Of a DNA stretch of 64,000 nt, positions 1 to 64,000 are shown in pieces. The stretch is from Candidatus Planktophila versatilis (GTDB lineage: Bacteria > Actinomycetota > Actinomycetes > Nanopelagicales > Nanopelagicaceae). Position 1 is the stretch's first letter, and each line of letters starts with the position of its first letter. The position numbers were made by a program, and so were the translations under genes. The notes below the pieces were generated by a model. It was not told the DNA's origin. It did no database searches and was given only the letters and a program-made list of their open reading frames with translations. The stretch spans positions 930,001 to 994,000 of the forward strand of contig NZ_CP016778.1 in NCBI RefSeq assembly GCF_002288265.1. The letters are read 5' to 3'.

Positions 1-423
1 CAGAGCAAGTTCCATGGAAACCACGATCACATCAGCTTTAGCGATATGTGTACGGAAACTTTCCACATGAGCTGGAGTTAATTCATCCAGGGCCCCAGCT
101 GCAACCAAGATTCTATTTTCACCATCGGATTCGACCAAGATAAATCCCACCATGGTGTGGCCCTTGCCGGTGACCACACATGAATCATCGACACCTTCTA
201 CTTTCCATAGTGCACGTGCACCTTGTCCAAAATCATCAGGGCCAATAGCGGTAAGGAAACTTACTTCGGCGCCAAGTCGCGCCGCACCTATTGCTTGATT
301 AGATCCTTTGCCACCTGGTCCAGCATCAAATACGCCACCCATGAGAGTTTCACCAGCCTGCGGAAGTTGCGGAATCCGCATCGTCATTCCAACGCCGTAA
401 CTGCCAACAACAGCAATTTTCAT
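1..423 (-). CDS. rbsK: Ribokinase (PfkB family), N-terminal part, cut by window edge
   Basis: Only the first 141 codons are present and the C-terminal catalytic half lies outside the window. Ribokinase phosphorylates D-ribose with ATP to ribose-5-phosphate in the cytosol. The start MKIAVVGSYG and the PfkB signature GGKGSNQA (residues 37-44), followed by GAARLGAEVSFLTAIG, are typical of ribokinases. The ATG at 423 is preceded four bases upstream by AGGAG. The gene has its own promoter with an operator-like inverted repeat at 436-458, so repression by a sugar-responsive regulator is likely (inference). Another PfkB sugar kinase is possible because the substrate-specific part is missing. Confidence 0.85.
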   Translation of the reverse strand, partial: MKIAVVGSYGVGMTMRIPQLPQAGETLMGGVFDAGPGGKGSNQAIGAARLGAEVSFLTAIGPDDFGQGARALWKVEGVDDSCVVTGKGHTMVGFILVESDGENRILVAAGALDELTPAHVESFRTHIAKADVIVVSMELAL

Positions 424-435
424 TTGACTCCTAGA

Positions 436-458
436 TTTGCCACGAACATTCTGGCAAA
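436..458. promoter_or_regulatory. Inverted repeat at the ribokinase transcription start, probable operator
   Basis: TTTGCCA (436-442) and TGGCAAA (452-458) form a perfect 7-bp inverted repeat around a 9-base spacer. It overlaps the downstream edge of the -10 and the predicted start site, the usual place for a repressor site. A LacI- or GntR-type sugar regulator would fit a ribokinase gene, but no regulator gene is in view. The alternative is an mRNA hairpin just upstream of the Shine-Dalgarno. Confidence 0.5.
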
Positions 459-484
459 AGTACTGTGTTATGAGCCAATGTCAA
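457..484 (-). promoter_or_regulatory. Sigma-70-type promoter of the ribokinase gene
   Basis: On the minus strand a perfect -35 TTGACA (484-479) is followed after 16 bases by TACTTT (462-457), which fits the TANNNT -10 rule. Transcription would begin near 450, giving a leader of about 27 bases that contains an AGGAG Shine-Dalgarno. It has the clearest -35 of the promoters I inspected in the window. Confidence 0.65.
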
Positions 485-522
485 TATCCAAGGTGAGTTT
501 TGATGAGAACTTATCTCTCCTG

Positions 523-1122
523 CTACTTGCTGAACTTAGGCAGGTGTAGATCGAATTGGATTGAAATCACACGGGTAAGCATCACTACTACTCCCCCAAT
601 GATTGCCGCCAGATTATCTGCAACGCTGAGTTGATGCAGGGCAACAAAGGTAATCGCTCCCATGAGTGCTGATGTGCCAATCGTTTCGCGGTGGAGCAAG
701 ACCGGCTCTAGCTGACAGAGAATGTCTCGTAATAGCCCGCCGGTCACAGCGGTTATGACTCCCAAAAGAATGGCTGCATACCAGGCAACGTTTTCTTCAA
801 AGGCGAGCTGTGTTCCAGAAAGTGTTGCCACAGCAAGGCCAAAGGTGTCCATAATGAGTAGCGTCTTACCAATATGTGTGACACGTCTAAAGACAAGAGT
901 AAGAACTACAGCAGCAATAATGCTGATAACAATCCAGCCATCTGTGATCCAGATCGGAGTCAGGCCAAGAAATACATTTCGAAGGGTTCCACCTGATACT
1001 GATGCAATCGCTGCTATGAATGCAATACCGCCATAATCAAGGCCCTTATCTGCAGCCACCCGAGCACCAACAAGTGCGAAGACAAAGGTGGAGAGCAGGT
1101 CCAGGATATGTAGCAAGGTCAT
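523..1122 (-). CDS. Trimeric intracellular cation (TRIC) channel family protein
   Basis: A 199-residue inner-membrane protein of the UPF0126/TRIC family, prokaryotic relatives of TRIC channels that conduct monovalent cations. The protein is two tandem repeats of about 80 residues, each with a Gly-Gly-x-x-Arg motif (GGTLRN at 44-49, GGLLRD at 128-133), with seven or so hydrophobic helices across its length. The length is typical. The ATG at 1122 is supported by a TAGGCT -10 box six bases upstream (1129-1134), so the mRNA is predicted leaderless. The physiological ion is unknown. Confidence 0.85.
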   Translation of the reverse strand: MTLLHILDLLSTFVFALVGARVAADKGLDYGGIAFIAAIASVSGGTLRNVFLGLTPIWITDGWIVISIIAAVVLTLVFRRVTHIGKTLLIMDTFGLAVATLSGTQLAFEENVAWYAAILLGVITAVTGGLLRDILCQLEPVLLHRETIGTSALMGAITFVALHQLSVADNLAAIIGGVVVMLTRVISIQFDLHLPKFSK

Positions 1123-1128
1123 GGCTAT

Positions 1129-1134
1129 AGCCTA
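1129..1134 (-). promoter_or_regulatory. -10 box TAGGCT, leaderless start of the TRIC gene
   Basis: TAGGCT lies six bases before the ATG at 1122, placing transcription start on the A of the start codon. No Shine-Dalgarno is visible. Confidence 0.5.
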
Positions 1135-1164
1135 GAGAAGGCCACGAGAAAGAGTGCCAACCAT

Positions 1165-2199
1165 TTACCCTTTTATGAGCCCATTCTTATAAAGGTAGTC
1201 AGCTGATTCCAGAATGCTTACCTGCGCCGGAATAAAGCTGATTCCCAGCAATCGCTCGGCCTTGGCATGGCTAATGATGAGTGGCTTACCCAGCATTGCT
1301 ACGACTGACTTAATTGCCGGGTCAAAGAGTGAGAGGAACTTGATTAAAAGATTGGGTGCAAGTGCGGTCTTGACCTTACTTTGTGGATACTTTGATTTGA
1401 GAAGCTTTGCAATCTCCATAAATGATTTAGTCTCAGAAACAGATAAAATTCGCTCTCCCGCAGTAGCGGTAACTTTGATGGATTGCACGTGCATGCGAGC
1501 AACATCTTTGACATCCACTATCGGCATGCGCAGATCAGGAACCATCGGGTCCTTACCTAGGAGCAATCTTTCCACCAAGGAGATAGAAGACCCAAAGTTG
1601 TTATCTAACGGAGCGCCCAATACCAGTGCTGGGTTAATCACTGTGAGCTCAATTTCAGGTGCTTGGTTCTTAATGAAATCCCACGCAGCTTGTTCAGCTA
1701 AAGTCTTGGAGCGTATGTAGGCATCTTTGCCGGCCGGATGATTCACATCAGTCCACATACTCTCGTCATAGGCGCTAGTCCCTGCCGGTAAATCACGAGC
1801 ATAAATTGCCGCCATCGAAGATGTGAGAATCACTCGGGTAATGCCGCCAGCTTGTGCGGCGCGAAGTGCGCGCAAGGTTCCATCAACTGCCGGGCGAATA
1901 AGTTCATTCTCATCCTTTGGTGACCCAAGCGGGAAGGGAGAGGCGGTGTGCATCAGCACATCAATGCCCACTAACGCTTGGCTCCACCCAGCATCTTTTT
2001 CTAGATCAAGTTCAACAAATGAAAGCTTGCTAGCAAGATCGACTCCAGGTGAAAGGTGTGGGGCAACTGCGTTACGCACCTCATCACCTTTACTGAGCTT
2101 GCGCACCGAAGCACGGACTGTGTATCCATCATTGAGTAGTTGTAGGGCGATGTGCTTGCCAATATATCCGCTGGCACCAGTAAGTAAAACCGTTGTCAT
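1165..2199 (-). CDS. NAD(P)-dependent epimerase/reductase, extended SDR (dihydroflavonol-4-reductase-like)
   Basis: From the ATG at 2199 the protein has 344 residues and opens with a beta strand and the nucleotide-binding motif GASGYIG (8-14). Further on are the catalytic Ser region (LTSSMAAIY) and the YxxxK pair in YIRSK, diagnostic of extended short-chain dehydrogenases. The closest recognisable group is dihydroflavonol-4-reductase-like aldehyde or ketone reductases; the substrate cannot be read from sequence. An in-frame ATG at 2241 exists, but it would add 14 residues before the Rossmann strand. A TAGGAT box at 2245-2250 fits a short-leader transcript starting near 2238. The gene is divergent from the alpha-glucosidase. 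Confidence 0.8.
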   Translation of the reverse strand: MTTVLLTGASGYIGKHIALQLLNDGYTVRASVRKLSKGDEVRNAVAPHLSPGVDLASKLSFVELDLEKDAGWSQALVGIDVLMHTASPFPLGSPKDENELIRPAVDGTLRALRAAQAGGITRVILTSSMAAIYARDLPAGTSAYDESMWTDVNHPAGKDAYIRSKTLAEQAAWDFIKNQAPEIELTVINPALVLGAPLDNNFGSSISLVERLLLGKDPMVPDLRMPIVDVKDVARMHVQSIKVTATAGERILSVSETKSFMEIAKLLKSKYPQSKVKTALAPNLLIKFLSLFDPAIKSVVAMLGKPLIISHAKAERLLGISFIPAQVSILESADYLYKNGLIKG

Positions 2200-2341
2200 A
2201 GTCAAGAACCTGTTCCTTGAAGCGGGAGAATGTAACTTCATAGAATCCTACTCAAAAGGGTGACGACTGCACAAAACCGCAAATACATTCCATTTACATC
2301 ACATTTGTGTGCTTTTCGACAATTGCCTTGGACTCCTTCCG

Positions 2342-2347
2342 TAGAGT
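2342..2347 (+). promoter_or_regulatory. -10 box TAGAGT, leaderless start of the GH13 gene
   Basis: TAGAGT ends seven bases before the ATG at 2355, which argues for that start rather than the upstream in-frame ATG at 2307. Confidence 0.5.
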
Positions 2348-2354
2348 ACGACCC

Positions 2355-4010
2355 ATGCCTAAAAGCGTTGGACTCTCAAAAGATAAGAATTGGTGGCGCC
2401 AAGCGGCCATCTACCAGATCTACCCGCGTAGCTTCGCCGATTCAAATGGCGACGGCATCGGCGATCTCAAAGGTGTTACCTCGCGTATTTCATACTTGAA
2501 ATCATTGAGCCTTGATGCGGTCTGGTTAAGTCCTTTTTATCCATCGGCGCTAGCAGACGGTGGCTATGACGTCGCTGATTATCGTGATGTAGATCCACGG
2601 CTTGGAACGCTGGCAGATTTTGATGAGCTGCTGGCAGAACTACATAAGGTTGGTATCCGAATATTTGTCGATATCGTTCCTAACCACTCATCTAATTTGC
2701 ATGTGTGGTTTAAGGAAGCAATCGAAGCAAAGCCTGGCTCTAAAGCGCGCAATCGTTACATCTTCCGAGATGGAAAAGGTGAAAAGGGCGAGCTGCCACC
2801 CACTGATTGGGTTTCACACTTTGCGCCTAGTGCCTGGACCCATGAATCAGTCATGGGTGGCAAAGGTAACCAGTGGTACATGCATTGGTTTGCACCAGAG
2901 CAACCAGATTTTAACTGGGATAACCCAGAAGTGGAAAAGGAATTTCTTAAGACACTTAAGTTCTGGGCTGATCGCGGTGTTGATGGGTTTCGCATCGATG
3001 TGGCACATGCACTGAAGAAAGATCTCTCTGAGCCACTTCGTAGCCTGCCAGTCTTTGAAACCCTGGAAGAGCGCGGTAATAAGGGCAAGGGAATCTTGGC
3101 CGACCGCGATGAACTCTTTAAGATTTACAAACAATGGCGCAAACTATTTAACCAGTATGACCCGCCACGAGTAGCTGTGGCAGAGGCATTTGTGCACCCC
3201 GAACGACTTCCGCTCTATGCCAGCACAAAGACTTTGGGACAATGTTTTGATTTCCGTTTCATTGAGACTCCCTTTGAAGCAGCTGCATATAAGGAGAGCG
3301 TGCAAGATGCGCTGGAGCTTGCCCTAAAGAACAAATCTTCTTGCACATGGACACTTTCAAACCACGATCAAATCCGCCATGCAACGAAGATGGGTCTTAA
3401 TTCAGCGGTGGATCGTCGTTCATGGATGCTCTCCAATGGAACTTCTCACCCGCTAGATGCAGCCGCTGGCACACAGAACGCACTTGCGGCAACGCTATTT
3501 ATCTTGGCCCTTCCTGGTAGTACCTATATGTATCAAGGTGAAGAGTTAGGTCTGCACGAAGTCACTGATATTCCAGCAAGTCAGATTCAAGATCCGCAAT
3601 ACCTACGCAATAACAAAATGGATAAGGGGCGAGATGGCTGCCGTGTGCCGCTGCCGTGGCAGAAATCAGGTTCTTCTTTTGGTTTTGGAACAGGCGGTGC
3701 ACACTTGCCACAACCGTCTTGGTTTGCAGATTACTCAGTAGAAGCAGAAGAGAATGATCCGAACTCGGCGCTCTCCATTTATCGCATCGCACTGGGACTT
3801 CGTAAATCACTAATCACTGAAGAAAAGATAAAGTGGCATAAGACTGGTAATTCATCTGTCTTGCACTTCTCACGGCCAAATGGCTGGCACTGCATCACCA
3901 ACTTCCGAGGTGAAAGTTATCCAATGCCTAAAGGGGAAATTCTCATCTCTTCCCACCCACTTACCGACGGCAAAATTCCGGCCGGTACAACGGTTTGGTT
4001 AAAGAAGTAA
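2355..4010 (+). CDS. Alpha-glucosidase / oligo-1,6-glucosidase (glycoside hydrolase family 13)
   Basis: A 551-residue cytosolic enzyme that hydrolyses terminal alpha-glucosidic bonds of oligosaccharides. The conserved GH13 regions are in order: DIVPNHSS (region I), GFRIDVAHA with nucleophile Asp215, VAEAFV with acid/base Glu277, and SNHDQ with Asp338. The start IYQIYPRSFADSNGDGIGDL is typical of the oligo-1,6-glucosidase/alpha-glucosidase branch. There is no signal peptide. The ATG at 2355 is supported by the -10 at 2342-2347. No sugar transporter or regulator adjoins it. Specificity (maltose, isomaltose, trehalose or sucrose) is not determinable here. Confidence 0.9.
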   Translation: MPKSVGLSKDKNWWRQAAIYQIYPRSFADSNGDGIGDLKGVTSRISYLKSLSLDAVWLSPFYPSALADGGYDVADYRDVDPRLGTLADFDELLAELHKVGIRIFVDIVPNHSSNLHVWFKEAIEAKPGSKARNRYIFRDGKGEKGELPPTDWVSHFAPSAWTHESVMGGKGNQWYMHWFAPEQPDFNWDNPEVEKEFLKTLKFWADRGVDGFRIDVAHALKKDLSEPLRSLPVFETLEERGNKGKGILADRDELFKIYKQWRKLFNQYDPPRVAVAEAFVHPERLPLYASTKTLGQCFDFRFIETPFEAAAYKESVQDALELALKNKSSCTWTLSNHDQIRHATKMGLNSAVDRRSWMLSNGTSHPLDAAAGTQNALAATLFILALPGSTYMYQGEELGLHEVTDIPASQIQDPQYLRNNKMDKGRDGCRVPLPWQKSGSSFGFGTGGAHLPQPSWFADYSVEAEENDPNSALSIYRIALGLRKSLITEEKIKWHKTGNSSVLHFSRPNGWHCITNFRGESYPMPKGEILISSHPLTDGKIPAGTTVWLKK

Positions 4011-4020
4011 AACTATTTCT

Positions 4021-4024
<4 letters not shown>
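3999..4024. repeat. AT-rich inverted repeat between convergent genes, possible weak terminator
   Basis: TTAAAGAA (3999-4006) and TTCTTTAA (4017-4024) are an 8-bp perfect inverted repeat with a 10-base loop, spanning both stop codons of the converging GH13 and FKBP genes. It lacks a GC-rich stem, so termination activity is uncertain. Confidence 0.3.
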
Positions 4025-7037
<3,013 letters not shown>

Positions 7038-7044
7038 AGGGCTA

Positions 7045-7050
7045 AGTTTA
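7045..7050 (-). promoter_or_regulatory. -10 box TAAACT, leaderless GTG start of the methyltransferase gene
   Basis: TAAACT is seven bases before the GTG at 7037 and overlaps the last codons of the histidine kinase gene. Confidence 0.45.
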
Positions 7051-8271
7051 GTCTTTAGCTAAAGGAAGGCTCGCCACTACCGCCAAGCCGCCCAGGGCGC
7101 TCTTGCGTAGCGAGAAAGTGCCGTTCAGTTTTTCAATAACGGCAGACATGATGCTCATACCCAACCCCGAACCACCATTTTCGCGCGAGCGAGACTTATC
7201 AAAGCGATTGAGTGAGCGAATATTCTCAGCGTAAGCACCCTCAGGTAATCCTTGCCCAGCATCTTCAATCAAAATCAGGACGTTCTTTCCAGATTTACTA
7301 CATGTGATTGTTACCGCAGCATCTGCACTGGTGTGGCGCATGATGTTGGTAAAAGCATTTTGGATAAATCGAGAGAGATAATCTCTGGAAGCCACTACCG
7401 CCAAGTCATTCTCAATTTTTAAGACTACCTTGCGCCCAGGATTAAGAGTCGTGAAGTCAGTGCCATGAGCGCTTAACAACTCACTCACATCCATTTTTTC
7501 AATATCTCGACTTCCGCTCTCACCTAGTTCGGCAAGAAGCAGTAAATCTTGAATCAGATTCTCCATCCGATTGATTTCAGTTCCCACGCGAGTAAATGCA
7601 CGATCTTGATCTTCAGCCGTTACCAGCTGTTTCTTACTCAGCATCTCCACATAACCTTTGACCACGGTGAGTGGGGTGCGCAATTCATGAGATGCATCGC
7701 CCAGAAATTCCTGCATACGAGCAAGGGATGCATATTCATCTCGGCGATTAGCTCGCCTAAAGAAGAAAAAGAGTAATACTCCTGCGATGAGATCGACAAA
7801 AAAAGTAACAACTCCCAATGCACGGAGATTGACCTCAAAGTGTTCATCTATCGCGTTAGTGGATCGGGCAATGAGTAGGAAATCTTTCTCATCAAGGCGC
7901 ACTGCTCGCAATTGATAGGGATCACCAGATTTTATTGACACCGGGCGGGCGGTTGCCTTTTCAATGAGATCTTTTGCAGGGGCTCCTAGATAACTCAAAG
8001 AGGACTCACGAACTACAGTCTCTTGACCCTCCTCGGTTAAAAGCGTCAGCGTTGCATTAAGAGTTAACTGCTCGATAGCAAAGAGAGCTGCGCCAATTGA
8101 TTGCTCTGGGTTATCTATCGCCTCTTGTGCAACAAAATCGAGTGAGGCATTTACCTCAGATAATTCAGCGCTACGGGTATGAAAAGCGGAGTAGCTACCG
8201 ATTCCCAAGGTGACTACTGTGACCAGCAAAACTGTGAATATGCTGGTCCTTGTACTGTTTGAGATCTTCAA
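7048..8271 (-). CDS. Sensor histidine kinase (two-component system)
   Basis: A 407-residue membrane kinase. Transmembrane segments lie at about residues 10-30 and 153-172, enclosing a 120-residue extracytoplasmic sensor domain of unknown ligand. HisKA has the phospho-acceptor His195 in DASHELRTPL, and a HATPase domain with GLGMS glycine box follows. No clear HAMP domain is seen between TM2 and HisKA. The start overlaps the response-regulator stop by four bases, so the pair is co-translated. A likely target is the divergent exported protein at 9070. Confidence 0.88.
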   Translation of the reverse strand: MKISNSTRTSIFTVLLVTVVTLGIGSYSAFHTRSAELSEVNASLDFVAQEAIDNPEQSIGAALFAIEQLTLNATLTLLTEEGQETVVRESSLSYLGAPAKDLIEKATARPVSIKSGDPYQLRAVRLDEKDFLLIARSTNAIDEHFEVNLRALGVVTFFVDLIAGVLLFFFFRRANRRDEYASLARMQEFLGDASHELRTPLTVVKGYVEMLSKKQLVTAEDQDRAFTRVGTEINRMENLIQDLLLLAELGESGSRDIEKMDVSELLSAHGTDFTTLNPGRKVVLKIENDLAVVASRDYLSRFIQNAFTNIMRHTSADAAVTITCSKSGKNVLILIEDAGQGLPEGAYAENIRSLNRFDKSRSRENGGSGLGMSIMSAVIEKLNGTFSLRKSALGGLAVVASLPLAKD

Positions 8272-8957
8272 CTCTTCTCCGTAAGAAGTTGGAAGCCGAC
8301 CCCTCTAATCGTCTTTATGCCTTCATATCCATCACGATGTAATTTCTTTCGCAGGTAGGAAATATAAGTATCTACAACGGTGCTCTCAGATTCAAAGGTG
8401 ATTCCCCAGACCTCATCGAGTAAGTAAGTCTTAGTCAATACCCGTCCCTTGCTTTCGAGCAATACATGCAGCAGGCGAAATTCTGTCGGAGATAACTCCA
8501 CTACCTCGCCGTTAAATGTGACTTGATGTGTGTCGTTATCAAGTTTAATGGGACCACTGCTTAAGCTCGTATCAGAAGTAACTGTAAATTGAGTTCTTCG
8601 CAAGATGGCTCTTACTCGAAGCACGAGTTCTTCTAGACCGCGCCATGGTTTTGTCACATAGTCATCGGCACCCAGAGTTAATCCACGAGTAATGTCGGCT
8701 CGGTCACCGCGCGCACTTAGCATCAGTGCAGGAGTGTTATCTCCGGTACTTCTAATGCGTTCAATAAATTCAAAGCCATCCATCATGGGCATATTGATAT
8801 CAACAACAAGAAGATCTGGTTTGGTTGTGCGAAGCAGAGTAAGGGCAACCATGGCATCAGCTGCCACGACAGTTTCAAATCCAGCGAGTTTGAAGGCATC
8901 GGCGAGCACCTCGCGGACTCCGACTTCGTCGTCAATAATCATGATGAGTTGGCTCAT
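8268..8957 (-). CDS. OmpR/PhoB-family response regulator
   Basis: A 229-residue regulator. The receiver domain has the acidic pair DD (9-10), phospho-acceptor Asp53 in VVDINMPMMDG and the conserved Lys in TKPW. The C-terminal winged helix carries SPTEFRLLHVLLESKGRVLT and ends in KTIRGVGFQL. It forms an operon with the histidine kinase. The intergenic region shared with the divergent gene at 9070 holds an 11-bp-phased direct repeat, the format expected for a tandem dimer of this family. The start ATG at 8957 has AAAGG at moderate distance, so this gene has a leader. Confidence 0.9.
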   Translation of the reverse strand: MSQLIMIIDDEVGVREVLADAFKLAGFETVVAADAMVALTLLRTTKPDLLVVDINMPMMDGFEFIERIRSTGDNTPALMLSARGDRADITRGLTLGADDYVTKPWRGLEELVLRVRAILRRTQFTVTSDTSLSSGPIKLDNDTHQVTFNGEVVELSPTEFRLLHVLLESKGRVLTKTYLLDEVWGITFESESTVVDTYISYLRKKLHRDGYEGIKTIRGVGFQLLTEKS

Positions 8958-9022
8958 GCGCCCAGCCTTTCACGCAATTCCCACTTTTTCTACCACTTCA
9001 CGCCCTTGCACACGAAACCGCT

Positions 9023-9045
9023 AGGTGATTCACAGAAGATTCACA
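9023..9045. promoter_or_regulatory. Direct repeat GATTCACA x2 with 11-bp period, probable response-regulator box
   Basis: GATTCACA occurs at 9027-9034 and again at 9038-9045, exactly one helical turn apart. The site lies between the divergent two-component operon and the exported-protein gene, 13 bases upstream of the latter's -10, so it covers the -35 region. PhoB/OmpR-type activators bind such phased direct repeats. The half-site also resembles the TCACA core reported for MtrA sites, so MtrA (21860-22540) is a second candidate. Confidence 0.55.
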
Positions 9046-9057
9046 CCACCTCTTTAA

Positions 9058-9063
9058 TACTAT
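9058..9063 (+). promoter_or_regulatory. -10 box TACTAT, leaderless start of the exported-protein gene
   Basis: TACTAT ends six bases before the ATG at 9070. The direct repeat at 9027-9045 takes the place of a recognisable -35, which suggests activator dependence. Confidence 0.5.
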
Positions 9064-9069
9064 TAAGCC

Positions 9070-9513
9070 ATGAGAAGAGGCATATCCGCAGCGGTTATCT
9101 TCACTCTCTGCTCGCTCTCTTCTTTCTCTCAATCTGCTGTAGCAGATCAACGGACACCACCTCCTCTGCCTTCAGGGGTCCTCGAACAATTCCAGCGAGA
9201 TATGGATGCCTTTAACCAAGCGATGCAACTTCGCGACCAGCAAATGCGTGAAATAAACCAGAGTTTTTATCTGGCTATTAATAAAGCTAATCAAGATGCT
9301 CGATCTGCCATGCAAATTGCAAGCAAGCCAGAGCAAAAGATTTCTGTCATTACAGTAAAGAAAGGCGCAGTCGCGGCAGCGATTTACGCTAGAGAGAGTG
9401 CGATCATCGCACTTGGCCAACCTCCTATACCGCCAATAGATCCAATGCGCGTGCAGAAAAATTCAGCGAAACAAAAAGAGAGGCAAGAAAAGAGAGAGAA
9501 ACAATTCCGCTAG
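9070..9513 (+). CDS. Small exported helical protein of unknown function
   Basis: 147 residues. The N-terminus MRRGISAAVIFTLCSLSS with a following Ser/Ala-rich AVADQ region looks like a signal peptide with cleavage near residue 25. The mature part begins with a Pro-rich segment (TPPPLPSG), then a Gln/Ala-rich stretch predicted helical (about 40-105), and ends in a very basic Lys/Glu/Arg tail. I recognise no family. It is divergent from, and shares a control region with, the two-component operon at 7048-8957, so it may be that system's target or an envelope-stress accessory protein (inference). Confidence 0.65.
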   Translation: MRRGISAAVIFTLCSLSSFSQSAVADQRTPPPLPSGVLEQFQRDMDAFNQAMQLRDQQMREINQSFYLAINKANQDARSAMQIASKPEQKISVITVKKGAVAAAIYARESAIIALGQPPIPPIDPMRVQKNSAKQKERQEKREKQFR

Positions 9514-9861
9514 TTACTCTTTCACATCCACCTTCATGGTGCGCAAGGTATGACGATCATGGCTCTTCTCGCGTTCATGTATTTTTCTAATTTGTAATTC
9601 AATACTCTTAATTGCATCATCAAATGCCGCCACGTCATTAAATGAAGCAGCCTCTGCTCGCAGTAGCGGACCTGAACCGTGTGAAGTAATAACCACCTTA
9701 TGAGAATGTTTGCCCTGTCGCGGGTTTGCCTCATGCAGTACTTCCACTTCAATGCGGTCTATCGTCACACTAAAGCGATTCATAGAGAGTAACTTCTCTT
9801 CTGCTATCGATGAAAAGTCACTAGCGAGTTCTGCATGGCGAGGATGAATGATGATTTTCAT
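9514..9861 (-). CDS. hpf: Ribosome hibernation factor, short HPF/RaiA family
   Basis: A 115-residue protein of the S30AE family, which binds the 30S decoding region and silences ribosomes in starved cells. It has the beta-alpha fold pattern (MKIIIHPRHAELASDFSSIAEEK, then IEVEVLHEANPRQ and the HKVVITSHGSG strand) and a final helix DAIKSIELQIRKI. It lacks the C-terminal dimerisation domain of the long actinobacterial form. In mycobacteria an HPF gene sits next to secA and comF; here it is 7 kb away. It converges on the exported-protein gene with no gap. Confidence 0.8.
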   Translation of the reverse strand: MKIIIHPRHAELASDFSSIAEEKLLSMNRFSVTIDRIEVEVLHEANPRQGKHSHKVVITSHGSGPLLRAEAASFNDVAAFDDAIKSIELQIRKIHEREKSHDRHTLRTMKVDVKE

Positions 9862-9904
9862 TTCAATAGCATCCCACTACAGGGGTGAAAATGTAAGAGT
9901 AGAT

Positions 9905-10294
9905 TTAGCTGGAGAGTGGCAGCAGATAAACAACTAATGTGAGGACTGCAGCTAACGAGAGTGATTGAGTGAGAATGACCACTGCAGTCTTTCGATCGGC
10001 TGCAAGCGCTGCTTTATCTTGCACGCGCGAGAGCTGACCCAGCTTGCCGAAATTAAATGTTCCCATCAGGCCGTATGCGAGACAGAATTTTCGTTTCGAT
10101 TGCACCCAGCCAATTGATGCCACAGCCAGGGGAATAAAGATTCCTAGTCGAAGCGAGGGTTCGGCACTTGTTGAGATAAATCCAATAAGTGCGCTCACGC
10201 TGAGAGCGCTTCCAATAATGGCAACTATTTGGCGGCGGCGAATTTCTCCGGTGCCAATATTGCAAGACCCAGCTACATACTGGTTGTCAGACAT
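9905..10294 (-). CDS. Small integral membrane protein, unknown function
   Basis: 129 residues with a hydrophilic N-terminus (SDNQYVAGSCNIGTGEIRRRQ) and four hydrophobic segments at about 24-42, 48-66, 78-90 and 103-125. One Cys lies in the N-terminal SCNIG motif and one in the second half (FCLAYGLMG). I do not recognise a function. It begins two bases after the start of the preceding stop codon of the 48-aa ORF (sharing TAAATG), so the two are translationally coupled. Confidence 0.6.
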   Translation of the reverse strand: MSDNQYVAGSCNIGTGEIRRRQIVAIIGSALSVSALIGFISTSAEPSLRLGIFIPLAVASIGWVQSKRKFCLAYGLMGTFNFGKLGQLSRVQDKAALAADRKTAVVILTQSLSLAAVLTLVVYLLPLSS

Positions 10295-10441
10295 TTACGC
10301 TTCTTCGAATTCGTCTTCGTCAATCCAAGCATCAGTTTCATTCTCATCTTGTTTTTCAACCCAGGATAGAAATGATCCAACAGCGCGGAAGGCAAGAAGT
10401 GCAACAGTGATTGCCGCAAGGGTTCTTCGGAGCGCTTTCAT
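10295..10441 (-). CDS. 48-aa single-pass membrane microprotein with acidic tail
   Basis: A short ORF reading MKALRRTLAAITVALLAFRA, then a hydrophilic part ending in DEDEFEEA. It has a positive N-terminus, one hydrophobic helix (8-25) and a C-terminal tail with about 12 acidic residues. Two facts support it as real: a TATTTT -10 box seven bases before its ATG (10449-10454), and coupling of its stop to the start of the next membrane-protein gene. Function is unknown; a small subunit or partner of the 129-aa protein is a reasonable inference. Confidence 0.6.
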   Translation of the reverse strand: MKALRRTLAAITVALLAFRAVGSFLSWVEKQDENETDAWIDEDEFEEA

Positions 10442-10448
10442 ATGGCTA

Positions 10449-10454
10449 AAAATA
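10449..10454 (-). promoter_or_regulatory. -10 box TATTTT, leaderless start of the 48-aa ORF operon
   Basis: TATTTT ends seven bases before the ATG at 10441, with no Shine-Dalgarno at a usable distance. Confidence 0.45.
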
Positions 10455-10480
10455 CTCCACTTTGAATCAAAGTGCGCGCT

Positions 10481-11548
10481 TTACCCCTGGGTGAGTGCAG
10501 TGTCGATATCGTGCCAGAGGTCATCGATATGTTCGCATCCCACTGAAAGACGGATGAGATTCTCCGGCACGCTATGGCTCTCGCGTTCCCACCGACGCCG
10601 GCGCTCCCACGTGGTTTCAACTCCCCCCAGACTTGTTGCATTGGCAATCAGAGTTGATGCATCACAGATTGCTTCGGCCTGCTCGGCGCTTGCGCCAGCT
10701 TGGAATGAAACAACTGCACCAAATCCGGGATAGCGAACATTTTTCACTGCAGGGTGATCAGCTAACTTCTTTGCCAAGATGGCCGCACTTTCTTGGGCAC
10801 GGTTAAATCGAAGTGGGAAGGTGCGAAGTCCGCGCAGACCAAGCCAGACTTCAAAAGGACCGGCAACGCCACCTAGAGTTGTGCGGGCTTCAATGAGGCG
10901 GGTATGAAGCGCAGGATCCTTCACCGAAAGTGAACCCAAAATTACATCACTATGGCCTGCTAGATATTTGGCTACTGAATGCATGACAATATCGGCGCCA
11001 AAAGTCAGCGGCTTTTGATTGAGCGGTGTTGCAAAAGTATTATCAAATCCCACACCCAAATTACGCTTTTTTGCTTCGCCAATGATTACTGCTACTTCAG
11101 CAACATTTAACCCAGGGTTGGTTGGTGATTCCACCCATAAGAAGGCGGCGCCCTGTAATTGGCTAATTACTTCTTTTGTATCTGTAATATCTACAAAGCG
11201 AACTTCTAGTCGTCCTTCGGTGTGATAACGCTTGAGTAGTGACATGGTGCCGCTATAGCCTTCATGTGAGGCAACTACAGGTGCTCCGTGTGGCAAGAGC
11301 GAAAAGACGGCAGTGATTGCCGCCATCCCTGAGGCAAAGACCAACGTTGACTGTGCTTCTTCCAGTGCCGAAATTGCATTCTCTAAGTCATGCCAGTTTT
11401 CATTTCCGAAGCGGCCATAATTAATGTCACCTCCGGCACGGTATGTGGAGTTCAGGGAGATGTGTGTATTTAACCCGGCGCCCGGCGCTGCTTGCGGACG
11501 CCCTGCTGAAATTGCAAGAGTCTCCGGGTGCAGGAACTTATCGGTCAT
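10481..11548 (-). CDS. Cys/Met metabolism PLP enzyme (cystathionine gamma-synthase-like)
   Basis: A 355-residue PLP-dependent transsulfuration enzyme. The cofactor lysine is in HSVAKYLAGHSDV, preceded by DIVMHS. NINYGRFGNEN-type N-terminal and GVETTWERR C-terminal regions match the fold. The family includes cystathionine gamma-synthase, beta- and gamma-lyases and O-acetylhomoserine sulfhydrylase, and the reaction cannot be settled by eye. The protein is slightly shorter than the usual 380-390 residues. A TACTCT box six bases before the ATG (11555-11560) predicts a leaderless mRNA. Confidence 0.85.
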   Translation of the reverse strand: MTDKFLHPETLAISAGRPQAAPGAGLNTHISLNSTYRAGGDINYGRFGNENWHDLENAISALEEAQSTLVFASGMAAITAVFSLLPHGAPVVASHEGYSGTMSLLKRYHTEGRLEVRFVDITDTKEVISQLQGAAFLWVESPTNPGLNVAEVAVIIGEAKKRNLGVGFDNTFATPLNQKPLTFGADIVMHSVAKYLAGHSDVILGSLSVKDPALHTRLIEARTTLGGVAGPFEVWLGLRGLRTFPLRFNRAQESAAILAKKLADHPAVKNVRYPGFGAVVSFQAGASAEQAEAICDASTLIANATSLGGVETTWERRRRWERESHSVPENLIRLSVGCEHIDDLWHDIDTALTQG

Positions 11549-11554
11549 GGGTAC

Positions 11555-11560
11555 AGAGTA
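11555..11560 (-). promoter_or_regulatory. -10 box TACTCT, leaderless start of the transsulfuration gene
   Basis: TACTCT ends six bases before the ATG at 11548, inside the short gap to msrA. Confidence 0.45.
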
Positions 11561-11565
11561 ATCGC

Positions 11566-12096
11566 TTAACTGGAGACTTGCGAAGGAAATGGGACTCCCG
11601 TACTTGAATGACAGTCATAGCCATTGGGATTCTTCGCTAAATATCGCTGGTGGTACTCCTCCGCGAGATAGTAAGGGATGCCTTGCGCGCTCTTGATCTC
11701 GGTAACAATCTCGCCAATACCTTTTCGGGAAAGTGCTGCCTGATACACATCGCGTGTTGCCTCTGCCTGAAGCAACTGAGAATCACTCGTTGTAAAAATC
11801 GCACTCCGATACTGGGTTCCGATATCTCCACCTTGTCGGTTCAGTGACGTCGGATCATGCATCACCCAGAACTCTTCTAGTAATCGTCTATATGTGACCT
11901 TCGTTGGATCAAAGCTCACTTCCACAATTTCAGCGTGGCCGGTAACTCCTGTGCACACTTGTTCATATGAAGGATCTGGACGTGCTCCACCCATATAGCC
12001 AACGCTTGTCTGTAGTACTCCAGGAATATTCCATAATCTGCGCTCGGCGCCCCAGAAACAACCTGTTGCAAAATATGCGCTCTCGGTATCGCTCAT
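11566..12096 (-). CDS. msrA: Peptide methionine-S-sulfoxide reductase
   Basis: A 176-residue cytosolic repair enzyme that reduces methionine S-sulfoxide. The catalytic motif GCFWGAE is near the N-terminus, followed by VGYMGG and the GHAEIVEVSFDP segment characteristic of MsrA. A longer open frame to 12150 would run into the tRNA gene, so ATG 12096 is the start. It shares a divergent promoter with the tRNA-Arg gene (12104-12110). Confidence 0.93.
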   Translation of the reverse strand: MSDTESAYFATGCFWGAERRLWNIPGVLQTSVGYMGGARPDPSYEQVCTGVTGHAEIVEVSFDPTKVTYRRLLEEFWVMHDPTSLNRQGGDIGTQYRSAIFTTSDSQLLQAEATRDVYQAALSRKGIGEIVTEIKSAQGIPYYLAEEYHQRYLAKNPNGYDCHSSTGVPFPSQVSS

Positions 12097-12103
12097 AGTC
12101 AGA

Positions 12104-12110
12104 TAATCTA
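12104..12110. promoter_or_regulatory. Bidirectional -10: TAATCT (+) for tRNA-Arg and TAGATT (-) for msrA
   Basis: The 7-mer TAATCTA reads TAGATTA on the other strand, so one element offers a TANNNT hexamer in each direction. On the plus strand, start would fall about seven bases before the tRNA at 12124. On the minus strand, it would fall one or two bases before the msrA ATG. Confidence 0.45.
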
Positions 12111-12123
12111 CCCTTCTACCTGC

Positions 12124-12195
12124 GCCCCCGTAGCTCAGGGGATAGAGCACTGCCCTCCGGAGGCAGGTGCACAGGTTCGATTCCTGTCGGGGGCA
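12124..12195 (+). tRNA. tRNA-Arg (anticodon CCG)
   Basis: A complete cloverleaf can be drawn. The acceptor stem is GCCCCCG/CGGGGGC, the D arm GCTC...GAGC, the anticodon stem CTGCC/GGCAG with loop CTCCGGA (anticodon CCG, decoding CGG), and the T arm ACAGG/CCTGT with loop TTCGATT. The discriminator is A and the 3' CCA is not encoded. It is the only tRNA in the window. Confidence 0.95.
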
Positions 12196-12376
12196 CTAGC
12201 ACCAACTGCGCTCAATCATTTCATAACGCAAAGAGCGTAAGAGGGATATAAATCACTACAAAGTACGAAATCTTTTCGCCTTCCTTCTTGTTTATCTTTG
12301 TAGTAACAGGGAGAATTAACCTCTTGCACGCACTAGTTGCGCACACATTTATATCTGGAATTGAAAGGGGTGAGCC

Positions 12377-12643
12377 ATGGACTGGAGACATCAATCTGCG
12401 TGTCGTGATGAAGATCCTGAGCTCTTCTTCCCCGTTGGAAATACTGGCCCTGCAATTAGCCAGATTGAAGAAGCGAAGAAGGTATGTAATCGCTGCATCG
12501 TAAAAGATCCATGCCTTGCTTGGGCGCTGGAATCAGGTCAAGATGCAGGTGTGTGGGGCGGACTTTCAGAAGATGAACGCCGCGCCCTTAAACGTCGCGC
12601 CGCTCGTAACCGTGCTCGCTTGATGGATAACGGTCTTTCTTAA
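12377..12643 (+). CDS. whiB1: WhiB-family iron-sulfur transcription factor (WhiB1-like)
   Basis: 88 residues with the four 4Fe-4S cysteines at 9, 37, 40 and 46 (CNRC spacing), the GVWGGLSEDERR turn and a basic DNA-binding tail. The opening MDWRHQSACRDEDPELFFPVG is nearly that of mycobacterial WhiB1, and the neighbour pdtaS reproduces the whiB1-pdtaS order. WhiB1 binds sigma-A and its cluster is nitric-oxide sensitive (family knowledge). The ATG is preceded by AAAGGGG, so unlike many genes here it has a leader. The 180-base upstream region holds its promoter; TTGCAC at 12324 and an AT-rich TTATAT near 12349 are candidates. Confidence 0.93.
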   Translation: MDWRHQSACRDEDPELFFPVGNTGPAISQIEEAKKVCNRCIVKDPCLAWALESGQDAGVWGGLSEDERRALKRRAARNRARLMDNGLS

Positions 12644-12653
12644 CCACTGATTT

Positions 12654-14129
12654 TTACTTAGTATTGGGAAAAACCAATATCGCTTTCGTCTGTACGTGAT
12701 CAGAGACCAATGAGAGCGTGCCGCTGAGTTCATTTTCGGTCAGTGTGCGCACAATTTGCAGACCAAGGTTTGGGGACTCAGCGATATTAAATCCTTCAGG
12801 TAAGCCCACACCATCATCTGAAATGATCACTTGAATATCTGAATTCCCTGAATCAACATGAATTCCGAGCACTGAACCCTCCTCAGCTAATCCGTGTTCG
12901 AGGGCGTTATGAATGAGTTCGGTAATGACTAGGGCTAGCGGTGTTGCAATTCGTGGGTCAAGTGAACCAAAGGTGCCGGTTCGCTCGATACGCAATTCAT
13001 TCATTCGAGGGCTCAGCTCTAGCGCATGTGTGACCAGGCTATCTAGCACCTGATCAAATCCCACTGATGCATCGGGGGTATTGGAAAGAGTTTCATGTAC
13101 CAAGGCAATGGAGGCAATACGACGAACCGCCTCGTTAAGTGCCGCACTCGCGTTGGGATCATTGATGCGGCGGGCCTGCAACCTAAGCAGAGCTGAAACA
13201 GTCTGCAAATTATTCTTTACTCGGTGATGAATCTCGCGAATAGTCACATCCTTGGTAACTAACTCTCGCTCGCGTCTGCGAATCTCAGTGACGTTATTAA
13301 GTAAAACGATTGCACCAATCCGGTTTTCACCTTGAATTAGTGGCAGGACGGTAAATGAGATAGTTCCACCCGCATTTTCAACTTCAACTCGTTTCAGTGA
13401 TTTACCTGTAAGTGCCCCAGCGATACTCTCTTCTTGGGCATCAGCACTGTGTTGCGCAAGTGATTGTGCAAGAGTTCCAAGCTCAATGCCTTCAACTTCC
13501 TTCACCCACCCTAAGCGGCTAAATGCTGATTGTGCATTCGGACTTGCATAGGAGACAACACCGTTGACATCAAGGCGGATTAATCCATCACCCACTCGCG
13601 GTGCCGGGTCAAAAAGTGATCCTGCATCTGGATATGGAAAACTTCCTTCCGTAATCATTCGATATAAATTATGTGCAATCTCGCGATAATTAAGTTCAAG
13701 GCGGCTGGGTTGGCGCATGAGTTCGGCATTTCTATGTCGCGAAATAACTGCAACCACAAGGCCATCAACTAAGACTGGGATTGTTTCCTCTTTAACCGAG
13801 AACTCCCCCATCGGTTCTGGTTCTGTATCTCTGACAATCTCAGCACTAGCAAGTGCTTGATCTATATATTTGCGCTGCCCATGGGTGATTTCATCCCCGA
13901 TGACATCAAGTGGAAAGAGAGTTGCGGCAGTTGTTGGTCTGATGTGCGCAACTGCAACGTATCCCGTGGGCCAACTCTTGAAATCTTTTCGCAGCGGAAC
14001 CCAGAGAATGAGATCGGCAAATGATAAATCTGAAAGAAGTTGCCAATCGGCAATCAGTTCTCGCAGGCGGTGGATATGAATGTCGGTGAGCGGACTTCGC
14101 TCTTTCACAAATTCTTCAATCGATGCCAT
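12654..14129 (-). CDS. pdtaS: PdtaS-type cytosolic sensor histidine kinase (GAF-like, PAS, HisKA_2, HATPase)
   Basis: 491 residues with no transmembrane segment. A GAF-like N-terminal domain (about 1-145) is followed by a PAS domain (about 170-285). A HisKA_2 dimerisation motif EIHHRVKNNLQ has its His pair at 301-302, and a HATPase domain with DDGVGLPEG comes last. This matches PdtaS, which phosphorylates the antiterminator-type regulator PdtaR. No pdtaR lies beside it here. The ATG at 14129 was chosen over an upstream in-frame start that overlaps the previous gene. Confidence 0.88.
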   Translation of the reverse strand: MASIEEFVKERSPLTDIHIHRLRELIADWQLLSDLSFADLILWVPLRKDFKSWPTGYVAVAHIRPTTAATLFPLDVIGDEITHGQRKYIDQALASAEIVRDTEPEPMGEFSVKEETIPVLVDGLVVAVISRHRNAELMRQPSRLELNYREIAHNLYRMITEGSFPYPDAGSLFDPAPRVGDGLIRLDVNGVVSYASPNAQSAFSRLGWVKEVEGIELGTLAQSLAQHSADAQEESIAGALTGKSLKRVEVENAGGTISFTVLPLIQGENRIGAIVLLNNVTEIRRRERELVTKDVTIREIHHRVKNNLQTVSALLRLQARRINDPNASAALNEAVRRIASIALVHETLSNTPDASVGFDQVLDSLVTHALELSPRMNELRIERTGTFGSLDPRIATPLALVITELIHNALEHGLAEEGSVLGIHVDSGNSDIQVIISDDGVGLPEGFNIAESPNLGLQIVRTLTENELSGTLSLVSDHVQTKAILVFPNTK

Positions 14130-14140
14130 ATTACGGATCC

Positions 14141-14530
14141 TTACGAAAGCCACGTTGCCAAATTGCTGGCAATCTCTTGTGTGGCAAACCAGGTCAGTTC
14201 CTGACCATCAGCTGAAACTTCAAAACAGCATTGCACGTAATCCCACAGCAGAGGTGCAGAAAGTGAGATTGAGAGTTCATGCTCTGCTTCAATGTTTGAT
14301 TCAGGAACTTCCAGAGCTAACACACAGGCAGTACCAACAGCAGAACCAAGTAGCTCCACTGCATCTTCAGCTGCAATCAGTGAAAGGGTGTATTCGACTT
14401 CTTCTTCATCGAGATCGCTATTGCTAGATATGAATGTGGGGGTAGCTGCATAGGCATCGCTGACATCGAACTCTCCTGATTGGAGAAATTCTTGAATTTC
14501 AGAGGCGGTAACACCAATGTATGCACGCAT
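14141..14530 (-). CDS. DUF6912-like conserved actinobacterial protein
   Basis: 129 acidic residues without a signal peptide or membrane helix. The pattern MRAYIGVTASEIQEFLQSGEF with AYAATP and DEEEVEYTLSLIAAEDAVELL resembles the DUF6912 family often found beside pdtaS in actinobacteria (recalled, not searched). Function is unknown. A TAGGCT box six bases before the ATG (14537-14542) predicts a leaderless transcript. It ends 12 bases before pdtaS, so they form an operon. Confidence 0.65.
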   Translation of the reverse strand: MRAYIGVTASEIQEFLQSGEFDVSDAYAATPTFISSNSDLDEEEVEYTLSLIAAEDAVELLGSAVGTACVLALEVPESNIEAEHELSISLSAPLLWDYVQCCFEVSADGQELTWFATQEIASNLATWLS

Positions 14531-14536
14531 GTGCCT

Positions 14537-14542
14537 AGCCTA
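14537..14542 (-). promoter_or_regulatory. -10 box TAGGCT, leaderless start of the DUF6912-pdtaS operon
   Basis: TAGGCT lies six bases before the ATG at 14530. It is the same hexamer as upstream of the TRIC and dapD genes. Confidence 0.5.
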
Positions 14543-14549
14543 TAAGAAG

Positions 14550-15641
14550 TTATCCCCCTACCTCACCGGCCAAACTGGCAATGCTCTTGCGGAGCAGGCT
14601 TCGATCATTGGATTCATAGAGTGATGTCTGCTCATTTTCAGCCATTGCTATCGAACGTGAATCCGCCGGATACGCAAGAATTTTCTTAGGGCCAATCGTC
14701 CTTGCACCCGCCAGAAATGCTTCGTCGTAAATTGCGCCTCTCTTTCCTGGAGCCGACATGGCCTGCACAAAAGAGATTGTGGGCTTCATTGAATTTTGTG
14801 AGAGAGCTTGTGAAATCTTGCGAACTCGCTCGACTCCCACTCGGTTAGATTTTGCGATGATCCATAATTCATCTGCCTGCGAAGTGACCCACACCAAAAT
14901 CTCACCAGTCCAGCGTTGGCCTCGAAGTACTTGCGCAAGTTCGTTGATGACACCGGAATCGATGATGATGTAATCAAACTCCGTTTTAGCGGTGTCCAAT
15001 AGCGCAATAGATTCAGCGGTATTTTCCTGAGTGACTTCCAGTGCCCACAGATTACTGGCAATCTTTTGAAAGCTCTTTGCAGAGTTCAACCCTTGTTGCC
15101 CTAAGAGAATTGCAATAGCTGGAGAAATAGCATTTGCATCAATGATGAGAACTTTCTTTGCTAAAAGACTAAGTTCAGTTGCGATGTTAATACTTAAGGA
15201 TGTGCAGCCAGCGCCAGCATGGGCAGCTGCAATTGCCAGGACATGGGCTCGAGTTTGCTGGGTAATCGGCTCACTGACTCTGAGCATCGGTCTTCTCATC
15301 GAACCGCGAATCATCGCAATCAACTCGAGGGCAACGCTGGGCTGGGCAAAGGAATCTGGAAATTGACGCAGATCTGCATCGCTTTTTCGAAAGATGAAGA
15401 TTCTCATCCCGCTATTAGTGAGTTTATGAAGAGACTGGGGATCAATCCCCTCTAAATCTGTGGAGATGAGTAATACATCTGGTTGTGTCTCTAAACCCTG
15501 CAAAAACTCATTGAGAGATACCCAATCCAGTGCGCGGTATAGGACGCTCCAGCCTTGGCTAAATAAGGTACTTGCCGCAAAGCTTTCAAAGTCAGAACCA
15601 TGAATCGCTGTAACCGCACTAGCGTGTTCTGACTTAGCCAT
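14550..15641 (-). CDS. CpaE/MinD-like ATPase with altered Walker A
   Basis: 363 residues. A receiver-like N-terminal half (about 1-120) is followed by a ParA/MinD-type domain. The deviant Walker A region reads [10 protein letters not shown], where KGGxGKT is usual, so both lysines are replaced. IIDANAISP (A') and DYIIIDSG (B) are recognisable. Related actinobacterial CpaE-like proteins carry GAPGRTT, also lacking the usual lysine. CpaE proteins position Tad/Flp pilus machinery. The start overlaps the SAF-protein stop by eight bases. No TadA ATPase or pilin is nearby, so the role is open. Confidence 0.65.
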
Positions 15642-16230
15642 GTGTTTGTACGGCAACCAAACGACCGCTAGTGGTCGCCGCTAATACGTCAGCAATGAAT
15701 TCACCAGCTACTGACACTGTCATTGCCACTTCTCCCCCGAAATTTGATCCTTTCCTATCGATTGAAACTACGAAGACGCTTCCGAGGATGAAGGTGGGCG
15801 CCTGCAAGCTTTCGCCATTCTTTTCATCGTGTAACTGATAGAGGCTGACAATCTCTCCAACACCGACTTGTGATGGAATATCTACCGCGCGCATACTCAG
15901 AGAAACCTGCTTTTGCCTGGCAGAAATTGATTGGTTAGTCAGTGCATCGACTTCAATTAATTCTCCTGCGGCAATGATGCGGCGTGAAATCAGGCCGGTG
16001 GGATCAATATCTGCAGATACATACCTTCCCCGAGCTGGCCCCAGGGTGACTGAGATGAGATTAAGGTCAGTGCTCTCAATAGATGTTCCTGATGCAATCG
16101 GCCTACTTGCCACCCAATATTTCTCCTTCTGATTTGCGGCAACGGACATCAGAAAAGAAGCCAGGAGCGCTGCTATGAAAAGTGAGATCGAGAGAATGAA
16201 TCGGGTGTTCTTCTGCTTCCTAGGGGCCAT
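15634..16230 (-). CDS. SAF-domain membrane protein (CpaB/RcpC-like)
   Basis: 198 residues. A basic cytoplasmic start ([10 protein letters not shown]) is followed by one membrane helix (about 11-32). A SAF-type domain comes next, with the marker segments [28 protein letters not shown] and [16 protein letters not shown]. CpaB proteins carry this architecture in Tad pilus assembly at the outer face of the membrane. It is co-translated with the CpaE-like ATPase. A TACGCT box six bases before the ATG (16237-16242) predicts a leaderless mRNA. Confidence 0.7.
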
Positions 16231-16236
16231 GGCGGC

Positions 16237-16242
16237 AGCGTA
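16237..16242 (-). promoter_or_regulatory. -10 box TACGCT, leaderless start of the SAF-ATPase operon
   Basis: TACGCT ends six bases before the ATG at 16230. Confidence 0.45.
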
Positions 16243-16352
16243 AAAGGGGGTAAGAAACCGGATCTCGCCTTTTGCACAGTACAGCGAAAGGATGAGCGCA
16301 TTTCATCTTTCTAGCCGATTACTACATGAGCGACTGACTCCACTGTGCACCC

Positions 16353-16880
16353 ATGACAACAGATACCTACACGCAACCCATTCCACGCACTAAGCCTTTT
16401 CTACAATTGATTTCAAGCACGGAAGATCCTGCACTCTGGAGCCATCCAGTTCTAGATTTATTTGCTCCCCCCACACCCGTCATGCCACCACAAGTGGCAA
16501 GGCTCTACCTAGTTCCTTCTACCTTCGGGGAAGAGATTGAACCGGATGAGATGCCAATTCCATCTTCGGCCACAGATCTGCCAGATTTACATCAGTGGAC
16601 GATGAAGTTCATTGTGAGCATCCTTGAAATTTGGGCCGGTCGCAGGCAACCAGCGCAATTGATTCGTTCATGTCATCGGGTGATCTATATGGAGCTGCTG
16701 TGCAAGACTGGAAGTCAGAGTGAGATTGGAAAGATTAGAAGTATCCATCAATCAGAGCCACTAGATGGCATTTGTGAATCAACGGTGACGGTCAGATTTG
16801 GAAATCGACTTCGCGCAATTGTTATTCGCTTTGAAGGTGTTGACGGACGTTGGCTCTGCACCGCTCTGCGTTTGCTCTAA
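16353..16880 (+). CDS. Rv3235-like protein (DUF6459 type)
   Basis: 175 residues, soluble. A Pro-rich N-terminal half of low complexity precedes a compact C-terminal domain (about 85-175) with the pattern EIWAGRRQPAQLIRS and ending in GRWLCTALRL. This C-terminal pattern and the position beside secA match Rv3235-like proteins of actinobacteria (recalled). Function is unknown; the fold has been compared to SecB-like or cystatin-like domains only loosely, so I make no assignment. It converges on secA with six bases between stop codons. Confidence 0.7.
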   Translation: MTTDTYTQPIPRTKPFLQLISSTEDPALWSHPVLDLFAPPTPVMPPQVARLYLVPSTFGEEIEPDEMPIPSSATDLPDLHQWTMKFIVSILEIWAGRRQPAQLIRSCHRVIYMELLCKTGSQSEIGKIRSIHQSEPLDGICESTVTVRFGNRLRAIVIRFEGVDGRWLCTALRLL

Positions 16881-16886
16881 AGTGAA

Positions 16887-19559
16887 TTAGGCAGCGCCGT
16901 GGCAGCGCTTGAATTTCTTGCCAGAGCCACATGGGCATGGGCTATTACGCGAGACTTCATTAGATGTCACAACACCATTTTCATCTGCTGCGGTGTAACG
17001 AAGTGGAGCCGTATTTGCCGGCTTGTCATTAACTCCGCGTGCCTTCACTTCTGAGCCATCGCCTTCGATTGTTACTTCGACGTTAAAGACAAGGCTGGCT
17101 AACTCTTCTTTAATACCATCCATCATGGCCGAGAAGAGTTCAAAACCTTCACGCTGATATTCAACCAGTGGATCACGTTGTGCCATCGCACGCAGGCCGA
17201 TACCTTCTTGCAAATAATCCATCTCATAGAGATGCTCTCGCCATTTACGGTCAAGGACAGAGAGCAGTACTTTGCGCTCTAATTCGCGTAAGACTTCTAC
17301 TCCTAACGCTGCTTCACGCTTTGCATATGCGGCAACGGCATCATCGAGAATTCGAGTCTCTAAAATCTCCACATCCAAAGCTGATCGTGAACCAAACTCC
17401 TTCTCTAAATCTTGTGGCGTAAAGGAGATCGGATAGATAAGTTTGAGAGCTGCCCAGAGTTGATCAAGATCCCAATCTTCGGCATAGCCCTGGGCTGTTG
17501 CCACCTGAACGTATGCGCTCAAGGTGTCAGCCATGAAATCGCCAACTTGGCTTCCAATATCTTTACCCTCAAGTACTAAGCGGCGTTCTGCATAAATTAC
17601 TTCACGCTGGCGGTTCATGACATCGTCATACTTAAGAACGTTCTTACGGATTTCAAAGTTCTGCGCTTCCACCTGTGTCTGGGCTGAGCGAATTGCGTTT
17701 GAAACCATCTTTGATTCAATGGGTTCATCTTCCGGTAAGCCAGCTGCTCCTAATACACGTTCAACAATTCCAGAGTTAAATCTGCGCATCAAATCATCTT
17801 GCAGTGAGAGGTAGAAACGAGATTCACCAGGATCGCCTTGACGTCCTGATCGTCCACGGAGCTGATTATCGATACGCCTGGACTCATGTCGCTCAGTTCC
17901 AAGAACATAGAGCCCACCGAGTGCGACAACTTCTTCATGCTCCTTGGCAATTGCAGCCTTTTGCTTTGCAATCTCTGCCGGCCAGGCAGCTTCATATTCA
18001 GTTGCGTTATCTACCGGTGAAATTCCCTTGCGCTGTAATTCAAAGTCAGCCATAAACTCTGGGTTTCCACCCAGCATGATGTCGGTTCCGCGTCCTGCCA
18101 TATTTGTCGCAACAGTAACGGCCCCTTTAGTTCCAGCGCGAGCAATGATTGCCGCTTCCCGCTCGTGATGCTTAGCATTGAGAACTTCGTGAGGGACGCC
18201 TGCTTTTTTGAGGAATGCAGAAAGTTCTTCCGATTTTTCAACGCTGACGGTTCCAACCAATACCGGTTGGCCCTTGCGATGACGCTCAACGATGTCGCGA
18301 GTAACAGCTGCAAACTTTCCTGCCTCAGATTTGTAGACTAAATCAGCTTCATCAATACGTTGCATCGGGCGATTTGTTGGGATAGGAACAACACCAAGCT
18401 TATAAATTTGATGAAACTCCGAAGCTTCTGTAACTGCCGTTCCGGTCATTCCAGAGATGGTTTCGTAGAGTCGGAAGTAATTTTGAAGTGTAATTGTGGC
18501 AAGGGTTTGGTTTTCATCTTTAATTTCAATGCGTTCTTTTGCTTCAAGTGCTTGATGTAGTCCTTCGCTATAGCGACGACCTGCAAGCATGCGGCCAGTG
18601 TGCTCATCAACAATAAGAAGCTCGCCATTCATTACTACATAATCTTTATCGCGCTTAAAGAGTTCCTTCGCACGGACTGAGTTATTGAGATAGCCAATCA
18701 GGGTTGTGTTGGCGGCTTCATATAGATTCTCAATCCCAAGCAGCTCTTCCACCTTGGTAACGCCGTCTTCGAGGATTCCAACGGTCTTCTTCTTCTCATC
18801 TACTTCATAGTGTGAATCGCGTTGTAGTTTGGTTGCAATATTGGCAAACTCGACATACCACTTCGTTGCCTTATCAGCCGGTCCACTAATGATTAGCGGT
18901 GTGCGTGCCTCGTCAATAAGAATCGAGTCAACTTCATCGACAACTGCGAAGTAGTGATCACGCTGCACACAGTCTTCGAGTGACCATGCCATATTGTCGC
19001 GAAGATAATCAAAACCAAATTCATTGTTTGTTCCATAAGTAATATCTGAAGAGTATGCCGCACGACGTTCTGCAGATGTCATGCTATTAAGAATTACTCC
19101 AACACTTAGACCAAGGAATCGGTGAACACGACCCATCCATTCGCTGTCACGTTCAGCCAAGTAATCATTGACTGTAACAACGTGGACTCCACGTCCTGCT
19201 AGTGCGTTCAGATAAGAAGGAAGTGTTGCAACGAGAGTCTTTCCTTCACCGGTGCGCATTTCTGCGATATTGCCACGGTGAAGCGCCGCCCCACCCATGA
19301 TTTGAACGTCATAGTGACGTTGGCCAAGTGTGCGCTTTGCGGCTTCGCGAACAACGGCAAATGCCTCAGGAAGTAAATCATCGAGTGTTTCGCCTTGCGT
19401 TAGGCGTTTCTTAAATTCTTCAGTCTTTGCTCGCAGTTGGTCATCAGCAAGTGCAGAGATTGAACTTTCGAAGGCGTTGACCTTTTCGACGACCTTGCTT
19501 AAGTCACGAAGAATTTTTCCTTCGCCGGCTCGCATGATGCGGTCGAGAATTGAAGCCAT
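16887..19559 (-). CDS. secA: Preprotein translocase ATPase SecA
   Basis: 890 residues. This motor drives unfolded preproteins through SecYEG at the membrane. It has Walker A MRTGEGKT, Walker B DEVDSIL, the conserved [10 protein letters not shown] and [17 protein letters not shown] motifs, and a C-terminal zinc-binding tail [14 protein letters not shown]. The size is that of housekeeping SecA1. ATG 19559 is preceded by GGAAGGTAGG; an upstream in-frame start at 19574 overlaps that ribosome site. comF lies 60 bases upstream. Confidence 0.97.
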
Positions 19560-19619
19560 TTGCCTACCTTCCACTTGCCAATCCCAATCACTTGCAATGG
19601 GCGCCCTATTCGAGCCCCC

Positions 19620-20258
19620 TTATCGTAGAGGTTCTGCCACGCAAGCTGTAATCGCAGCCGAAACCTCAATGCCTGCAGCACGCAATGCGCGGGCCGCCTC
19701 CTGCAAAGTCACCCCCGTTGTGACGAGGTCATCGACAATGATTGCCTTTCCACTGTGATAACGCAGGGATGCCAGTGACCCTTCCAAATTTTCTACTCGT
19801 TTCTTTGCATCGAGCTTTGATTGATCTTTGACGACCCTGGTGTGAGTCAACAATTCACGGGTTGGCACCCGTGCACTACCACCAATTTCTCTGGTTAATT
19901 CGTTAATGAATTGTCTCCCTCGTAATCTCGCAACGGATTTTCGCGAAGGAATTGGCACTAAAAATCCCAATCCTTGCTCTTGTAAACAGAGCGAAAGCGA
20001 ATGAGAAAGTGCGCTCACCATTAGCTCATCTGCTCGTCGCAATGCATGTTCTTTTGCAGCTAACAAAACTTTCCCTGCAATCGGTGAATAGGGAATGGAA
20101 GAATAAATCGGGAAATGTGGTTTCTGGCGAGAGTGAGATCTATAAATTCTCGGCTGCCAGAATTTTCTGCACTGCGAACAGATTTCCAAACCTAGGGCGC
20201 CACAACCTAAACAACGAACTGGAAAGATGAGTTCCTCTAGTGAGCTGAGTAAATTCAC
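19620..20258 (-). CDS. comF: ComF family phosphoribosyltransferase-like protein
   Basis: 212 residues. A zinc-ribbon-like N-terminus has two CxxC pairs (CLGCGALGLEICSQC, starting about residue 16), and the C-terminal domain has the PRPP-binding loop AIIVDDLVTTGVTL. ComF proteins are linked to DNA uptake in competent bacteria, but in actinobacteria the gene is conserved beside secA without proven competence. The GTG start at 20258 is the first that gives the zinc finger; no clear Shine-Dalgarno is seen. It follows mtrB after 31 bases, where lpqB would normally intervene. Confidence 0.85.
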   Translation of the reverse strand: MNLLSSLEELIFPVRCLGCGALGLEICSQCRKFWQPRIYRSHSRQKPHFPIYSSIPYSPIAGKVLLAAKEHALRRADELMVSALSHSLSLCLQEQGLGFLVPIPSRKSVARLRGRQFINELTREIGGSARVPTRELLTHTRVVKDQSKLDAKKRVENLEGSLASLRYHSGKAIIVDDLVTTGVTLQEAARALRAAGIEVSAAITACVAEPLR

Positions 20259-20289
20259 CTAGCCATACTGCTGCAATGACGGCTAGCGG

Positions 20290-21858
20290 TTATTGGTAAA
20301 AAGCCTCCTGGTGGAAATCTTTTGGCGTGGCCTTAATTGGTCTTGAATTTATTAACTCGCCAGCCTTGCGGGGCAAGGTGAGAACAAAATGAGCTCCTTG
20401 GTTAGGGCGTCCCCACGCATCTAATTCTCCATTGTGAAGTCGTGCATCCTCAAGTGCGATGGAAAGACCCAAACCAGTTCCACCGCGTACTCGAGCACGT
20501 GATGGATCTTCTCGCCAGAACCGGTCGAAGACGCGAGTCAGGGCCGATTCATCAAGTCCTGAGCCGTAATCTCGAACACCAATACCAACCTCGGTTTCGG
20601 TAGCAACGACGCTCACAAGAACCTTCTTTCCTTCTGCATGATCGAGTGCGTTTGACAAAAGATTGCGCATAATGCGCTCAACTCTGCGGATATCGGCATT
20701 AATGCTGACAAATTCCTGATCAGCTACCACCTCTACTTGCTGTGTTGGCACATTGCTAGCTATATCTAAATCAGTGGCACATCGATTAATAAGACCAATG
20801 ACATCAAAATCGACAGGTTCGAGCACAGCAACTTCGGCATCGAAACGACTTACTTCAAGTAGGTCTTCGAGCAACCGCTCGAATCTATCTAGTTGAGCAA
20901 CCAGTAGCTCAGAACTCCGGGCGACGAGTGGATCAAAAGAGCTGCGTTGGATGTGGATTACCTCTGATGCCATACGCAGTGTGGTTAAAGGAGTTCGTAG
21001 TTCGTGGGTGACATCTGAAACAAAACGCTGCTGGACACGTGAGAGATGCTCTAGTCGAGTGATTTGCTCTTCAATAGATAGGGCCATTTCATTATAAGAA
21101 ATTGCCAGCGTTGCCATCTCATCGGTTGAAACGACTTTCATCCGCTGAGTGAAGTCTCCCTGCGTAAACTGATTAGCGATACGTGCTGCTTCACGCACCG
21201 GTCGAACCACTTGTCGCACTACGAGCCAGGTGATAAGTCCGATGAGGAAAATGAGTGCGATTCCAGTAAGCAGAAGTGAGTTCTTGATGAGATCTACTGT
21301 TGCCGTCTGGTTCTTGAGAGAAAAGATGATGTAAATCTCGTATCGCCCCCCAGTCGGAATAATAATTCTCTGACCCACAAAGAGAGAGTCAATACTCTCT
21401 CCGTTGTTATATCGTGCAGGACCGTAGGCATAATGAAGTTTGGCATCTTTTTTGATCTGGGCGCGAAGATCTTTAGGAATGGATGAGTTCTTAATGACAT
21501 TCGAAGACATCTCATAAGAATTTGCTGTAGTAGGTCCTCCTGGAGACTTTGCAAAAATTACTTCTCGACGCTCCTCATTAATTCCTTGGGTCGAGGTTCT
21601 CACAACGAATTCAGCGAGAGCTTCTTTACGGGCTTGAACTGTCATCGACTGCGATGCAAGTACTTGGTATTCAGCATTAAAAAATGTGTATCGGGCTTCA
21701 GCCAGTGAAGAGTTCAGGCTAGTTGCCAGGATTCCATCAGCTAGACGTGAATACAGCGCAGAACCGGTAAGCGATACGACAGTTAAGGACAGAAAGAGAG
21801 TTGAGAGAATCACTCGTGTTGCTAGTGAATGTTTGAGTGACCGTCGTAAACGGTTCAT
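20290..21858 (-). CDS. mtrB: Sensor histidine kinase MtrB
   Basis: 522 residues. There is an N-terminal transmembrane helix (about 13-38), an extracytoplasmic region of about 150 residues, a second helix (about 194-217), HAMP with RPVREAARIANQFTQGD, HisKA with His285 in SDVTHELRTPL, and HATPase with RGGTGLGLS. MtrB partners MtrA in control of cell-wall hydrolases and division in actinobacteria. ATG 21858 overlaps no coding sequence of mtrA (stop at 21860), and the upstream in-frame start was rejected because it lies within mtrA. Confidence 0.92.
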   Translation of the reverse strand: MNRLRRSLKHSLATRVILSTLFLSLTVVSLTGSALYSRLADGILATSLNSSLAEARYTFFNAEYQVLASQSMTVQARKEALAEFVVRTSTQGINEERREVIFAKSPGGPTTANSYEMSSNVIKNSSIPKDLRAQIKKDAKLHYAYGPARYNNGESIDSLFVGQRIIIPTGGRYEIYIIFSLKNQTATVDLIKNSLLLTGIALIFLIGLITWLVVRQVVRPVREAARIANQFTQGDFTQRMKVVSTDEMATLAISYNEMALSIEEQITRLEHLSRVQQRFVSDVTHELRTPLTTLRMASEVIHIQRSSFDPLVARSSELLVAQLDRFERLLEDLLEVSRFDAEVAVLEPVDFDVIGLINRCATDLDIASNVPTQQVEVVADQEFVSINADIRRVERIMRNLLSNALDHAEGKKVLVSVVATETEVGIGVRDYGSGLDESALTRVFDRFWREDPSRARVRGGTGLGLSIALEDARLHNGELDAWGRPNQGAHFVLTLPRKAGELINSRPIKATPKDFHQEAFYQ

Positions 21859-21859
21859 G

Positions 21860-22540
21860 TTAAGCGGCTCCGCCCGCCTTATAGCCCACGCCACGAACCG
21901 TCATGATGATCTCTGGACGGTCGGCGTCGTGTTCAACCTTTGAACGAAGTCGCTGCACGTGCACATTGACCAATCGCGTATCAGTTGTTTGTCGGTAGCC
22001 CCAGACCTCACTTAAGAGCGCGTCGCGTGTAAACACCCGACCTGGGTCTTTTGCTAGAGCGACCAGCAAATCAAATTCAAGACGGGTTAGCTGAATGAGA
22101 ATCGCACCGCGACGAACTTCGTGGGCTGTCACATCGATTGTGATGTCACCGATGGAAAGAAGGCCGGTCACATCAGAATTGGTGCGACGCAAACGAGTGC
22201 GAATACGCGCAATGAGTTCAGCCTTGTCCCGAAATGGTTTCTGCATGTAATCATCGGCGCCTGCTTCAAGCCCCCGCACAACATCTTGGGTCTCCCCCTT
22301 GGCGCTGAGCATCACGATTGGCACCATCGACTCTTTTCTAATTAGTCGACAGACCTCTATGCCATCTATTCCTGGCAACATGACATCAAGTAAGACGAGG
22401 TCCGGAGGATTATTTCTAAATACCTCCAGCGCCTCATCTCCTCTACTCACCATATCTACATCGAAGCCAGAACTTGTAAGAACAATTCCCAGCATTTCGG
22501 CGAGATCTTGATCGTCATCGACGACCATGATGAGTGTCAT
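21860..22540 (-). CDS. mtrA: Response regulator MtrA
   Basis: 226 residues of the OmpR family. The receiver domain has DDD (8-10) and phospho-acceptor Asp52 in LLDVMLPGIDG, and the winged helix includes LTRLEFDLLVALAKDPGRVFTR and ends in MTVRGVGYKAG. MtrA is an essential regulator of peptidoglycan hydrolases, and of replication timing, in mycobacteria. It directly precedes mtrB and follows ahcY by 17 bases, the arrangement found across actinobacteria. It could also be the regulator acting at the TCACA repeats near 9027. Confidence 0.95.
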   Translation of the reverse strand: MTLIMVVDDDQDLAEMLGIVLTSSGFDVDMVSRGDEALEVFRNNPPDLVLLDVMLPGIDGIEVCRLIRKESMVPIVMLSAKGETQDVVRGLEAGADDYMQKPFRDKAELIARIRTRLRRTNSDVTGLLSIGDITIDVTAHEVRRGAILIQLTRLEFDLLVALAKDPGRVFTRDALLSEVWGYRQTTDTRLVNVHVQRLRSKVEHDADRPEIIMTVRGVGYKAGGAA

Positions 22541-22557
22541 GCAATATCAACGATCAT

Positions 22558-23838
22558 TTATGAACCGTGCTCCCAAGAATTAAGGTACATATCTTGAGCT
22601 GGTGTGAGTACATCGATACGTCCACCCATCGAAATGAGTTTCAACGCCGCAACTTCCTTATCGATATATGTTGGAACTTCATGCACTCCAGCAGGAAGGT
22701 TCTTTGCTTCCTTAACGAGGTATTCCGCAGTTAGGGCCTGATCAGAGAATGACATATCCATCACTGATGCTGGGTGACCTTCAGCTGCGCCGAGGTTTAC
22801 TAGACGACCTTCAGCGAGAAGAAGTAAGCGGCGACCATCTTTCATCACGTATTCATCGGTCTGGTGACGCATCTTGGCATTCTTCTGTTTTGAGTTCTGC
22901 TCTAGCCAAGCAACATCGATTTCGATATCAAAGTGACCTGAGTTAGCCATGATTGCGCCATCTTTCATCGCTGCGAAGTGTTCATCGCGCAGTACATCGC
23001 GGTTACCGGTGACTGTAATAAATACATCGCCAACTTTGGCTGCATCTAACATCGGCATTACACGGAAACCTTGCATCATTGCATCGAGTGCCTTAGTTGG
23101 ATCAATTTCTGTCACAACTACATCTGCGCCCATGCCCTTTGCGCGCTCTGCAACACCTTTTCCGCAATAACCAAATCCTGCAACAACGACAATGCGTCCT
23201 GCAAGTAAGAAGTTAGTCGCACGGAAGACCGCGTCAAGAGTCGATTGACCTGTGCCATAGCGATTATCAAACATGTGCTTTGTGTCTGTGTCATTGACTG
23301 CGATCATCGGAAATGTGAGTGCGCCATCTTTTGCCATCTGGTTAAGGCGAATAACTCCAGTAGTAGTCTCTTCGCAACCACCAGCGATATTTGGTAGGAG
23401 CTCCTTGCGAGTTGTGTGAAGAGTGTTTACTAAGTCGCAACCATCATCGAAGACTTGGTGAGGTTCGATGTCGAGGGCAGCGTTGATGTGCGAGTAATAC
23501 CCGTCACGATCAACTGCATTACGTGCAAATACAGAGATTCCGTATTCATGAACAAGAGCTGCAGCTGTGTCATCTTGAGTAGACAATGGGTTAGAAGCAC
23601 AGAGAGCAATTTCAGCGCCGCCAGCTTTAAGAACACGCATCAAGTTAGCGGTCTCAGTTGTGACGTGCATACATGCTGCGATTCGTACGCCGGTAAATGG
23701 TTGTGACTTTTCAAATCGTTCACGAATTTGTGCAAGGACCGGCATGTTGCGCTCTGCCCATTCGATGCGCTTGCGCCCCTCGGCAGCAAGTGAAGCGTCG
23801 GCTATATCGTGCTTTGGAATTGTTGTTACTTGTGTCAT
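22558..23838 (-). CDS. ahcY: Adenosylhomocysteinase
   Basis: 426 residues. The NAD-dependent enzyme splits S-adenosylhomocysteine to adenosine and homocysteine and so relieves product inhibition of methyltransferases. The motifs include NTLHTTRKELLPNIAGG-like substrate loop residues, the NAD fold GFGYCGKGVAERAKGMGA, and GHFDIEIDVAWLE near the C-terminus. It lacks the 40-residue insertion of some actinobacterial forms. ATG 23838 has GGGAGA upstream; an in-frame start at 23868 lies before that ribosome site. It heads the ahcY-mtrA-mtrB cluster. Confidence 0.96.
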   Translation of the reverse strand: MTQVTTIPKHDIADASLAAEGRKRIEWAERNMPVLAQIRERFEKSQPFTGVRIAACMHVTTETANLMRVLKAGGAEIALCASNPLSTQDDTAAALVHEYGISVFARNAVDRDGYYSHINAALDIEPHQVFDDGCDLVNTLHTTRKELLPNIAGGCEETTTGVIRLNQMAKDGALTFPMIAVNDTDTKHMFDNRYGTGQSTLDAVFRATNFLLAGRIVVVAGFGYCGKGVAERAKGMGADVVVTEIDPTKALDAMMQGFRVMPMLDAAKVGDVFITVTGNRDVLRDEHFAAMKDGAIMANSGHFDIEIDVAWLEQNSKQKNAKMRHQTDEYVMKDGRRLLLLAEGRLVNLGAAEGHPASVMDMSFSDQALTAEYLVKEAKNLPAGVHEVPTYIDKEVAALKLISMGGRIDVLTPAQDMYLNSWEHGS

Positions 23839-23976
23839 GAAAACATATCTCCCTAGGTAGTTCCTCAATTGACTATGAGGATTGTCTTTTTCGCTTGACC
23901 TTCGGCGTAGGGCTCTACTGTGCTAGTCGGCTACGGAATTAGTTTAGTGGACTCCGGGAAAAAGGGTGAAACAGAC
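23839..23976 (-). promoter_or_regulatory. 138-base leader/intergenic region of ahcY
   Basis: It holds the ahcY promoter and a leader with a small hairpin, CCTCA (23863-23867) and TGAGG (23876-23880), around 25-40 bases before the start codon. I looked for a SAH riboswitch but found no convincing consensus. No sharp -10 can be chosen. Confidence 0.3.
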
Positions 23977-25329
23977 TTAGCTTCGTATCGCCTTGAGAAC
24001 TTCATCGCGAACCTTCTCCATGCGCCCTTCGGTAGAAGCCTCAACGTTGAGTCGAAGGAGTGGCTCGGTATTAGAGGCCCGAAGATTAAACCACCAGTCT
24101 TTGGCGCTGACAGTCAGACCATCAAGATGATCCATTTCTACATCACTATCTGCTTCAAATTTTTGCTGGATAGTTTCCATCGAGGCAGCTGCATCAGAGA
24201 CTGTCGAGTTAATCTCTCCACTTGAGTGATATCTGTTAAATGGCTTAAGAATTGTGGAGAGTGACTTCTTGCTTTCACCGAGTGCGGCAATTGCATGTAG
24301 CGCGGCCAGCATTCCAGAGTCTGCCTTCCAAAAATCTCTAAAGTAGAAATGGCCTGAGTGTTCTCCACCAAATACGGCATCTGTTTCGGCCATGAGCTTT
24401 TTAATGTACGAATGGCCCACACGTGAACGAACCGCCGTTCCGCCGTTTTCTTCCACGACTTCTTTCACTGCTCGCGAGGAGATGAGGTTATAAATAATAT
24501 TTGACCCGGGATACTTAACTAGCTCGCGAGATGCAATCAGTGATGTCAAAGAAGATGGATTGACAAGTGCTCCCTTTTCATCAACAAGGAAACAGCGATC
24601 GGCATCACCATCGAATGCGAGCCCGATATCTGCACCATGTTTCTTCACCGCCTTTTGTAAGTCAACGAGATTCTTTGGATCAATCGGGTTGGCTTCGTGA
24701 TTAGGGAAAGAACCATCTAATTCAAAGAAGAGCTCAATTACTTCTGCGTTAAGTCTCTTAAAGACAGCTGGTGCTGTGTATCCGCCCATTCCGTTGCCGG
24801 CATCGATAACTATTTTCAAAGGGCGAATCTGTGAAACATCGACCAAGGTGCGTAAGTGATCGACATATTCCTCCAGCATATTCTTCGATTTCTCGACACC
24901 GACATTTCTCATCGCCATGGGAGTGCCTTCATAAACGAACTTTTCGATTGTTAACAAGCCCGATTCTTTACCTATGGGACGTGCACCGCTAAAGCAGAGT
25001 TTGATTCCATTGTATGCAGCAGGATTATGGCTTGCCGTAAACATCGCACCCGGCAGATTTAACTTTCCGGCAGCGAAATACAACATATCTGTAGAGGCAA
25101 GTCCGATACGAATGACATCTAGGCCTTGCGAAGTAACACCCGCTGAAAATGCAGTTGCCAGCGTGGGTGAAGATGGACGCATATCTTCGCCAATGACAAC
25201 GGTTCCTGGTTCACGTTCAATTTCTAAGAAGCGAGCGAAGGCAACCCCAGTGGCAAATGCAAAATCTGGCGTGAGTTCTTCATCTACTAACCCACGGATG
25301 TCATAGGCCTTAAATATCGATGCGCTCAT
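23977..25329 (-). CDS. manB: Phosphomannomutase/phosphoglucomutase
   Basis: 450 residues of the alpha-D-phosphohexomutase family, interconverting hexose-6-phosphate and hexose-1-phosphate. The phospho-serine loop is TASHNP, the metal site DGDADR, and the sugar-binding GGEHSGHFYFRD. With manC at 30609 it would supply GDP-mannose. The 35 extra codons of the longest frame run through poorly conserved sequence, and a TACGAT box sits six bases before the ATG at 25329, supporting that start. Confidence 0.93.
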   Translation of the reverse strand: MSASIFKAYDIRGLVDEELTPDFAFATGVAFARFLEIEREPGTVVIGEDMRPSSPTLATAFSAGVTSQGLDVIRIGLASTDMLYFAAGKLNLPGAMFTASHNPAAYNGIKLCFSGARPIGKESGLLTIEKFVYEGTPMAMRNVGVEKSKNMLEEYVDHLRTLVDVSQIRPLKIVIDAGNGMGGYTAPAVFKRLNAEVIELFFELDGSFPNHEANPIDPKNLVDLQKAVKKHGADIGLAFDGDADRCFLVDEKGALVNPSSLTSLIASRELVKYPGSNIIYNLISSRAVKEVVEENGGTAVRSRVGHSYIKKLMAETDAVFGGEHSGHFYFRDFWKADSGMLAALHAIAALGESKKSLSTILKPFNRYHSSGEINSTVSDAAASMETIQQKFEADSDVEMDHLDGLTVSAKDWWFNLRASNTEPLLRLNVEASTEGRMEKVRDEVLKAIRS

Positions 25330-25335
25330 GAAGGT

Positions 25336-25341
25336 ATCGTA
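25336..25341 (-). promoter_or_regulatory. -10 box TACGAT, leaderless start of manB
   Basis: TACGAT ends six bases before the ATG at 25329. Confidence 0.5.
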
Positions 25342-25366
25342 AAGAATTGAGTATGCAGAAGTGAAA

Positions 25367-25738
25367 TTAGGAAGGCACTGCGCGCAAATGCCCGCGTCTG
25401 CCCACGCTTGATTGTGAAGTAGTTGTTGAGACATCAGTAGTCGTGGCGTGAGAATTCAGAGCTACCTCACGGACAGCATCGGCGATTGCCATGAGATCGT
25501 CTTCACTTGGTCCACTCTGATTTTCATCTACAGCCTGCTTGATGACATTCCAACCTTGCGGAACGGTAAGCCGGGCAGAGTGTTTATCGCAGAGATCATA
25601 TGAATGAGGTTCAGAAAAAGTTGCCAGCGGTCCAAGGACGGCAGTGGATTCAGCATAAATATAGGTAAGGGTCATCGATGCCGAAGAATTGCAACTCACA
25701 CGAGAGCAACTGCGCCCAGAACGTACCGAAGAACTCAT
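25367..25738 (-). CDS. DUF3499 family protein
   Basis: 123 residues. The conserved family pattern is present: SCSRVSCNSSASMTLTY, then ADS-like AESTAVLGPLA, SYDLCDKHSARLTVPQGWNV. Four cysteines in CxxxxC and a later DLC arrangement hint at metal binding. The C-terminal 40 residues are Ser/Thr-rich and disordered. The family is actinobacterial and lies next to manB (Rv3258c position in Mycobacterium). Function is unknown. TAGCCT seven bases before the ATG (25746-25751) predicts a leaderless start. Confidence 0.85.
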   Translation of the reverse strand: MSSSVRSGRSCSRVSCNSSASMTLTYIYAESTAVLGPLATFSEPHSYDLCDKHSARLTVPQGWNVIKQAVDENQSGPSEDDLMAIADAVREVALNSHATTTDVSTTTSQSSVGRRGHLRAVPS

Positions 25739-25745
25739 GTGTATA

Positions 25746-25751
25746 AGGCTA
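25746..25751 (-). promoter_or_regulatory. -10 box TAGCCT, leaderless start of the DUF3499 gene
   Basis: TAGCCT ends seven bases before the ATG at 25738. Confidence 0.45.
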
Positions 25752-25769
25752 TCGGTGTAGCTATAAAAG

Positions 25770-27071
25770 TCAGGGATTTAACACACGGATATTTGAATCT
25801 GGAATTGAAGACTTTGTCAGAACACTGCCCGGAGTCAATGGAACATATCCGTATCCACTCTTGGATGAAATCAGAGCCGCGCCAGAAGTTCCGGGCGAGA
25901 TTGCCGAAAAGCTGACAGACCGGGCTGAGTCAGAAAGTACGTAGGTAGCTATGTCAGAACCCTTGATATCAATTGTTCTAGATTTGCCACCGGCCTGCAT
26001 CACTGTGAGTCTGACTTCGATTTCACTGCCTGTGAAAACCAAGGTGGGGGCTAAGCCAGTGGTAGCCAAGGTGAACTCTTGCAAGTCCGGAACGGCAGTA
26101 CTCCATACGAAATCACTCTTTCCTTGCGAGAGCGTCGGTGAAAACACAGATCCAAGAATTGGTTGATCGGAAGAAATATGTAGTGCAAATTTTCCGGACG
26201 ACATCAAGATATTCATGGGAATCTCAACGACTTTCTTATGGGCAACAACCCTGCCATTTATCCCAACCGGAGAAAAGGTTCCATCGGTAGAGCGAATCTC
26301 AGCGCTGATACGCGCATCAACATCACCAGGGACTAAGAGTCGCAATGTGTGAGGGCTCGGCGTCTTCCTCTTCACTTGTTGCGGGATAGCCGGAATCTGC
26401 AACTTCTTACCAGGATCATCCGTTGAATTAACGATATCTCCGCCCAGTGATCGCAGGCCCTTGCCACGTTCATCTACAAGAAAACCATTGACGCGGCCAG
26501 ACTTTGCTTCAATATGGATAGCAATTGATTTCGCACCTGGAGCCAAAGATGGCAGTGAGATCTGCTTAAATGAATTCGCACCCACAATTAAATCTCTGGG
26601 GGTCAGTTCACCATTCTCGCTAAAGACTGAGACGCGAACAAGTGCTTTACCTAAACCGCTATTTACTAAGTTCAGCGAACCCTTCGAAGTGATATCTGCA
26701 GTTGCGCCCACAAACCACCGTGAAGTAATCGGGGCCTGACATGCAGATGCACCAGCCCACACACCCTTTCGGACCTGCCACACAACAGGGGTAATTGCTC
26801 CAGCATCGATGACAGCAGACTGGGAAGCGATTGCATAACGGCTAATTCCTGCCTCACGAGTGTTCATTGCGGAGGTGCCAGTTTTTCTGATCTGAGTCTT
26901 AGAACTTGTCAGAGAAATTGCTGTGGTTAATCCCGATGTATTAGGTGGGCAAATAACAGAAGGGTATGACTGATTAAATCGAGATGTTGAGACGGTGAAG
27001 TTAAGCAAATTGCTAATCGCTAAAATCGAGATTGTCACGAGGAAGAGAAGGAAGCCACGGTTGCTTTTCAT
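25770..27071 (-). CDS. DUF5719-like exported/membrane-anchored protein
   Basis: 433 residues. A short basic start and one hydrophobic helix (7-26) form a signal anchor. The remainder is a beta-rich extracellular region with repeated Gly/Ser-Val strands (for example SIAIHIEAKSGRVNGFLVDERGKG). The position, directly after and overlapping the large glycosyltransferase, is that of DUF5719 proteins in actinobacteria (recalled). It may be the extracytoplasmic partner of that enzyme. The start overlaps the glycosyltransferase stop by four bases, so the two are co-translated. Confidence 0.7.
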   Translation of the reverse strand: MKSNRGFLLFLVTISILAISNLLNFTVSTSRFNQSYPSVICPPNTSGLTTAISLTSSKTQIRKTGTSAMNTREAGISRYAIASQSAVIDAGAITPVVWQVRKGVWAGASACQAPITSRWFVGATADITSKGSLNLVNSGLGKALVRVSVFSENGELTPRDLIVGANSFKQISLPSLAPGAKSIAIHIEAKSGRVNGFLVDERGKGLRSLGGDIVNSTDDPGKKLQIPAIPQQVKRKTPSPHTLRLLVPGDVDARISAEIRSTDGTFSPVGINGRVVAHKKVVEIPMNILMSSGKFALHISSDQPILGSVFSPTLSQGKSDFVWSTAVPDLQEFTLATTGLAPTLVFTGSEIEVRLTVMQAGGKSRTIDIKGSDIATYVLSDSARSVSFSAISPGTSGAALISSKSGYGYVPLTPGSVLTKSSIPDSNIRVLNP

Positions 27072-30000
27072 GCCAGCTCCTTTTCAGATATCTCACTCTT
27101 GCGGCGACCAGAGGGCAGCGCAAGAACAATGACAGTGACCAGCACAATCATGAAGAAGGAGATCCAGGCCCTTCGCTGTGTTCCATCATGGAAGATGGTG
27201 ACTTCGCCAGCGTTGGTGATTTCAAAGGTGGGAAGACCATCGCGATCTTCAATACGAGCTGCAGTAAATCCATCTTGGTAAATTCTCCACCCTTTACTAA
27301 AACTTTCAGTAAGTGTGAGTGTTCCGGGACGCGGCACAATGGCGCTAATTCCGGTTGCTTCGATGATGGAAACTTCTCCGGCGTAGTCGGTAAGAATGAT
27401 GCGTCCGGTTGGCTCATTTACCTTCCAGACAACTCCAGCTTTTGTCGCAGAGGTTCTAATGAAGCCTCCTAAGCCATCAATAGTTTGAACTACCTCATCA
27501 ATAATCGGATTCTTTAAGTAAACGTATTTGATTCCGTAGGTTGCTAAGACTGCACTTGAACTCACACCGGTGTTGTCGATTAAGCCTTCAACTGCTCGGG
27601 AAATTACTTCCGTATCCGCTGGCGCAACATCTACTTCACCCAGTGTGATATCTCTTCCTCTGGAAATGTAATAGGACAGAGTTTGCTCGCCATTTCTGGT
27701 GTATGGACGAAGCACGAGTGACTTGGCGCTCTTCTCTATTGCAAGGTAGGCCGGTAGTACGTTCTTCTGCCCCGTACGAAGTGGTGAATCAGCTCCCGCA
27801 GAAACCAACCAGGAAAGAGATGTCGCACTATAAACCAGGGTTAAAGCGAGAATGAGTGCAACCGAAATATGCCTGAAATTAATGTGGGATTGTTCAAGTC
27901 GAGATCTAATTTTATCGAACATCACAACACCAGATGTTAATGAGAAGAGCGTGGCAATAGCGATAAAGGTTCCAACAGATACTTGGGCATTTAACGGTGT
28001 TCCATTACCCGGTATGACTGCAACGCTAATCAAAGTTCCACACAGCAAGAAAGTAATTCCTGGGACTGCAAATTTTCGAGCGGCGGTAGTAGAGAAATAG
28101 GCGACGAGCAAAATTGCCACTATCGGACTGGCACACCACCACGGAAGAGATCCCGGCCCACCTGGATTGGCAAGAATTGCTAGGTTCGGGCCACCGCCAG
28201 AAACGGATAGTCCAATTTCTCGAAGAATACGGGTTGGGTTGAGTAACACACCGAAAGAAGCCGGCGCCGATAACAAGAATGGAATTATGAGAAGAGTCAG
28301 GCGACGCTTGAGTCGTTCGAGGAAGAGTTGATCCTGGTAATTATTTGATGCTTTCCTGAAGTCGCCGAAAATTGTAAGGATGATTCCCACGAAAAGGATA
28401 AGCAGCACCGATGGATTAAATGAAAGCAGGAACCAGATAAAAAGTGAGTATCCAAAGATGCTTCGCCAACTCCAACGATCGATTTCGGCCCAGGTATGAA
28501 ATTGCACTATGAAAAAGGGCAGTAACGCCATAAAGACAAGTACTCCGAGTCGCCCGGCGTTCACCGATGCAATCGCCACCGGCGATAAGGCATAGAGCAA
28601 GGAAGCGCCAGCTGATAGCCACTGATTATCTGTAAATCTCTTTAAATATCGGTGTGCTGAAAGCAGAAGTATCAAGGGAGCGATGAGAAAGAAAATAGTG
28701 ATAAATACTGAAACATTTCCGAAGAAGAGCAGAGATGCGATTGCGATGACTAAGACCCAAGTAGGAGTGGATTGCGCACTGCCCATACCCACGTCATGCC
28801 AACTAGAGATATAGAGCTTGATTAAATCTCGGAAACTAGCTGGAGATTCGGCAAGAGCTCCTCCGGCTAATGGCCCAAACCTATGTCGTGCCCAGGAAAG
28901 TGAGACGAGTGTGATGATTGATGCGGCAATAATCATGGGTCTATAGAAAAGTGATTTCCATGGAGTTCGTGACACCGGGGTAAGAGGATCTTCATCCTCA
29001 TTTATTTCTAAGTCGCTGACAATCGGTAGTTCACGTGATGGTGAATGAGGAAGCACAGCGGAACGTAGCGTCGATGCCAGACGAGAAATAGATGAACGAA
29101 GTTGGGATATCCGCGATGGAACAAAGGCATTGACCACTCTCGGAGAAATCAGTCGGTGCTGTTTGCGAAATTTTCTAGCTGAAAGTAATTCGGTGGGATG
29201 AATAATGAGTGAGCCAATTGCCAAGATCTCATCCGATGCATAGCCGGGGAGTTTGGCAAATAGGTAGCCGACAGAACGCAAGATAGCCCCGGCAAATAGC
29301 GTGAAGATGAGTCCAGGTAGTGACCACACACTTGAGTTAGCAAGCAAGACATAGGCTGCATTGCGCCGATCTAGTAAAAGTGGGCGGTGAAGAAACGCTC
29401 CTTGCACATCAACACTTCTTCGTTCGGTCGCCGATGCTTGTGCGTGATACCCAATCGCATCAGAGACGGCAATCACCGAGTGTCCCGCAACGCGAACACG
29501 CCAACCAAAATCAACATCATCTCGGAATAGCTCTAAATTCTGATCAAAGCCACCGAGTTCTTCAAAGACGTCACGACGGATGAGGGCACCTGCTGTGCTC
29601 ACAGAAAGAACTTCTGTTACGCCATCGTGTTGACCTTGATCGTATTCAAGAGGTTCAAGACCTGTCCATCTCGCACCGTTAGTTGCAATACTGATTCCTA
29701 ATTCAATGAGATGCGTTCGATCATGCCAACCAAGAAGTTTTGGTCCAGCCATCACAACACTGGGGCGATCTGCAATCGCTGCTAATAAAGATTCAAGTGC
29801 GGCCGGATGCAACGCGCAATCATCGTGAAGAATCCAAATCCATTCTTCACTATCTTTAATCAGCGCAGGCAGCTGCGTGATTCCATGAGCTACGGCAGCA
29901 CCAAATCCACTTTCTCTATCGATTGTTGCTACCGGAATGCGAGCGCCTTTCAGCAACTTCACCGAAGCATCGAGGGAGCCAGTATCAATGGCAAAAACTT

Positions 30001-30103
30001 GATTAGGTCGCACAGATTGCGAAGCAAGAGAAGCGACAACTTCAGATAGCCAAGTTGCTCCATCGTGTACAACTAAGAGTGCAGTTACCCGCGGAGCGCT
30101 CAT
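27068..30103 (-). CDS. Large membrane glycosyltransferase: GT2 domain plus multi-span C-terminal region
   Basis: 1011 residues. An N-terminal GT-A domain (about 1-240) has the GT2 pattern VTALLVVHDGATWL, a DxD-type acidic site in ILHDDCAL and the FDQNLELFRDDVDFGWR acceptor motif. About ten or more hydrophobic helices follow from 245 to 770. A C-terminal extracytoplasmic domain precedes a final helix near 980-1000 and a charged tail. It probably builds or modifies a cell-surface glycan across the membrane; donor and acceptor are unknown. TAGGTT six bases before the ATG (30110-30115) predicts a leaderless mRNA. It lies between whiB2 and DUF5719. Confidence 0.8.
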   Translation of the reverse strand: MSAPRVTALLVVHDGATWLSEVVASLASQSVRPNQVFAIDTGSLDASVKLLKGARIPVATIDRESGFGAAVAHGITQLPALIKDSEEWIWILHDDCALHPAALESLLAAIADRPSVVMAGPKLLGWHDRTHLIELGISIATNGARWTGLEPLEYDQGQHDGVTEVLSVSTAGALIRRDVFEELGGFDQNLELFRDDVDFGWRVRVAGHSVIAVSDAIGYHAQASATERRSVDVQGAFLHRPLLLDRRNAAYVLLANSSVWSLPGLIFTLFAGAILRSVGYLFAKLPGYASDEILAIGSLIIHPTELLSARKFRKQHRLISPRVVNAFVPSRISQLRSSISRLASTLRSAVLPHSPSRELPIVSDLEINEDEDPLTPVSRTPWKSLFYRPMIIAASIITLVSLSWARHRFGPLAGGALAESPASFRDLIKLYISSWHDVGMGSAQSTPTWVLVIAIASLLFFGNVSVFITIFFLIAPLILLLSAHRYLKRFTDNQWLSAGASLLYALSPVAIASVNAGRLGVLVFMALLPFFIVQFHTWAEIDRWSWRSIFGYSLFIWFLLSFNPSVLLILFVGIILTIFGDFRKASNNYQDQLFLERLKRRLTLLIIPFLLSAPASFGVLLNPTRILREIGLSVSGGGPNLAILANPGGPGSLPWWCASPIVAILLVAYFSTTAARKFAVPGITFLLCGTLISVAVIPGNGTPLNAQVSVGTFIAIATLFSLTSGVVMFDKIRSRLEQSHINFRHISVALILALTLVYSATSLSWLVSAGADSPLRTGQKNVLPAYLAIEKSAKSLVLRPYTRNGEQTLSYYISRGRDITLGEVDVAPADTEVISRAVEGLIDNTGVSSSAVLATYGIKYVYLKNPIIDEVVQTIDGLGGFIRTSATKAGVVWKVNEPTGRIILTDYAGEVSIIEATGISAIVPRPGTLTLTESFSKGWRIYQDGFTAARIEDRDGLPTFEITNAGEVTIFHDGTQRRAWISFFMIVLVTVIVLALPSGRRKSEISEKELA

Positions 30104-30109
30104 GGGAAG

Positions 30110-30115
30110 AACCTA
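30110..30115 (-). promoter_or_regulatory. -10 box TAGGTT, leaderless start of the large glycosyltransferase
   Basis: TAGGTT ends six bases before the ATG at 30103, within the gap after whiB2. Confidence 0.5.
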
Positions 30116-30157
30116 CCTAAAGTAAGGCCCAGGGCCGGAAATTGTTGCTGGCTGCCC

Positions 30158-30466
30158 TTACGCAGGGCGACGCTTAAGTCGACGACGCTCACGCTCTGAG
30201 AGACCGCCCCAGATACCAAAGCGTTCATCGTGCGCCAGAGCGTATTCAAGACACTCTTGGCGCACATCACATGAGAGGCAGACTCGCTTTGCTTCGCGAG
30301 TGGAGCCACCCTTTTCTGGAAAGAAAGCTTCCGGATCAGTTTGAGCGCAGAGTGAGCGCTCTTGCCAGGAGAGTTCAAAATTCTCGCCATTAGCTAGTTG
30401 AATAGTTGGTCCAGCAGTGGGGGCTGATGGCTTGCCAGTCGATGTTCCTTCTGGGCGGATTGGCAT
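30158..30466 (-). CDS. whiB2: WhiB-family iron-sulfur transcription factor (WhiB2/WhmD-like)
   Basis: 102 residues. After a 35-residue variable N-terminus come the iron-sulfur cysteines in SLCAQ, RVCLSCDVRQEC and the turn GIWGGLSERERRRLKRR. The position near manC and a glycosyltransferase matches WhiB2/WhmD, which controls septation genes together with WhiA in Streptomyces (family knowledge). ATG 30466 is chosen because GAGGAG lies eight bases upstream; a TTG two codons earlier is too close to that site. Its upstream region carries a perfect palindrome and a sequence shared with the 9023 control region. Confidence 0.9.
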   Translation of the reverse strand: MPIRPEGTSTGKPSAPTAGPTIQLANGENFELSWQERSLCAQTDPEAFFPEKGGSTREAKRVCLSCDVRQECLEYALAHDERFGIWGGLSERERRRLKRRPA

Positions 30467-30503
30467 CTGCAAATCTCCTCAAGTCATTAGGGGCGGAATT
30501 CGT

Positions 30504-30515
30504 TGTGAATCACCT
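30504..30515 (-). promoter_or_regulatory. 12-base match to the two-component control site, upstream of whiB2
   Basis: On the minus strand AGGTGATTCACA is identical to 9023-9034, and the ATTC core of the second half-site follows at the same 11-bp phase. It lies about 40 bases before the whiB2 start. It may be a weak or half site for the same regulator. Confidence 0.35.
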
Positions 30516-30530
30516 GCGCTCTAGGTATTA

Positions 30531-30546
30531 ATTACACCGGTGTAAT
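30531..30546. promoter_or_regulatory. 16-bp perfect palindrome ATTACACCGGTGTAAT upstream of whiB2
   Basis: The half-sites TTACAC and GTGTAA fit the BldD half-site pattern (TnACnC/GnGTnA) known from Streptomyces, but here they are separated by two bases rather than one. It lies 65 bases upstream of the whiB2 ATG. A dimeric repressor of another family would fit equally well. Confidence 0.5.
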
Positions 30547-30608
30547 CCCTTGGAGTCAACTCCTAAGTCGAGACTTTTGGCGCTTTTTTTAGGACGAAAA
30601 GTCGATTT

Positions 30609-31565
30609 TTAGAGAGAAATTGGTAAATCTGAGCTATTTGAGAGGTAGGTACGGGCTTTTTCGGTGCCTCTATTCACATGTGTTCCCTCTGCAATGAAGC
30701 ATTGTGACAATTTCACATCAGATTCGATCACCACGTTATCGCCGATGATGCAGTCATCGATGCGGCAGCCCGATGCAATCGTTGTGTTGGCACCGATTGC
30801 GGTACCGCCAGTGATCTGGGTGTCATTGCCAATCGTGGAGCCAGCCATCGCAAGAAAGGGTGCAGCTACTAGATCGCGTGAGCCTTGAAAGAGTGCTGCC
30901 GGTGTGCCGACATCGAGCCAATAAGCAGCTTGCTTATATCCAAAGACCGGGCGGTTCTGTGCAATCAGTGCTGGGAAAGTTTCGCGTTCAACGCTGACCA
31001 CGGATCCCAGCGGAATCTCCTTGATGACATCAGGGTTAAAAACATAGCAGCCGGCATTAATAAATTTGGTTACCGGATTTTCCATCTTCTCCAAGAAGGC
31101 GGTAACTCGTCCCTCTGAGTCTGTCGGCACGCAGCCAAATGCACGCGCATCATCGACTTCAATGAGGTGCAGTGTGACATCAGCATTCTTTTCTTGATGA
31201 AATGCAATTTGGTCTGCAATCGAATGCCGGCTTAAAACATCGCCATTGAAAATGACAATCGGCTCATCGCCTTCTAATAGCTGCGCCGCATTTCTTATTG
31301 CACCGCCGGTACCAAGGGGCTCCTTCTCAACTGCGTAGCGGATGTTGATTCCCCATTTACTTCCATCACCAAAATATGGCGTAAAGACTTCTGCCAGGTA
31401 GGAAGTGGCAAGCACAAGGGTGTGAATACCAGCGCGCTTAGCGGCAAGTATTTGATGTTCAGTGACAGGCAAGCCAGCAACTGGCAACATCGGTTTGGGA
31501 GATTCATTAGTCAGTGGCTTAAGGCGGGTGCCAAGACCACCGACTAGTAAAATTCCAACAGCCAT
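30609..31565 (-). CDS. manC: Mannose-1-phosphate guanylyltransferase-like NDP-sugar pyrophosphorylase
   Basis: 318 residues. The N-terminal nucleotidyltransferase domain has the GTP/sugar signature GGLGTRLKPLTNESPKPMLPV (about 8-28), and the C-terminal part is a left-handed beta-helix of hexapeptide repeats. It makes an NDP-sugar from hexose-1-phosphate. GDP-mannose is the likely product because of manB upstream and the Rv3264c-like context, but dTDP- or UDP-glucose cannot be excluded. ATG at 31565 overlaps the dapC stop codon. Confidence 0.82.
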   Translation of the reverse strand: MAVGILLVGGLGTRLKPLTNESPKPMLPVAGLPVTEHQILAAKRAGIHTLVLATSYLAEVFTPYFGDGSKWGINIRYAVEKEPLGTGGAIRNAAQLLEGDEPIVIFNGDVLSRHSIADQIAFHQEKNADVTLHLIEVDDARAFGCVPTDSEGRVTAFLEKMENPVTKFINAGCYVFNPDVIKEIPLGSVVSVERETFPALIAQNRPVFGYKQAAYWLDVGTPAALFQGSRDLVAAPFLAMAGSTIGNDTQITGGTAIGANTTIASGCRIDDCIIGDNVVIESDVKLSQCFIAEGTHVNRGTEKARTYLSNSSDLPISL

Positions 31566-32656
31566 TAGGGTGCACTGACTTTCGCAAGAATGCGCTCTGC
31601 CGCTGTTGCTATCTGTTGATCAGTGGCAGTCAGTGCAATCCGAATATGGTTCTCTCCTGCTTGGCCATAAAAAACGCCGGGAGTGGCAAGAATTCCCAGT
31701 GCTGCCAGCCAGGCAACTGAGTCCCATGAGCTTTCATTTCGCGTTGCCCAGATATAGAGGCCGGCTTCTGAATGATCGATACTGAAACCGGCAGAAATCA
31801 GAGCAGGTGCCAGGCGAGTGCGACGTGCGTTGTAGCGCCCACGTTGTTCAGCAACATGTTTGCTATCAGAAAGTGCGGCGACCATGGCGTGCTGCACCGG
31901 TAAAGAGACCATCATGCCGGCGTGCTTACGTACTTCAAGAATTCTGGCAATTAATTGTGGATCCCCCACTACGAAAGCTGCGCGATAGCCAGCCATCGAA
32001 GATCTCTTGGAAAGTGAGTACACACCCAAAACATTGGTGTTATCACCATCTGTGTATCGCAAAATAGAGGTAGGAGTTTTGGTATCGCCAAATTCCAGGT
32101 AGCACTCATCTGAAACTACGACGCTCTTATTCTTTCGTGACCATTCAATGGCTGCACGTAATTCAGATTCGGAGTGAACTCTTCCGGTTGGATTAGAAGG
32201 TGAATTCACCCATGCCATATCGGCCTTGGGCCATGCTGCTGCATCAATATCGACGTCGGTGGGTTTTGCTTGGGCAAGGAGTGCGCCGACTAAATATGTT
32301 GGGTAGGCAATACGTGGGTAAAGAACAGTTGCCGATTCAAGAAAGGTGGGTAACCAAGCAACGAACTCTTTAGATCCAATAAGGGGTAACACGGCAAAGT
32401 CGCCACTGGCACCAAGAGTTGTTGTAGCCCAATGATGAATTGCAGTGCGCAGTTCTTGAGTTCCCATTGTTACCGGGTAACTTGGCGAATCAGATGACTG
32501 ACGTAAAGCTTGCTGAATGAATTCAGGAGTGGGATCTACTGGAGTTCCCACTGATAAATCAATGGCACCTTGCGGGTGCTTGCGCGCTATCTCGCCATAG
32601 GGAGCGAGCGCGTCCCATGGAAAATCAGGTAGTTTTTGGCGCAAGAGCAGTGACAT
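31565..32656 (-). CDS. dapC: Succinyldiaminopimelate transaminase
   Basis: 363 residues of the fold-type I aminotransferase family. It transfers an amino group from glutamate to N-succinyl-2-amino-6-ketopimelate in the succinylase route to diaminopimelate and lysine. The PLP lysine is in SLSKRSSMAGYRAA, with VNSPSNPTG and SDECYLEF upstream. The pairing with ferredoxin is the fdxC-dapC order of mycobacteria. dapD (49683) is the matching preceding step. ATG 32656 overlaps the ferredoxin gene by 32 bases. Confidence 0.92.
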   Translation of the reverse strand: MSLLLRQKLPDFPWDALAPYGEIARKHPQGAIDLSVGTPVDPTPEFIQQALRQSSDSPSYPVTMGTQELRTAIHHWATTTLGASGDFAVLPLIGSKEFVAWLPTFLESATVLYPRIAYPTYLVGALLAQAKPTDVDIDAAAWPKADMAWVNSPSNPTGRVHSESELRAAIEWSRKNKSVVVSDECYLEFGDTKTPTSILRYTDGDNTNVLGVYSLSKRSSMAGYRAAFVVGDPQLIARILEVRKHAGMMVSLPVQHAMVAALSDSKHVAEQRGRYNARRTRLAPALISAGFSIDHSEAGLYIWATRNESSWDSVAWLAALGILATPGVFYGQAGENHIRIALTATDQQIATAAERILAKVSAP

Positions 32657-32945
32657 CGGTGTGATCAGAGTTTGTCTCTCCGACCTTTGATGCTCCCCCA
32701 GGTGATCCAAGTTCTATGAAAAATTCAGTATTGATCTTCTTGTAGTTCTGCCACTGACCCGGAACATCATCTTCATAATAAATAGCTTCGACCGGGCATA
32801 CCGGCTCGCACGCACCACAATCAACACATTCGTCGGGTTGGATATAGAGCATCCGAGCACCGTCATAAATGCAATCAACGGGGCACTCTTCGCGGCAGGA
32901 CTTATCTTTAACGTCCACGCAAGGTTCGGCGATTACATATGTCAC
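32625..32945 (-). CDS. fdxA: 7Fe ferredoxin (FdxA/FdxC type)
   Basis: 106 residues. A small electron carrier with one 3Fe-4S and one 4Fe-4S site. The first cluster ligands are in CVDVKDKSCREECPVDCIY and the second in CVDCGACEPVCPVEA. The C-terminal 45 residues are the usual extension without ligands. The GTG at 32945 has a strong GGAGGA at eight bases and a TAGACT box at 32983-32988, giving a leader of about 31 bases. The reductase partner is not in view. Confidence 0.95.
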   Translation of the reverse strand: MTYVIAEPCVDVKDKSCREECPVDCIYDGARMLYIQPDECVDCGACEPVCPVEAIYYEDDVPGQWQNYKKINTEFFIELGSPGGASKVGETNSDHTDVTALAPKTT

Positions 32946-33014
32946 GAAAGATCCTCCAGAAGGCTTGAAGCGGTAGGCGATAAGTCTAACCCTGCAAGAG
33001 ACTGATTACATGAT

Positions 33015-33020
33015 TAAGGT
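33015..33020 (+). promoter_or_regulatory. -10 box TAAGGT, leaderless GTG start of cysS
   Basis: TAAGGT ends six bases before GTG 33027. This fixes the start upstream of the extra N-terminal domain of the cysteinyl-tRNA synthetase. Confidence 0.5.
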
Positions 33021-33026
33021 TGCCAC

Positions 33027-34601
33027 GTGAACGCCGAGACTTTACGGGCTGCCGTTGGCAAGCGAGCCACTATTCGCCTGCGAGATTCGGATGGCGGATT
33101 CCGTGACATCGTCGGCGTTCTACATAGTGAGACACGCCTCATCAATCGCCGGGGTGAGTTCATTGAATTTGAACTCGCAGATATTGCTTTCTTTCGCGTC
33201 ATCCCAGTCTTTAACCGCCGAGATGCCGCCAGCGGTCAGCTTCACATTTATGACACCCGCACTCGAGAAGTTCAAGAAATAGCCAGTCGTGATGGTTATA
33301 TCTCCATCTACTGCTGTGGTCCTACCGTCTACCGAGATGCTCATGTAGGAAACCTTCGTACCTTCTTACTTGCAGATCTGATCTCCCGCACACTAACCAT
33401 GACAGGTGTAGACGTGGAACTCATTCAAAACATCACTGACGTTGGACACATGGCCGATGACTTCGAAGGTGAAGATAAATTATTGGCAGAATCTAAACGC
33501 ACGAAGACTGACCCATTTGCTATTGCTCGCGAATTTGAATCCCGCTTCCACAAAGATTTGGCCTTACTCAATGTCAGAAAAGCCGACAGATATCCACGAG
33601 CATCTGAGAATATGAATTCAATGATCGCTGCCATCGAAAAACTTATCGAAAGTAAGAACGCCTACATCGGAAGTGATGGCTCGGTCTACTTTGATGCAAC
33701 ATCTATTGAAAGTTATGGTGCAATTAGCGGCAACAAATTAGCAGCGCTCAAACCCGGCTATCGTCATGAGCACAACGATGAAAGCGGTAAGCGCTTCCAT
33801 GCCGATTGGGCGCTCTGGAAATTAGCCGGCGAACGCACGCAAATGATCTGGGAATCCCCATGGGGGCCAGGTTTTCCTGGCTGGCATATCGAGTGCAGCA
33901 CAATGTCAATTGATTTCCTGGATTCGAAGGTAGATATTCACGTGGGCGGAATTGACCTTAGATTTCCACACCACGAAAATGAAAGAGCTCAGTCAAACTC
34001 GTTAACCCATTCTGAAGTTGTAGCTACCTGGGTCCATGGAGAACATCTGCTCTTTGAAGGTCGCAAGATGTCAAAAAGTGCCGGAAATGTTGTACTTCTT
34101 AGTGATGTGCAGGAACGTGGTTTAGATCCGCTCTCACTCCGTTTCTCATTCCTGGAAAACCGCTATCGATCACAGATGGATCTCTCTTGGGCAGCACTTG
34201 ATGCTGCGCACTCAACGCTTCGCAAGTGGCGCGCGCTGATGTCTGAATGGGGAATATCAACAGAGATTAAAATTGATCAAGAGATTACTGATGCACTCAC
34301 CAATGACCTTGACACACCGCGGGCCATGCAAAGGTTGCGCACCATTGAAAAAGATTCTGCCATGGGCTCACAAGATAAACGTGCCATTTTCTTATATGCA
34401 GATCAGGTACTCGGACTCGAACTCAATCGAGTTCCTGAGTCAAAACCACTTACCCCCGAGTTGGAACAACTTCTGAATGATCGAGTTGTTGCCAGAGAAG
34501 CTAAAGAGTGGGATCGAAGTGATTCCCTGCGCACAGAGCTAGAAGCACGCGGCCTGGAGATCAGCGATGGACCCACCGGACAGAGTTGGCGCTGGAAGTA
34601 A
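33027..34601 (+). CDS. cysS: Cysteinyl-tRNA synthetase with an N-terminal SH3-like extension
   Basis: 524 residues. From about residue 72 it is a class I CysRS: CCGPTVYRDAHVGN with the HIGH-type motif, a Cys in WHIECS, and His/Glu in HHENE completing the zinc site, KMSKS, and a C-terminal helical domain. The first 70 residues have the pattern GKRATIRLRDSDGGFRDIVG and GEFIEFELADIAFFRVIP. This resembles the small barrel N-terminal domain of Rv0428c-type N-acetyltransferases. Such an extension is not part of the usual CysRS (about 460 residues). MshC was considered but the motifs are those of CysS. The frame is continuous through the junction. Confidence 0.93.
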   Translation: MNAETLRAAVGKRATIRLRDSDGGFRDIVGVLHSETRLINRRGEFIEFELADIAFFRVIPVFNRRDAASGQLHIYDTRTREVQEIASRDGYISIYCCGPTVYRDAHVGNLRTFLLADLISRTLTMTGVDVELIQNITDVGHMADDFEGEDKLLAESKRTKTDPFAIAREFESRFHKDLALLNVRKADRYPRASENMNSMIAAIEKLIESKNAYIGSDGSVYFDATSIESYGAISGNKLAALKPGYRHEHNDESGKRFHADWALWKLAGERTQMIWESPWGPGFPGWHIECSTMSIDFLDSKVDIHVGGIDLRFPHHENERAQSNSLTHSEVVATWVHGEHLLFEGRKMSKSAGNVVLLSDVQERGLDPLSLRFSFLENRYRSQMDLSWAALDAAHSTLRKWRALMSEWGISTEIKIDQEITDALTNDLDTPRAMQRLRTIEKDSAMGSQDKRAIFLYADQVLGLELNRVPESKPLTPELEQLLNDRVVAREAKEWDRSDSLRTELEARGLEISDGPTGQSWRWK

Positions 34602-34602
34602 G

Positions 34603-34914
34603 TTAGGCGCGTTGTAGGACTGCAATTACTCCAATGATAAATCCAATAAACAAAAGTGCCGTCCCTGAGTTATCTCCTAGGATCAGCAGTTCTTTTCCCA
34701 CACCAAATGTTCCGGCGCGAACGATGACAATAAACCAACCAAAGAGTGCGATGAGCTTGTATCTCTTCTTACCAAAATATCGACCCACCCAGCGAATGCA
34801 CATGTAAGTACCAATGAGTGCAAGTATCACTCCAATGGGTGGACGGGTTGGGTGAATCAGAGTTGCACCTAGTGCTACAACTGCTCCAAAGAGAAGCGAA
34901 AACAGCGCTCTCAT
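34603..34914 (-). CDS. Small membrane protein downstream of mshB
   Basis: 103 residues with four hydrophobic segments (about 5-20, 25-44, 55-70 and 78-100). The position after mshB, with a four-base overlap, matches the small membrane protein Rv1171 (recalled as DUF6113). Function is unknown. It converges on cysS with one base between stop codons. Confidence 0.6.
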   Translation of the reverse strand: MRALFSLLFGAVVALGATLIHPTRPPIGVILALIGTYMCIRWVGRYFGKKRYKLIALFGWFIVIVRAGTFGVGKELLILGDNSGTALLFIGFIIGVIAVLQRA

Positions 34915-35783
34915 GATGTGACTGATATGCCGGCAAAGAGATCGCTCTCGTGGCCCTGCCCATCTAGCTCTCCACTTTTTTCACCCTTAACTAGCGTGTA
35001 GTACTCATTACCCCAGATCTCGAGCCCAAGATTATTTGAGAGCGAAAAGAAAGGGCCATCGATTGCTATTTGTGTGCCATGCGCAGCCATCGCAGCCATC
35101 TTCTGATGAACGTAATCACCACCATCGATGCATGCATGAACAAAAGAGTCATCTTTTGCGAAAGGCAAATCATCGGCGCTCTCTGCTCCGAAGAAATCTG
35201 AACCAAGTGATTTCATCTTCTCGATGCCCGCTTGAATAACAGATTTGGGCATCACATTCCAATAAATTTTGGGGATATTCCAAGTAGCGCGCTCAGCCGC
35301 CGCCATCGCAACGCGATGGGCTTGGATGTGATCGGGGTGGCCATAGCCACCAAATTCATCATAGGTAATCATCACATGTGGCTTGATTTCATCAATAATT
35401 GAAACCAGTAACTGGCTAGCTTCATCGAAGTCTGCGCTCCAAAAAGTATCGGCGCGATTGTTGGGTTCTGTTCCCATCATGCCGCTATCGCGATAACGCT
35501 TGACTCCCTCACCAAGAAACCGATGATCTGTAACACCGAGTTCGGCCATTGCTTGCGCTAACTCTTCCACGCGGTGATCACCCAGTGCGTCGGTTTCATT
35601 TGCTGCTAGGTGGGCAAGAGCTGGAATTAGAACTTCACCTTCTTCACCACGGGTGCAAGTAACCAGTGTTACCTGCGCACCTAGTGCTGCATAAAGTGCC
35701 ATCGTGCTGCCATTGTTGATAGTTTCATCATCAGGATGGGCATGCACAAGCAGGGCTCGATAGCCGGTGTAATTAGCAAGCAT
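34911..35783 (-). CDS. mshB: N-acetyl-1-D-myo-inositol-2-amino-2-deoxy-alpha-D-glucopyranoside deacetylase
   Basis: 290 residues of the LmbE-like zinc deacetylase family. The N-terminal metal motif is HAHPDDE (14-20), followed by the second metal site GYGHPDHIQAHR. MshB removes the acetyl group from GlcNAc-inositol in mycothiol synthesis. The alternative in this family is mycothiol conjugate amidase, but the length and the neighbours fit MshB. The ATG overlaps the moeZ stop by one base. Confidence 0.85.
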   Translation of the reverse strand: MLANYTGYRALLVHAHPDDETINNGSTMALYAALGAQVTLVTCTRGEEGEVLIPALAHLAANETDALGDHRVEELAQAMAELGVTDHRFLGEGVKRYRDSGMMGTEPNNRADTFWSADFDEASQLLVSIIDEIKPHVMITYDEFGGYGHPDHIQAHRVAMAAAERATWNIPKIYWNVMPKSVIQAGIEKMKSLGSDFFGAESADDLPFAKDDSFVHACIDGGDYVHQKMAAMAAHGTQIAIDGPFFSLSNNLGLEIWGNEYYTLVKGEKSGELDGQGHESDLFAGISVTS

Positions 35784-36964
35784 TAATAGACCGGCAGTGA
35801 TGTATCAATCTGCTTCGCCCATGCCACCACGCCACCAAAGACATGTGATGCATCAGAGAATCCGGCATCCTTAAGTATTGCTAGACACTCGGCAGATCGC
35901 ACACCACTCTTGCAATGCAAGATGATTGGTCGGTCTTGCGGCAAGGTTGCCAATACAGATCCATCAATAAATCCTTGTTTTGGAATCAGATGCGCTGTTG
36001 GAATCTTTACAATCTCGTATTCACTTGGTTCGCGCACGTCGATGAGGTAATAGTTCTCTTGCGCATCAATCTTTGACTTCAGCTCTTGCACCGTAATAGT
36101 TGAACCAGCACTTGCTTCCTGCGCAGCATCAGAGAGCACCCCACAGAATGCTTCGTAATCAGGCAGTAGCGCGGTCTGAGTCGGGTTATCACTACACAGT
36201 GGGCAGTTAGGATCTTTACGCACTTTAATCTTTCTAAAGCTCATATCAAGTGCGTCATAAACCATCAAAGAACCAATAAGTGGTTCACCGACTCCAGTGA
36301 GAACTTTGATTGCTTCTGTAGTTTGGATTGAGCCAATTGTTGCGCAGAGAACTCCAAGAACTCCGCCTTCAGCACAACTTGGAACCATGCCCGGAGGTGG
36401 TGGTTCTGGATAGAGGCAGCGATAGCAAGGACCATACTCGGCCCAGAACACACTTGCCTGTCCGTCAAAGCGATAGATAGAACCCCACACATATGGTTTC
36501 TTTAAAAGTACACATGCATCGTTAACCAAGTAGCGAGTTGCAAAATTATCTGTGCCATCAACAATAATGTCGTATTGAGAAAAAATCTCCATCACATTCG
36601 AATTATCAAGTCGTGCTTCATGGGTAATGACATTCACATACGGATTTATCTCAGCAATTTTCTCTTTCGCACTCTGTGCTTTACTTTTGCCGATATCTGA
36701 TTGGCCATGAATAATTTGTCGCTGCAGGTTTGACTCATCAACTGTGTCGTATTCAACGATTCCAAGAGTTCCAATACCAGCTGCAGCTAAATACATCAGG
36801 GCTGGAGATCCGAGGCCTCCTGCGCCAACGCAGAGTACTTTGGCATTCATCATGCGCTGCTGACCCGCCATTGCAACATCAGGGATGATTAAGTGACGGC
36901 TATATCGACGAACCTCAGCAACGCTAAGCGCAGGACCTGGCGTAACCAGCGGCGGAGTCTTCAT
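35783..36964 (-). CDS. moeZ: MoeZ-type adenylyltransferase/sulfurtransferase (ThiF + rhodanese)
   Basis: 393 residues. The N-terminal ThiF/MoeB domain has VGAGGLGSPAL and a zinc site (CYRC and CPLC). The C-terminal rhodanese domain has the reactive cysteine in LHCKSGVRS. It activates the C-terminal Gly-Gly of sulfur carriers such as MoaD and CysO and loads them as thiocarboxylate. The moeZ-tetR-DUF3107-rhlE order is also known from mycobacteria. ATG 36964 was chosen because the longer frame runs into the divergent tetR promoter region. Confidence 0.9.
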   Translation of the reverse strand: MKTPPLVTPGPALSVAEVRRYSRHLIIPDVAMAGQQRMMNAKVLCVGAGGLGSPALMYLAAAGIGTLGIVEYDTVDESNLQRQIIHGQSDIGKSKAQSAKEKIAEINPYVNVITHEARLDNSNVMEIFSQYDIIVDGTDNFATRYLVNDACVLLKKPYVWGSIYRFDGQASVFWAEYGPCYRCLYPEPPPPGMVPSCAEGGVLGVLCATIGSIQTTEAIKVLTGVGEPLIGSLMVYDALDMSFRKIKVRKDPNCPLCSDNPTQTALLPDYEAFCGVLSDAAQEASAGSTITVQELKSKIDAQENYYLIDVREPSEYEIVKIPTAHLIPKQGFIDGSVLATLPQDRPIILHCKSGVRSAECLAILKDAGFSDASHVFGGVVAWAKQIDTSLPVY

Positions 36965-37006
36965 GGGAGTGATTCTGCCGTACTGTGCCTTTGCCTGCCA
37001 ATTCTG

Positions 37007-37012
37007 TACGAT
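37007..37012 (+). promoter_or_regulatory. -10 box TACGAT, leaderless start of tetR
   Basis: TACGAT ends seven bases before the ATG at 37020, which favours that start over ATG 37011 or 36963. Confidence 0.45.
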
Positions 37013-37019
37013 GCGCATA

Positions 37020-37655
37020 ATGACTACCGAAACTGCATCTGCACATAATTCGCGTTCAGATAAATCACGCCTGCCGCGCGACGAGCGACGAGCGATTTTG
37101 CTCTCGGCGGCTCTTGAAGTCTTCACAGCTGCTGGATATCACTCAGCGGCGATGGATGAGATAGCAGACCGAGCCAATGTCAGTAAGCCAGTTCTCTACC
37201 AGCACTTTCCCTCAAAACTAGATCTCTATCTCGCCGTTCTTGACCTTCACATTGATTCTCTGGTCTTTGAACTTCAGAAAGCTATCTCTTCAACTCCAGA
37301 TAATAAGCAACGCGTGCATGTGACTATTGATGCTTACTTTAATTTTATTGAAAATGAGGGAGAGGCATTTCGCCTCCTCTTTGAAAGTGATATGAACGTT
37401 GAGCCTCAAGTTCGCGAGCGACTTAATCGCATGACCTATGACTGCGCCGCCGCGGTCAGTGGTGTGATCGCCAATGACACCGGACTTCCTCGTGAGGAAG
37501 CGATGATGCTCGGCGTTGGATTAATTGGCTATGTTCAAGTCACAGCTCGTCATTGGCTGGAAAGAGATGGAAAACTCACTCGCCAACAAGCGATAGAACT
37601 CGTTGAGAACCTCATGTGGCGGGGAATTTCTGGATTTCCCCGTACTGAACTCTGA
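37020..37655 (+). CDS. TetR-family transcriptional regulator
   Basis: 211 residues. The N-terminal helix-turn-helix reads ILLSAALEVFTAAGYHSAAMDEIADRANVSKPVLYQHFPSK (about 23-65), typical of TetR/AcrR. The ligand-binding half is helical with no recognisable effector. The position beside moeZ and before DUF3107 and the helicase matches Rv3208. It may autoregulate through the divergent 56-base region (inference). Confidence 0.9.
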   Translation: MTTETASAHNSRSDKSRLPRDERRAILLSAALEVFTAAGYHSAAMDEIADRANVSKPVLYQHFPSKLDLYLAVLDLHIDSLVFELQKAISSTPDNKQRVHVTIDAYFNFIENEGEAFRLLFESDMNVEPQVRERLNRMTYDCAAAVSGVIANDTGLPREEAMMLGVGLIGYVQVTARHWLERDGKLTRQQAIELVENLMWRGISGFPRTEL

Positions 37656-37658
37656 CTC

Positions 37659-37664
37659 TAAGAT
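37659..37664 (+). promoter_or_regulatory. -10 box TAAGAT, leaderless start of the DUF3107 gene
   Basis: TAAGAT ends six bases before ATG 37671 and begins in the gap after tetR. Confidence 0.5.
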
Positions 37665-37670
37665 AGGGCT

Positions 37671-37922
37671 ATGAGCACAAAGAAATCAGATAAGGCATCA
37701 CAAGTTCGCATCTCCATTACACATGTCAGCAGCGAGCTCTCCTTTGAATGCCCAATGGCTCCCGAAGCGATCAAGGCCGCAGTCACCGCTGCGCTTTCAT
37801 CAGCTACTCCCCTTGTTCTTTCAGATGTTCGCGGCCATGAAGTTATCGTGCCGGCAGAGAAAATTGGCTATGTAGAAATCGGGCAACCAACCGAGCGTCG
37901 CGTCGGTTTCGGTGCCAACTAA
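37671..37922 (+). CDS. DUF3107 family protein (TB9.4-like)
   Basis: 83 residues. The pattern VRISITHVSSELSFECPMAPEAIKAAV followed by VIVPAEKIGYVEIG is that of the small actinobacterial DUF3107 proteins. The last residues RRVGFGAN are characteristic. No catalytic or membrane feature is visible, and the function is unknown. Its TAA stop directly abuts the GTG start of the helicase gene, so they are co-translated. Confidence 0.88.
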   Translation: MSTKKSDKASQVRISITHVSSELSFECPMAPEAIKAAVTAALSSATPLVLSDVRGHEVIVPAEKIGYVEIGQPTERRVGFGAN

Positions 37923-39248
37923 GTGTCGATAACTTTCGCAGACTTACCACTTCGCAAAGAGACAATCGATGCGCTCAATGAACATGGCTTTACTTCACCT
38001 TTTCCTATTCAAGAGATGGTCATGCCTATTGCACTTGCCGATGGCGATGTGATTGGTCAAGCAAAGACCGGTACCGGTAAGACCCTCGCATTTGGAATTC
38101 CAGTCATTGAGCGCGTGATTGCACCCAATGATGCTGATTGGTCACAACTAGCTAATCAGGGGCATCCGCAAGTTCTCATTGTTGTTCCAACGCGCGAGCT
38201 CTGCGTTCAGGTCACCAAAGATATTGAAGAGCTCTCCTTCAACCGCGGAATTCGCACTTTGGCTGTCTACGGCGGCCGGGCATTTGAACCACAGATTGAA
38301 GCGCTACAAAAGGGCGTCGAGATTGTGGTGGGAACCCCAGGTCGCTTATTAGATTTATATCGTCAAGGACAACTCACGCTGAAGAACGTTTCGCGAGTAG
38401 TTCTGGATGAAGCTGATGAAATGCTTGATCTCGGTTTCTTACCTGATGTTGAGAAAATCTTTACTAGTACTCCTGCTCGCCAGCAGACGATGCTCTTTTC
38501 AGCGACCATGCCCGGGGACATCATTGCTTTAGCACGTCGTTTCATGAACCAGCCTGTGCACATTCGCACGCAAGATAATGAGGATGAAGGCGCAGTTGTC
38601 TCTCGCATTGTGCAGCACGTGATCCGCGCGCACGCCATGGATAAAATCGAGCTACTTGGACGCATTCTTCAAGCCAATGGTCGCGGGCCAACTATTGTCT
38701 TTTGTCGCACCAAGCGCACCGCACAGAAGACATCAGATGAGTTAGTAGAGCGTGGATTTAACGCGGCAACTATCCACGGTGATCTCGGGCAATCTGCGCG
38801 CGAAAAGGCGCTCAATGATTTCAAGGCTGGTAAATCAGATGTCCTGATTGCAACAGATGTTGCAGCACGTGGAATTGATATCGATGGTATTACTCACGTC
38901 ATTAATTACCAATGCCCAGAAGATGAGAAGACATATGTGCACCGCATTGGTCGTACTGCGCGAGCCGGCGCCCACGGTATTTCAGTAACCTTCGTTGACT
39001 GGGATGATCTCGCGCGTTGGAAGATGATTGATACCGCACTCAAATTAGGTCTAGCAGAACCACTTGAAACATATTCCTCTTCAGATCACTTATATGAAAT
39101 GCTCGACATTCCGCGCGATTCAACTGGAAGTCTCAAGAAGGTGCGTGCACCCAAGGTTGAGAAAGCTACTCCGGCAAAGAGTGCTCCAAAGAGTTCAGCT
39201 CCACAGGTAAAACGCGAACGCACTCGGACTAAGCGAATATCTAGCTAA
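37923..39248 (+). CDS. DEAD-box RNA helicase (RhlE-like)
   Basis: 441 residues. All DEAD-box motifs are present: AKTGTGKT (I), PTRELCVQ (Ia), DEADEMLD (II), SAT (III), ARGIDIDGI (V) and HRIGRTARAG (VI). The C-terminal tail (about 395-441) is basic and Lys/Ser/Pro-rich, fitting RNA binding and cold-linked ribosome or mRNA remodelling. The GTG start follows the upstream stop without a gap. It overlaps the marC stop by four bases at the 3' end. Confidence 0.95.
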   Translation: MSITFADLPLRKETIDALNEHGFTSPFPIQEMVMPIALADGDVIGQAKTGTGKTLAFGIPVIERVIAPNDADWSQLANQGHPQVLIVVPTRELCVQVTKDIEELSFNRGIRTLAVYGGRAFEPQIEALQKGVEIVVGTPGRLLDLYRQGQLTLKNVSRVVLDEADEMLDLGFLPDVEKIFTSTPARQQTMLFSATMPGDIIALARRFMNQPVHIRTQDNEDEGAVVSRIVQHVIRAHAMDKIELLGRILQANGRGPTIVFCRTKRTAQKTSDELVERGFNAATIHGDLGQSAREKALNDFKAGKSDVLIATDVAARGIDIDGITHVINYQCPEDEKTYVHRIGRTARAGAHGISVTFVDWDDLARWKMIDTALKLGLAEPLETYSSSDHLYEMLDIPRDSTGSLKKVRAPKVEKATPAKSAPKSSAPQVKRERTRTKRISS

Positions 39249-39856
39249 TTTGCGGTAAATGCCTTGATTGCATTTGCCAACATCTGTACTGCAATTGCCG
39301 CAAGTAGTAACCCAGCGATACTTGCCAACAATGTGACCCCAGCATCTTTAATTACACCAACAATCTTGGTCGATGCCATCAGAACTGTTCCGATGATTAG
39401 GTGCACCGCAACTATTGCCACGGCTAATCCTATGAACTGCGCAGTTGAGTCTGCCTTCTGCACATAAATCATGGTTGCAACGATTGCTCCAGGGCCAGCA
39501 AGGAGTGGAGTACCAAGTGGCACCATTCCGATATTGGAACTTTTCTGATCAGCTCCACCTTTTGATGTGCCAGTGAGAAGTTGTAATGAGACATAGAGGA
39601 GAAGTAACCCTCCAGCTGCCTGCAGCGCCTCGATAGAGACATTCATATATTCCAGAATGAACTGCCCGAAGAAAGCAAAACTAGCAATAACAAAGAGTGA
39701 AACAGCTGCTGCCTGCCACGCTAAACGCACTCGCTCGCGTGGCGATTTATCTCCTACCAAACCAAGAAATATTGGCGTAGCTCCTGGTGGATCCATAATG
39801 ACAAAGAGTGTGACAAAAGCTTGCGTGGCAAAGGTAATTGTTCCCATTGAATTCAT
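39245..39856 (-). CDS. MarC family integral membrane protein
   Basis: 203 residues with six hydrophobic helices, the family motif FVIMDPPGATPIFLGL near the N-terminus, and PLLAGPGAIVATMIY. MarC proteins have no established transport substrate despite the old multiple-antibiotic-resistance name. The ATG at 39856 forms an ATGA overlap with the PHP gene, which excludes the longer upstream start. It is the last gene of an EamA-PHP-marC operon. Confidence 0.88.
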   Translation of the reverse strand: MNSMGTITFATQAFVTLFVIMDPPGATPIFLGLVGDKSPRERVRLAWQAAAVSLFVIASFAFFGQFILEYMNVSIEALQAAGGLLLLYVSLQLLTGTSKGGADQKSSNIGMVPLGTPLLAGPGAIVATMIYVQKADSTAQFIGLAVAIVAVHLIIGTVLMASTKIVGVIKDAGVTLLASIAGLLLAAIAVQMLANAIKAFTAN

Positions 39857-40698
39857 ACTCGTACCACCCTTCGTGCATCTGCTTGCGCTTCTAAGGCTTC
39901 CCATTGTGCCGCAAGTGTTGTGTTCTCTGCCATTGCATTAAGTTTTCCGGTGCCGTGATAATCACTTGATCCAGTGATAACAAGGTTGAGCTCCTGTGCT
40001 ATTTCACGCAGAGTTTTGCGCTCCTCTGCATTTTGATCACGATGGTCTACCTCAATGCCATTAAGCCCCGCAGCAACCAAATCAGCAAATGTCTCTGATG
40101 TAATGATTTGCCCTCGGCGCGATGCAAAAGGATGAGCAATGACTGCCACTCCCCCCGCTGCATGAATTGCGCGAATTGCTTCGACCGGAGTGGGCGCAGC
40201 GTGAGTTACATAGTATTTGGATTCATTGTTGAGCAAGTTTAAGAAAGCTTCATCCCGGCTTGCGACTACTCCTTTGCGCACAAGTGCATCTGCTAGGTGT
40301 GGTCTACCCACTGTGGCACCTGCTGGAGTCTGCGCCTGCACATCCGCTAGCGAAATATCAATGCCATCAGCTCGCAGGAGTTCAACCATTTTTCGCATTC
40401 TAGGTATACGGGTATCGCGTGAATCAGCAAGAATTTGTTGAATCGCAGCGTTTTCGCCATCAAAGAGAAGTCCGAGCATGTGCACGCTAATTCCATCTGA
40501 AGTCAGGCAAGAAATTTCTGCACCTAAGACAAGTTCAATTTGAGGTTGCAGCGCGGTAATTGCTTCACTCCATCCAGCAGTGGAATCATGATCGGTGATA
40601 GCAAGAGTGGTAACGCCAGTAGAAAGTGCTTTCTTCACTAGCGCGAATGGGGAATCAGTACCGTCGCTACAGGTTGTGTGAGTGTGTAGGTCTATCAC
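39853..40698 (-). CDS. PHP-domain phosphoesterase (nucleoside bisphosphate phosphatase-like)
   Basis: 281 residues with a PHP metal site: DLHTHTTCSDG at the start, ITDHDS, HPFASRRG, and GSSDYHG near the C-terminus. Such proteins (YciV/RnaM-like) act on 3',5'-nucleoside bisphosphates or short 5' RNA ends, releasing phosphate or nucleotides. The exact substrate is not decided here. It overlaps EamA and marC by four bases each, so all three are co-translated. Confidence 0.85.
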   Translation of the reverse strand: MIDLHTHTTCSDGTDSPFALVKKALSTGVTTLAITDHDSTAGWSEAITALQPQIELVLGAEISCLTSDGISVHMLGLLFDGENAAIQQILADSRDTRIPRMRKMVELLRADGIDISLADVQAQTPAGATVGRPHLADALVRKGVVASRDEAFLNLLNNESKYYVTHAAPTPVEAIRAIHAAGGVAVIAHPFASRRGQIITSETFADLVAAGLNGIEVDHRDQNAEERKTLREIAQELNLVITGSSDYHGTGKLNAMAENTTLAAQWEALEAQADARRVVRV

Positions 40699-41615
40699 AG
40701 TTCCACGCTACTCTCTTTTGTATTCCTTAATACAACAAGTCCACAACCAAGCAGAATAAGAACTACTCCAGGAATAATACTTAAAGTTGGTTGCTTGCCA
40801 ATGTCAAAGATGAAGGCGAGAATTGCTGCTACAGGTACTTCAAAGAAGACAATCATCGAAACAATTGCAGGAGATACCCGCTTAAGCGTTGAGTTAAATA
40901 CCGTGTGGCCAAGGAGTTGCGCTCCCAAAATCAGACCCAGCAGGATCCACCATTCTCTGGCTGAAAAATGAATCACTTCATAGCCAAGGAGTAAGGCCAT
41001 CGGTAGTGCGGTAATTGAACATACGAAGTAACAAATAGTCGTATAAGACGTTGTTTCCATTTGCTGCTGTGCGCGCGAACCTACCAACATATAGGCAGCA
41101 GCGAGTGCACCGGCTATCAACGCTGCCAGATCTCCTAAGAATGATTTTTTATCCAGTTGCAAGTCAACGCCCGTCACAAGAAGTACGCCGAGAAAACTAA
41201 TAAACATTCCAACCCATGCTTTACCTGGAATGTGGCCCCCTGTGAGTTTTACAAAGAAGGCGGCATAGATAGGTTGTGTTGCAGCCAGGGCTGTACCTGC
41301 TGCAACACTTGTCATACGCATTGATAAAAAGAATCCTACAAAGTGCAGTGCGAGCAACACTCCCGCAAGTGCAGCTAATTGAACACCTGTGCGAGTGACT
41401 TTATGTCGCAGTGCAAATGGCAGAGTAAGTAGCGCGCCTCCGAAATTTCGCCAGAAAATCAATGTGGGTACCGGCATCGCACTCATTGCAATTAGGGGCC
41501 CTGAGGAGCCGACTCCACATACTCCGATAATGAGGCGAATCAGGTCGGGGCGTGCAGGCATCTGAGTGTGGTTATCGATACCTATGCCGGCCGATGATTT
41601 CCCAGATGACTCCAT
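40695..41615 (-). CDS. EamA/DMT-family transporter
   Basis: 306 residues with about ten hydrophobic helices in two EamA repeats (about 25-150 and 165-300). A short polar N-terminus is followed by PDLIRLIIGVCGVGSSGPL. The family exports amino acids and metabolites; the substrate is unknown. TAGGTT six bases before the ATG (41622-41627) gives a leaderless mRNA. It leads an operon with the PHP and marC genes and is divergent from the MgtE-N gene. Confidence 0.85.
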   Translation of the reverse strand: MESSGKSSAGIGIDNHTQMPARPDLIRLIIGVCGVGSSGPLIAMSAMPVPTLIFWRNFGGALLTLPFALRHKVTRTGVQLAALAGVLLALHFVGFFLSMRMTSVAAGTALAATQPIYAAFFVKLTGGHIPGKAWVGMFISFLGVLLVTGVDLQLDKKSFLGDLAALIAGALAAAYMLVGSRAQQQMETTSYTTICYFVCSITALPMALLLGYEVIHFSAREWWILLGLILGAQLLGHTVFNSTLKRVSPAIVSMIVFFEVPVAAILAFIFDIGKQPTLSIIPGVVLILLGCGLVVLRNTKESSVEL

Positions 41616-41621
41616 TGCGCA

Positions 41622-41627
41622 AACCTA
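41622..41627 (-). promoter_or_regulatory. -10 box TAGGTT, leaderless start of the EamA-PHP-marC operon
   Basis: TAGGTT ends six bases before the ATG at 41615. Its divergent counterpart is at 41645-41650. Confidence 0.5.
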
Positions 41628-41644
41628 GCCGATAGGTCACCCGT

Positions 41645-41650
41645 TACTCT
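41645..41650 (+). promoter_or_regulatory. -10 box TACTCT, leaderless start of the MgtE-N/CBS gene
   Basis: TACTCT ends six bases before the ATG at 41657. Confidence 0.5.
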
Positions 41651-41656
41651 TATCCC

Positions 41657-42976
41657 ATGAGCGGAAATAACAGCAATCGAATATTTCTCGCCCGCTTAGC
41701 CGGAACTGCAGTTTTTGACCCTAACGGTGATCCAGTCGGCAAGGTGCGCGATGCTGTGGCGACCCTGCGTTCTAATAACCAATCACCGCGCATTCTAGGT
41801 TTAGTAGTTGAAGTACCACTTCGCCGTCGTGTATTCGTTCCAATCACCCGTGTGACATCAATTGAATCAGGCGCCGTTGTGATTACTGGGCTTCTTAATA
41901 TGCGCCGCTTTGATACCCGCACTGGTGAATTACTCGTACTAGGTGATCTACTCGACCGCACCATCACAGTGATTGAAGATAATGAAGCTGTGCTTGTGGA
42001 AGATATGGCGATGGAGCAGAACCGCACCGGCGATTGGCTCATCACTCGCGTTCACATAATGCGAAAAGGCCATGGCTTCCGCCGTAAAGGAGCAACATCA
42101 ACTCTTGCATGGGAAGATGTCACCGGCTTTGCACAACACGAATCAAATCAAGGTGTTGCAAATTTGCTTTCAACGTTAAGTAATCTGCGTGCGGCAGATT
42201 TAGCTGCCGTGATTCAAGACTTGGCACCTAAACGCCGCGTTGAAGTTGCGCGTGCACTCAATGACGAACGTCTTGCCGATGTTCTAGAAGAAATGGATGA
42301 GGCAGAGCGCGTGGCTCTCCTTGCTGAACTCGAAGGTGAACGCGCTGCCGATGTACTGGAGGAGATGGATCCTGATGACGCAGCAGACTTGTTGCGCGAA
42401 ATCGGTGAAGAACGTGCACAAGAACTAATTAACTTGATGGACCCGGAAGATGCGGAAGATGTATTGCGGTTAATGACATATGAGGATTACTCAGCCGGTG
42501 GAATGATGACGACAGAGCCAATCGTGATGTCAGCTGATTACACCGTTGCTGATGCACTGGCAGCCGTGCGTCAGAGTGAAATCTCACCTGCGCTAGCATC
42601 ACAAGTATTTATCGCCCGCCAACCACTAGAAACACCTACTGGGCGATTTATCGGAATGGTGCACTACCAGCGACTACTGCGTGAGCGTCCATCAACGCTC
42701 TTGGGATCGATCGTTGATACCAATACCCAAGGCGTAAACCCCGATGCCTCTTTACATGCTGTTTCCTCATACTTAGCTAGTTATAACTTGCTCTCCCTGC
42801 CGGTTATCGATGCAAATGATCGCCTGCTTGGCGCAGTAACGGTCGATGACGTCCTAGACCACTTGCTTCCTGAAAACTGGCGACATGACCACCGAGATTC
42901 AGCAACAACAACTGCCGCCCTTGAAAGTATTGATACAAGTTTTGAAGATTCACACGATGTACCGAAGGAGCTCTGA
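41657..42976 (+). CDS. Soluble MgtE N-domain/CBS protein with PRC-barrel
   Basis: 439 residues, all soluble. An N-terminal PRC-barrel-like segment (about 6-90) is followed by the acidic MgtE_N helical repeat (about 155-260, with ADVLEEMDPDDAADLLREIG-type repeats). Two CBS domains follow (about 265-400), the second ending in GAVTVDDVLDHLLPENW. The MgtE transmembrane pore is absent. In MgtE the N and CBS domains sense Mg2+, so a regulatory or sensor role is likely. A short His-rich tail is followed by an ATGA overlap with DUF1003. Confidence 0.85.
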   Translation: MSGNNSNRIFLARLAGTAVFDPNGDPVGKVRDAVATLRSNNQSPRILGLVVEVPLRRRVFVPITRVTSIESGAVVITGLLNMRRFDTRTGELLVLGDLLDRTITVIEDNEAVLVEDMAMEQNRTGDWLITRVHIMRKGHGFRRKGATSTLAWEDVTGFAQHESNQGVANLLSTLSNLRAADLAAVIQDLAPKRRVEVARALNDERLADVLEEMDEAERVALLAELEGERAADVLEEMDPDDAADLLREIGEERAQELINLMDPEDAEDVLRLMTYEDYSAGGMMTTEPIVMSADYTVADALAAVRQSEISPALASQVFIARQPLETPTGRFIGMVHYQRLLRERPSTLLGSIVDTNTQGVNPDASLHAVSSYLASYNLLSLPVIDANDRLLGAVTVDDVLDHLLPENWRHDHRDSATTTAALESIDTSFEDSHDVPKEL

Positions 42977-43473
42977 TGATGGCACGTAACAATGGTTTAG
43001 ATACCCCACGCGAGACCCGTCGATCCCTTCGCGCAAATTATGATCCGGAGGCATTCGGTCGCCTTTCCGAGAAGTTTGCTCGTTTCTTAGGCACTGCTCG
43101 CTTCTTGGTATACATGACAGTCTTTGTGTTTAGTTGGGTTATCTGGAACGCGCTCGCTCCACGTGATCTTAGATTTGATGATTTTCCATTCATCTTCCTT
43201 ACTCTCATTCTCTCCTTGCAAGCCTCTTACGCTGCTCCACTTATTCTTCTTGCGCAAAATCGCCAGGCAGATAGAGATCGCATCTCACTTAACGAAGATC
43301 GCGCACAGAATGCTCGTAGTATCGCCGACACTGAGTATCTGACGCGTGAACTGGCAAGCCTAAGAATTGCACTAGGTGATGTTGCTACGCGCGATTACTT
43401 ACGCAATGAGCTGGGCGATCTTGCCAAAGAGATTGTGGAAGAGTTACGCAAGCCCGAGTCTGACGCCAAGTAA
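42976..43473 (+). CDS. DUF1003 family membrane protein
   Basis: 165 residues. A basic N-terminal part leads to two hydrophobic helices (about 42-62 and 72-92), followed by a helical cytoplasmic region with QNRQADRDRISL and EYLTRELASLRIALG. This is the DUF1003 pattern. Its start overlaps the MgtE-N gene, and that pairing is widespread in actinobacteria, which suggests the membrane partner of the soluble Mg2+-sensor-like protein. Its 3' end overlaps mrp by 30 bases in the opposite direction. Confidence 0.85.
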   Translation: MMARNNGLDTPRETRRSLRANYDPEAFGRLSEKFARFLGTARFLVYMTVFVFSWVIWNALAPRDLRFDDFPFIFLTLILSLQASYAAPLILLAQNRQADRDRISLNEDRAQNARSIADTEYLTRELASLRIALGDVATRDYLRNELGDLAKEIVEELRKPESDAK

Positions 43474-44562
43474 AGATTTCTCTCGCACAATCAGCTTGCC
43501 AACGATTTCGTTAATCACTTGAGCACTTGGACTTTCTGGAGCCGAAATAACTACCGGGCTTCCACCATCTCCACCTTCGCGAAGTTCAGGGCTAAATGGA
43601 ACTTTGCCGAGCAGTGGAACATCTGATCCAACCAGTTGCGATAGCCGTTTAGATGTTTCTTCTCCCCCGCCTTCGCCAAAGAGTGATGTCAGTTCACCAC
43701 ACTTGGCGCATGGATAGGCTGACATATTTTCAATCACGCCAAAAACACGTTGATGAATCTGATGGGCAATTCGCCCTGCTCGCTCTGCAACTTCGGCTGC
43801 GGCAATTTGTGGAGTTGTTACGACGACAATCTCTGATGTGGGAACTAATTGCCCCAGTGATATCGCAAGATCACCGGTTCCAGGTGGAAGATCGATAAAG
43901 AGCAGATCAAGATCGCCCCAATAGGCATCTGATAAGAGTTGTTCCAGAACGCGATGTAGAAGTGGTCCGCGATAAGCAATGGCATCAGAGCGTTCAGGTT
44001 TAAACATCTCCATCGAAACAGTCTTCACACCAAAGGATTCAAGTGGAATAAACATTTGATCTATCGCGGTGGGGCGTTGGCCTATTAATCCCATCAAGCG
44101 GGGAATTGAGTGGCCGTAGACATCAGCATCAAGAATGCCGACACGTAGCCCTCTCTGGGCAGATGCGACTGCCAAGTTTGCTGTTAGAGATGACTTTCCG
44201 ACCCCGCCTTTTCCAGATGCAACACCAATTACACGAGTAAGTGAATCAGCTTGCGCAAATGAGATAAAGCTTTCACGGCCATTACGAAGTAACTTCTTGA
44301 TATTTGCCCGCTGCTCTTCATCCATCACTCCAAAAGTAATGGAAACTTCTGAAACTCCATCAACTGCCAGAACAGCCTTCTCAATATCGGTTGTAAGGCG
44401 ATCCTTCATAGGGCACCCAGTAATGGTGAGCAGAATCTCTAGCTCGGCCGTTGTTCCATTGTGCGCAACTGATTTCACCATGCCCAGTTCAGGTAGAGCT
44501 CGATGGAGTTCCGGGTCTTGCACGGTGGCAAGTGCTGCGTGAATGAGTTCTAAGGTGCTCAT
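43444..44562 (-). CDS. mrp: Mrp/NBP35-family iron-sulfur cluster carrier ATPase
   Basis: 372 residues. A small N-terminal MIP18/DUF59 domain (about 1-80, with VQDPELHRALPELGMV) precedes a ParA-type NTPase with SGKGGVGKSS (about 115-124), the A' motif GILDADVYGHSIP and LLFIDLPPGTGD. The CxxC metal site in YPCAKCGE binds a bridging 4Fe-4S cluster. It hands iron-sulfur clusters to apoproteins. It is the last gene of the pepA-OMT-htrA-tatB-mrp group. Confidence 0.92.
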   Translation of the reverse strand: MSTLELIHAALATVQDPELHRALPELGMVKSVAHNGTTAELEILLTITGCPMKDRLTTDIEKAVLAVDGVSEVSITFGVMDEEQRANIKKLLRNGRESFISFAQADSLTRVIGVASGKGGVGKSSLTANLAVASAQRGLRVGILDADVYGHSIPRLMGLIGQRPTAIDQMFIPLESFGVKTVSMEMFKPERSDAIAYRGPLLHRVLEQLLSDAYWGDLDLLFIDLPPGTGDLAISLGQLVPTSEIVVVTTPQIAAAEVAERAGRIAHQIHQRVFGVIENMSAYPCAKCGELTSLFGEGGGEETSKRLSQLVGSDVPLLGKVPFSPELREGGDGGSPVVISAPESPSAQVINEIVGKLIVREKSLLGVRLGLA

Positions 44563-44864
44563 AGGAGATCGGGATCGATCTGTGCTTTTGTCTTTAATTT
44601 CTTTGGATTGCTATCTTCTTCGAGAGCATTGGCTAACTGTTTTTTAATAAATGTCTTTGGGTGTAAATCAGAAGGCTGTAAATCTTCAAAACCTGGGCCT
44701 AGATTCTCTTTAAGTTCACTTGTGGCTGTGGATGCAAAATTCTTGATTTTCTTGACCATCTTTGCTGCATCAACGGCGAATTGTGGCAACTTGTCAGGAC
44801 CCAAAAGAATCATCGCAAGGAGAGCGAGCCCGATTACTTCACCAGCACCAAAGTCAAAGAACAT
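44559..44864 (-). CDS. tatB: Sec-independent protein translocase subunit TatB
   Basis: 101 residues. A short N-terminal hydrophobic helix with the GPDKLP turn (MFFDFGAGEVIGLALLAMILLGPDKLPQF) is followed by an amphipathic helix (about 25-50) and a charged tail. With TatC and TatA, TatB binds twin-arginine signal peptides. TatA could not be excluded from length alone, but the htrA-tatB-mrp order favours TatB. The start codon overlaps mrp by four bases. Confidence 0.85.
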   Translation of the reverse strand: MFFDFGAGEVIGLALLAMILLGPDKLPQFAVDAAKMVKKIKNFASTATSELKENLGPGFEDLQPSDLHPKTFIKKQLANALEEDSNPKKLKTKAQIDPDLL

Positions 44865-44884
44865 AATGTGGAAAGCCTATCTCT

Positions 44885-46006
44885 TTACTCTGATGCAGTC
44901 AGAACCAGTATGGCTCTCTTGGTCTCGGATCCACGCTTAAAGATTATCTCTACCTTATCGCCCACATTTTGCGCACGAATTGCAACAATCAACTCTTCAG
45001 CTGACCCAATCGCGCGTCCGTCAAATTCAGTGATGATATCTCCAGCCTTAAGCCCAGCTTTATCTGCGGCTCCACCTTTGACTATTGCAACACCTGTCTT
45101 TGCAATGAGAGCGCCATCGCCCCCGTTGTAGGTCATCTCAACTGAGACTCCAATAACAGGATATGTCGCTTTACCATTCTTAATTAGCTGCTCTGCTGTC
45201 TTGCGTGCTTGATTAATGGGAATCGCAAATCCAAGACCAATAGACCCGGTTTGAGACCTTGCTGAATATCCAAGGGATGCAATAGCAGAGTTCACACCAA
45301 TGACTGAACCTGTTGCATCGACTAGTGGTCCGCCTGAGTTTCCAGGGTTAATTGCCGCATCGGTTTGCAGCGCGTTGATAAATGAATTGTCTTCTCGCGA
45401 TTCTCCGGCAGTTACTGCGCGATCCTTAGCGCTAATAATGCCGAGAGTTACTGTGCCAGTGAGTCCCAGTGGTGAGCCAATAGCAATTACTGAATCGCCC
45501 ACGGCAACTTTATCGCTATCTCCGAATTGCAAGGCTTTGAGAGTTGCACCAGTAATTTTCAGAACTGCCAGATCATATGAACTATCTCGACCTACGACTT
45601 TCGCTGAATACTCAGACCCATCATTGAGACTGACTGAGATATCCCCACCACTTTCAACTGATCCAGCAATCACATGGTTATTTGTCAGGATGTAGCCAGT
45701 ACTGTCGATAACAAATCCAGAACCAGTTGCGCCACCATTTTTTGAGTTTGCCGCAATGGAGACAACTGATGGAAGAACGCGTTGGGCGATTTCGGCGACA
45801 GATCCAACCGGGCGTTCGATTGTCGATGAAGATTTAACAAGATTTACCGAGCGGCCAAAGAGCGATCCAGTAGAGGAAGCTGTAAATGTACCTGCAATAA
45901 GACCCACACCGAGGGCAAGAACGATTGCAGATTTTAGAGAGATTGTTTTATTCAAGCCTTTTGGTGCGGGCGCTTCCCACCACGGCTTGCTATCGAAATC
46001 ACTCAC
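44885..46006 (-). CDS. htrA: HtrA/DegP-like serine protease with PDZ domain
   Basis: 373 residues. A cytoplasmic N-terminus with WWEAPAPKG precedes a transmembrane helix (about 27-47). A trypsin-like domain follows with catalytic His in NNHVIAG, Asp in SYDLAVLKI and Ser in GNSGGPLV, and one PDZ domain (about 290-365) completes it. Such proteases clear misfolded exported proteins at the outer face of the membrane. The start GTG at 46006 has GAGG nearby. It lies 27 bases after the O-methyltransferase gene. Confidence 0.92.
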   Translation of the reverse strand: MSDFDSKPWWEAPAPKGLNKTISLKSAIVLALGVGLIAGTFTASSTGSLFGRSVNLVKSSSTIERPVGSVAEIAQRVLPSVVSIAANSKNGGATGSGFVIDSTGYILTNNHVIAGSVESGGDISVSLNDGSEYSAKVVGRDSSYDLAVLKITGATLKALQFGDSDKVAVGDSVIAIGSPLGLTGTVTLGIISAKDRAVTAGESREDNSFINALQTDAAINPGNSGGPLVDATGSVIGVNSAIASLGYSARSQTGSIGLGFAIPINQARKTAEQLIKNGKATYPVIGVSVEMTYNGGDGALIAKTGVAIVKGGAADKAGLKAGDIITEFDGRAIGSAEELIVAIRAQNVGDKVEIIFKRGSETKRAILVLTASE

Positions 46007-46033
46007 TTGATGAACCTCACTCTATAAATTCTG

Positions 46034-46660
46034 CTACAACTTCGTTGCAAGCAACAATCCATCCCCGATTGGAATTAGTGATGTCACCCACGAATCAGTA
46101 TCGGCCTTTACAGCTTTTCCTGCCTCACGCAGAGCAATAGTCTTCGGATCGCGCTGGGCTGGGTCCGGAACCTTGCCACCACCATAAAAATTATCAATCA
46201 CAAAAACGCCGCCACTTCGAAGGATTCTATGTGCTTCAGAGATGGCAAAACTTAAATCCTCCGGATTGTGTCTAAAGACAACCAGGTCATAGGCGCGATC
46301 GGTGAGCTTTGTCATGACATCCATAACCGCATTGGTAATAAATCTAATTCGAGTCTGTGCGATTTCTGCTTCGGCTAGAGCGATTTTTGCAATCGACGTA
46401 TGTTCCATCTCATCATCTATCGATGTCAGAGTTCCGCTTCCAAGCATTCCCTCAAGTAGCCAGAGTGAACCAACTCCAGATCCTGTTCCAATTTCAACTA
46501 CTGACTGTGCCTTAATTTGATGAGCAAGTTGGCGCAGATATGCACCCGTTCCTTGGGAGACATCGATGACTCCATTTTCTTCTCCTCGCGCACGCGCCGC
46601 ACTTTTCACAGTGCCTTCTGCAATAAATGTCTCTGCATAGGTATGCGGGTCAATGTTCAT
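46034..46660 (-). CDS. O-methyltransferase (class I, Rv1220c-like)
   Basis: 208 residues. SAM-binding motif VEIGTGSGVGSLWLL (about 55-69), acidic loop TSIDDEMEHTSIAK and a metal-binding-like sequence DLVVFRHNPEDL. The small-molecule target is unknown. The ATG overlaps the pepA stop by four bases (ATGA), so the few codons upstream in the open frame are rejected. Confidence 0.85.
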   Translation of the reverse strand: MNIDPHTYAETFIAEGTVKSAARARGEENGVIDVSQGTGAYLRQLAHQIKAQSVVEIGTGSGVGSLWLLEGMLGSGTLTSIDDEMEHTSIAKIALAEAEIAQTRIRFITNAVMDVMTKLTDRAYDLVVFRHNPEDLSFAISEAHRILRSGGVFVIDNFYGGGKVPDPAQRDPKTIALREAGKAVKADTDSWVTSLIPIGDGLLLATKL

Positions 46661-48138
46661 GAGAGAGACACTATCCAATCAATGAATAAACGCACGCCGA
46701 ATCCAGTGCCGCCTTTCACATTTTCTCCAGAGTCATTTTCACTACGCCCTGTTCCGGCGATATCGAGGTGCACCCAGCGACTATCTCCGACAAAATGTTC
46801 GAGATATAAGGCTGCGGTGACTGATCCGGCAGAGTAATCTCCCTTATCTGCTGCGTGATTTAGGTCTGCCACATCACTGTCGAGGGAATCGGCGTAATCA
46901 TCGATGAGTGGCATATGCCAGACACGTTCGCCACTTTCCTCGCCGATCTCCATCAATTTCTTAGCAAGTTTTTCATCGCGCGAATACAGGGCGGCATATT
47001 GGCGGCCTAGCCCAAGGGTTGCAGAACCTGTCAGTGTTGCAATATCAATCAGGTAATCCGGGTCGAGGTTTGCCACCGCATAAGCAAGCCCATCGGCAAG
47101 AACGAGTCTTCCCTCGGCATCTGTATTAATGATTTCGACAGTGGTACCGCCATATTGCGTGATGACATCTGATGGTCGCTGCGCACTACCCGAGAGTGCA
47201 TTTTCGGCGCACATCATCAAGACGGTTACTCGCACCTTGGGTTGTAATTGTGGAAGTGCGCTGATAGTTGCAAGGGCGGCAGCCGCCCCCGCCATATCAC
47301 TCTTCATGGCCGTCATAAATTCATAGGGGCGCTTAAGTGAAACACCACCGGTATCAAAGGTGATTCCTTTTCCGACAATGACAATATGAGGTAGCGCTGC
47401 CGCTGAATTGCCACGCATCCTTGGAATATACGAAAGTTCAATAAAGCGTGGTCCAGGTGTTGGCGAGGAGTTTCCCACTGCGCGTAGTCCCCCAAATTCA
47501 GCCAGTTGCTTACCGGCTAATACCTTGATCGCCAATCCACATTCATCTGCAATCTTCTTCGCTTCTTGCGCCATCCACAACGGATTCTTAATATTTGATG
47601 GCGTATGAACTAGATCTCGCGCGGTATAGAGCGCTTTTGCAATGACCGATGCGCGAGTAACAGTTTTTTCATCAAGAGTTGCAATACCAATTCGAGGAAT
47701 CTCAACTTCTTTACCTGTCTTTAAGCTCCACGAATAGGCGCCAAGTAAAGCTGAAACTCCATGCGCTTTAATTTCAGGAGCGCTCTCGGCACAGAGTGAA
47801 ATGATTTCTATTGCTTTTCCACGCACTTTGCGCCCGATAGCTGCGCCAGCTGTGCGATAAGAAGTAAGGGATTGATCTCCGAGACCGAGAAGATAAAGGC
47901 GATCAACGGTGGCATCATCGTGAAGCACGGGAATTTCGTTTACTTCTCCTGCTTTACCAGTCGGTGTAAAGAATGAAACTTCATCAACCAGATTTATCTC
48001 AAAGAACTTTTCGATTTTACTCAGTAACTTCTTGCTTCCAACAAAGGTGATTTCGCCATCTTTAGATTGAATGTATCCCAGTACAAGAACATCTGCTCCG
48101 ATAAGAGAATCTAATTCAGGAGCAACTGCGTGAAGAAT
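46657..48138 (-). CDS. pepA: Leucyl aminopeptidase (M17), probable ATT start
   Basis: 493 residues. The zinc peptidase domain is plain: VIVGKGITFDTGGVSLK, MKSDMAGAAAAL, and the signature NTDAEGRLVLADGLAYA with metal-binding Asp and Glu. The first ATG/GTG/TTG in frame is GTG 47928, which gives only 423 residues and cuts the N-terminal domain. The frame stays open 78 codons further and encodes ADVLVLGYIQSKDG-type sequence typical of the M17 N-terminal domain. The only plausible start there is ATT 48138, 14 bases after the DUF3117 stop. It degrades N-terminal residues of peptides in the cytosol. Shine-Dalgarno support is weak. Confidence 0.85.
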   Translation of the reverse strand: MLHAVAPELDSLIGADVLVLGYIQSKDGEITFVGSKKLLSKIEKFFEINLVDEVSFFTPTGKAGEVNEIPVLHDDATVDRLYLLGLGDQSLTSYRTAGAAIGRKVRGKAIEIISLCAESAPEIKAHGVSALLGAYSWSLKTGKEVEIPRIGIATLDEKTVTRASVIAKALYTARDLVHTPSNIKNPLWMAQEAKKIADECGLAIKVLAGKQLAEFGGLRAVGNSSPTPGPRFIELSYIPRMRGNSAAALPHIVIVGKGITFDTGGVSLKRPYEFMTAMKSDMAGAAAALATISALPQLQPKVRVTVLMMCAENALSGSAQRPSDVITQYGGTTVEIINTDAEGRLVLADGLAYAVANLDPDYLIDIATLTGSATLGLGRQYAALYSRDEKLAKKLMEIGEESGERVWHMPLIDDYADSLDSDVADLNHAADKGDYSAGSVTAALYLEHFVGDSRWVHLDIAGTGRSENDSGENVKGGTGFGVRLFIDWIVSLS

Positions 48139-48152
48139 TTCTTCGGTCCGCT

Positions 48153-48332
48153 CTACTTCTTAATAAGAGCAACTGCGGCCTCAAGGGCTGCGCTCAGGTT
48201 GTTTGCTTCCTGAGGATTAAGTTCAACGACCAGACGGCCTCCACCTTCGAGCGGAATACGCATGACGAGCGAGCGCGCTTCCTTGGTGACTTCCATGGGT
48301 CCATCACCAGTACGAGGTTTCATAGCTGCCAT
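48153..48332 (-). CDS. DUF3117 family protein
   Basis: 59 residues. The start MAAMKPRTGDGPMEVTKE and the core MRIPLEGGGRLVVELNP match the very conserved actinobacterial DUF3117 family (Rv1211 type). Function is unknown. ATG 48332 follows an AAGGAG at nine bases; the in-frame extension to 48371 is rejected. The 3' end is linked to pepA. Confidence 0.9.
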   Translation of the reverse strand: MAAMKPRTGDGPMEVTKEARSLVMRIPLEGGGRLVVELNPQEANNLSAALEAAVALIKK

Positions 48333-48430
48333 AGTGGGGACTCCTTGAGACGACGGGGTGATGATGCGCACGGGCGTGAACAGTAGGGAGAAGTATCTCG
48401 CAGAATGAGCCCGGGGTGAAATCGAGGCAA

Positions 48431-48622
48431 TTACATGCCCAAAAAGGCGGTGAGCCGCTTCTTTCCGCTTTCAATTACGGCGATAACCGATTTCTCAGGA
48501 ACTGATAGGAGCGCTGCAATTTCTGCACTGCTCTTGGATCGAAGGTAATGCAAGGTGAGGATGAATCGCTCTTCCTCAGGTAGCGAGGCGAGCAATTGCG
48601 CCAGTGTTTGAGGGTTGCTCAC
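48431..48622 (-). CDS. Small sigma-70 region 4-type DNA-binding protein
   Basis: 63 residues. The sequence SLPEEERFILTLHYLRSKSSAEIAALL is sigma region 4-like with a recognition helix around VPEKSVIAVIESGKKRL. No region 2 is present, so it cannot be a full sigma factor. It may be an anti-activator or a partner of RNA polymerase. GTG 48622 is chosen because TCAACA, 17 bases, TAATCT and a 7-base spacer lead to it. ATG 48712 and the frame start at 48727 are alternatives that overlap the SRPBCC gene. Confidence 0.6.
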   Translation of the reverse strand: MSNPQTLAQLLASLPEEERFILTLHYLRSKSSAEIAALLSVPEKSVIAVIESGKKRLTAFLGM

Positions 48623-48629
48623 GGGATAC

Positions 48630-48658
48630 AGATTACTCGGTGAGGTAGTAATTGTTGA
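48630..48658 (-). promoter_or_regulatory. Promoter TCAACA-17-TAATCT, leaderless GTG of the sigma-region-4 gene
   Basis: TCAACA at 48653-48658 and TAATCT at 48630-48635, seven bases before the GTG at 48622. It lies just after the stop of the SRPBCC gene. Confidence 0.5.
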
Positions 48659-48662
48659 GTGC

Positions 48663-49112
48663 TTAGTGAAATGAACGTGCGAATCGTGCGAGGGATATGC
48701 GTACACCCACATATAGAAAAGGGGCAATCAGCAAAAAGAGCGCTCGCGGTGCCACGATTGTTTCTGACCAATCAAAGCGCGTGGAATGTGAACCCTCTTC
48801 GGTGAGAATGAAAGAACCGCTTCCCTTAAGAATTTTTCCATGATGATCAACATCGCATCGAGCTGGCTCCTCCCAGCGAGTAACAGTCATGAGGTCCAGT
48901 AATCCTGGTGACTTAATTCGAGGATAGAACTTGTGAAGTGGCCCAGTGAATGCAGAAATGGAAGTGCCAACTCCTGAAGTGCGCTCTGATGTTACCCAGA
49001 CTTTTGTTTGCAGCATCCACTGTCCTTGTGAAGGCCAATCCGCAATCGCCTTCCACACTTCTATCTGAGGTGCTGGAATGGAGAGCGAAATCGCTAGCGT
49101 GTTAATCGCCAT
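48663..49112 (-). CDS. SRPBCC family protein (polyketide cyclase/START-like)
   Basis: 149 residues. The pattern INTLAISLSIPAPQIEVWKAIADWPSQGQW is a typical SRPBCC start, followed by TRWEEPARCDVDH and a C-terminal hydrophobic helix (about 122-140). The latter is unusual for a soluble SRPBCC and may anchor it to the membrane. Ligand and role are unknown. The ATG lies immediately after the stop of the LOG gene, so it is probably the second gene of that operon. Confidence 0.72.
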   Translation of the reverse strand: MAINTLAISLSIPAPQIEVWKAIADWPSQGQWMLQTKVWVTSERTSGVGTSISAFTGPLHKFYPRIKSPGLLDLMTVTRWEEPARCDVDHHGKILKGSGSFILTEEGSHSTRFDWSETIVAPRALFLLIAPFLYVGVRISLARFARSFH

Positions 49113-49652
49113 CTACTTTTTCCCGTGTGCATAATCAAGTGCTTGCTCAACCGTAGTTGTCCAATGTAAGAGATCGCGCATTCCAGGTTTCACAAAATTC
49201 TCATTCTCTAGATGCTCCACCAATGTATGTAGTGGCTGATAAATACCATGTGGGTCAAGAATGATCACTGGCTTATCGTGGAATTGAAGGTAGCGCCCAA
49301 CCCATATTTCAAAGAGTTCTTCTAGAGTGCCGAGCCCACCTGGGAGGGTAATGAAGGCATCGGATAGGTCTTCTATCTTTGCCTTACGGGTGCGCATAGA
49401 GTCGACCACAATTAATTCATCGCTCTCATGATCTGCAAATTCAATATCAACTAACTTCTGCGGTATCACCCCGATGGTGCGCCCTGCTTTACTGCGAGCT
49501 CCACGTGAAATTGCGCCCATGGCAGAGATATGACCGCCCCCTGAAACCAATTCGGCGCCGCTCTCGGCGATACCGGCGCCAAGTTCAAAGGCTAGGTCTA
49601 TATATTTCGAATCAATCGACGGTGATGAAGAACAAAACACTGCAATGCGCAT
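49113..49652 (-). CDS. LOG-family cytokinin-riboside-phosphate phosphoribohydrolase-like protein
   Basis: 179 residues. The family motif PGGLGTLEELFEIW is present (about 103-116), preceded by the SMRTRK motif. LOG enzymes release a base from nucleoside monophosphates; the bacterial role in non-plant bacteria is not known. It is divergent from dapD. TATCCT seven bases before the ATG (49660-49665) gives a leaderless start. Confidence 0.88.
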   Translation of the reverse strand: MRIAVFCSSSPSIDSKYIDLAFELGAGIAESGAELVSGGGHISAMGAISRGARSKAGRTIGVIPQKLVDIEFADHESDELIVVDSMRTRKAKIEDLSDAFITLPGGLGTLEELFEIWVGRYLQFHDKPVIILDPHGIYQPLHTLVEHLENENFVKPGMRDLLHWTTTVEQALDYAHGKK

Positions 49653-49659
49653 GACACAC

Positions 49660-49676
49660 AGGATAGGGGTTAGGCT
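49660..49676. promoter_or_regulatory. Divergent -10 boxes: TATCCT (-) for LOG and TAGGCT (+) for dapD
   Basis: TATCCT at 49660-49665 (minus) ends seven bases from LOG ATG 49652. TAGGCT at 49671-49676 (plus) ends six bases from dapD ATG 49683. The two genes are 30 bases apart. Confidence 0.5.
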
Positions 49677-49682
49677 TGGAAC

Positions 49683-50600
49683 ATGTCTTCATTAGCTCAT
49701 GGCCACGGAATCGCAACTCTTGCCGGCACAACTGTGCTCGATGTCTGGTTTCCTGCGCCGGCACTTGGAGCCATTGCTGGCGCCCCTGATTCATCATTGC
49801 AATCAATGGTGGGCTCAGATGATGCGCGAGGAGTAACTCGAGAGCTAGTCTCGATTGAAATTGATTTAGCGGTAGCACCGAAAGATGCACGCGATGCATA
49901 CCTGCGACTGCACTTACTTTCACACCGCTTGGTTAAGCCACATAGTGCATCACTCGATGGAATTTTTGGACTACTTGCCAATGTTGTCTGGACCTCAGTT
50001 GGACCGTGCGCCGTTGAAGGATTTGAACTTACCCGTGCACGTTTGAAAGCCCAACATGGTCACGTGAGTGTTATCTCGGTAGATAAGTTCCCGCGCATGG
50101 TTGATTACGTCGTGCCAAGTGGTGTGCGCATTGCAGATGCTGATCGCGTTCGTTTAGGTGCCCACCTAGCACCTGGCACAACTGTGATGCACGAAGGATT
50201 TGTTAACTTTAATGCTGGAACTCTTGGAACGTCGATGGTCGAAGGTCGCATCTCTTCAGGTGTAGTTGTTGGAGATGGCACAGATGTTGGCGGTGGCGCT
50301 TCGATTATGGGAACCCTCAGCGGCGGCGGCAAAGAAGTAATTTCTGTAGGAGAAAAGTGCTTACTGGGTGCTAACTCTGGTTTAGGAATTTCACTAGGCA
50401 ATAACTGCGTCATTGAAGCCGGTACCTACATCACAGCAGCTGCCAAGGTGAAGTTACCTGATGGTGAAGTTGTTAAAGCTGGCACACTTTCAGGTGCAAA
50501 TGATCTGCTATTTCGTCGTAACTCACTGAGTGGTGGCCTTGAAGTTGTGATGCGCACCGGTACCTGGGGCGGCCTGAACTCCGTCTTGCACGCCAACTAA
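49683..50600 (+). CDS. dapD: 2,3,4,5-Tetrahydropyridine-2,6-dicarboxylate N-succinyltransferase
   Basis: 305 residues. It transfers succinyl from succinyl-CoA to tetrahydrodipicolinate, the step before dapC in diaminopimelate and lysine synthesis. The C-terminal half is a left-handed beta-helix of hexapeptide repeats ([19 protein letters not shown], then [16 protein letters not shown]). The N-terminal 150 residues match the actinobacterial DapD subgroup. It converges on the SpoIID gene. Confidence 0.92.
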
Positions 50601-50610
50601 TAATCGAGCG

Positions 50611-51801
50611 TTAACCCGCTAAATTAAAGTAGGGCGAAGGAATCTTTACTCTACTTCTAAAGGTATCTCCCCTTAATAATTTGGTTGACCCATCACTTGC
50701 TGTGCCCTTGATGTAGGTAACTGCCCCTGCAGTATTTCGGGAGATTATTTCAAGAGTGACGATGTCTGCGAGCAGGAAGGCAGTGGCAACTAGAGATTGA
50801 TCTGCCGATGCGCTCCAGGTAGCAAAGCGAGGATTGTTTTTAGGATCTAGCCCCGCAGGATCAACTACTGATTGCGTATAACTCGTTGCCTGCCCCCAGG
50901 CATCGAGAGTTGTCTGCGTTGCACCACCTGAGGATGAGAAGAAGTAAGCCTGTATTGGTTTTCCATTACTTAGAATTGCCAGACTTGTGGAAGTGTCAAT
51001 GATTGTTCGCGAAACTGCCGCTTTCCAGAACTGACCGAACCTCGGTTCAGATTCTTTAGAAAAGCCCACAAAGTTCTGATCTGCAATATGTGAATAAACC
51101 TGACAGTCGCATGCAGAGTTAATTTTTCCAAGCTTTGACATTGCATATGATCGCGAAGCAATTACCTGTGCTTCAAGTGCAGCTGCAGGCCAAGATGACG
51201 GAACTTCGCTAATCCCCCATAAGTACTCATCGCGAAGGGCCAGTGTGTTAGTGACCTCCATTGCGCTTTTTACTACCTTCACTTGAATCTGCCCATACCT
51301 GTATTTCACGACACTACCTGGCTGTGAAAATGTAATGACTGACGAAGGTCCACTCCACCTAATGGTGAAGGCTTTGGCGCGCAGGCCTTCACCCGTAGCG
51401 AATGCACCATCAACGTTGAAGGTTATCTTCTTCTTGGCAGCTAAAGTCATAATGGGTGGAACATCTTGCGCATTTGCAATGTCACCGCTAAAGATCTGCA
51501 CTGCTGAATCTGGTGTCGCGCTGACAAATGAAATTGACTTTAAAGCGCGACCAATATTTACTCGAATCGTATGGGTATCTACTATCGGTGCAATCTGCAC
51601 ATTTTTGTAATAGTAATTGAGAATTGCCGTGGCACTTTCACCTGAGAGAGCACGAGCCTTGGCTCCAATCTGACTCATTCCAACGCCGTGGCCGTATCCG
51701 GAACCCGTAAAAGAAAATTGGAGAGGTGCGGTTGCTGTGGCGGTCGATGTTGCAGCAAATGAGATGGAGAAAACTAAGAGTAAGGCTTTAAACATCCTCA
51801 T
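50611..51801 (-). CDS. SpoIID/LytB-domain exported protein
   Basis: 396 residues. An N-terminal signal sequence (MRMFKALLLVFSISFAATS) is followed by the mature start QFSFTGSGYGHGVGMSQIGA, which in this family forms the catalytic loop, and SSWPAAALEAQVIASRSYAM. SpoIID enzymes cleave denuded glycan strands of peptidoglycan; here sporulation genes are absent, so it likely modifies the wall. The ATG overlaps the ABC gene stop. Second ATG 51795 is also possible. Confidence 0.82.
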   Translation of the reverse strand: MRMFKALLLVFSISFAATSTATATAPLQFSFTGSGYGHGVGMSQIGAKARALSGESATAILNYYYKNVQIAPIVDTHTIRVNIGRALKSISFVSATPDSAVQIFSGDIANAQDVPPIMTLAAKKKITFNVDGAFATGEGLRAKAFTIRWSGPSSVITFSQPGSVVKYRYGQIQVKVVKSAMEVTNTLALRDEYLWGISEVPSSWPAAALEAQVIASRSYAMSKLGKINSACDCQVYSHIADQNFVGFSKESEPRFGQFWKAAVSRTIIDTSTSLAILSNGKPIQAYFFSSSGGATQTTLDAWGQATSYTQSVVDPAGLDPKNNPRFATWSASADQSLVATAFLLADIVTLEIISRNTAGAVTYIKGTASDGSTKLLRGDTFRSRVKIPSPYFNLAG

Positions 51802-52594
51802 CAGATGATGCGCTCTTTCTAGCGTTAACAAATTCACGATAGGCAGTAATGACTTCCGTAGGGTTTCCACGCATCATAAGCTTGCCCTTATTAAGCCAGA
51901 TGACCTCATTGCAAATATCCTCGATAGTGGCAAGTGCGTGGCTGACAAGAATGAGCGCGCGATCTGCGCTGCGCAACTCCTTAATTCTGTTCAGACTCTT
52001 CTCTTTAAACTTCGCATCACCTGTGCTGAGCGCTTCATCGATAATCAAAATATCGGGTTCAACTACGGCAGCTACTGAGAAGGCTAGGCGAGCAAACATT
52101 CCAGAAGAATATGTGCGCATCGGAGCATCGATTGCTTCCCCAAGTTCTGAAAAATCGGCAATCGCATCAAAATGGTTATCGATCTCTTCCCGAGACATTC
52201 CTGCTGCCAGACCACCGAGATAGACATTATCGCGGCCTGTCATTGATGGATTAAAGCCAACGCCGAGTGCAAGCAGTGTGCTGACACTTCCATAGACCTC
52301 AACGCGCCCCTGTGAGGGAGGAATGATTCCTGAAATCACACGCATCAACGTTGATTTACCCGCTCCATTAGAGCCAATAATTCCAAGCACAGCGCCATAG
52401 TGAACATCAATGTTCACATCGGTGAGTGCAGGAACAATTCGGGTGTATTTCTTGCCTCGACCAAGAGATTTGAAGCGCGCCTTTAACGTTGGTTTCTTTT
52501 CGATTGATGTTGTGTACGTGAGTCCCAGGTCTCGCACCGAAACAGCAATGCCATGCTGGGCATGTTCGTGGTTAAAGTCGGACAGCGAAATCAC
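51788..52594 (-). CDS. ABC transporter ATP-binding subunit, polysaccharide/teichoic-acid export type
   Basis: 268 residues. It has Walker A GSNGAGKST, signature YSSGMFARLAFS and Walker B ILIIDEALSTGD, with VNIDVHYGAVLGIIG, typical of TagH/Wzt exporters of cell-surface glycans. The C-terminal carbohydrate-binding domain of some Wzt proteins is absent. The start is uncertain: GTG 52594 is chosen, TTG 52624 overlaps the permease more. It follows the permease gene with coupling. Confidence 0.85.
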   Translation of the reverse strand: MISLSDFNHEHAQHGIAVSVRDLGLTYTTSIEKKPTLKARFKSLGRGKKYTRIVPALTDVNIDVHYGAVLGIIGSNGAGKSTLMRVISGIIPPSQGRVEVYGSVSTLLALGVGFNPSMTGRDNVYLGGLAAGMSREEIDNHFDAIADFSELGEAIDAPMRTYSSGMFARLAFSVAAVVEPDILIIDEALSTGDAKFKEKSLNRIKELRSADRALILVSHALATIEDICNEVIWLNKGKLMMRGNPTEVITAYREFVNARKSASSDEDV

Positions 52595-53399
52595 GCTCCC
52601 TCGATAGGAAGATGTAGGAGCCAATCAATAAAAGTCCGAGTGCCCATAGTGACGCGTGAATGAGCCCATTCATTGATGGAGCCTCAGCATGCACAACAAC
52701 ACGTGACCATGAATCAAGTAGATAGAAGAGGGGGTTAAGAATTTCAAATTTCTTAATACTTTCAGAAATACTGTCTGCCTCATACAAAATTGGAGATAAA
52801 TACAGAAGACTGCGCGTCAGATAAGGCAAAATACTTGAAATATCTCGGAAATAGACATTGATGCATGAAATAAGAATCGACATCCCAAGTGCCATCACAA
52901 CTGCAATAAACAGGATTGGAACTGCCCAGAGCATCTGCCACGAAAATGGCAAACCAATGAGAAGGTGAATTACCGTGAAGACAACGACGGTAGGTAAAAA
53001 TTTAAAGAGGGCAATTACAGTGGCTGAAATTGGAAGCATGATGCGCGGAAATGGTGTGTTGAGAATCAGGCGCTCACCCGAGGTAATTGCTTTGACTCCA
53101 CCTGTGAGGCTATTTGCAATTAAATAGAAGAGAAAAAGCGTAGCGGTGAGGTGTCCGAAGCGAGTGGCATCACTACTGCCGCCAATAACGTAGATAAGTA
53201 AGAAGTAGACCGCGGATAAGAGCAATGGATTGAGAATCAGCCAGAGCTGACCAAAGAGAGATCCATAATTTTGTTGGCGTAGCCCTGATCGAGAAAACTC
53301 TGAGATAAACGCGCGCCGGCTCCACAGGGAGGCGAAATATTCCCGCATCGGCGGCAAGCCAGCGCGGAAAGGTTCGTAAATTACAACTGGTTTATCCAC
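52572..53399 (-). CDS. ABC-2 type polysaccharide export permease
   Basis: 275 residues with six hydrophobic helices. A cytoplasmic N-terminal part with YFASLWSRRAFISEFSRSGLRQQNYGSLFG is typical of Wzm/TagG permeases. It is the membrane partner of the ATP-binding subunit. The GTG at 53399 has a TAGCCT box seven bases upstream (53407-53412) and is thus leaderless. Confidence 0.88.
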   Translation of the reverse strand: MDKPVVIYEPFRAGLPPMREYFASLWSRRAFISEFSRSGLRQQNYGSLFGQLWLILNPLLLSAVYFLLIYVIGGSSDATRFGHLTATLFLFYLIANSLTGGVKAITSGERLILNTPFPRIMLPISATVIALFKFLPTVVVFTVIHLLIGLPFSWQMLWAVPILFIAVVMALGMSILISCINVYFRDISSILPYLTRSLLYLSPILYEADSISESIKKFEILNPLFYLLDSWSRVVVHAEAPSMNGLIHASLWALGLLLIGSYIFLSRERDFAVRL

Positions 53400-53406
53400 G
53401 TGCGAA

Positions 53407-53412
53407 AGGCTA
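53407..53412 (-). promoter_or_regulatory. -10 box TAGCCT, leaderless GTG start of the exporter operon
   Basis: TAGCCT ends seven bases before the GTG at 53399, in the short gap after the glycosyltransferase gene. Confidence 0.5.
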
Positions 53413-53429
53413 CCGCAGCCTGTTGCTAC

Positions 53430-54431
53430 TTACTCCGATGAAGGCATGAGAGTCTTTGGGGAAGATATGAATCCAGCACCCCACGCGAAGTGCATTGTGG
53501 GTAAGACAAGTAGTAATAGAAAGAATTCACGAATTGAAGACGAAATCTTTACTGCGGCTCCCAGGACAAAGAGCGTATAGATCGCAGCCGGGAAAAAAAG
53601 AATTGGCGAGACGAGTAATCCAAGTATTACTGATGCTAAGAACCCAACGAGTGCAACCGGTGGCGCCAGGTAACGATAATTGATTGTTCCCTTATGTCTC
53701 CTAGAAACTACTCTACGCCAGCGGCCGTATTCAAAGTATTGTTTTGCAAGAGCGCGCACTGTTGACCGTGGGCGATATGTCACGTGAAGTCGGGGATCAA
53801 AGTAAATGACTCCTCCATTTTCACGTAAGCGAAAATTGAGTTCCCAATCTTGAGCGCGTGTAAATCGTTCATCGAATCCGCCGATTGCAATCAGGGCCTC
53901 TCTGCGAAAAGCTCCGAGGTAGACAGTATCTACAGGCCCCGCTTCTCCTCCAGTGTGAAAACGTGATGCACCAACTCCGAATGCACTGCGCATTGCACCT
54001 GCAACAGACTTTTCAAAGATCGTTTTCCCAACAGCGGCCATAACACCGCCGACATTGACAGCGCCCGTCTTATTTAGCACCTCAACTATTAAGGAGAGGT
54101 AATTCTGGGGAATCTCAGCATGGGCATCGACTCGCACCACAACTGGATTCAATGATTGCCGAAGTGCAAGATTCAGACCCATCGCTGTCTTGCCCGTGGG
54201 GTTTTCTACAATCACAACTCGTGAATCTGCCGAAGCTATGCGCTTTGCAATTTCTAGTGTTCTATCTTTTGATGGACCGATTGCCAAAATGACTTCTATG
54301 GGGCCTTGGTAATCTTGTGAAAGTATCGAGCGAACTGAGCTCTCCAGATGTGACTGCTCATTGAGCACAGGCAAGATCACGCTAATTGATGGGTGCGGTG
54401 AGCCAATTAACTCTTGCATTGGTGTCGCCAT
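53430..54431 (-). CDS. Family 2 glycosyltransferase
   Basis: 333 residues. The N-terminal GT-A domain has SISVILPVLNEQSHLESSVRSIL, a DxD-like VRVDAHAEI, and FTRAQDWELNFRLRENGG. Two or three hydrophobic helices follow at about 255-330. It resembles ExoA-type succinoglycan glycosyltransferases. It probably builds the glycan exported by the ABC pair next to it. The ATG has GGAGG about five bases upstream. Confidence 0.85.
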   Translation of the reverse strand: MATPMQELIGSPHPSISVILPVLNEQSHLESSVRSILSQDYQGPIEVILAIGPSKDRTLEIAKRIASADSRVVIVENPTGKTAMGLNLALRQSLNPVVVRVDAHAEIPQNYLSLIVEVLNKTGAVNVGGVMAAVGKTIFEKSVAGAMRSAFGVGASRFHTGGEAGPVDTVYLGAFRREALIAIGGFDERFTRAQDWELNFRLRENGGVIYFDPRLHVTYRPRSTVRALAKQYFEYGRWRRVVSRRHKGTINYRYLAPPVALVGFLASVILGLLVSPILFFPAAIYTLFVLGAAVKISSSIREFFLLLLVLPTMHFAWGAGFISSPKTLMPSSE

Positions 54432-54455
54432 AACCCCTCCACGCTATCGTGCAAG

Positions 54456-54461
54456 TAATCT
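54456..54461 (+). promoter_or_regulatory. -10 box TAATCT, leaderless GTG start of the LCP gene
   Basis: TAATCT ends six bases before the GTG at 54468. Confidence 0.5.
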
Positions 54462-54467
54462 ACGTAT

Positions 54468-55568
54468 GTGAAATCTACTCGAGCGATTCGGATAATTACA
54501 TCACTCTCTTTAGGTGTTGTAATACTAGCCTCGCTTTCATGGGTTGGATTAGGTCAAGTCAGTGGTCAAATCTCGCGTATCGATGTTTTTGGAAAGCTCA
54601 CAGACCGTCCTGAAAAAACTTCTCGGGCCCTTAATTACTTGGTTGTGGGATCTGATTCTCGCGAAGGTTTGAGCAAGAAAGAGATTCAAGCGCTACGGGT
54701 GGGCAGTACCGCTGTTGCTGCAGGTGGACGCTCGGACACAATGTTCTTAATTCACATTAGTAAAAGTAGAGATGCCGCATTTATCGTCTCCCTACCCAGA
54801 GATACCTTGGTTCAAGTTCCCGCACATAAGAGCCAAGATGGAACGACAGATATTTCTGAACGCCCTGGAAAGCTCAATGCAGCATTTGCCTTCGGTGGCG
54901 CACCTCTACTTATCCAAACTATCGAGACCAAGACTAATTTAAAGATTGACCATTACGTCGAAGTAAACTTTGCCGGATTTACTCGTGTAGTTGATGCCCT
55001 GGGTGGAATTGAAGTCTGTACCAGCGTTGATATCGATGATCCAAAGAGCCACTTAGTACTGAGCGCCGGCACGCACACCTTGGGTGGAATTGAGGCACTT
55101 AAGTATGTGCGAACACGTGATTACGATGGTCGCGGAGATATTGGACGCATGGAGCGTCAACAGAAGTTTGTCAGTTCGGTCTTGCGCAAAGCCACAAGCA
55201 GTGGTGTATTGCTAAACCCAATTAAATTAGCAAATTTCTATAACGCAACTATTTCAACGGTGAAGATGGATTCTGGAGTGAGTAAGAATGACCTGCTCAC
55301 CTTGGCAAAGCAGATGCGTAATCTCTCTTCTGGCAATGTGCGCACGCTAACCGTTCCAATTTCTAACCCCAATGGAAGAGATCCAGTTGTTGGCTCAGTT
55401 GTGATTTGGGATGAAGAGCTAGCCGCAGACTTATGGACACGTATTCGTGATGATAAAGCGCTGATAGATGAGGTAAAGCCTTCACCAAGTGCTACAGCTG
55501 CGCCAATCAAAATCGATAAATTTAAGACGAAGACGGCGGCGGAGAATCCCTGCGCTCCTAAGAAGTAG
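54468..55568 (+). CDS. LytR-CpsA-Psr (LCP) family cell-wall glycopolymer ligase
   Basis: 366 residues. An N-terminal membrane helix (7-27) is followed by an extracytoplasmic LCP domain with the markers NYLVVGSDSRE, GRSDTMFLIH, SLPRDTLVQVP, KLNAAFAFGG, and later YVRTRDYDGRGDIGRMERQQ. The Arg and Asp residues bind the polyprenyl-pyrophosphate group. LCP enzymes attach glycopolymers to peptidoglycan or other acceptors. The last 25 residues are disordered. It fits the exporter and glycosyltransferase next door. Confidence 0.9.
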   Translation: MKSTRAIRIITSLSLGVVILASLSWVGLGQVSGQISRIDVFGKLTDRPEKTSRALNYLVVGSDSREGLSKKEIQALRVGSTAVAAGGRSDTMFLIHISKSRDAAFIVSLPRDTLVQVPAHKSQDGTTDISERPGKLNAAFAFGGAPLLIQTIETKTNLKIDHYVEVNFAGFTRVVDALGGIEVCTSVDIDDPKSHLVLSAGTHTLGGIEALKYVRTRDYDGRGDIGRMERQQKFVSSVLRKATSSGVLLNPIKLANFYNATISTVKMDSGVSKNDLLTLAKQMRNLSSGNVRTLTVPISNPNGRDPVVGSVVIWDEELAADLWTRIRDDKALIDEVKPSPSATAAPIKIDKFKTKTAAENPCAPKK

Positions 55569-55600
55569 TCAAAATGGAGAGATTTCAATTATGGCTGCAA

Positions 55601-55606
55601 TAGACT
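55601..55606 (+). promoter_or_regulatory. -10 box TAGACT, leaderless start of ugd
   Basis: TAGACT ends seven bases before the ATG at 55614. Confidence 0.5.
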
Positions 55607-55613
55607 CCTGCGC

Positions 55614-56924
55614 ATGACCCTTAAGCTCTCGGTGATTGGCTGTGGTTATCTTGGCGCCACTCATGCTGCATGTATGTCCTCACTCGGTTTCGAAGTTGTT
55701 GGAGTTGATACAGATCAGAGCAAGGTTGATCTTCTCTCTCGTGGAGAACTTCCATTCTATGAACCAGGTTTAGATACCCTTCTTGCAGCAGAGATGAAGA
55801 CTGGCAGGCTCTCATTTACAACAGATTTCTCTGCAGTAAGCGATGCCGATGTTCACTTTATCTGCGTGGGAACCCCACAGAGTAAGGATGGGCTGGCCGC
55901 AGATCTGACCTATGTGAAGTCATCGGTTGCCGCAATAGCCCCACATCTTAAAGAGGGTTCACTTGTTGTAGGTAAGTCAACTGTTCCAGTAGGAACTGCT
56001 CAACTATTACGCGATCAATTAGCAATATCTGCCCCACAGGCAGACCTTGCCTGGAATCCAGAATTTCTTCGGGAAGGTTTTGCTGTGGAAGACACTCTGA
56101 CCCCCAATCGCCTTGTTGTTGGTGTTGTAAATGATCGTGCCGAACAAATTCTTAAAGAGGTCTACAAGCCCATTATTGATCTTGGCACTCCGTGGATACG
56201 CGCAGACCTACCAACAGCAGAGCTTGTCAAAGTTGCCGCTAATTCATTTCTTGCGACAAAGATTTCATTTATTAACGCAATGGCTGAAGTCTGCGAGGCA
56301 GCAGGCGGAGATGTCACAGTTCTTGCAAAAGCAATTGGATATGACCCCCGAATCGGTAATCGATTCTTGCAAGCAGGAATTGGTTTTGGTGGTGGATGTT
56401 TACCAAAAGATATCCGTGCCTTTATGGCGCGCGCGCAGGAACTTGGCGCAGATCAAGCACTTGAATTCTTACGCGAAATCGATGCAATTAACATGCGAGC
56501 TCGTCAACGAGTCATCGATGTTGTTCGCGCCGACCTTTCAGAAGACCTCACTCAATACAAGATTGCAATATTGGGTGCGACCTTTAAGCCCGATAGCGAT
56601 GATGTGCGCGACTCCCCAGCACTTGATATAGCAGCTCAACTACAAGCAGCTGGTGCAACCGTTGTCGTTCATGACCCTAAGGGAATAGAACCTGCACGTA
56701 AGCGTTTTCCAAACCTTGATTACCAAGAAAAGGTAGTCGATGCAGTCAAAGGCGCTGACGCTATCTTGCACCTGACGGAATGGAAGGAATATCGCGAACT
56801 AGATCCTTCAGTAATTGGACAACTTGTGAAATCTAAATTCTTAATTGATGGTCGCAATATGCTCGATCGTAATCTCTGGCGTGCAGCTGGTTGGCGCGTA
56901 CACGCACTAGGTCGAACTGACTAG
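55614..56924 (+). CDS. ugd: UDP-glucose 6-dehydrogenase
   Basis: 436 residues. The N-terminal NAD domain has [10 protein letters not shown], and the catalytic cysteine is in [28 protein letters not shown] marks the C-terminal domain. It oxidises UDP-glucose to UDP-glucuronate, a building block of acidic surface glycans, matching the surrounding locus. It overlaps purE by four bases. Confidence 0.92.
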
Positions 56925-57436
56925 AACCCAGTTTTTTGATTGCGACGGGCGCTTAATTGAGCGCCCTTTGCTTTTGCCTCTTCATTGATTGCTTTGAGAG
57001 ATTCTGAAACCTTGGCAGAGATAGCTGCATCAGAAATTCCAAGAATGCGCGCCGCAAGTATTCCCGCGTTCTTTGCATTTCCTACTCCAACAGTTGCAAC
57101 TGGAATTCCAGCAGGCATCTGCACAATTGAAAGTAGTGAATCCATTCCATCTAAATTCTTTAGTGCAACAGGGACTCCGATTACCGGAAGTGTTGTTAGC
57201 GAAGCGACCATGCCAGGTAGATGAGCTGCCCCACCAGCACCAGCGATAATTACCTTAAATCCTTTTGCTTGCGCCTTTTGTGAAAAATCAACCATCTCGA
57301 GTGGCATGCGATGGGCAGAAATAACATCTACTTCATAAGAGATACCAAATGAGTCAAGAACTTTGGCAGCTTCTTCCATGACTGGCCAATCAGAGTCAGA
57401 GCCCATGATTATCGCTACATCTTTAGAATTACTCAT
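56921..57436 (-). CDS. purE: N5-carboxyaminoimidazole ribonucleotide mutase
   Basis: 171 residues. The class I PurE signature includes [10 protein letters not shown] near the N-terminus, SAHRMP, and [11 protein letters not shown]. It converts N5-CAIR to CAIR in purine synthesis and works with PurK directly upstream. ATG 57436 overlaps the purK stop by eight bases, and the TTG before it is not needed. Confidence 0.95.
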
Positions 57437-58541
57437 CAATTGCCCCGCTCATGTAGTCCCGTGCATGCTGCACATCTGTGGTTAATTGTAGAAGGTCGGA
57501 GCCGATTGCGGTGACATGACCAATCTTGCGCCCTTTTCGAACTTCCTTCTTATATTGATGAAACTTAAGGTCTGGGTTTCGAGCCATCAGGTGTAAATAT
57601 GGGCGATACATATCGGTTTTATCGCCACCTAAAATATTTCCCATCACCGCATACTCGTGAGTCATGGCAGGTTCACCAAGTGGAAGATCGAGTATTGCTC
57701 GCAGGTGTTGTTCGAATTGGCTTGTTCGAGAGCCATCGATGGTCCAGTGTCCAGAATTATGTGGACGCATTGCGAGCTCATTAATGAATAAGTGATCACC
57801 TTTTACAAACATCTCAACTGCCATCACGCCAATGACACCTACTTCGGCTGCAATATCTAGCGCCAGCTTCTGCGCTAGTTCTGCAATCTCGTCAGAGATG
57901 CAGGGTGCGGGCGTGATGGTCATGGTGCAGATTCCATCTTCTTGCACGGTCTGTGTTGGGGCCCACGATGTTGCTTGACCATGAGGGGAACGTGCAACCA
58001 TGACGGCAATCTCAGAATCAAATGAAATCAGCTCTTCAATCAATAATTTTGGGGTGTGCTTTAACACTTCAGCCAATTCATCCTGAGAATTAATCTTCCA
58101 TACTCCACGCCCGTCATAGCCGCCTGAAATGGCCTTTGCAATCAATGGGTACTGATCTACTTCAGATGTTGCAGTGATTACCTTCCACGCTGGTGCTTGA
58201 TAATTTACTAACTTCTTACGCATCTCTGCCTTATCTTGTGAATAGACAAATGCCGATGATGCTGGATACACACGTACACCTGCTGCCTCAAGTCCTTTAA
58301 TGACCGGCAGCGGCACAAGTTCGTGTTCAAATGTAATGACATCACAGCGCGCAGCAAAACTCTTGAGCGCCTCTAAATCTGTGAAATCACCAATCACATG
58401 GCTATTAATTTGAGCCGCTGAGTCATCTGCACTTTGTGCGAAAAGAAGGAGATTGATTCCGAGCGTCGAAGCTGGTGCAACCATCATGCGCGCTAACTGG
58501 CCCGCGCCAATGACGCCAACTGTTGGGAATCGCTCGTTCAC
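57429..58541 (-). CDS. purK: N5-carboxyaminoimidazole ribonucleotide synthase
   Basis: 370 residues of the ATP-grasp family. It carboxylates AIR with bicarbonate and ATP. The opening [25 protein letters not shown] and [19 protein letters not shown] are characteristic. The start GTG 58541, four bases after the birA stop, fits the family length. ATG 58589 is a possible alternative, inside birA. Confidence 0.93.
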
Positions 58542-58545
58542 TGAC

Positions 58546-59313
58546 TTATCGTAGATGAACGATGTCTCCAACAGTAATTCGTGAGCCATCTTCTAGAATC
58601 AACTCCCCGTTTGGGCTGATACCGACTGCGACTCCGCTCTTGATAACTCCACCTGGAAGTTCTGCCTGGATCTTCGCACCGATACTGCTACAGCGTTCGA
58701 GATAGAGATGTCGGAGATCCTCGCCGGCTTCCCAGCGTTCTAAAAGATTGGCAAATTCGTTAAGAAACGCTGCCAAGATGACATTGCGATTGAGTTCGCC
58801 AAAATTTTGCAACGACAGTGAAGTTGCATGGGCAACAGGAAGTTCTGATTCTTGCATCGCAACGTTAATTCCGACTCCAATAATGATTCCGTTGCCGGCT
58901 GTCTGAGCAATCATTCCGCCAGCTTTTAAGCCACTGATTAAAAGATCATTGGGCCATTTCAGTGATGAGGTTACTTGAGGGTCAAGTGTTGAGAGCGCGA
59001 AACTTGCACTGAGCCCAACAATGAGAGGTAAGAGTGACCACTCACTCTGATCTCGCTTTGGTTGAATGTAAAAAGAGAAGAGAAGAGCTGATGCTTGCGG
59101 TGCTTCAAATGTTCTATCAAGTCTTCCGCGTCCGGCACTTTGATAATTGGTAACAAGAACATCGCCGGTGCGTGCCTCTGCCCGCTGTACAAGATTGAGT
59201 AAATCTTCTTGCGTGGAACCCGTGACTTCGACCACGCTTACTCGCCAGTACCGCGAGATTTTTTCAGAGATCTGCACGGTATCTAGCGGTGGTCTTGGCG
59301 TATCTGTACTCAC
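58546..59313 (-). CDS. birA: Biotin-[acetyl-CoA carboxylase] ligase (class I)
   Basis: 255 residues. It activates biotin to biotinyl-AMP and attaches it to the biotin carrier domain of AccA (61687). The motif GRGRLDRTF and SLKWPNDLLI are typical, and the C-terminal SH3-like domain (about 205-250) is present. It lacks the N-terminal winged helix of E. coli-type repressors. The GTG 59313 start follows TAAGGT at seven bases; the longer open frame would run into accD. Confidence 0.92.
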   Translation of the reverse strand: MSTDTPRPPLDTVQISEKISRYWRVSVVEVTGSTQEDLLNLVQRAEARTGDVLVTNYQSAGRGRLDRTFEAPQASALLFSFYIQPKRDQSEWSLLPLIVGLSASFALSTLDPQVTSSLKWPNDLLISGLKAGGMIAQTAGNGIIIGVGINVAMQESELPVAHATSLSLQNFGELNRNVILAAFLNEFANLLERWEAGEDLRHLYLERCSSIGAKIQAELPGGVIKSGVAVGISPNGELILEDGSRITVGDIVHLR

Positions 59314-59319
59314 GACTAG

Positions 59320-59326
59320 TACCTTA
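59320..59326. promoter_or_regulatory. Bidirectional -10: TACCTT (+) for accD and TAAGGT (-) for birA
   Basis: The 7-mer TACCTTA (59320-59326) supplies TACCTT on the plus strand, six bases before ATG 59332. On the minus strand it supplies TAAGGT, seven bases before GTG 59313. One element would thus control both the carboxylase operon and the ligase that biotinylates it. Confidence 0.55.
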
Positions 59327-59331
59327 TGTTC

Positions 59332-60903
59332 ATGAGCCCAGATCTGCACACTACCGCGGGGAAAATTGAAGACCTCCGTGAGCGAATTAATGAAGCCGTT
59401 GACGCTGGTTCGACAAGAGCCCGAGAGAAACAGCATGCCAAGGGCAAAGGAACAGCTCGCGAGCGAATTGAGATGCTTGTCGATGCCGATTCCTTTACCG
59501 AGATAGATGAGTTCGCACGTCATCGCGCTCAGAACTTTGGAATGGATAAGAACCGTCCATATGGCGATGGTGTCATTATTGGAACAGCAACTGTCGATGG
59601 TCGCCCAATCGCTCTGTACTCGCAAGATTTCACCGTCTTCGGCGGATCACTCGGTGAGGTTCACTCGGAAAAGATTGTGAAGATTGCAGAGTTTGCACTC
59701 AAAGCAGGTATCCCGCTTATCGGTATTAACGATTCAGGTGGAGCGCGAATTCAAGAAGGTGTTGCATCGCTCAATGGTTACGGAAAGATCTTCCGTCTGA
59801 ACACTCGCTCATCAGGAGTGATTCCACAAATATCTCTCATTCTCGGACCTTGCGCCGGTGGCTCTGCCTATTCACCTGCCCTCACAGATTTTACCGTGAT
59901 GGTTAAGGAAACTTCGCATATGTTCATCACCGGACCAGATGTCATCAAGACTGTCACTGGCGAAGATGTTGGAATGGAAGAACTTGGTGGCGCATTTACT
60001 CACAGTACAAAGTCAGGAAATGCTCACTACATGGCAGATTCGGAAGCTGATGCGATTGATTATGTGAAAGCGCTTCTGTCTTATCTTCCATCAAATAATA
60101 TGGATGGTTCTCCAGTTTTGCCTCCAACACAGAACCTTGATAAGAACTCATCTGATGTTGCACTCAATACATTGATTCCTGACAGCCCTAATCAGCCATA
60201 CGATATGAAGTCACTGATTTCAGCTCTTGTCGATGAAGGTGAATTCCTTGAAGTCCACGCTCTCTATGCGCCAAATATTGTTGTGGGTTTTGCACGTATT
60301 GAAGGACAATCAATCGGTGTTATCGCCAACCAACCTTCACAGCTAGCTGGAACACTCGATATCAATTCATCTGAAAAAGCAGCACGGTTCCTGCGTTTCT
60401 GCGATGCCTTTAACATTCCAATTCTTACCCTCGTCGATGTTCCAGGATTTATGCCTGGCACCGAACAAGAGTGGGACGGAATCATTCGTCGCGGTGCAAA
60501 ACTACTTTATGCGTACGCTGAAGCATCAGTTCCGCTTGTCACACTCATTACCCGTAAGGCATATGGCGGAGCATTTATTGTGATGGGCTCCAAATACCTT
60601 GGCAGTGATATCAACTTTGCCTGGCCATCGGCAGAAATTGCGGTGATGGGTGCACAAGGCGCGGTCAATATCTTGTATCGCAAAGAGTTATCTGAATCTA
60701 AGGATCAGAACGCTAAGCGAGCCGAACTCATTACTGAGTACACCGAGAAGTTTTCAAACCCATACTTGGCTGCAGAGCGCGGGACTATCGATAGTGTGAT
60801 TGAGCCTGAGGATTCACGTCAGTACATCACAAAGGCTTTCCGCACCTTAAAGACAAAGCGCGATACCTTGCCGGCTCGTAAGCACGGAAACATTCCGCTC
60901 TAG
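59332..60903 (+). CDS. accD: Acyl-CoA carboxylase carboxyltransferase (beta) subunit
   Basis: 523 residues. The two crotonase-like halves are visible: [41 protein letters not shown] in the first and [31 protein letters not shown] in the second. It transfers the carboxyl group from carboxybiotin to acetyl- or propionyl-CoA. ATG 59332 is preferred over 59326 because of the -10 spacing. accE and accA follow downstream. Confidence 0.94.
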
Positions 60904-60905
60904 CA

Positions 60906-61088
60906 ATGAAATTCACCGTCGTATCTGGAAACCCCACTCCAGAGGAACTCCTCGCGCTGCAAGCAGTCTTGGCCAACCATAAATCTGTTGATCTCACACC
61001 AGTGATTAAGCGAAGCATTTTTGGGCGGCCTCAACTACGACAACCATTGCCTCATCACGTTGCTTTTGGCGCAAGAAAGATGAATTAA
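60906..61088 (+). CDS. accE: Acyl-CoA carboxylase epsilon subunit
   Basis: 60 residues. The pattern FTVVSGNPTPEELLALQAVLA identifies the small epsilon subunit that stabilises actinobacterial carboxylase complexes. The tail is Arg/Pro-rich. It lies two bases after accD, and its stop overlaps the maf start. Confidence 0.9.
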   Translation: MKFTVVSGNPTPEELLALQAVLANHKSVDLTPVIKRSIFGRPQLRQPLPHHVAFGARKMN

Positions 61089-61690
61089 TGCCCCGTATTG
61101 TTCTTGCTTCCCAATCAACTTCCCGCCGTAGGCTCTTAGAAGATGCGGGACTTAAGCCAACAATTATTGTAAGCAATGTTGATGAAGAAACTGATTTTTT
61201 CAATGCCATGAGCCCAACGGATATGGTCATTGCGCTAGCAGTTTCAAAGGCTCATACAGTTCGCGAAATGATTGATTATCCAGCCATCATCATTGGTTGT
61301 GATTCAACATTTGATGTTGATGGAGTTTCATTTGGAAAACCCGGAACAACAGATATTGCCATTGAACGCGCAAAGAAAATTAGTGGGCGCACTGGGCTAC
61401 TTCATACAGGTCACTGCATTATTGATACTGAGAAAGGTATTGAAATTGCAGATCGCGTCACCACGAAGGTGACATTCACCGATATGACCGAAGAAGAAAT
61501 CACCGACTATGTTGCATCCGGTGAGCCCCTTCACGTCGCCGGTGGTTTTACTCTCGATGGCTTCGGTTCTCCATTTATTCCGGTAATTGAAGGCGATTAC
61601 ACTAATGTTGTCGGTATATCGATGCCCTTTCTTCGTGGCGCAATGAAGCAACTTGGATATTCTTGGCCACAGGTAAAGGAGATGTTATGA
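61088..61690 (+). CDS. maf: Maf-family nucleoside triphosphate pyrophosphatase
   Basis: 200 residues. The Maf signature [16 protein letters not shown] starts at about residue 7, with [10 protein letters not shown] and the catalytic Asp region following. It hydrolyses non-canonical or dTTP/UTP-type nucleotides to monophosphates. The position inside the acc operon is typical for actinobacteria. It overlaps accA by four bases. Confidence 0.93.
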
Positions 61691-63405
61691 AGCGCGTTCT
61701 GATTGCTAACCGAGGCGAAATCGCTTTACGTGTTATTCGCGCCTGCAAAGACCATGGCCTGGAAAGTGTTGCCATGTACTCAGAAGAAGATCGTGATGCG
61801 CTGCACGCCCAGAGCGCCGACTTTGCTTACTCACTGAATGGAACACTTGCCAAAGATACTTACCTGAATATTCCAAAGATCATCGCACTTGCCAAAGAAG
61901 CAAAGGCTGATGCGGTACATCCTGGCTATGGATTCCTCTCTGAAAATGCCGACTTCGCACAAGCAGTCCTTGATGCAGGTCTCATCTGGATTGGACCTCC
62001 CCCAGCGGCAATCAGCGCGCTCGGCGATAAAGTCTCTGCTCGTCGCATTGCAGCAGCTGCTGGTGCGCCACTTGTTGCAGGTACAAAAGATCCAGTTACT
62101 GGTCATGGCGAAGTATTGGCATTCGCGAAAGAACACGGGCTTCCTGTTGCAATTAAAGCTGCCTTCGGCGGAGGAGGGCGTGGTCTCAAAGTTGCTCGCA
62201 CTATGGAGGAAATCCCAGAGCTCTATGACTCTGCGGTGCGGGAAGCGATTGCAGGTTTTGGACGCGGTGAATGCTTTGTAGAGCGCTACCTTGATAAGCC
62301 GCGCCACGTTGAGACTCAAGTACTAGTTGATAAGCATGGCCACGCAGTTGTTGTTTCAACCCGAGACTGTTCATTGCAACGCCGACATCAAAAACTTGTA
62401 GAAGAAGCGCCAGCACCATTTCTGACACAAGCTCAGAATGAAGAGCTCTACCGCTCAAGTAAGGCGATTATGAAAGAGGCAGGCTATATCGGTGCCGGCA
62501 CATGCGAATTCCTTGTTGGACAAGATGGAACAATTTCATTCTTAGAGGTAAATACTCGTCTGCAAGTAGAACATCCTGTTTCTGAAGAAGTTACCGGCAT
62601 TGACTTAGTGCGTGAACAGTTCCGAATCGCAATGGGTGAAAGTTTAGGTTTCGATGATCCTGTAGTGCGTGGGCACTCAATTGAATTCCGTATTAATGGT
62701 GAAGATCCAGGGCGTTCATTCTTGCCAGCTCCTGGTCGCATTACTGCGTGGAGTATCCCCACTGGTCCTGGCGTTCGGGTTGATGCAGGTTTCCGTAACG
62801 GTGATGTAATTGGTGGAAACTTCGATTCACTTCTTGCCAAACTCATTGTTACCGGTGCAACACGTGAACAAGCCATTGAACGTGCTCGTCGCGCTCTTGC
62901 CGAGTTTATAGTTGGTGGACTAGCTACAGCACTTCCGTTTCACCGCGCAATTCTTGAAGACCCTGCCTACACAGAAGATTTCAAGATCTATACCAGTTAC
63001 ATTGAAAATGAATTTATCAACGAGATTCCAGCATTTAAATCTGTTCCTTTAGATATTCAGACGAAGGTTGCTGCTGAGAAATTAGTTGCTGAAGTTAATG
63101 GAAAGCGGTTTGAGATTCTCGTTCATGCACCAGAACCAGTCGTAAAGCGCCACCGTGCAAAGCAATCTTCTGTTACTGGCGCAGCAGGAACCGGGCTTGC
63201 ATCTCCGATGCAAGGAACGGTGGTAAAGATTGCCGTGGAAGAAGGACAGAGCGTTGAAGCGGGTGACCTTGTTATAGTGCTTGAAGCCATGAAGATGGAG
63301 CAGCCATTAACTGCCCATACCAGCGGTGTGATTAAGAACTTAAAAGCTGTAATTGGTGAGACTGTGGCTAGTGGAACAGTTCTCTGTGACATTATTCAGG
63401 CATGA
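61687..63405 (+). CDS. accA: Acyl-CoA carboxylase biotin carboxylase/carrier (alpha) subunit
   Basis: 572 residues. The biotin carboxylase domain has [14 protein letters not shown], the ATP-grasp loop [13 protein letters not shown] and [17 protein letters not shown]; the biotin carrier domain ends in [11 protein letters not shown], where Lys is biotinylated by BirA. It carboxylates biotin with bicarbonate and ATP. ATG 61687 is chosen over the GTG at 61663 because AAGGAG lies in between and the ATG overlaps the maf stop. Confidence 0.96.
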
Positions 63406-64000
63406 CCTCAACCGAACTTCTCTACTCCGATCCTCTCTCCGCCGCTACGCAAGCGGCGAAAGAAATCGCCCAGCGCACGGGTGTGCCATCGCACGATGTT
63501 GCACTGGTGATGGGTTCGGGTTGGGTGGGCGCAGCTGATGCACTTGGCACTCCTGCCTTTGAATGCGATGCAGATGAACTCACTGGATTCTTAGCTCCAG
63601 CAGTAGAAGGTCACTCTGGAAAAGTTCGCTCATATGAAATCAGTGAAAATGGCAAGACGATACGAGCGCTAGTTTTTCTTGGTCGTACACACTTGTATGA
63701 AGGCAAGGGCATGGAGCCAGTTGTGCACGGTGTACGCACTGCAGTCAAAGCCGGTTGCAAGGTTGTCATTTTAACTAATGCCTGCGGTGGAATTAACACC
63801 TCCTTCAAGGTTGGTCAACCAGTCATTATTCGCGACCATATTTCACTCACTGCAGCCTCACCCCTTTCAGGTGCAACATTTATTGATCTCACAGATCTTT
63901 ACAGCAAGCGAATTCGCGAGATTGTGAAGAAGGAAGATTCATCTCTCGCTGAGGGCGTCTATGTTCACTGGCGCGGGCCTACTTATGAAACTCCGGCAGA
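63402..64000 (+). CDS. punA: Purine-nucleoside phosphorylase, 5' part, cut by window edge
   Basis: The first 199 codons are present. The motifs [14 protein letters not shown], the phosphate-site region [19 protein letters not shown] and the terminal GPTYETPA are those of the trimeric PNP family. It cleaves inosine and guanosine with phosphate. The ATG overlaps the accA stop (ATGA), making it the last visible gene of the operon. The 3' end is outside the window. Confidence 0.92.

Follow-up and report, generated by a model that had tools for sequence, protein, structure and literature searches.

A conserved AUU codon as the probable start of the leucyl aminopeptidase gene pepA in a clade of Planktophila

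Bacteria of the genus Planktophila are tiny freshwater organisms, and their PepA is a housekeeping peptide-cutting enzyme. In one clade of these bacteria, pepA is very probably translated from AUU, a codon with which bacteria hardly ever begin a protein; this would give a complete M17 aminopeptidase of 493 residues. To our knowledge, few bacterial genes have a conserved start codon other than AUG, GUG or UUG. The case was met in a stretch of 64,000 nucleotides of Candidatus Planktophila versatilis (NZ_CP016778.1, positions 930,001 to 994,000; hereafter the window), whose genome is a single contig of 1,325,420 bases. Comparison among genomes argues for the position of this start and for its long conservation; the steps by which ribosomes would use it are ones that we infer.

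Results

A peptidase frame with no canonical codon ahead of its N-terminal domain

The pepA frame on the minus strand (46657-48159) is open between TAA 48162-48160 and TGA 46659-46657. The initial annotation had claimed that this frame holds no ATG, GTG or TTG before GTG 47928, and indeed none of the 77 sense codons there is canonical. The ATT that it placed at 48138 is present as well, and translation from ATT 48138-48136 yields 493 residues. The gene end that it gave, 48153, has to be corrected: this is the last base of the stop codon of the neighbouring DUF3117 gene and no coordinate of pepA, and the gene proposed here spans 46657-48138. The features of the region are:

46657..48138, minus strand: proposed full coding sequence of pepA, M17 leucyl aminopeptidase, ATT to TGA, 493 aa (open frame, Pfam, Foldseek)
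48136..48138, minus strand: putative ATT start codon of pepA (ATT in 27 of 28 clade genomes, ATG in one)
48160..48162, minus strand: in-frame TAA, the upstream bound of the pepA frame (read in the sequence)
47926..47928, minus strand: GTG, first canonical codon of the pepA frame, rejected as start (GTG in 3 of 28 genomes at this column; structure model)
48153..48332, minus strand: DUF3117 gene, 59 residues, directly upstream of pepA (PF11314, 1.5e-28)
46034..46660, minus strand: O-methyltransferase gene downstream, overlapping the pepA stop (ATGA), with a possible TTG start at 46678 (PF01596, 8.5e-17)

In the window protein, Pfam finds the M17 catalytic domain (Peptidase_M17, PF00883; 1.4e-104, 350.2 bits, cut-off 25) and the N-terminal profile Peptidase_M17_N (PF02789; 1.1e-05, 25.8 bits against a cut-off of 23.4), the match to the latter beginning only at profile position 34 of 129. 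The best NCBIfam model, NF002073, matches residues 12-489 with its positions 17-498 of 505, so little should be missing at the PepA N terminus. The equivalog cut-off of that model is not reached (395.5 against 432 bits); membership of the family is clear, whereas the equivalog name is uncertain. An AlphaFold model built from 20 sequences gave a mean pLDDT of about 90-95 over the first 80 residues and of 73.7 overall, with the catalytic domain poorly modelled in parts. Its N-terminal domain comprises strands 2-5, 17-24, 30-32 and 66-70 and helices 9-12, 36-46 and 50-56, the first strand of the M17 N-domain thus falling at residues 2-5 counted from the ATT. On this model and the NF002073 match, the N-terminal domain is predicted to be complete from the ATT. 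Foldseek returned M17 enzymes, the best being 8pzm (519 alignment columns, 499-residue chain, TM 0.80/0.79), with E. coli PepA (1gyt) at rank 35. The genome also holds a second M17 paralogue (40% identity), in a frame with an ordinary ATG.

The ATT is retained across a well-supported clade

In a survey of the genus, 135 genomes were searched, and the N-terminal region of pepA was read at 86 loci. Twenty-seven have the ATT, one has ATG at the same place, and 57 of the 58 loci outside the ATT clade have ATG, GTG or TTG before the N-domain; the last (L090) shows none up to the point where its contig ends. On the tree, a clade of 28 genomes (support 100/99, divided into 22 + 6) has ATT in the start column of 27; the remaining one, L058, branches within the clade and has ATG instead. 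The 27 take in the window and three close strains (L033-L035), and their PepA proteins are 68-99% identical to that of the window. The ATT label requires two changes on this tree, and the branch to L058 carries a switch between AUU and AUG. The two changes fit a single origin of ATT with later reversion in L058 as well as two separate origins.

In the 27 ATT genomes the upstream stop stands 4-19 codons ahead of the ATT, and no canonical codon intervenes. Shared in this way by 27 of the 28 clade genomes, the pattern goes beyond chance, and L058 has its ATG exactly at the ATT position. With a conserved position and no usable canonical codon, the reading of this ATT as the start, first proposed from the window alone, appears borne out by the comparison.

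Non-AUG initiation is not restricted to AUU, and the 27 genomes do hold other in-frame near-cognates between the upstream stop and the ATT (AAG in 7, AGG in 4, another ATT in 1, ACG in 1). That PepA starts at such a codon, a different one in different species, is nonetheless an unlikely account: no upstream near-cognate is found at a common distance in more than 3 of the 27, whereas the ATT is found in all of them and is replaced only by ATG.

The internal GTG is shared by few relatives

GTG 47928 is the first ATG, GTG or TTG of the frame, and a gene caller limited to these codons would choose it. PepA would then have a shortened N-domain, and the open stretch upstream would be untranslated. 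Three lines of evidence make this very improbable: firstly, the corresponding column reads GTG in just 3 of the 28 clade genomes, the other 25 having GTT, GTA or GTC; secondly, the first canonical codon to follow the ATT has no conserved position across the ATT genomes, its distance ranging from 17 to 188 codons, and in the extreme case (L039, codon 188) it falls beyond the point where the Pfam match to the catalytic domain begins in the window protein; thirdly, the first 70 residues, which are modelled with high confidence, would be cut away. The stretch before GTG 47928 is also coding-like, with a pN/pS of 0.32 against 0.20 for the rest of the gene, and in the AlphaFold model it forms the opening strands and helices of the N-domain, in agreement with its initial description as the missing N-terminal domain. 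The pN/pS values are supportive only of conservation as protein, because synonymous sites are near saturation (pS ~0.7). We reject the internal start on the unconserved column, the scatter of canonical codons and the loss of a well-modelled domain.

The start column lacks synonymous change

At the level of codons, the start column shows no synonymous change on the protein tree, its single change being the ATG of L058. Among 17 other isoleucine columns (at least 22 Ile rows), 16 need 3-10 synonymous changes and one, column 517, needs none. Likewise, of nine further columns that are always isoleucine in the 27 genomes, eight mix ATT with ATC, ATA or both, and column 517 is again the exception, with ATA in 27 of 27. 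This column lies inside the overlap with the downstream methyltransferase frame, which may explain its invariance; that frame is open and conserved from TTG 46678, and homology to four relatives begins there or at most 2 codons off. The other isoleucine codons of the 27 pepA genes are ATT in 496 cases, ATC in 282 and ATA in 91.

Only seven of 220 amino-acid-invariant degenerate columns are codon-invariant (24 genomes), which speaks for the AUU start; that codon invariance alone, though uncommon, is not unique counts against it. The near-identical strains L033-L035 were excluded from this count, from pN/pS and from the RNA fold described below. Since many relatives have retained AUU, the start looks selected, perhaps keeping PepA production low or adjustable.

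pepA closely follows DUF3117 and has a moderate Shine-Dalgarno-like stretch

The tail of a DUF3117 gene lies directly upstream of pepA in 85 of the 86 loci. In the window, its TAG (48155-48153) ends 14 nt before the pepA ATT; across the clade the spacer from stop to ATT measures 10-15 nt, and the stop codon varies too. The ribosome-binding context is marked by one feature:

48148..48157, minus strand: Shine-Dalgarno-like stretch, discontinuous and moderate, limits approximate (16S 3'-end duplex energy)

The duplex energy of pepA with the 3' end of the genome's 16S rRNA is -5.6 kcal/mol (clade median -5.65), compared with medians of -3.25 for 68 gene starts in the window and -2.4 for 204 internal control sites. 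Pairing is weaker than at infC (-7.0) and at an FKBP-type isomerase gene described below (-7.7), and only discontinuous pairing, with no strong or extended Shine-Dalgarno sequence, was found before the pepA ATT. When RNAalifold was applied to 24 sequences in search of conserved RNA structure near the start, it gave a single weak helix of -2.9 kcal/mol, which is not convincing.

In 12 of the 28 genomes, L058 among them, DUF3117 and pepA share one frame and are separated only by the DUF3117 stop and 4-5 codons, an arrangement that would suit a fusion protein made by readthrough of the DUF3117 stop or by frameshifting. Within the clade, however, the two genes are found in each of the three possible frame relations (remainder 0, 1 and 2 in 12, 5 and 10 genomes, with one more not classed), and the spacer and stop codon vary while the ATT is constant. 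One readthrough or frameshift mechanism therefore cannot serve all of these genomes, and we reject readthrough or one fixed frameshift for the clade as a highly unlikely origin of PepA. The chance that a canonical start was lost through an error of sequencing or assembly is negligible: single-base errors may occur in any single assembly, but the ATT and the missing upstream ATG, GTG or TTG recur in 27 assemblies, including complete genomes of two different isolates (NZ_CP016774.1, CP015603.1).

Other candidate non-canonical starts in the genus

The genome encodes IF3, and infC there appears to start with AUC. Of 70 infC loci across the genus, 52 apparently start with AUC and 18 with GUC. The GTC loci are L124, L127, L128, L135, L149, L151, L152, L265-L267, L269, L270, L274-L277, L281 and L282, and in L124, L127 and L274 the upstream open frame of infC has no canonical codon. 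GGAG lies within 14 nt upstream of the start in 68 of the 70 loci, with GGAA in the remaining two. Because infC keeps an apparently weak start after GGAG, these data suggest that IF3 discrimination is still at work in the genus.

When the 68 ORFs of the window were compared with five genomes, 21 were flagged, and inspection of 10 besides pepA yielded one further convincing case:

4027..4518, minus strand: FKBP-type isomerase gene, probable ATT start 4518-4516 (PF00254)

Here AAGGAG stands 7 nt before the ATT, which overlaps the TAA of the argininosuccinate synthase gene as ATTAA. The start is ATT in 19 of 30 loci read, and six loci of the pepA sister group (L210-L212, L214, L215, L218) have ATG near the ATT place. 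Conservation of this ATT is partly forced, since its last base is common to the argininosuccinate synthase stop codon.

A stricter automatic scan covered 445 stop-to-stop ORFs (167+210+68) in 444 kb of the genome that holds the window, partly false ORFs in rRNA genes, against genome G040 alone, with a filter that asked, in each of the two genomes, for at least 8 conserved codons ahead of any canonical one. This filter misses infC here and also the FKBP gene, which in G040 has an ATG 3 codons in. It flagged 22 rows (8, 11, 3), among which, read by eye, we found no convincing case besides pepA; most were frames in rRNA regions, frames with an ordinary start slightly further on, or short stretches of conservation. 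In one other flagged row, G000:C1:154956-156200 (minus strand), in L247-L248, the 15 codons before the ORF ATG (MSSTVVTLITLILGLFLG...) are conserved at 13 of 15 positions in G040 and contain no canonical start.

Discussion

The mechanism that best accommodates these observations would run as follows. The AUU, a weak start, would be decoded by initiator tRNA as fMet. It would be served largely by ribosomes that have just finished DUF3117 and re-initiate 10-15 nt further on, probably aided by the moderate Shine-Dalgarno-like stretch. PepA output would be low and would drop as IF3 rises, because IF3 opposes both non-canonical starts and re-initiation without a Shine-Dalgarno sequence. In the published accounts, IF3 acts against non-canonical starts (PMC5472188), inhibits them in E. 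coli (PMC2268962) and acts against weak codon-anticodon pairs (PMC10158994), and extra IF3 in E. coli is reported to lower re-initiation without a Shine-Dalgarno sequence almost threefold (PMC2268962). On this analogy, low, IF3-sensitive and DUF3117-coupled translation is the most likely reading for pepA, which would share the kind of control of infC, a gene that starts with AUC in the same species. The ATG of L058 is not expected if low expression is strictly needed, and it counts against such a strict need.

With its putative AUU start, pepA joins a small known kind that comprises infC, pcnB, sigR, cvfC1 and ccpN. The E. coli gene pcnB reportedly starts with AUU, a finding credited to Binns and Masters in 2002; like pepA it would be an AUU gene other than infC, in a different gene and phylum. 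The infC gene is described as starting with AUU in E. coli and AUC in Streptomyces (PMC5472188). It resembles pepA in having a non-canonical start in an otherwise ordinary gene, but the product of infC is the fidelity factor itself, which regulates its own synthesis, whereas pepA encodes a metabolic enzyme; and unlike infC with its GGAG, pepA has only a discontinuous Shine-Dalgarno match.

The Streptomyces gene sigR, with a GTC start repressed by IF3, was the first documented case of such a start to its authors' knowledge (PMC5472188). Like pepA it is actinobacterial, with a conserved non-canonical start and a history of misannotation; unlike pepA, it has GTC, an extensive AGGAGGTG sequence, a regulatory role and experimental proof, which extends to its repression by IF3 (PMC5472188). 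In Staphylococcus, cvfC1 (AUU) and ccpN (AUA) are reported to have conserved starts, found by Ribo-Ret and seen in relatives, from which reporters gave about a tenth of the AUG level, with ccpN reaching up to 30% in rich medium (PMC13009471). These conserved AUU and AUA starts resemble that of pepA, but they have extended Shine-Dalgarno pairing, and cvfC1 is described as first in its operon (PMC13009471), whereas pepA lies closely behind DUF3117. More generally, the non-canonical starts as described in these reports have extensive Shine-Dalgarno sequences (PMC13009471, PMC5472188), in contrast to the discontinuous, moderate one of pepA. A published reconstruction counted one switch to AUU among 61,358 ancestral AUG starts and one among 5,080 GUG starts (PMC5622118).

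A literature search on Planktophila and start codons found no paper, and among the matches listed for an ATT start codon or leucyl aminopeptidase none was by title a bacterial case. The novelty would lie in the gene and lineage concerned, in how many species have the start in common and in the lack of an extended Shine-Dalgarno sequence.

Our results suggest that annotation limited to the three usual start codons truncates PepA in these bacteria. A broader and rather doubtful proposal is that pepA is a stable, selected IF3 target, in which AUU and re-initiation after DUF3117 would couple the recycling of peptides to how IF3 and ribosomes are balanced, as part of a small IF3 regulon set by start codons only (infC with AUC or GUC, pepA with AUU, FKBP with AUU) in genome-reduced bacteria. 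The 27 AUU genomes, together with the change between AUU and AUG at L058, would offer a natural test bed for what maintains a weak start, and with the GUC starts of infC and a second AUU gene, Planktophila seems well suited to mapping the genes that IF3 controls.
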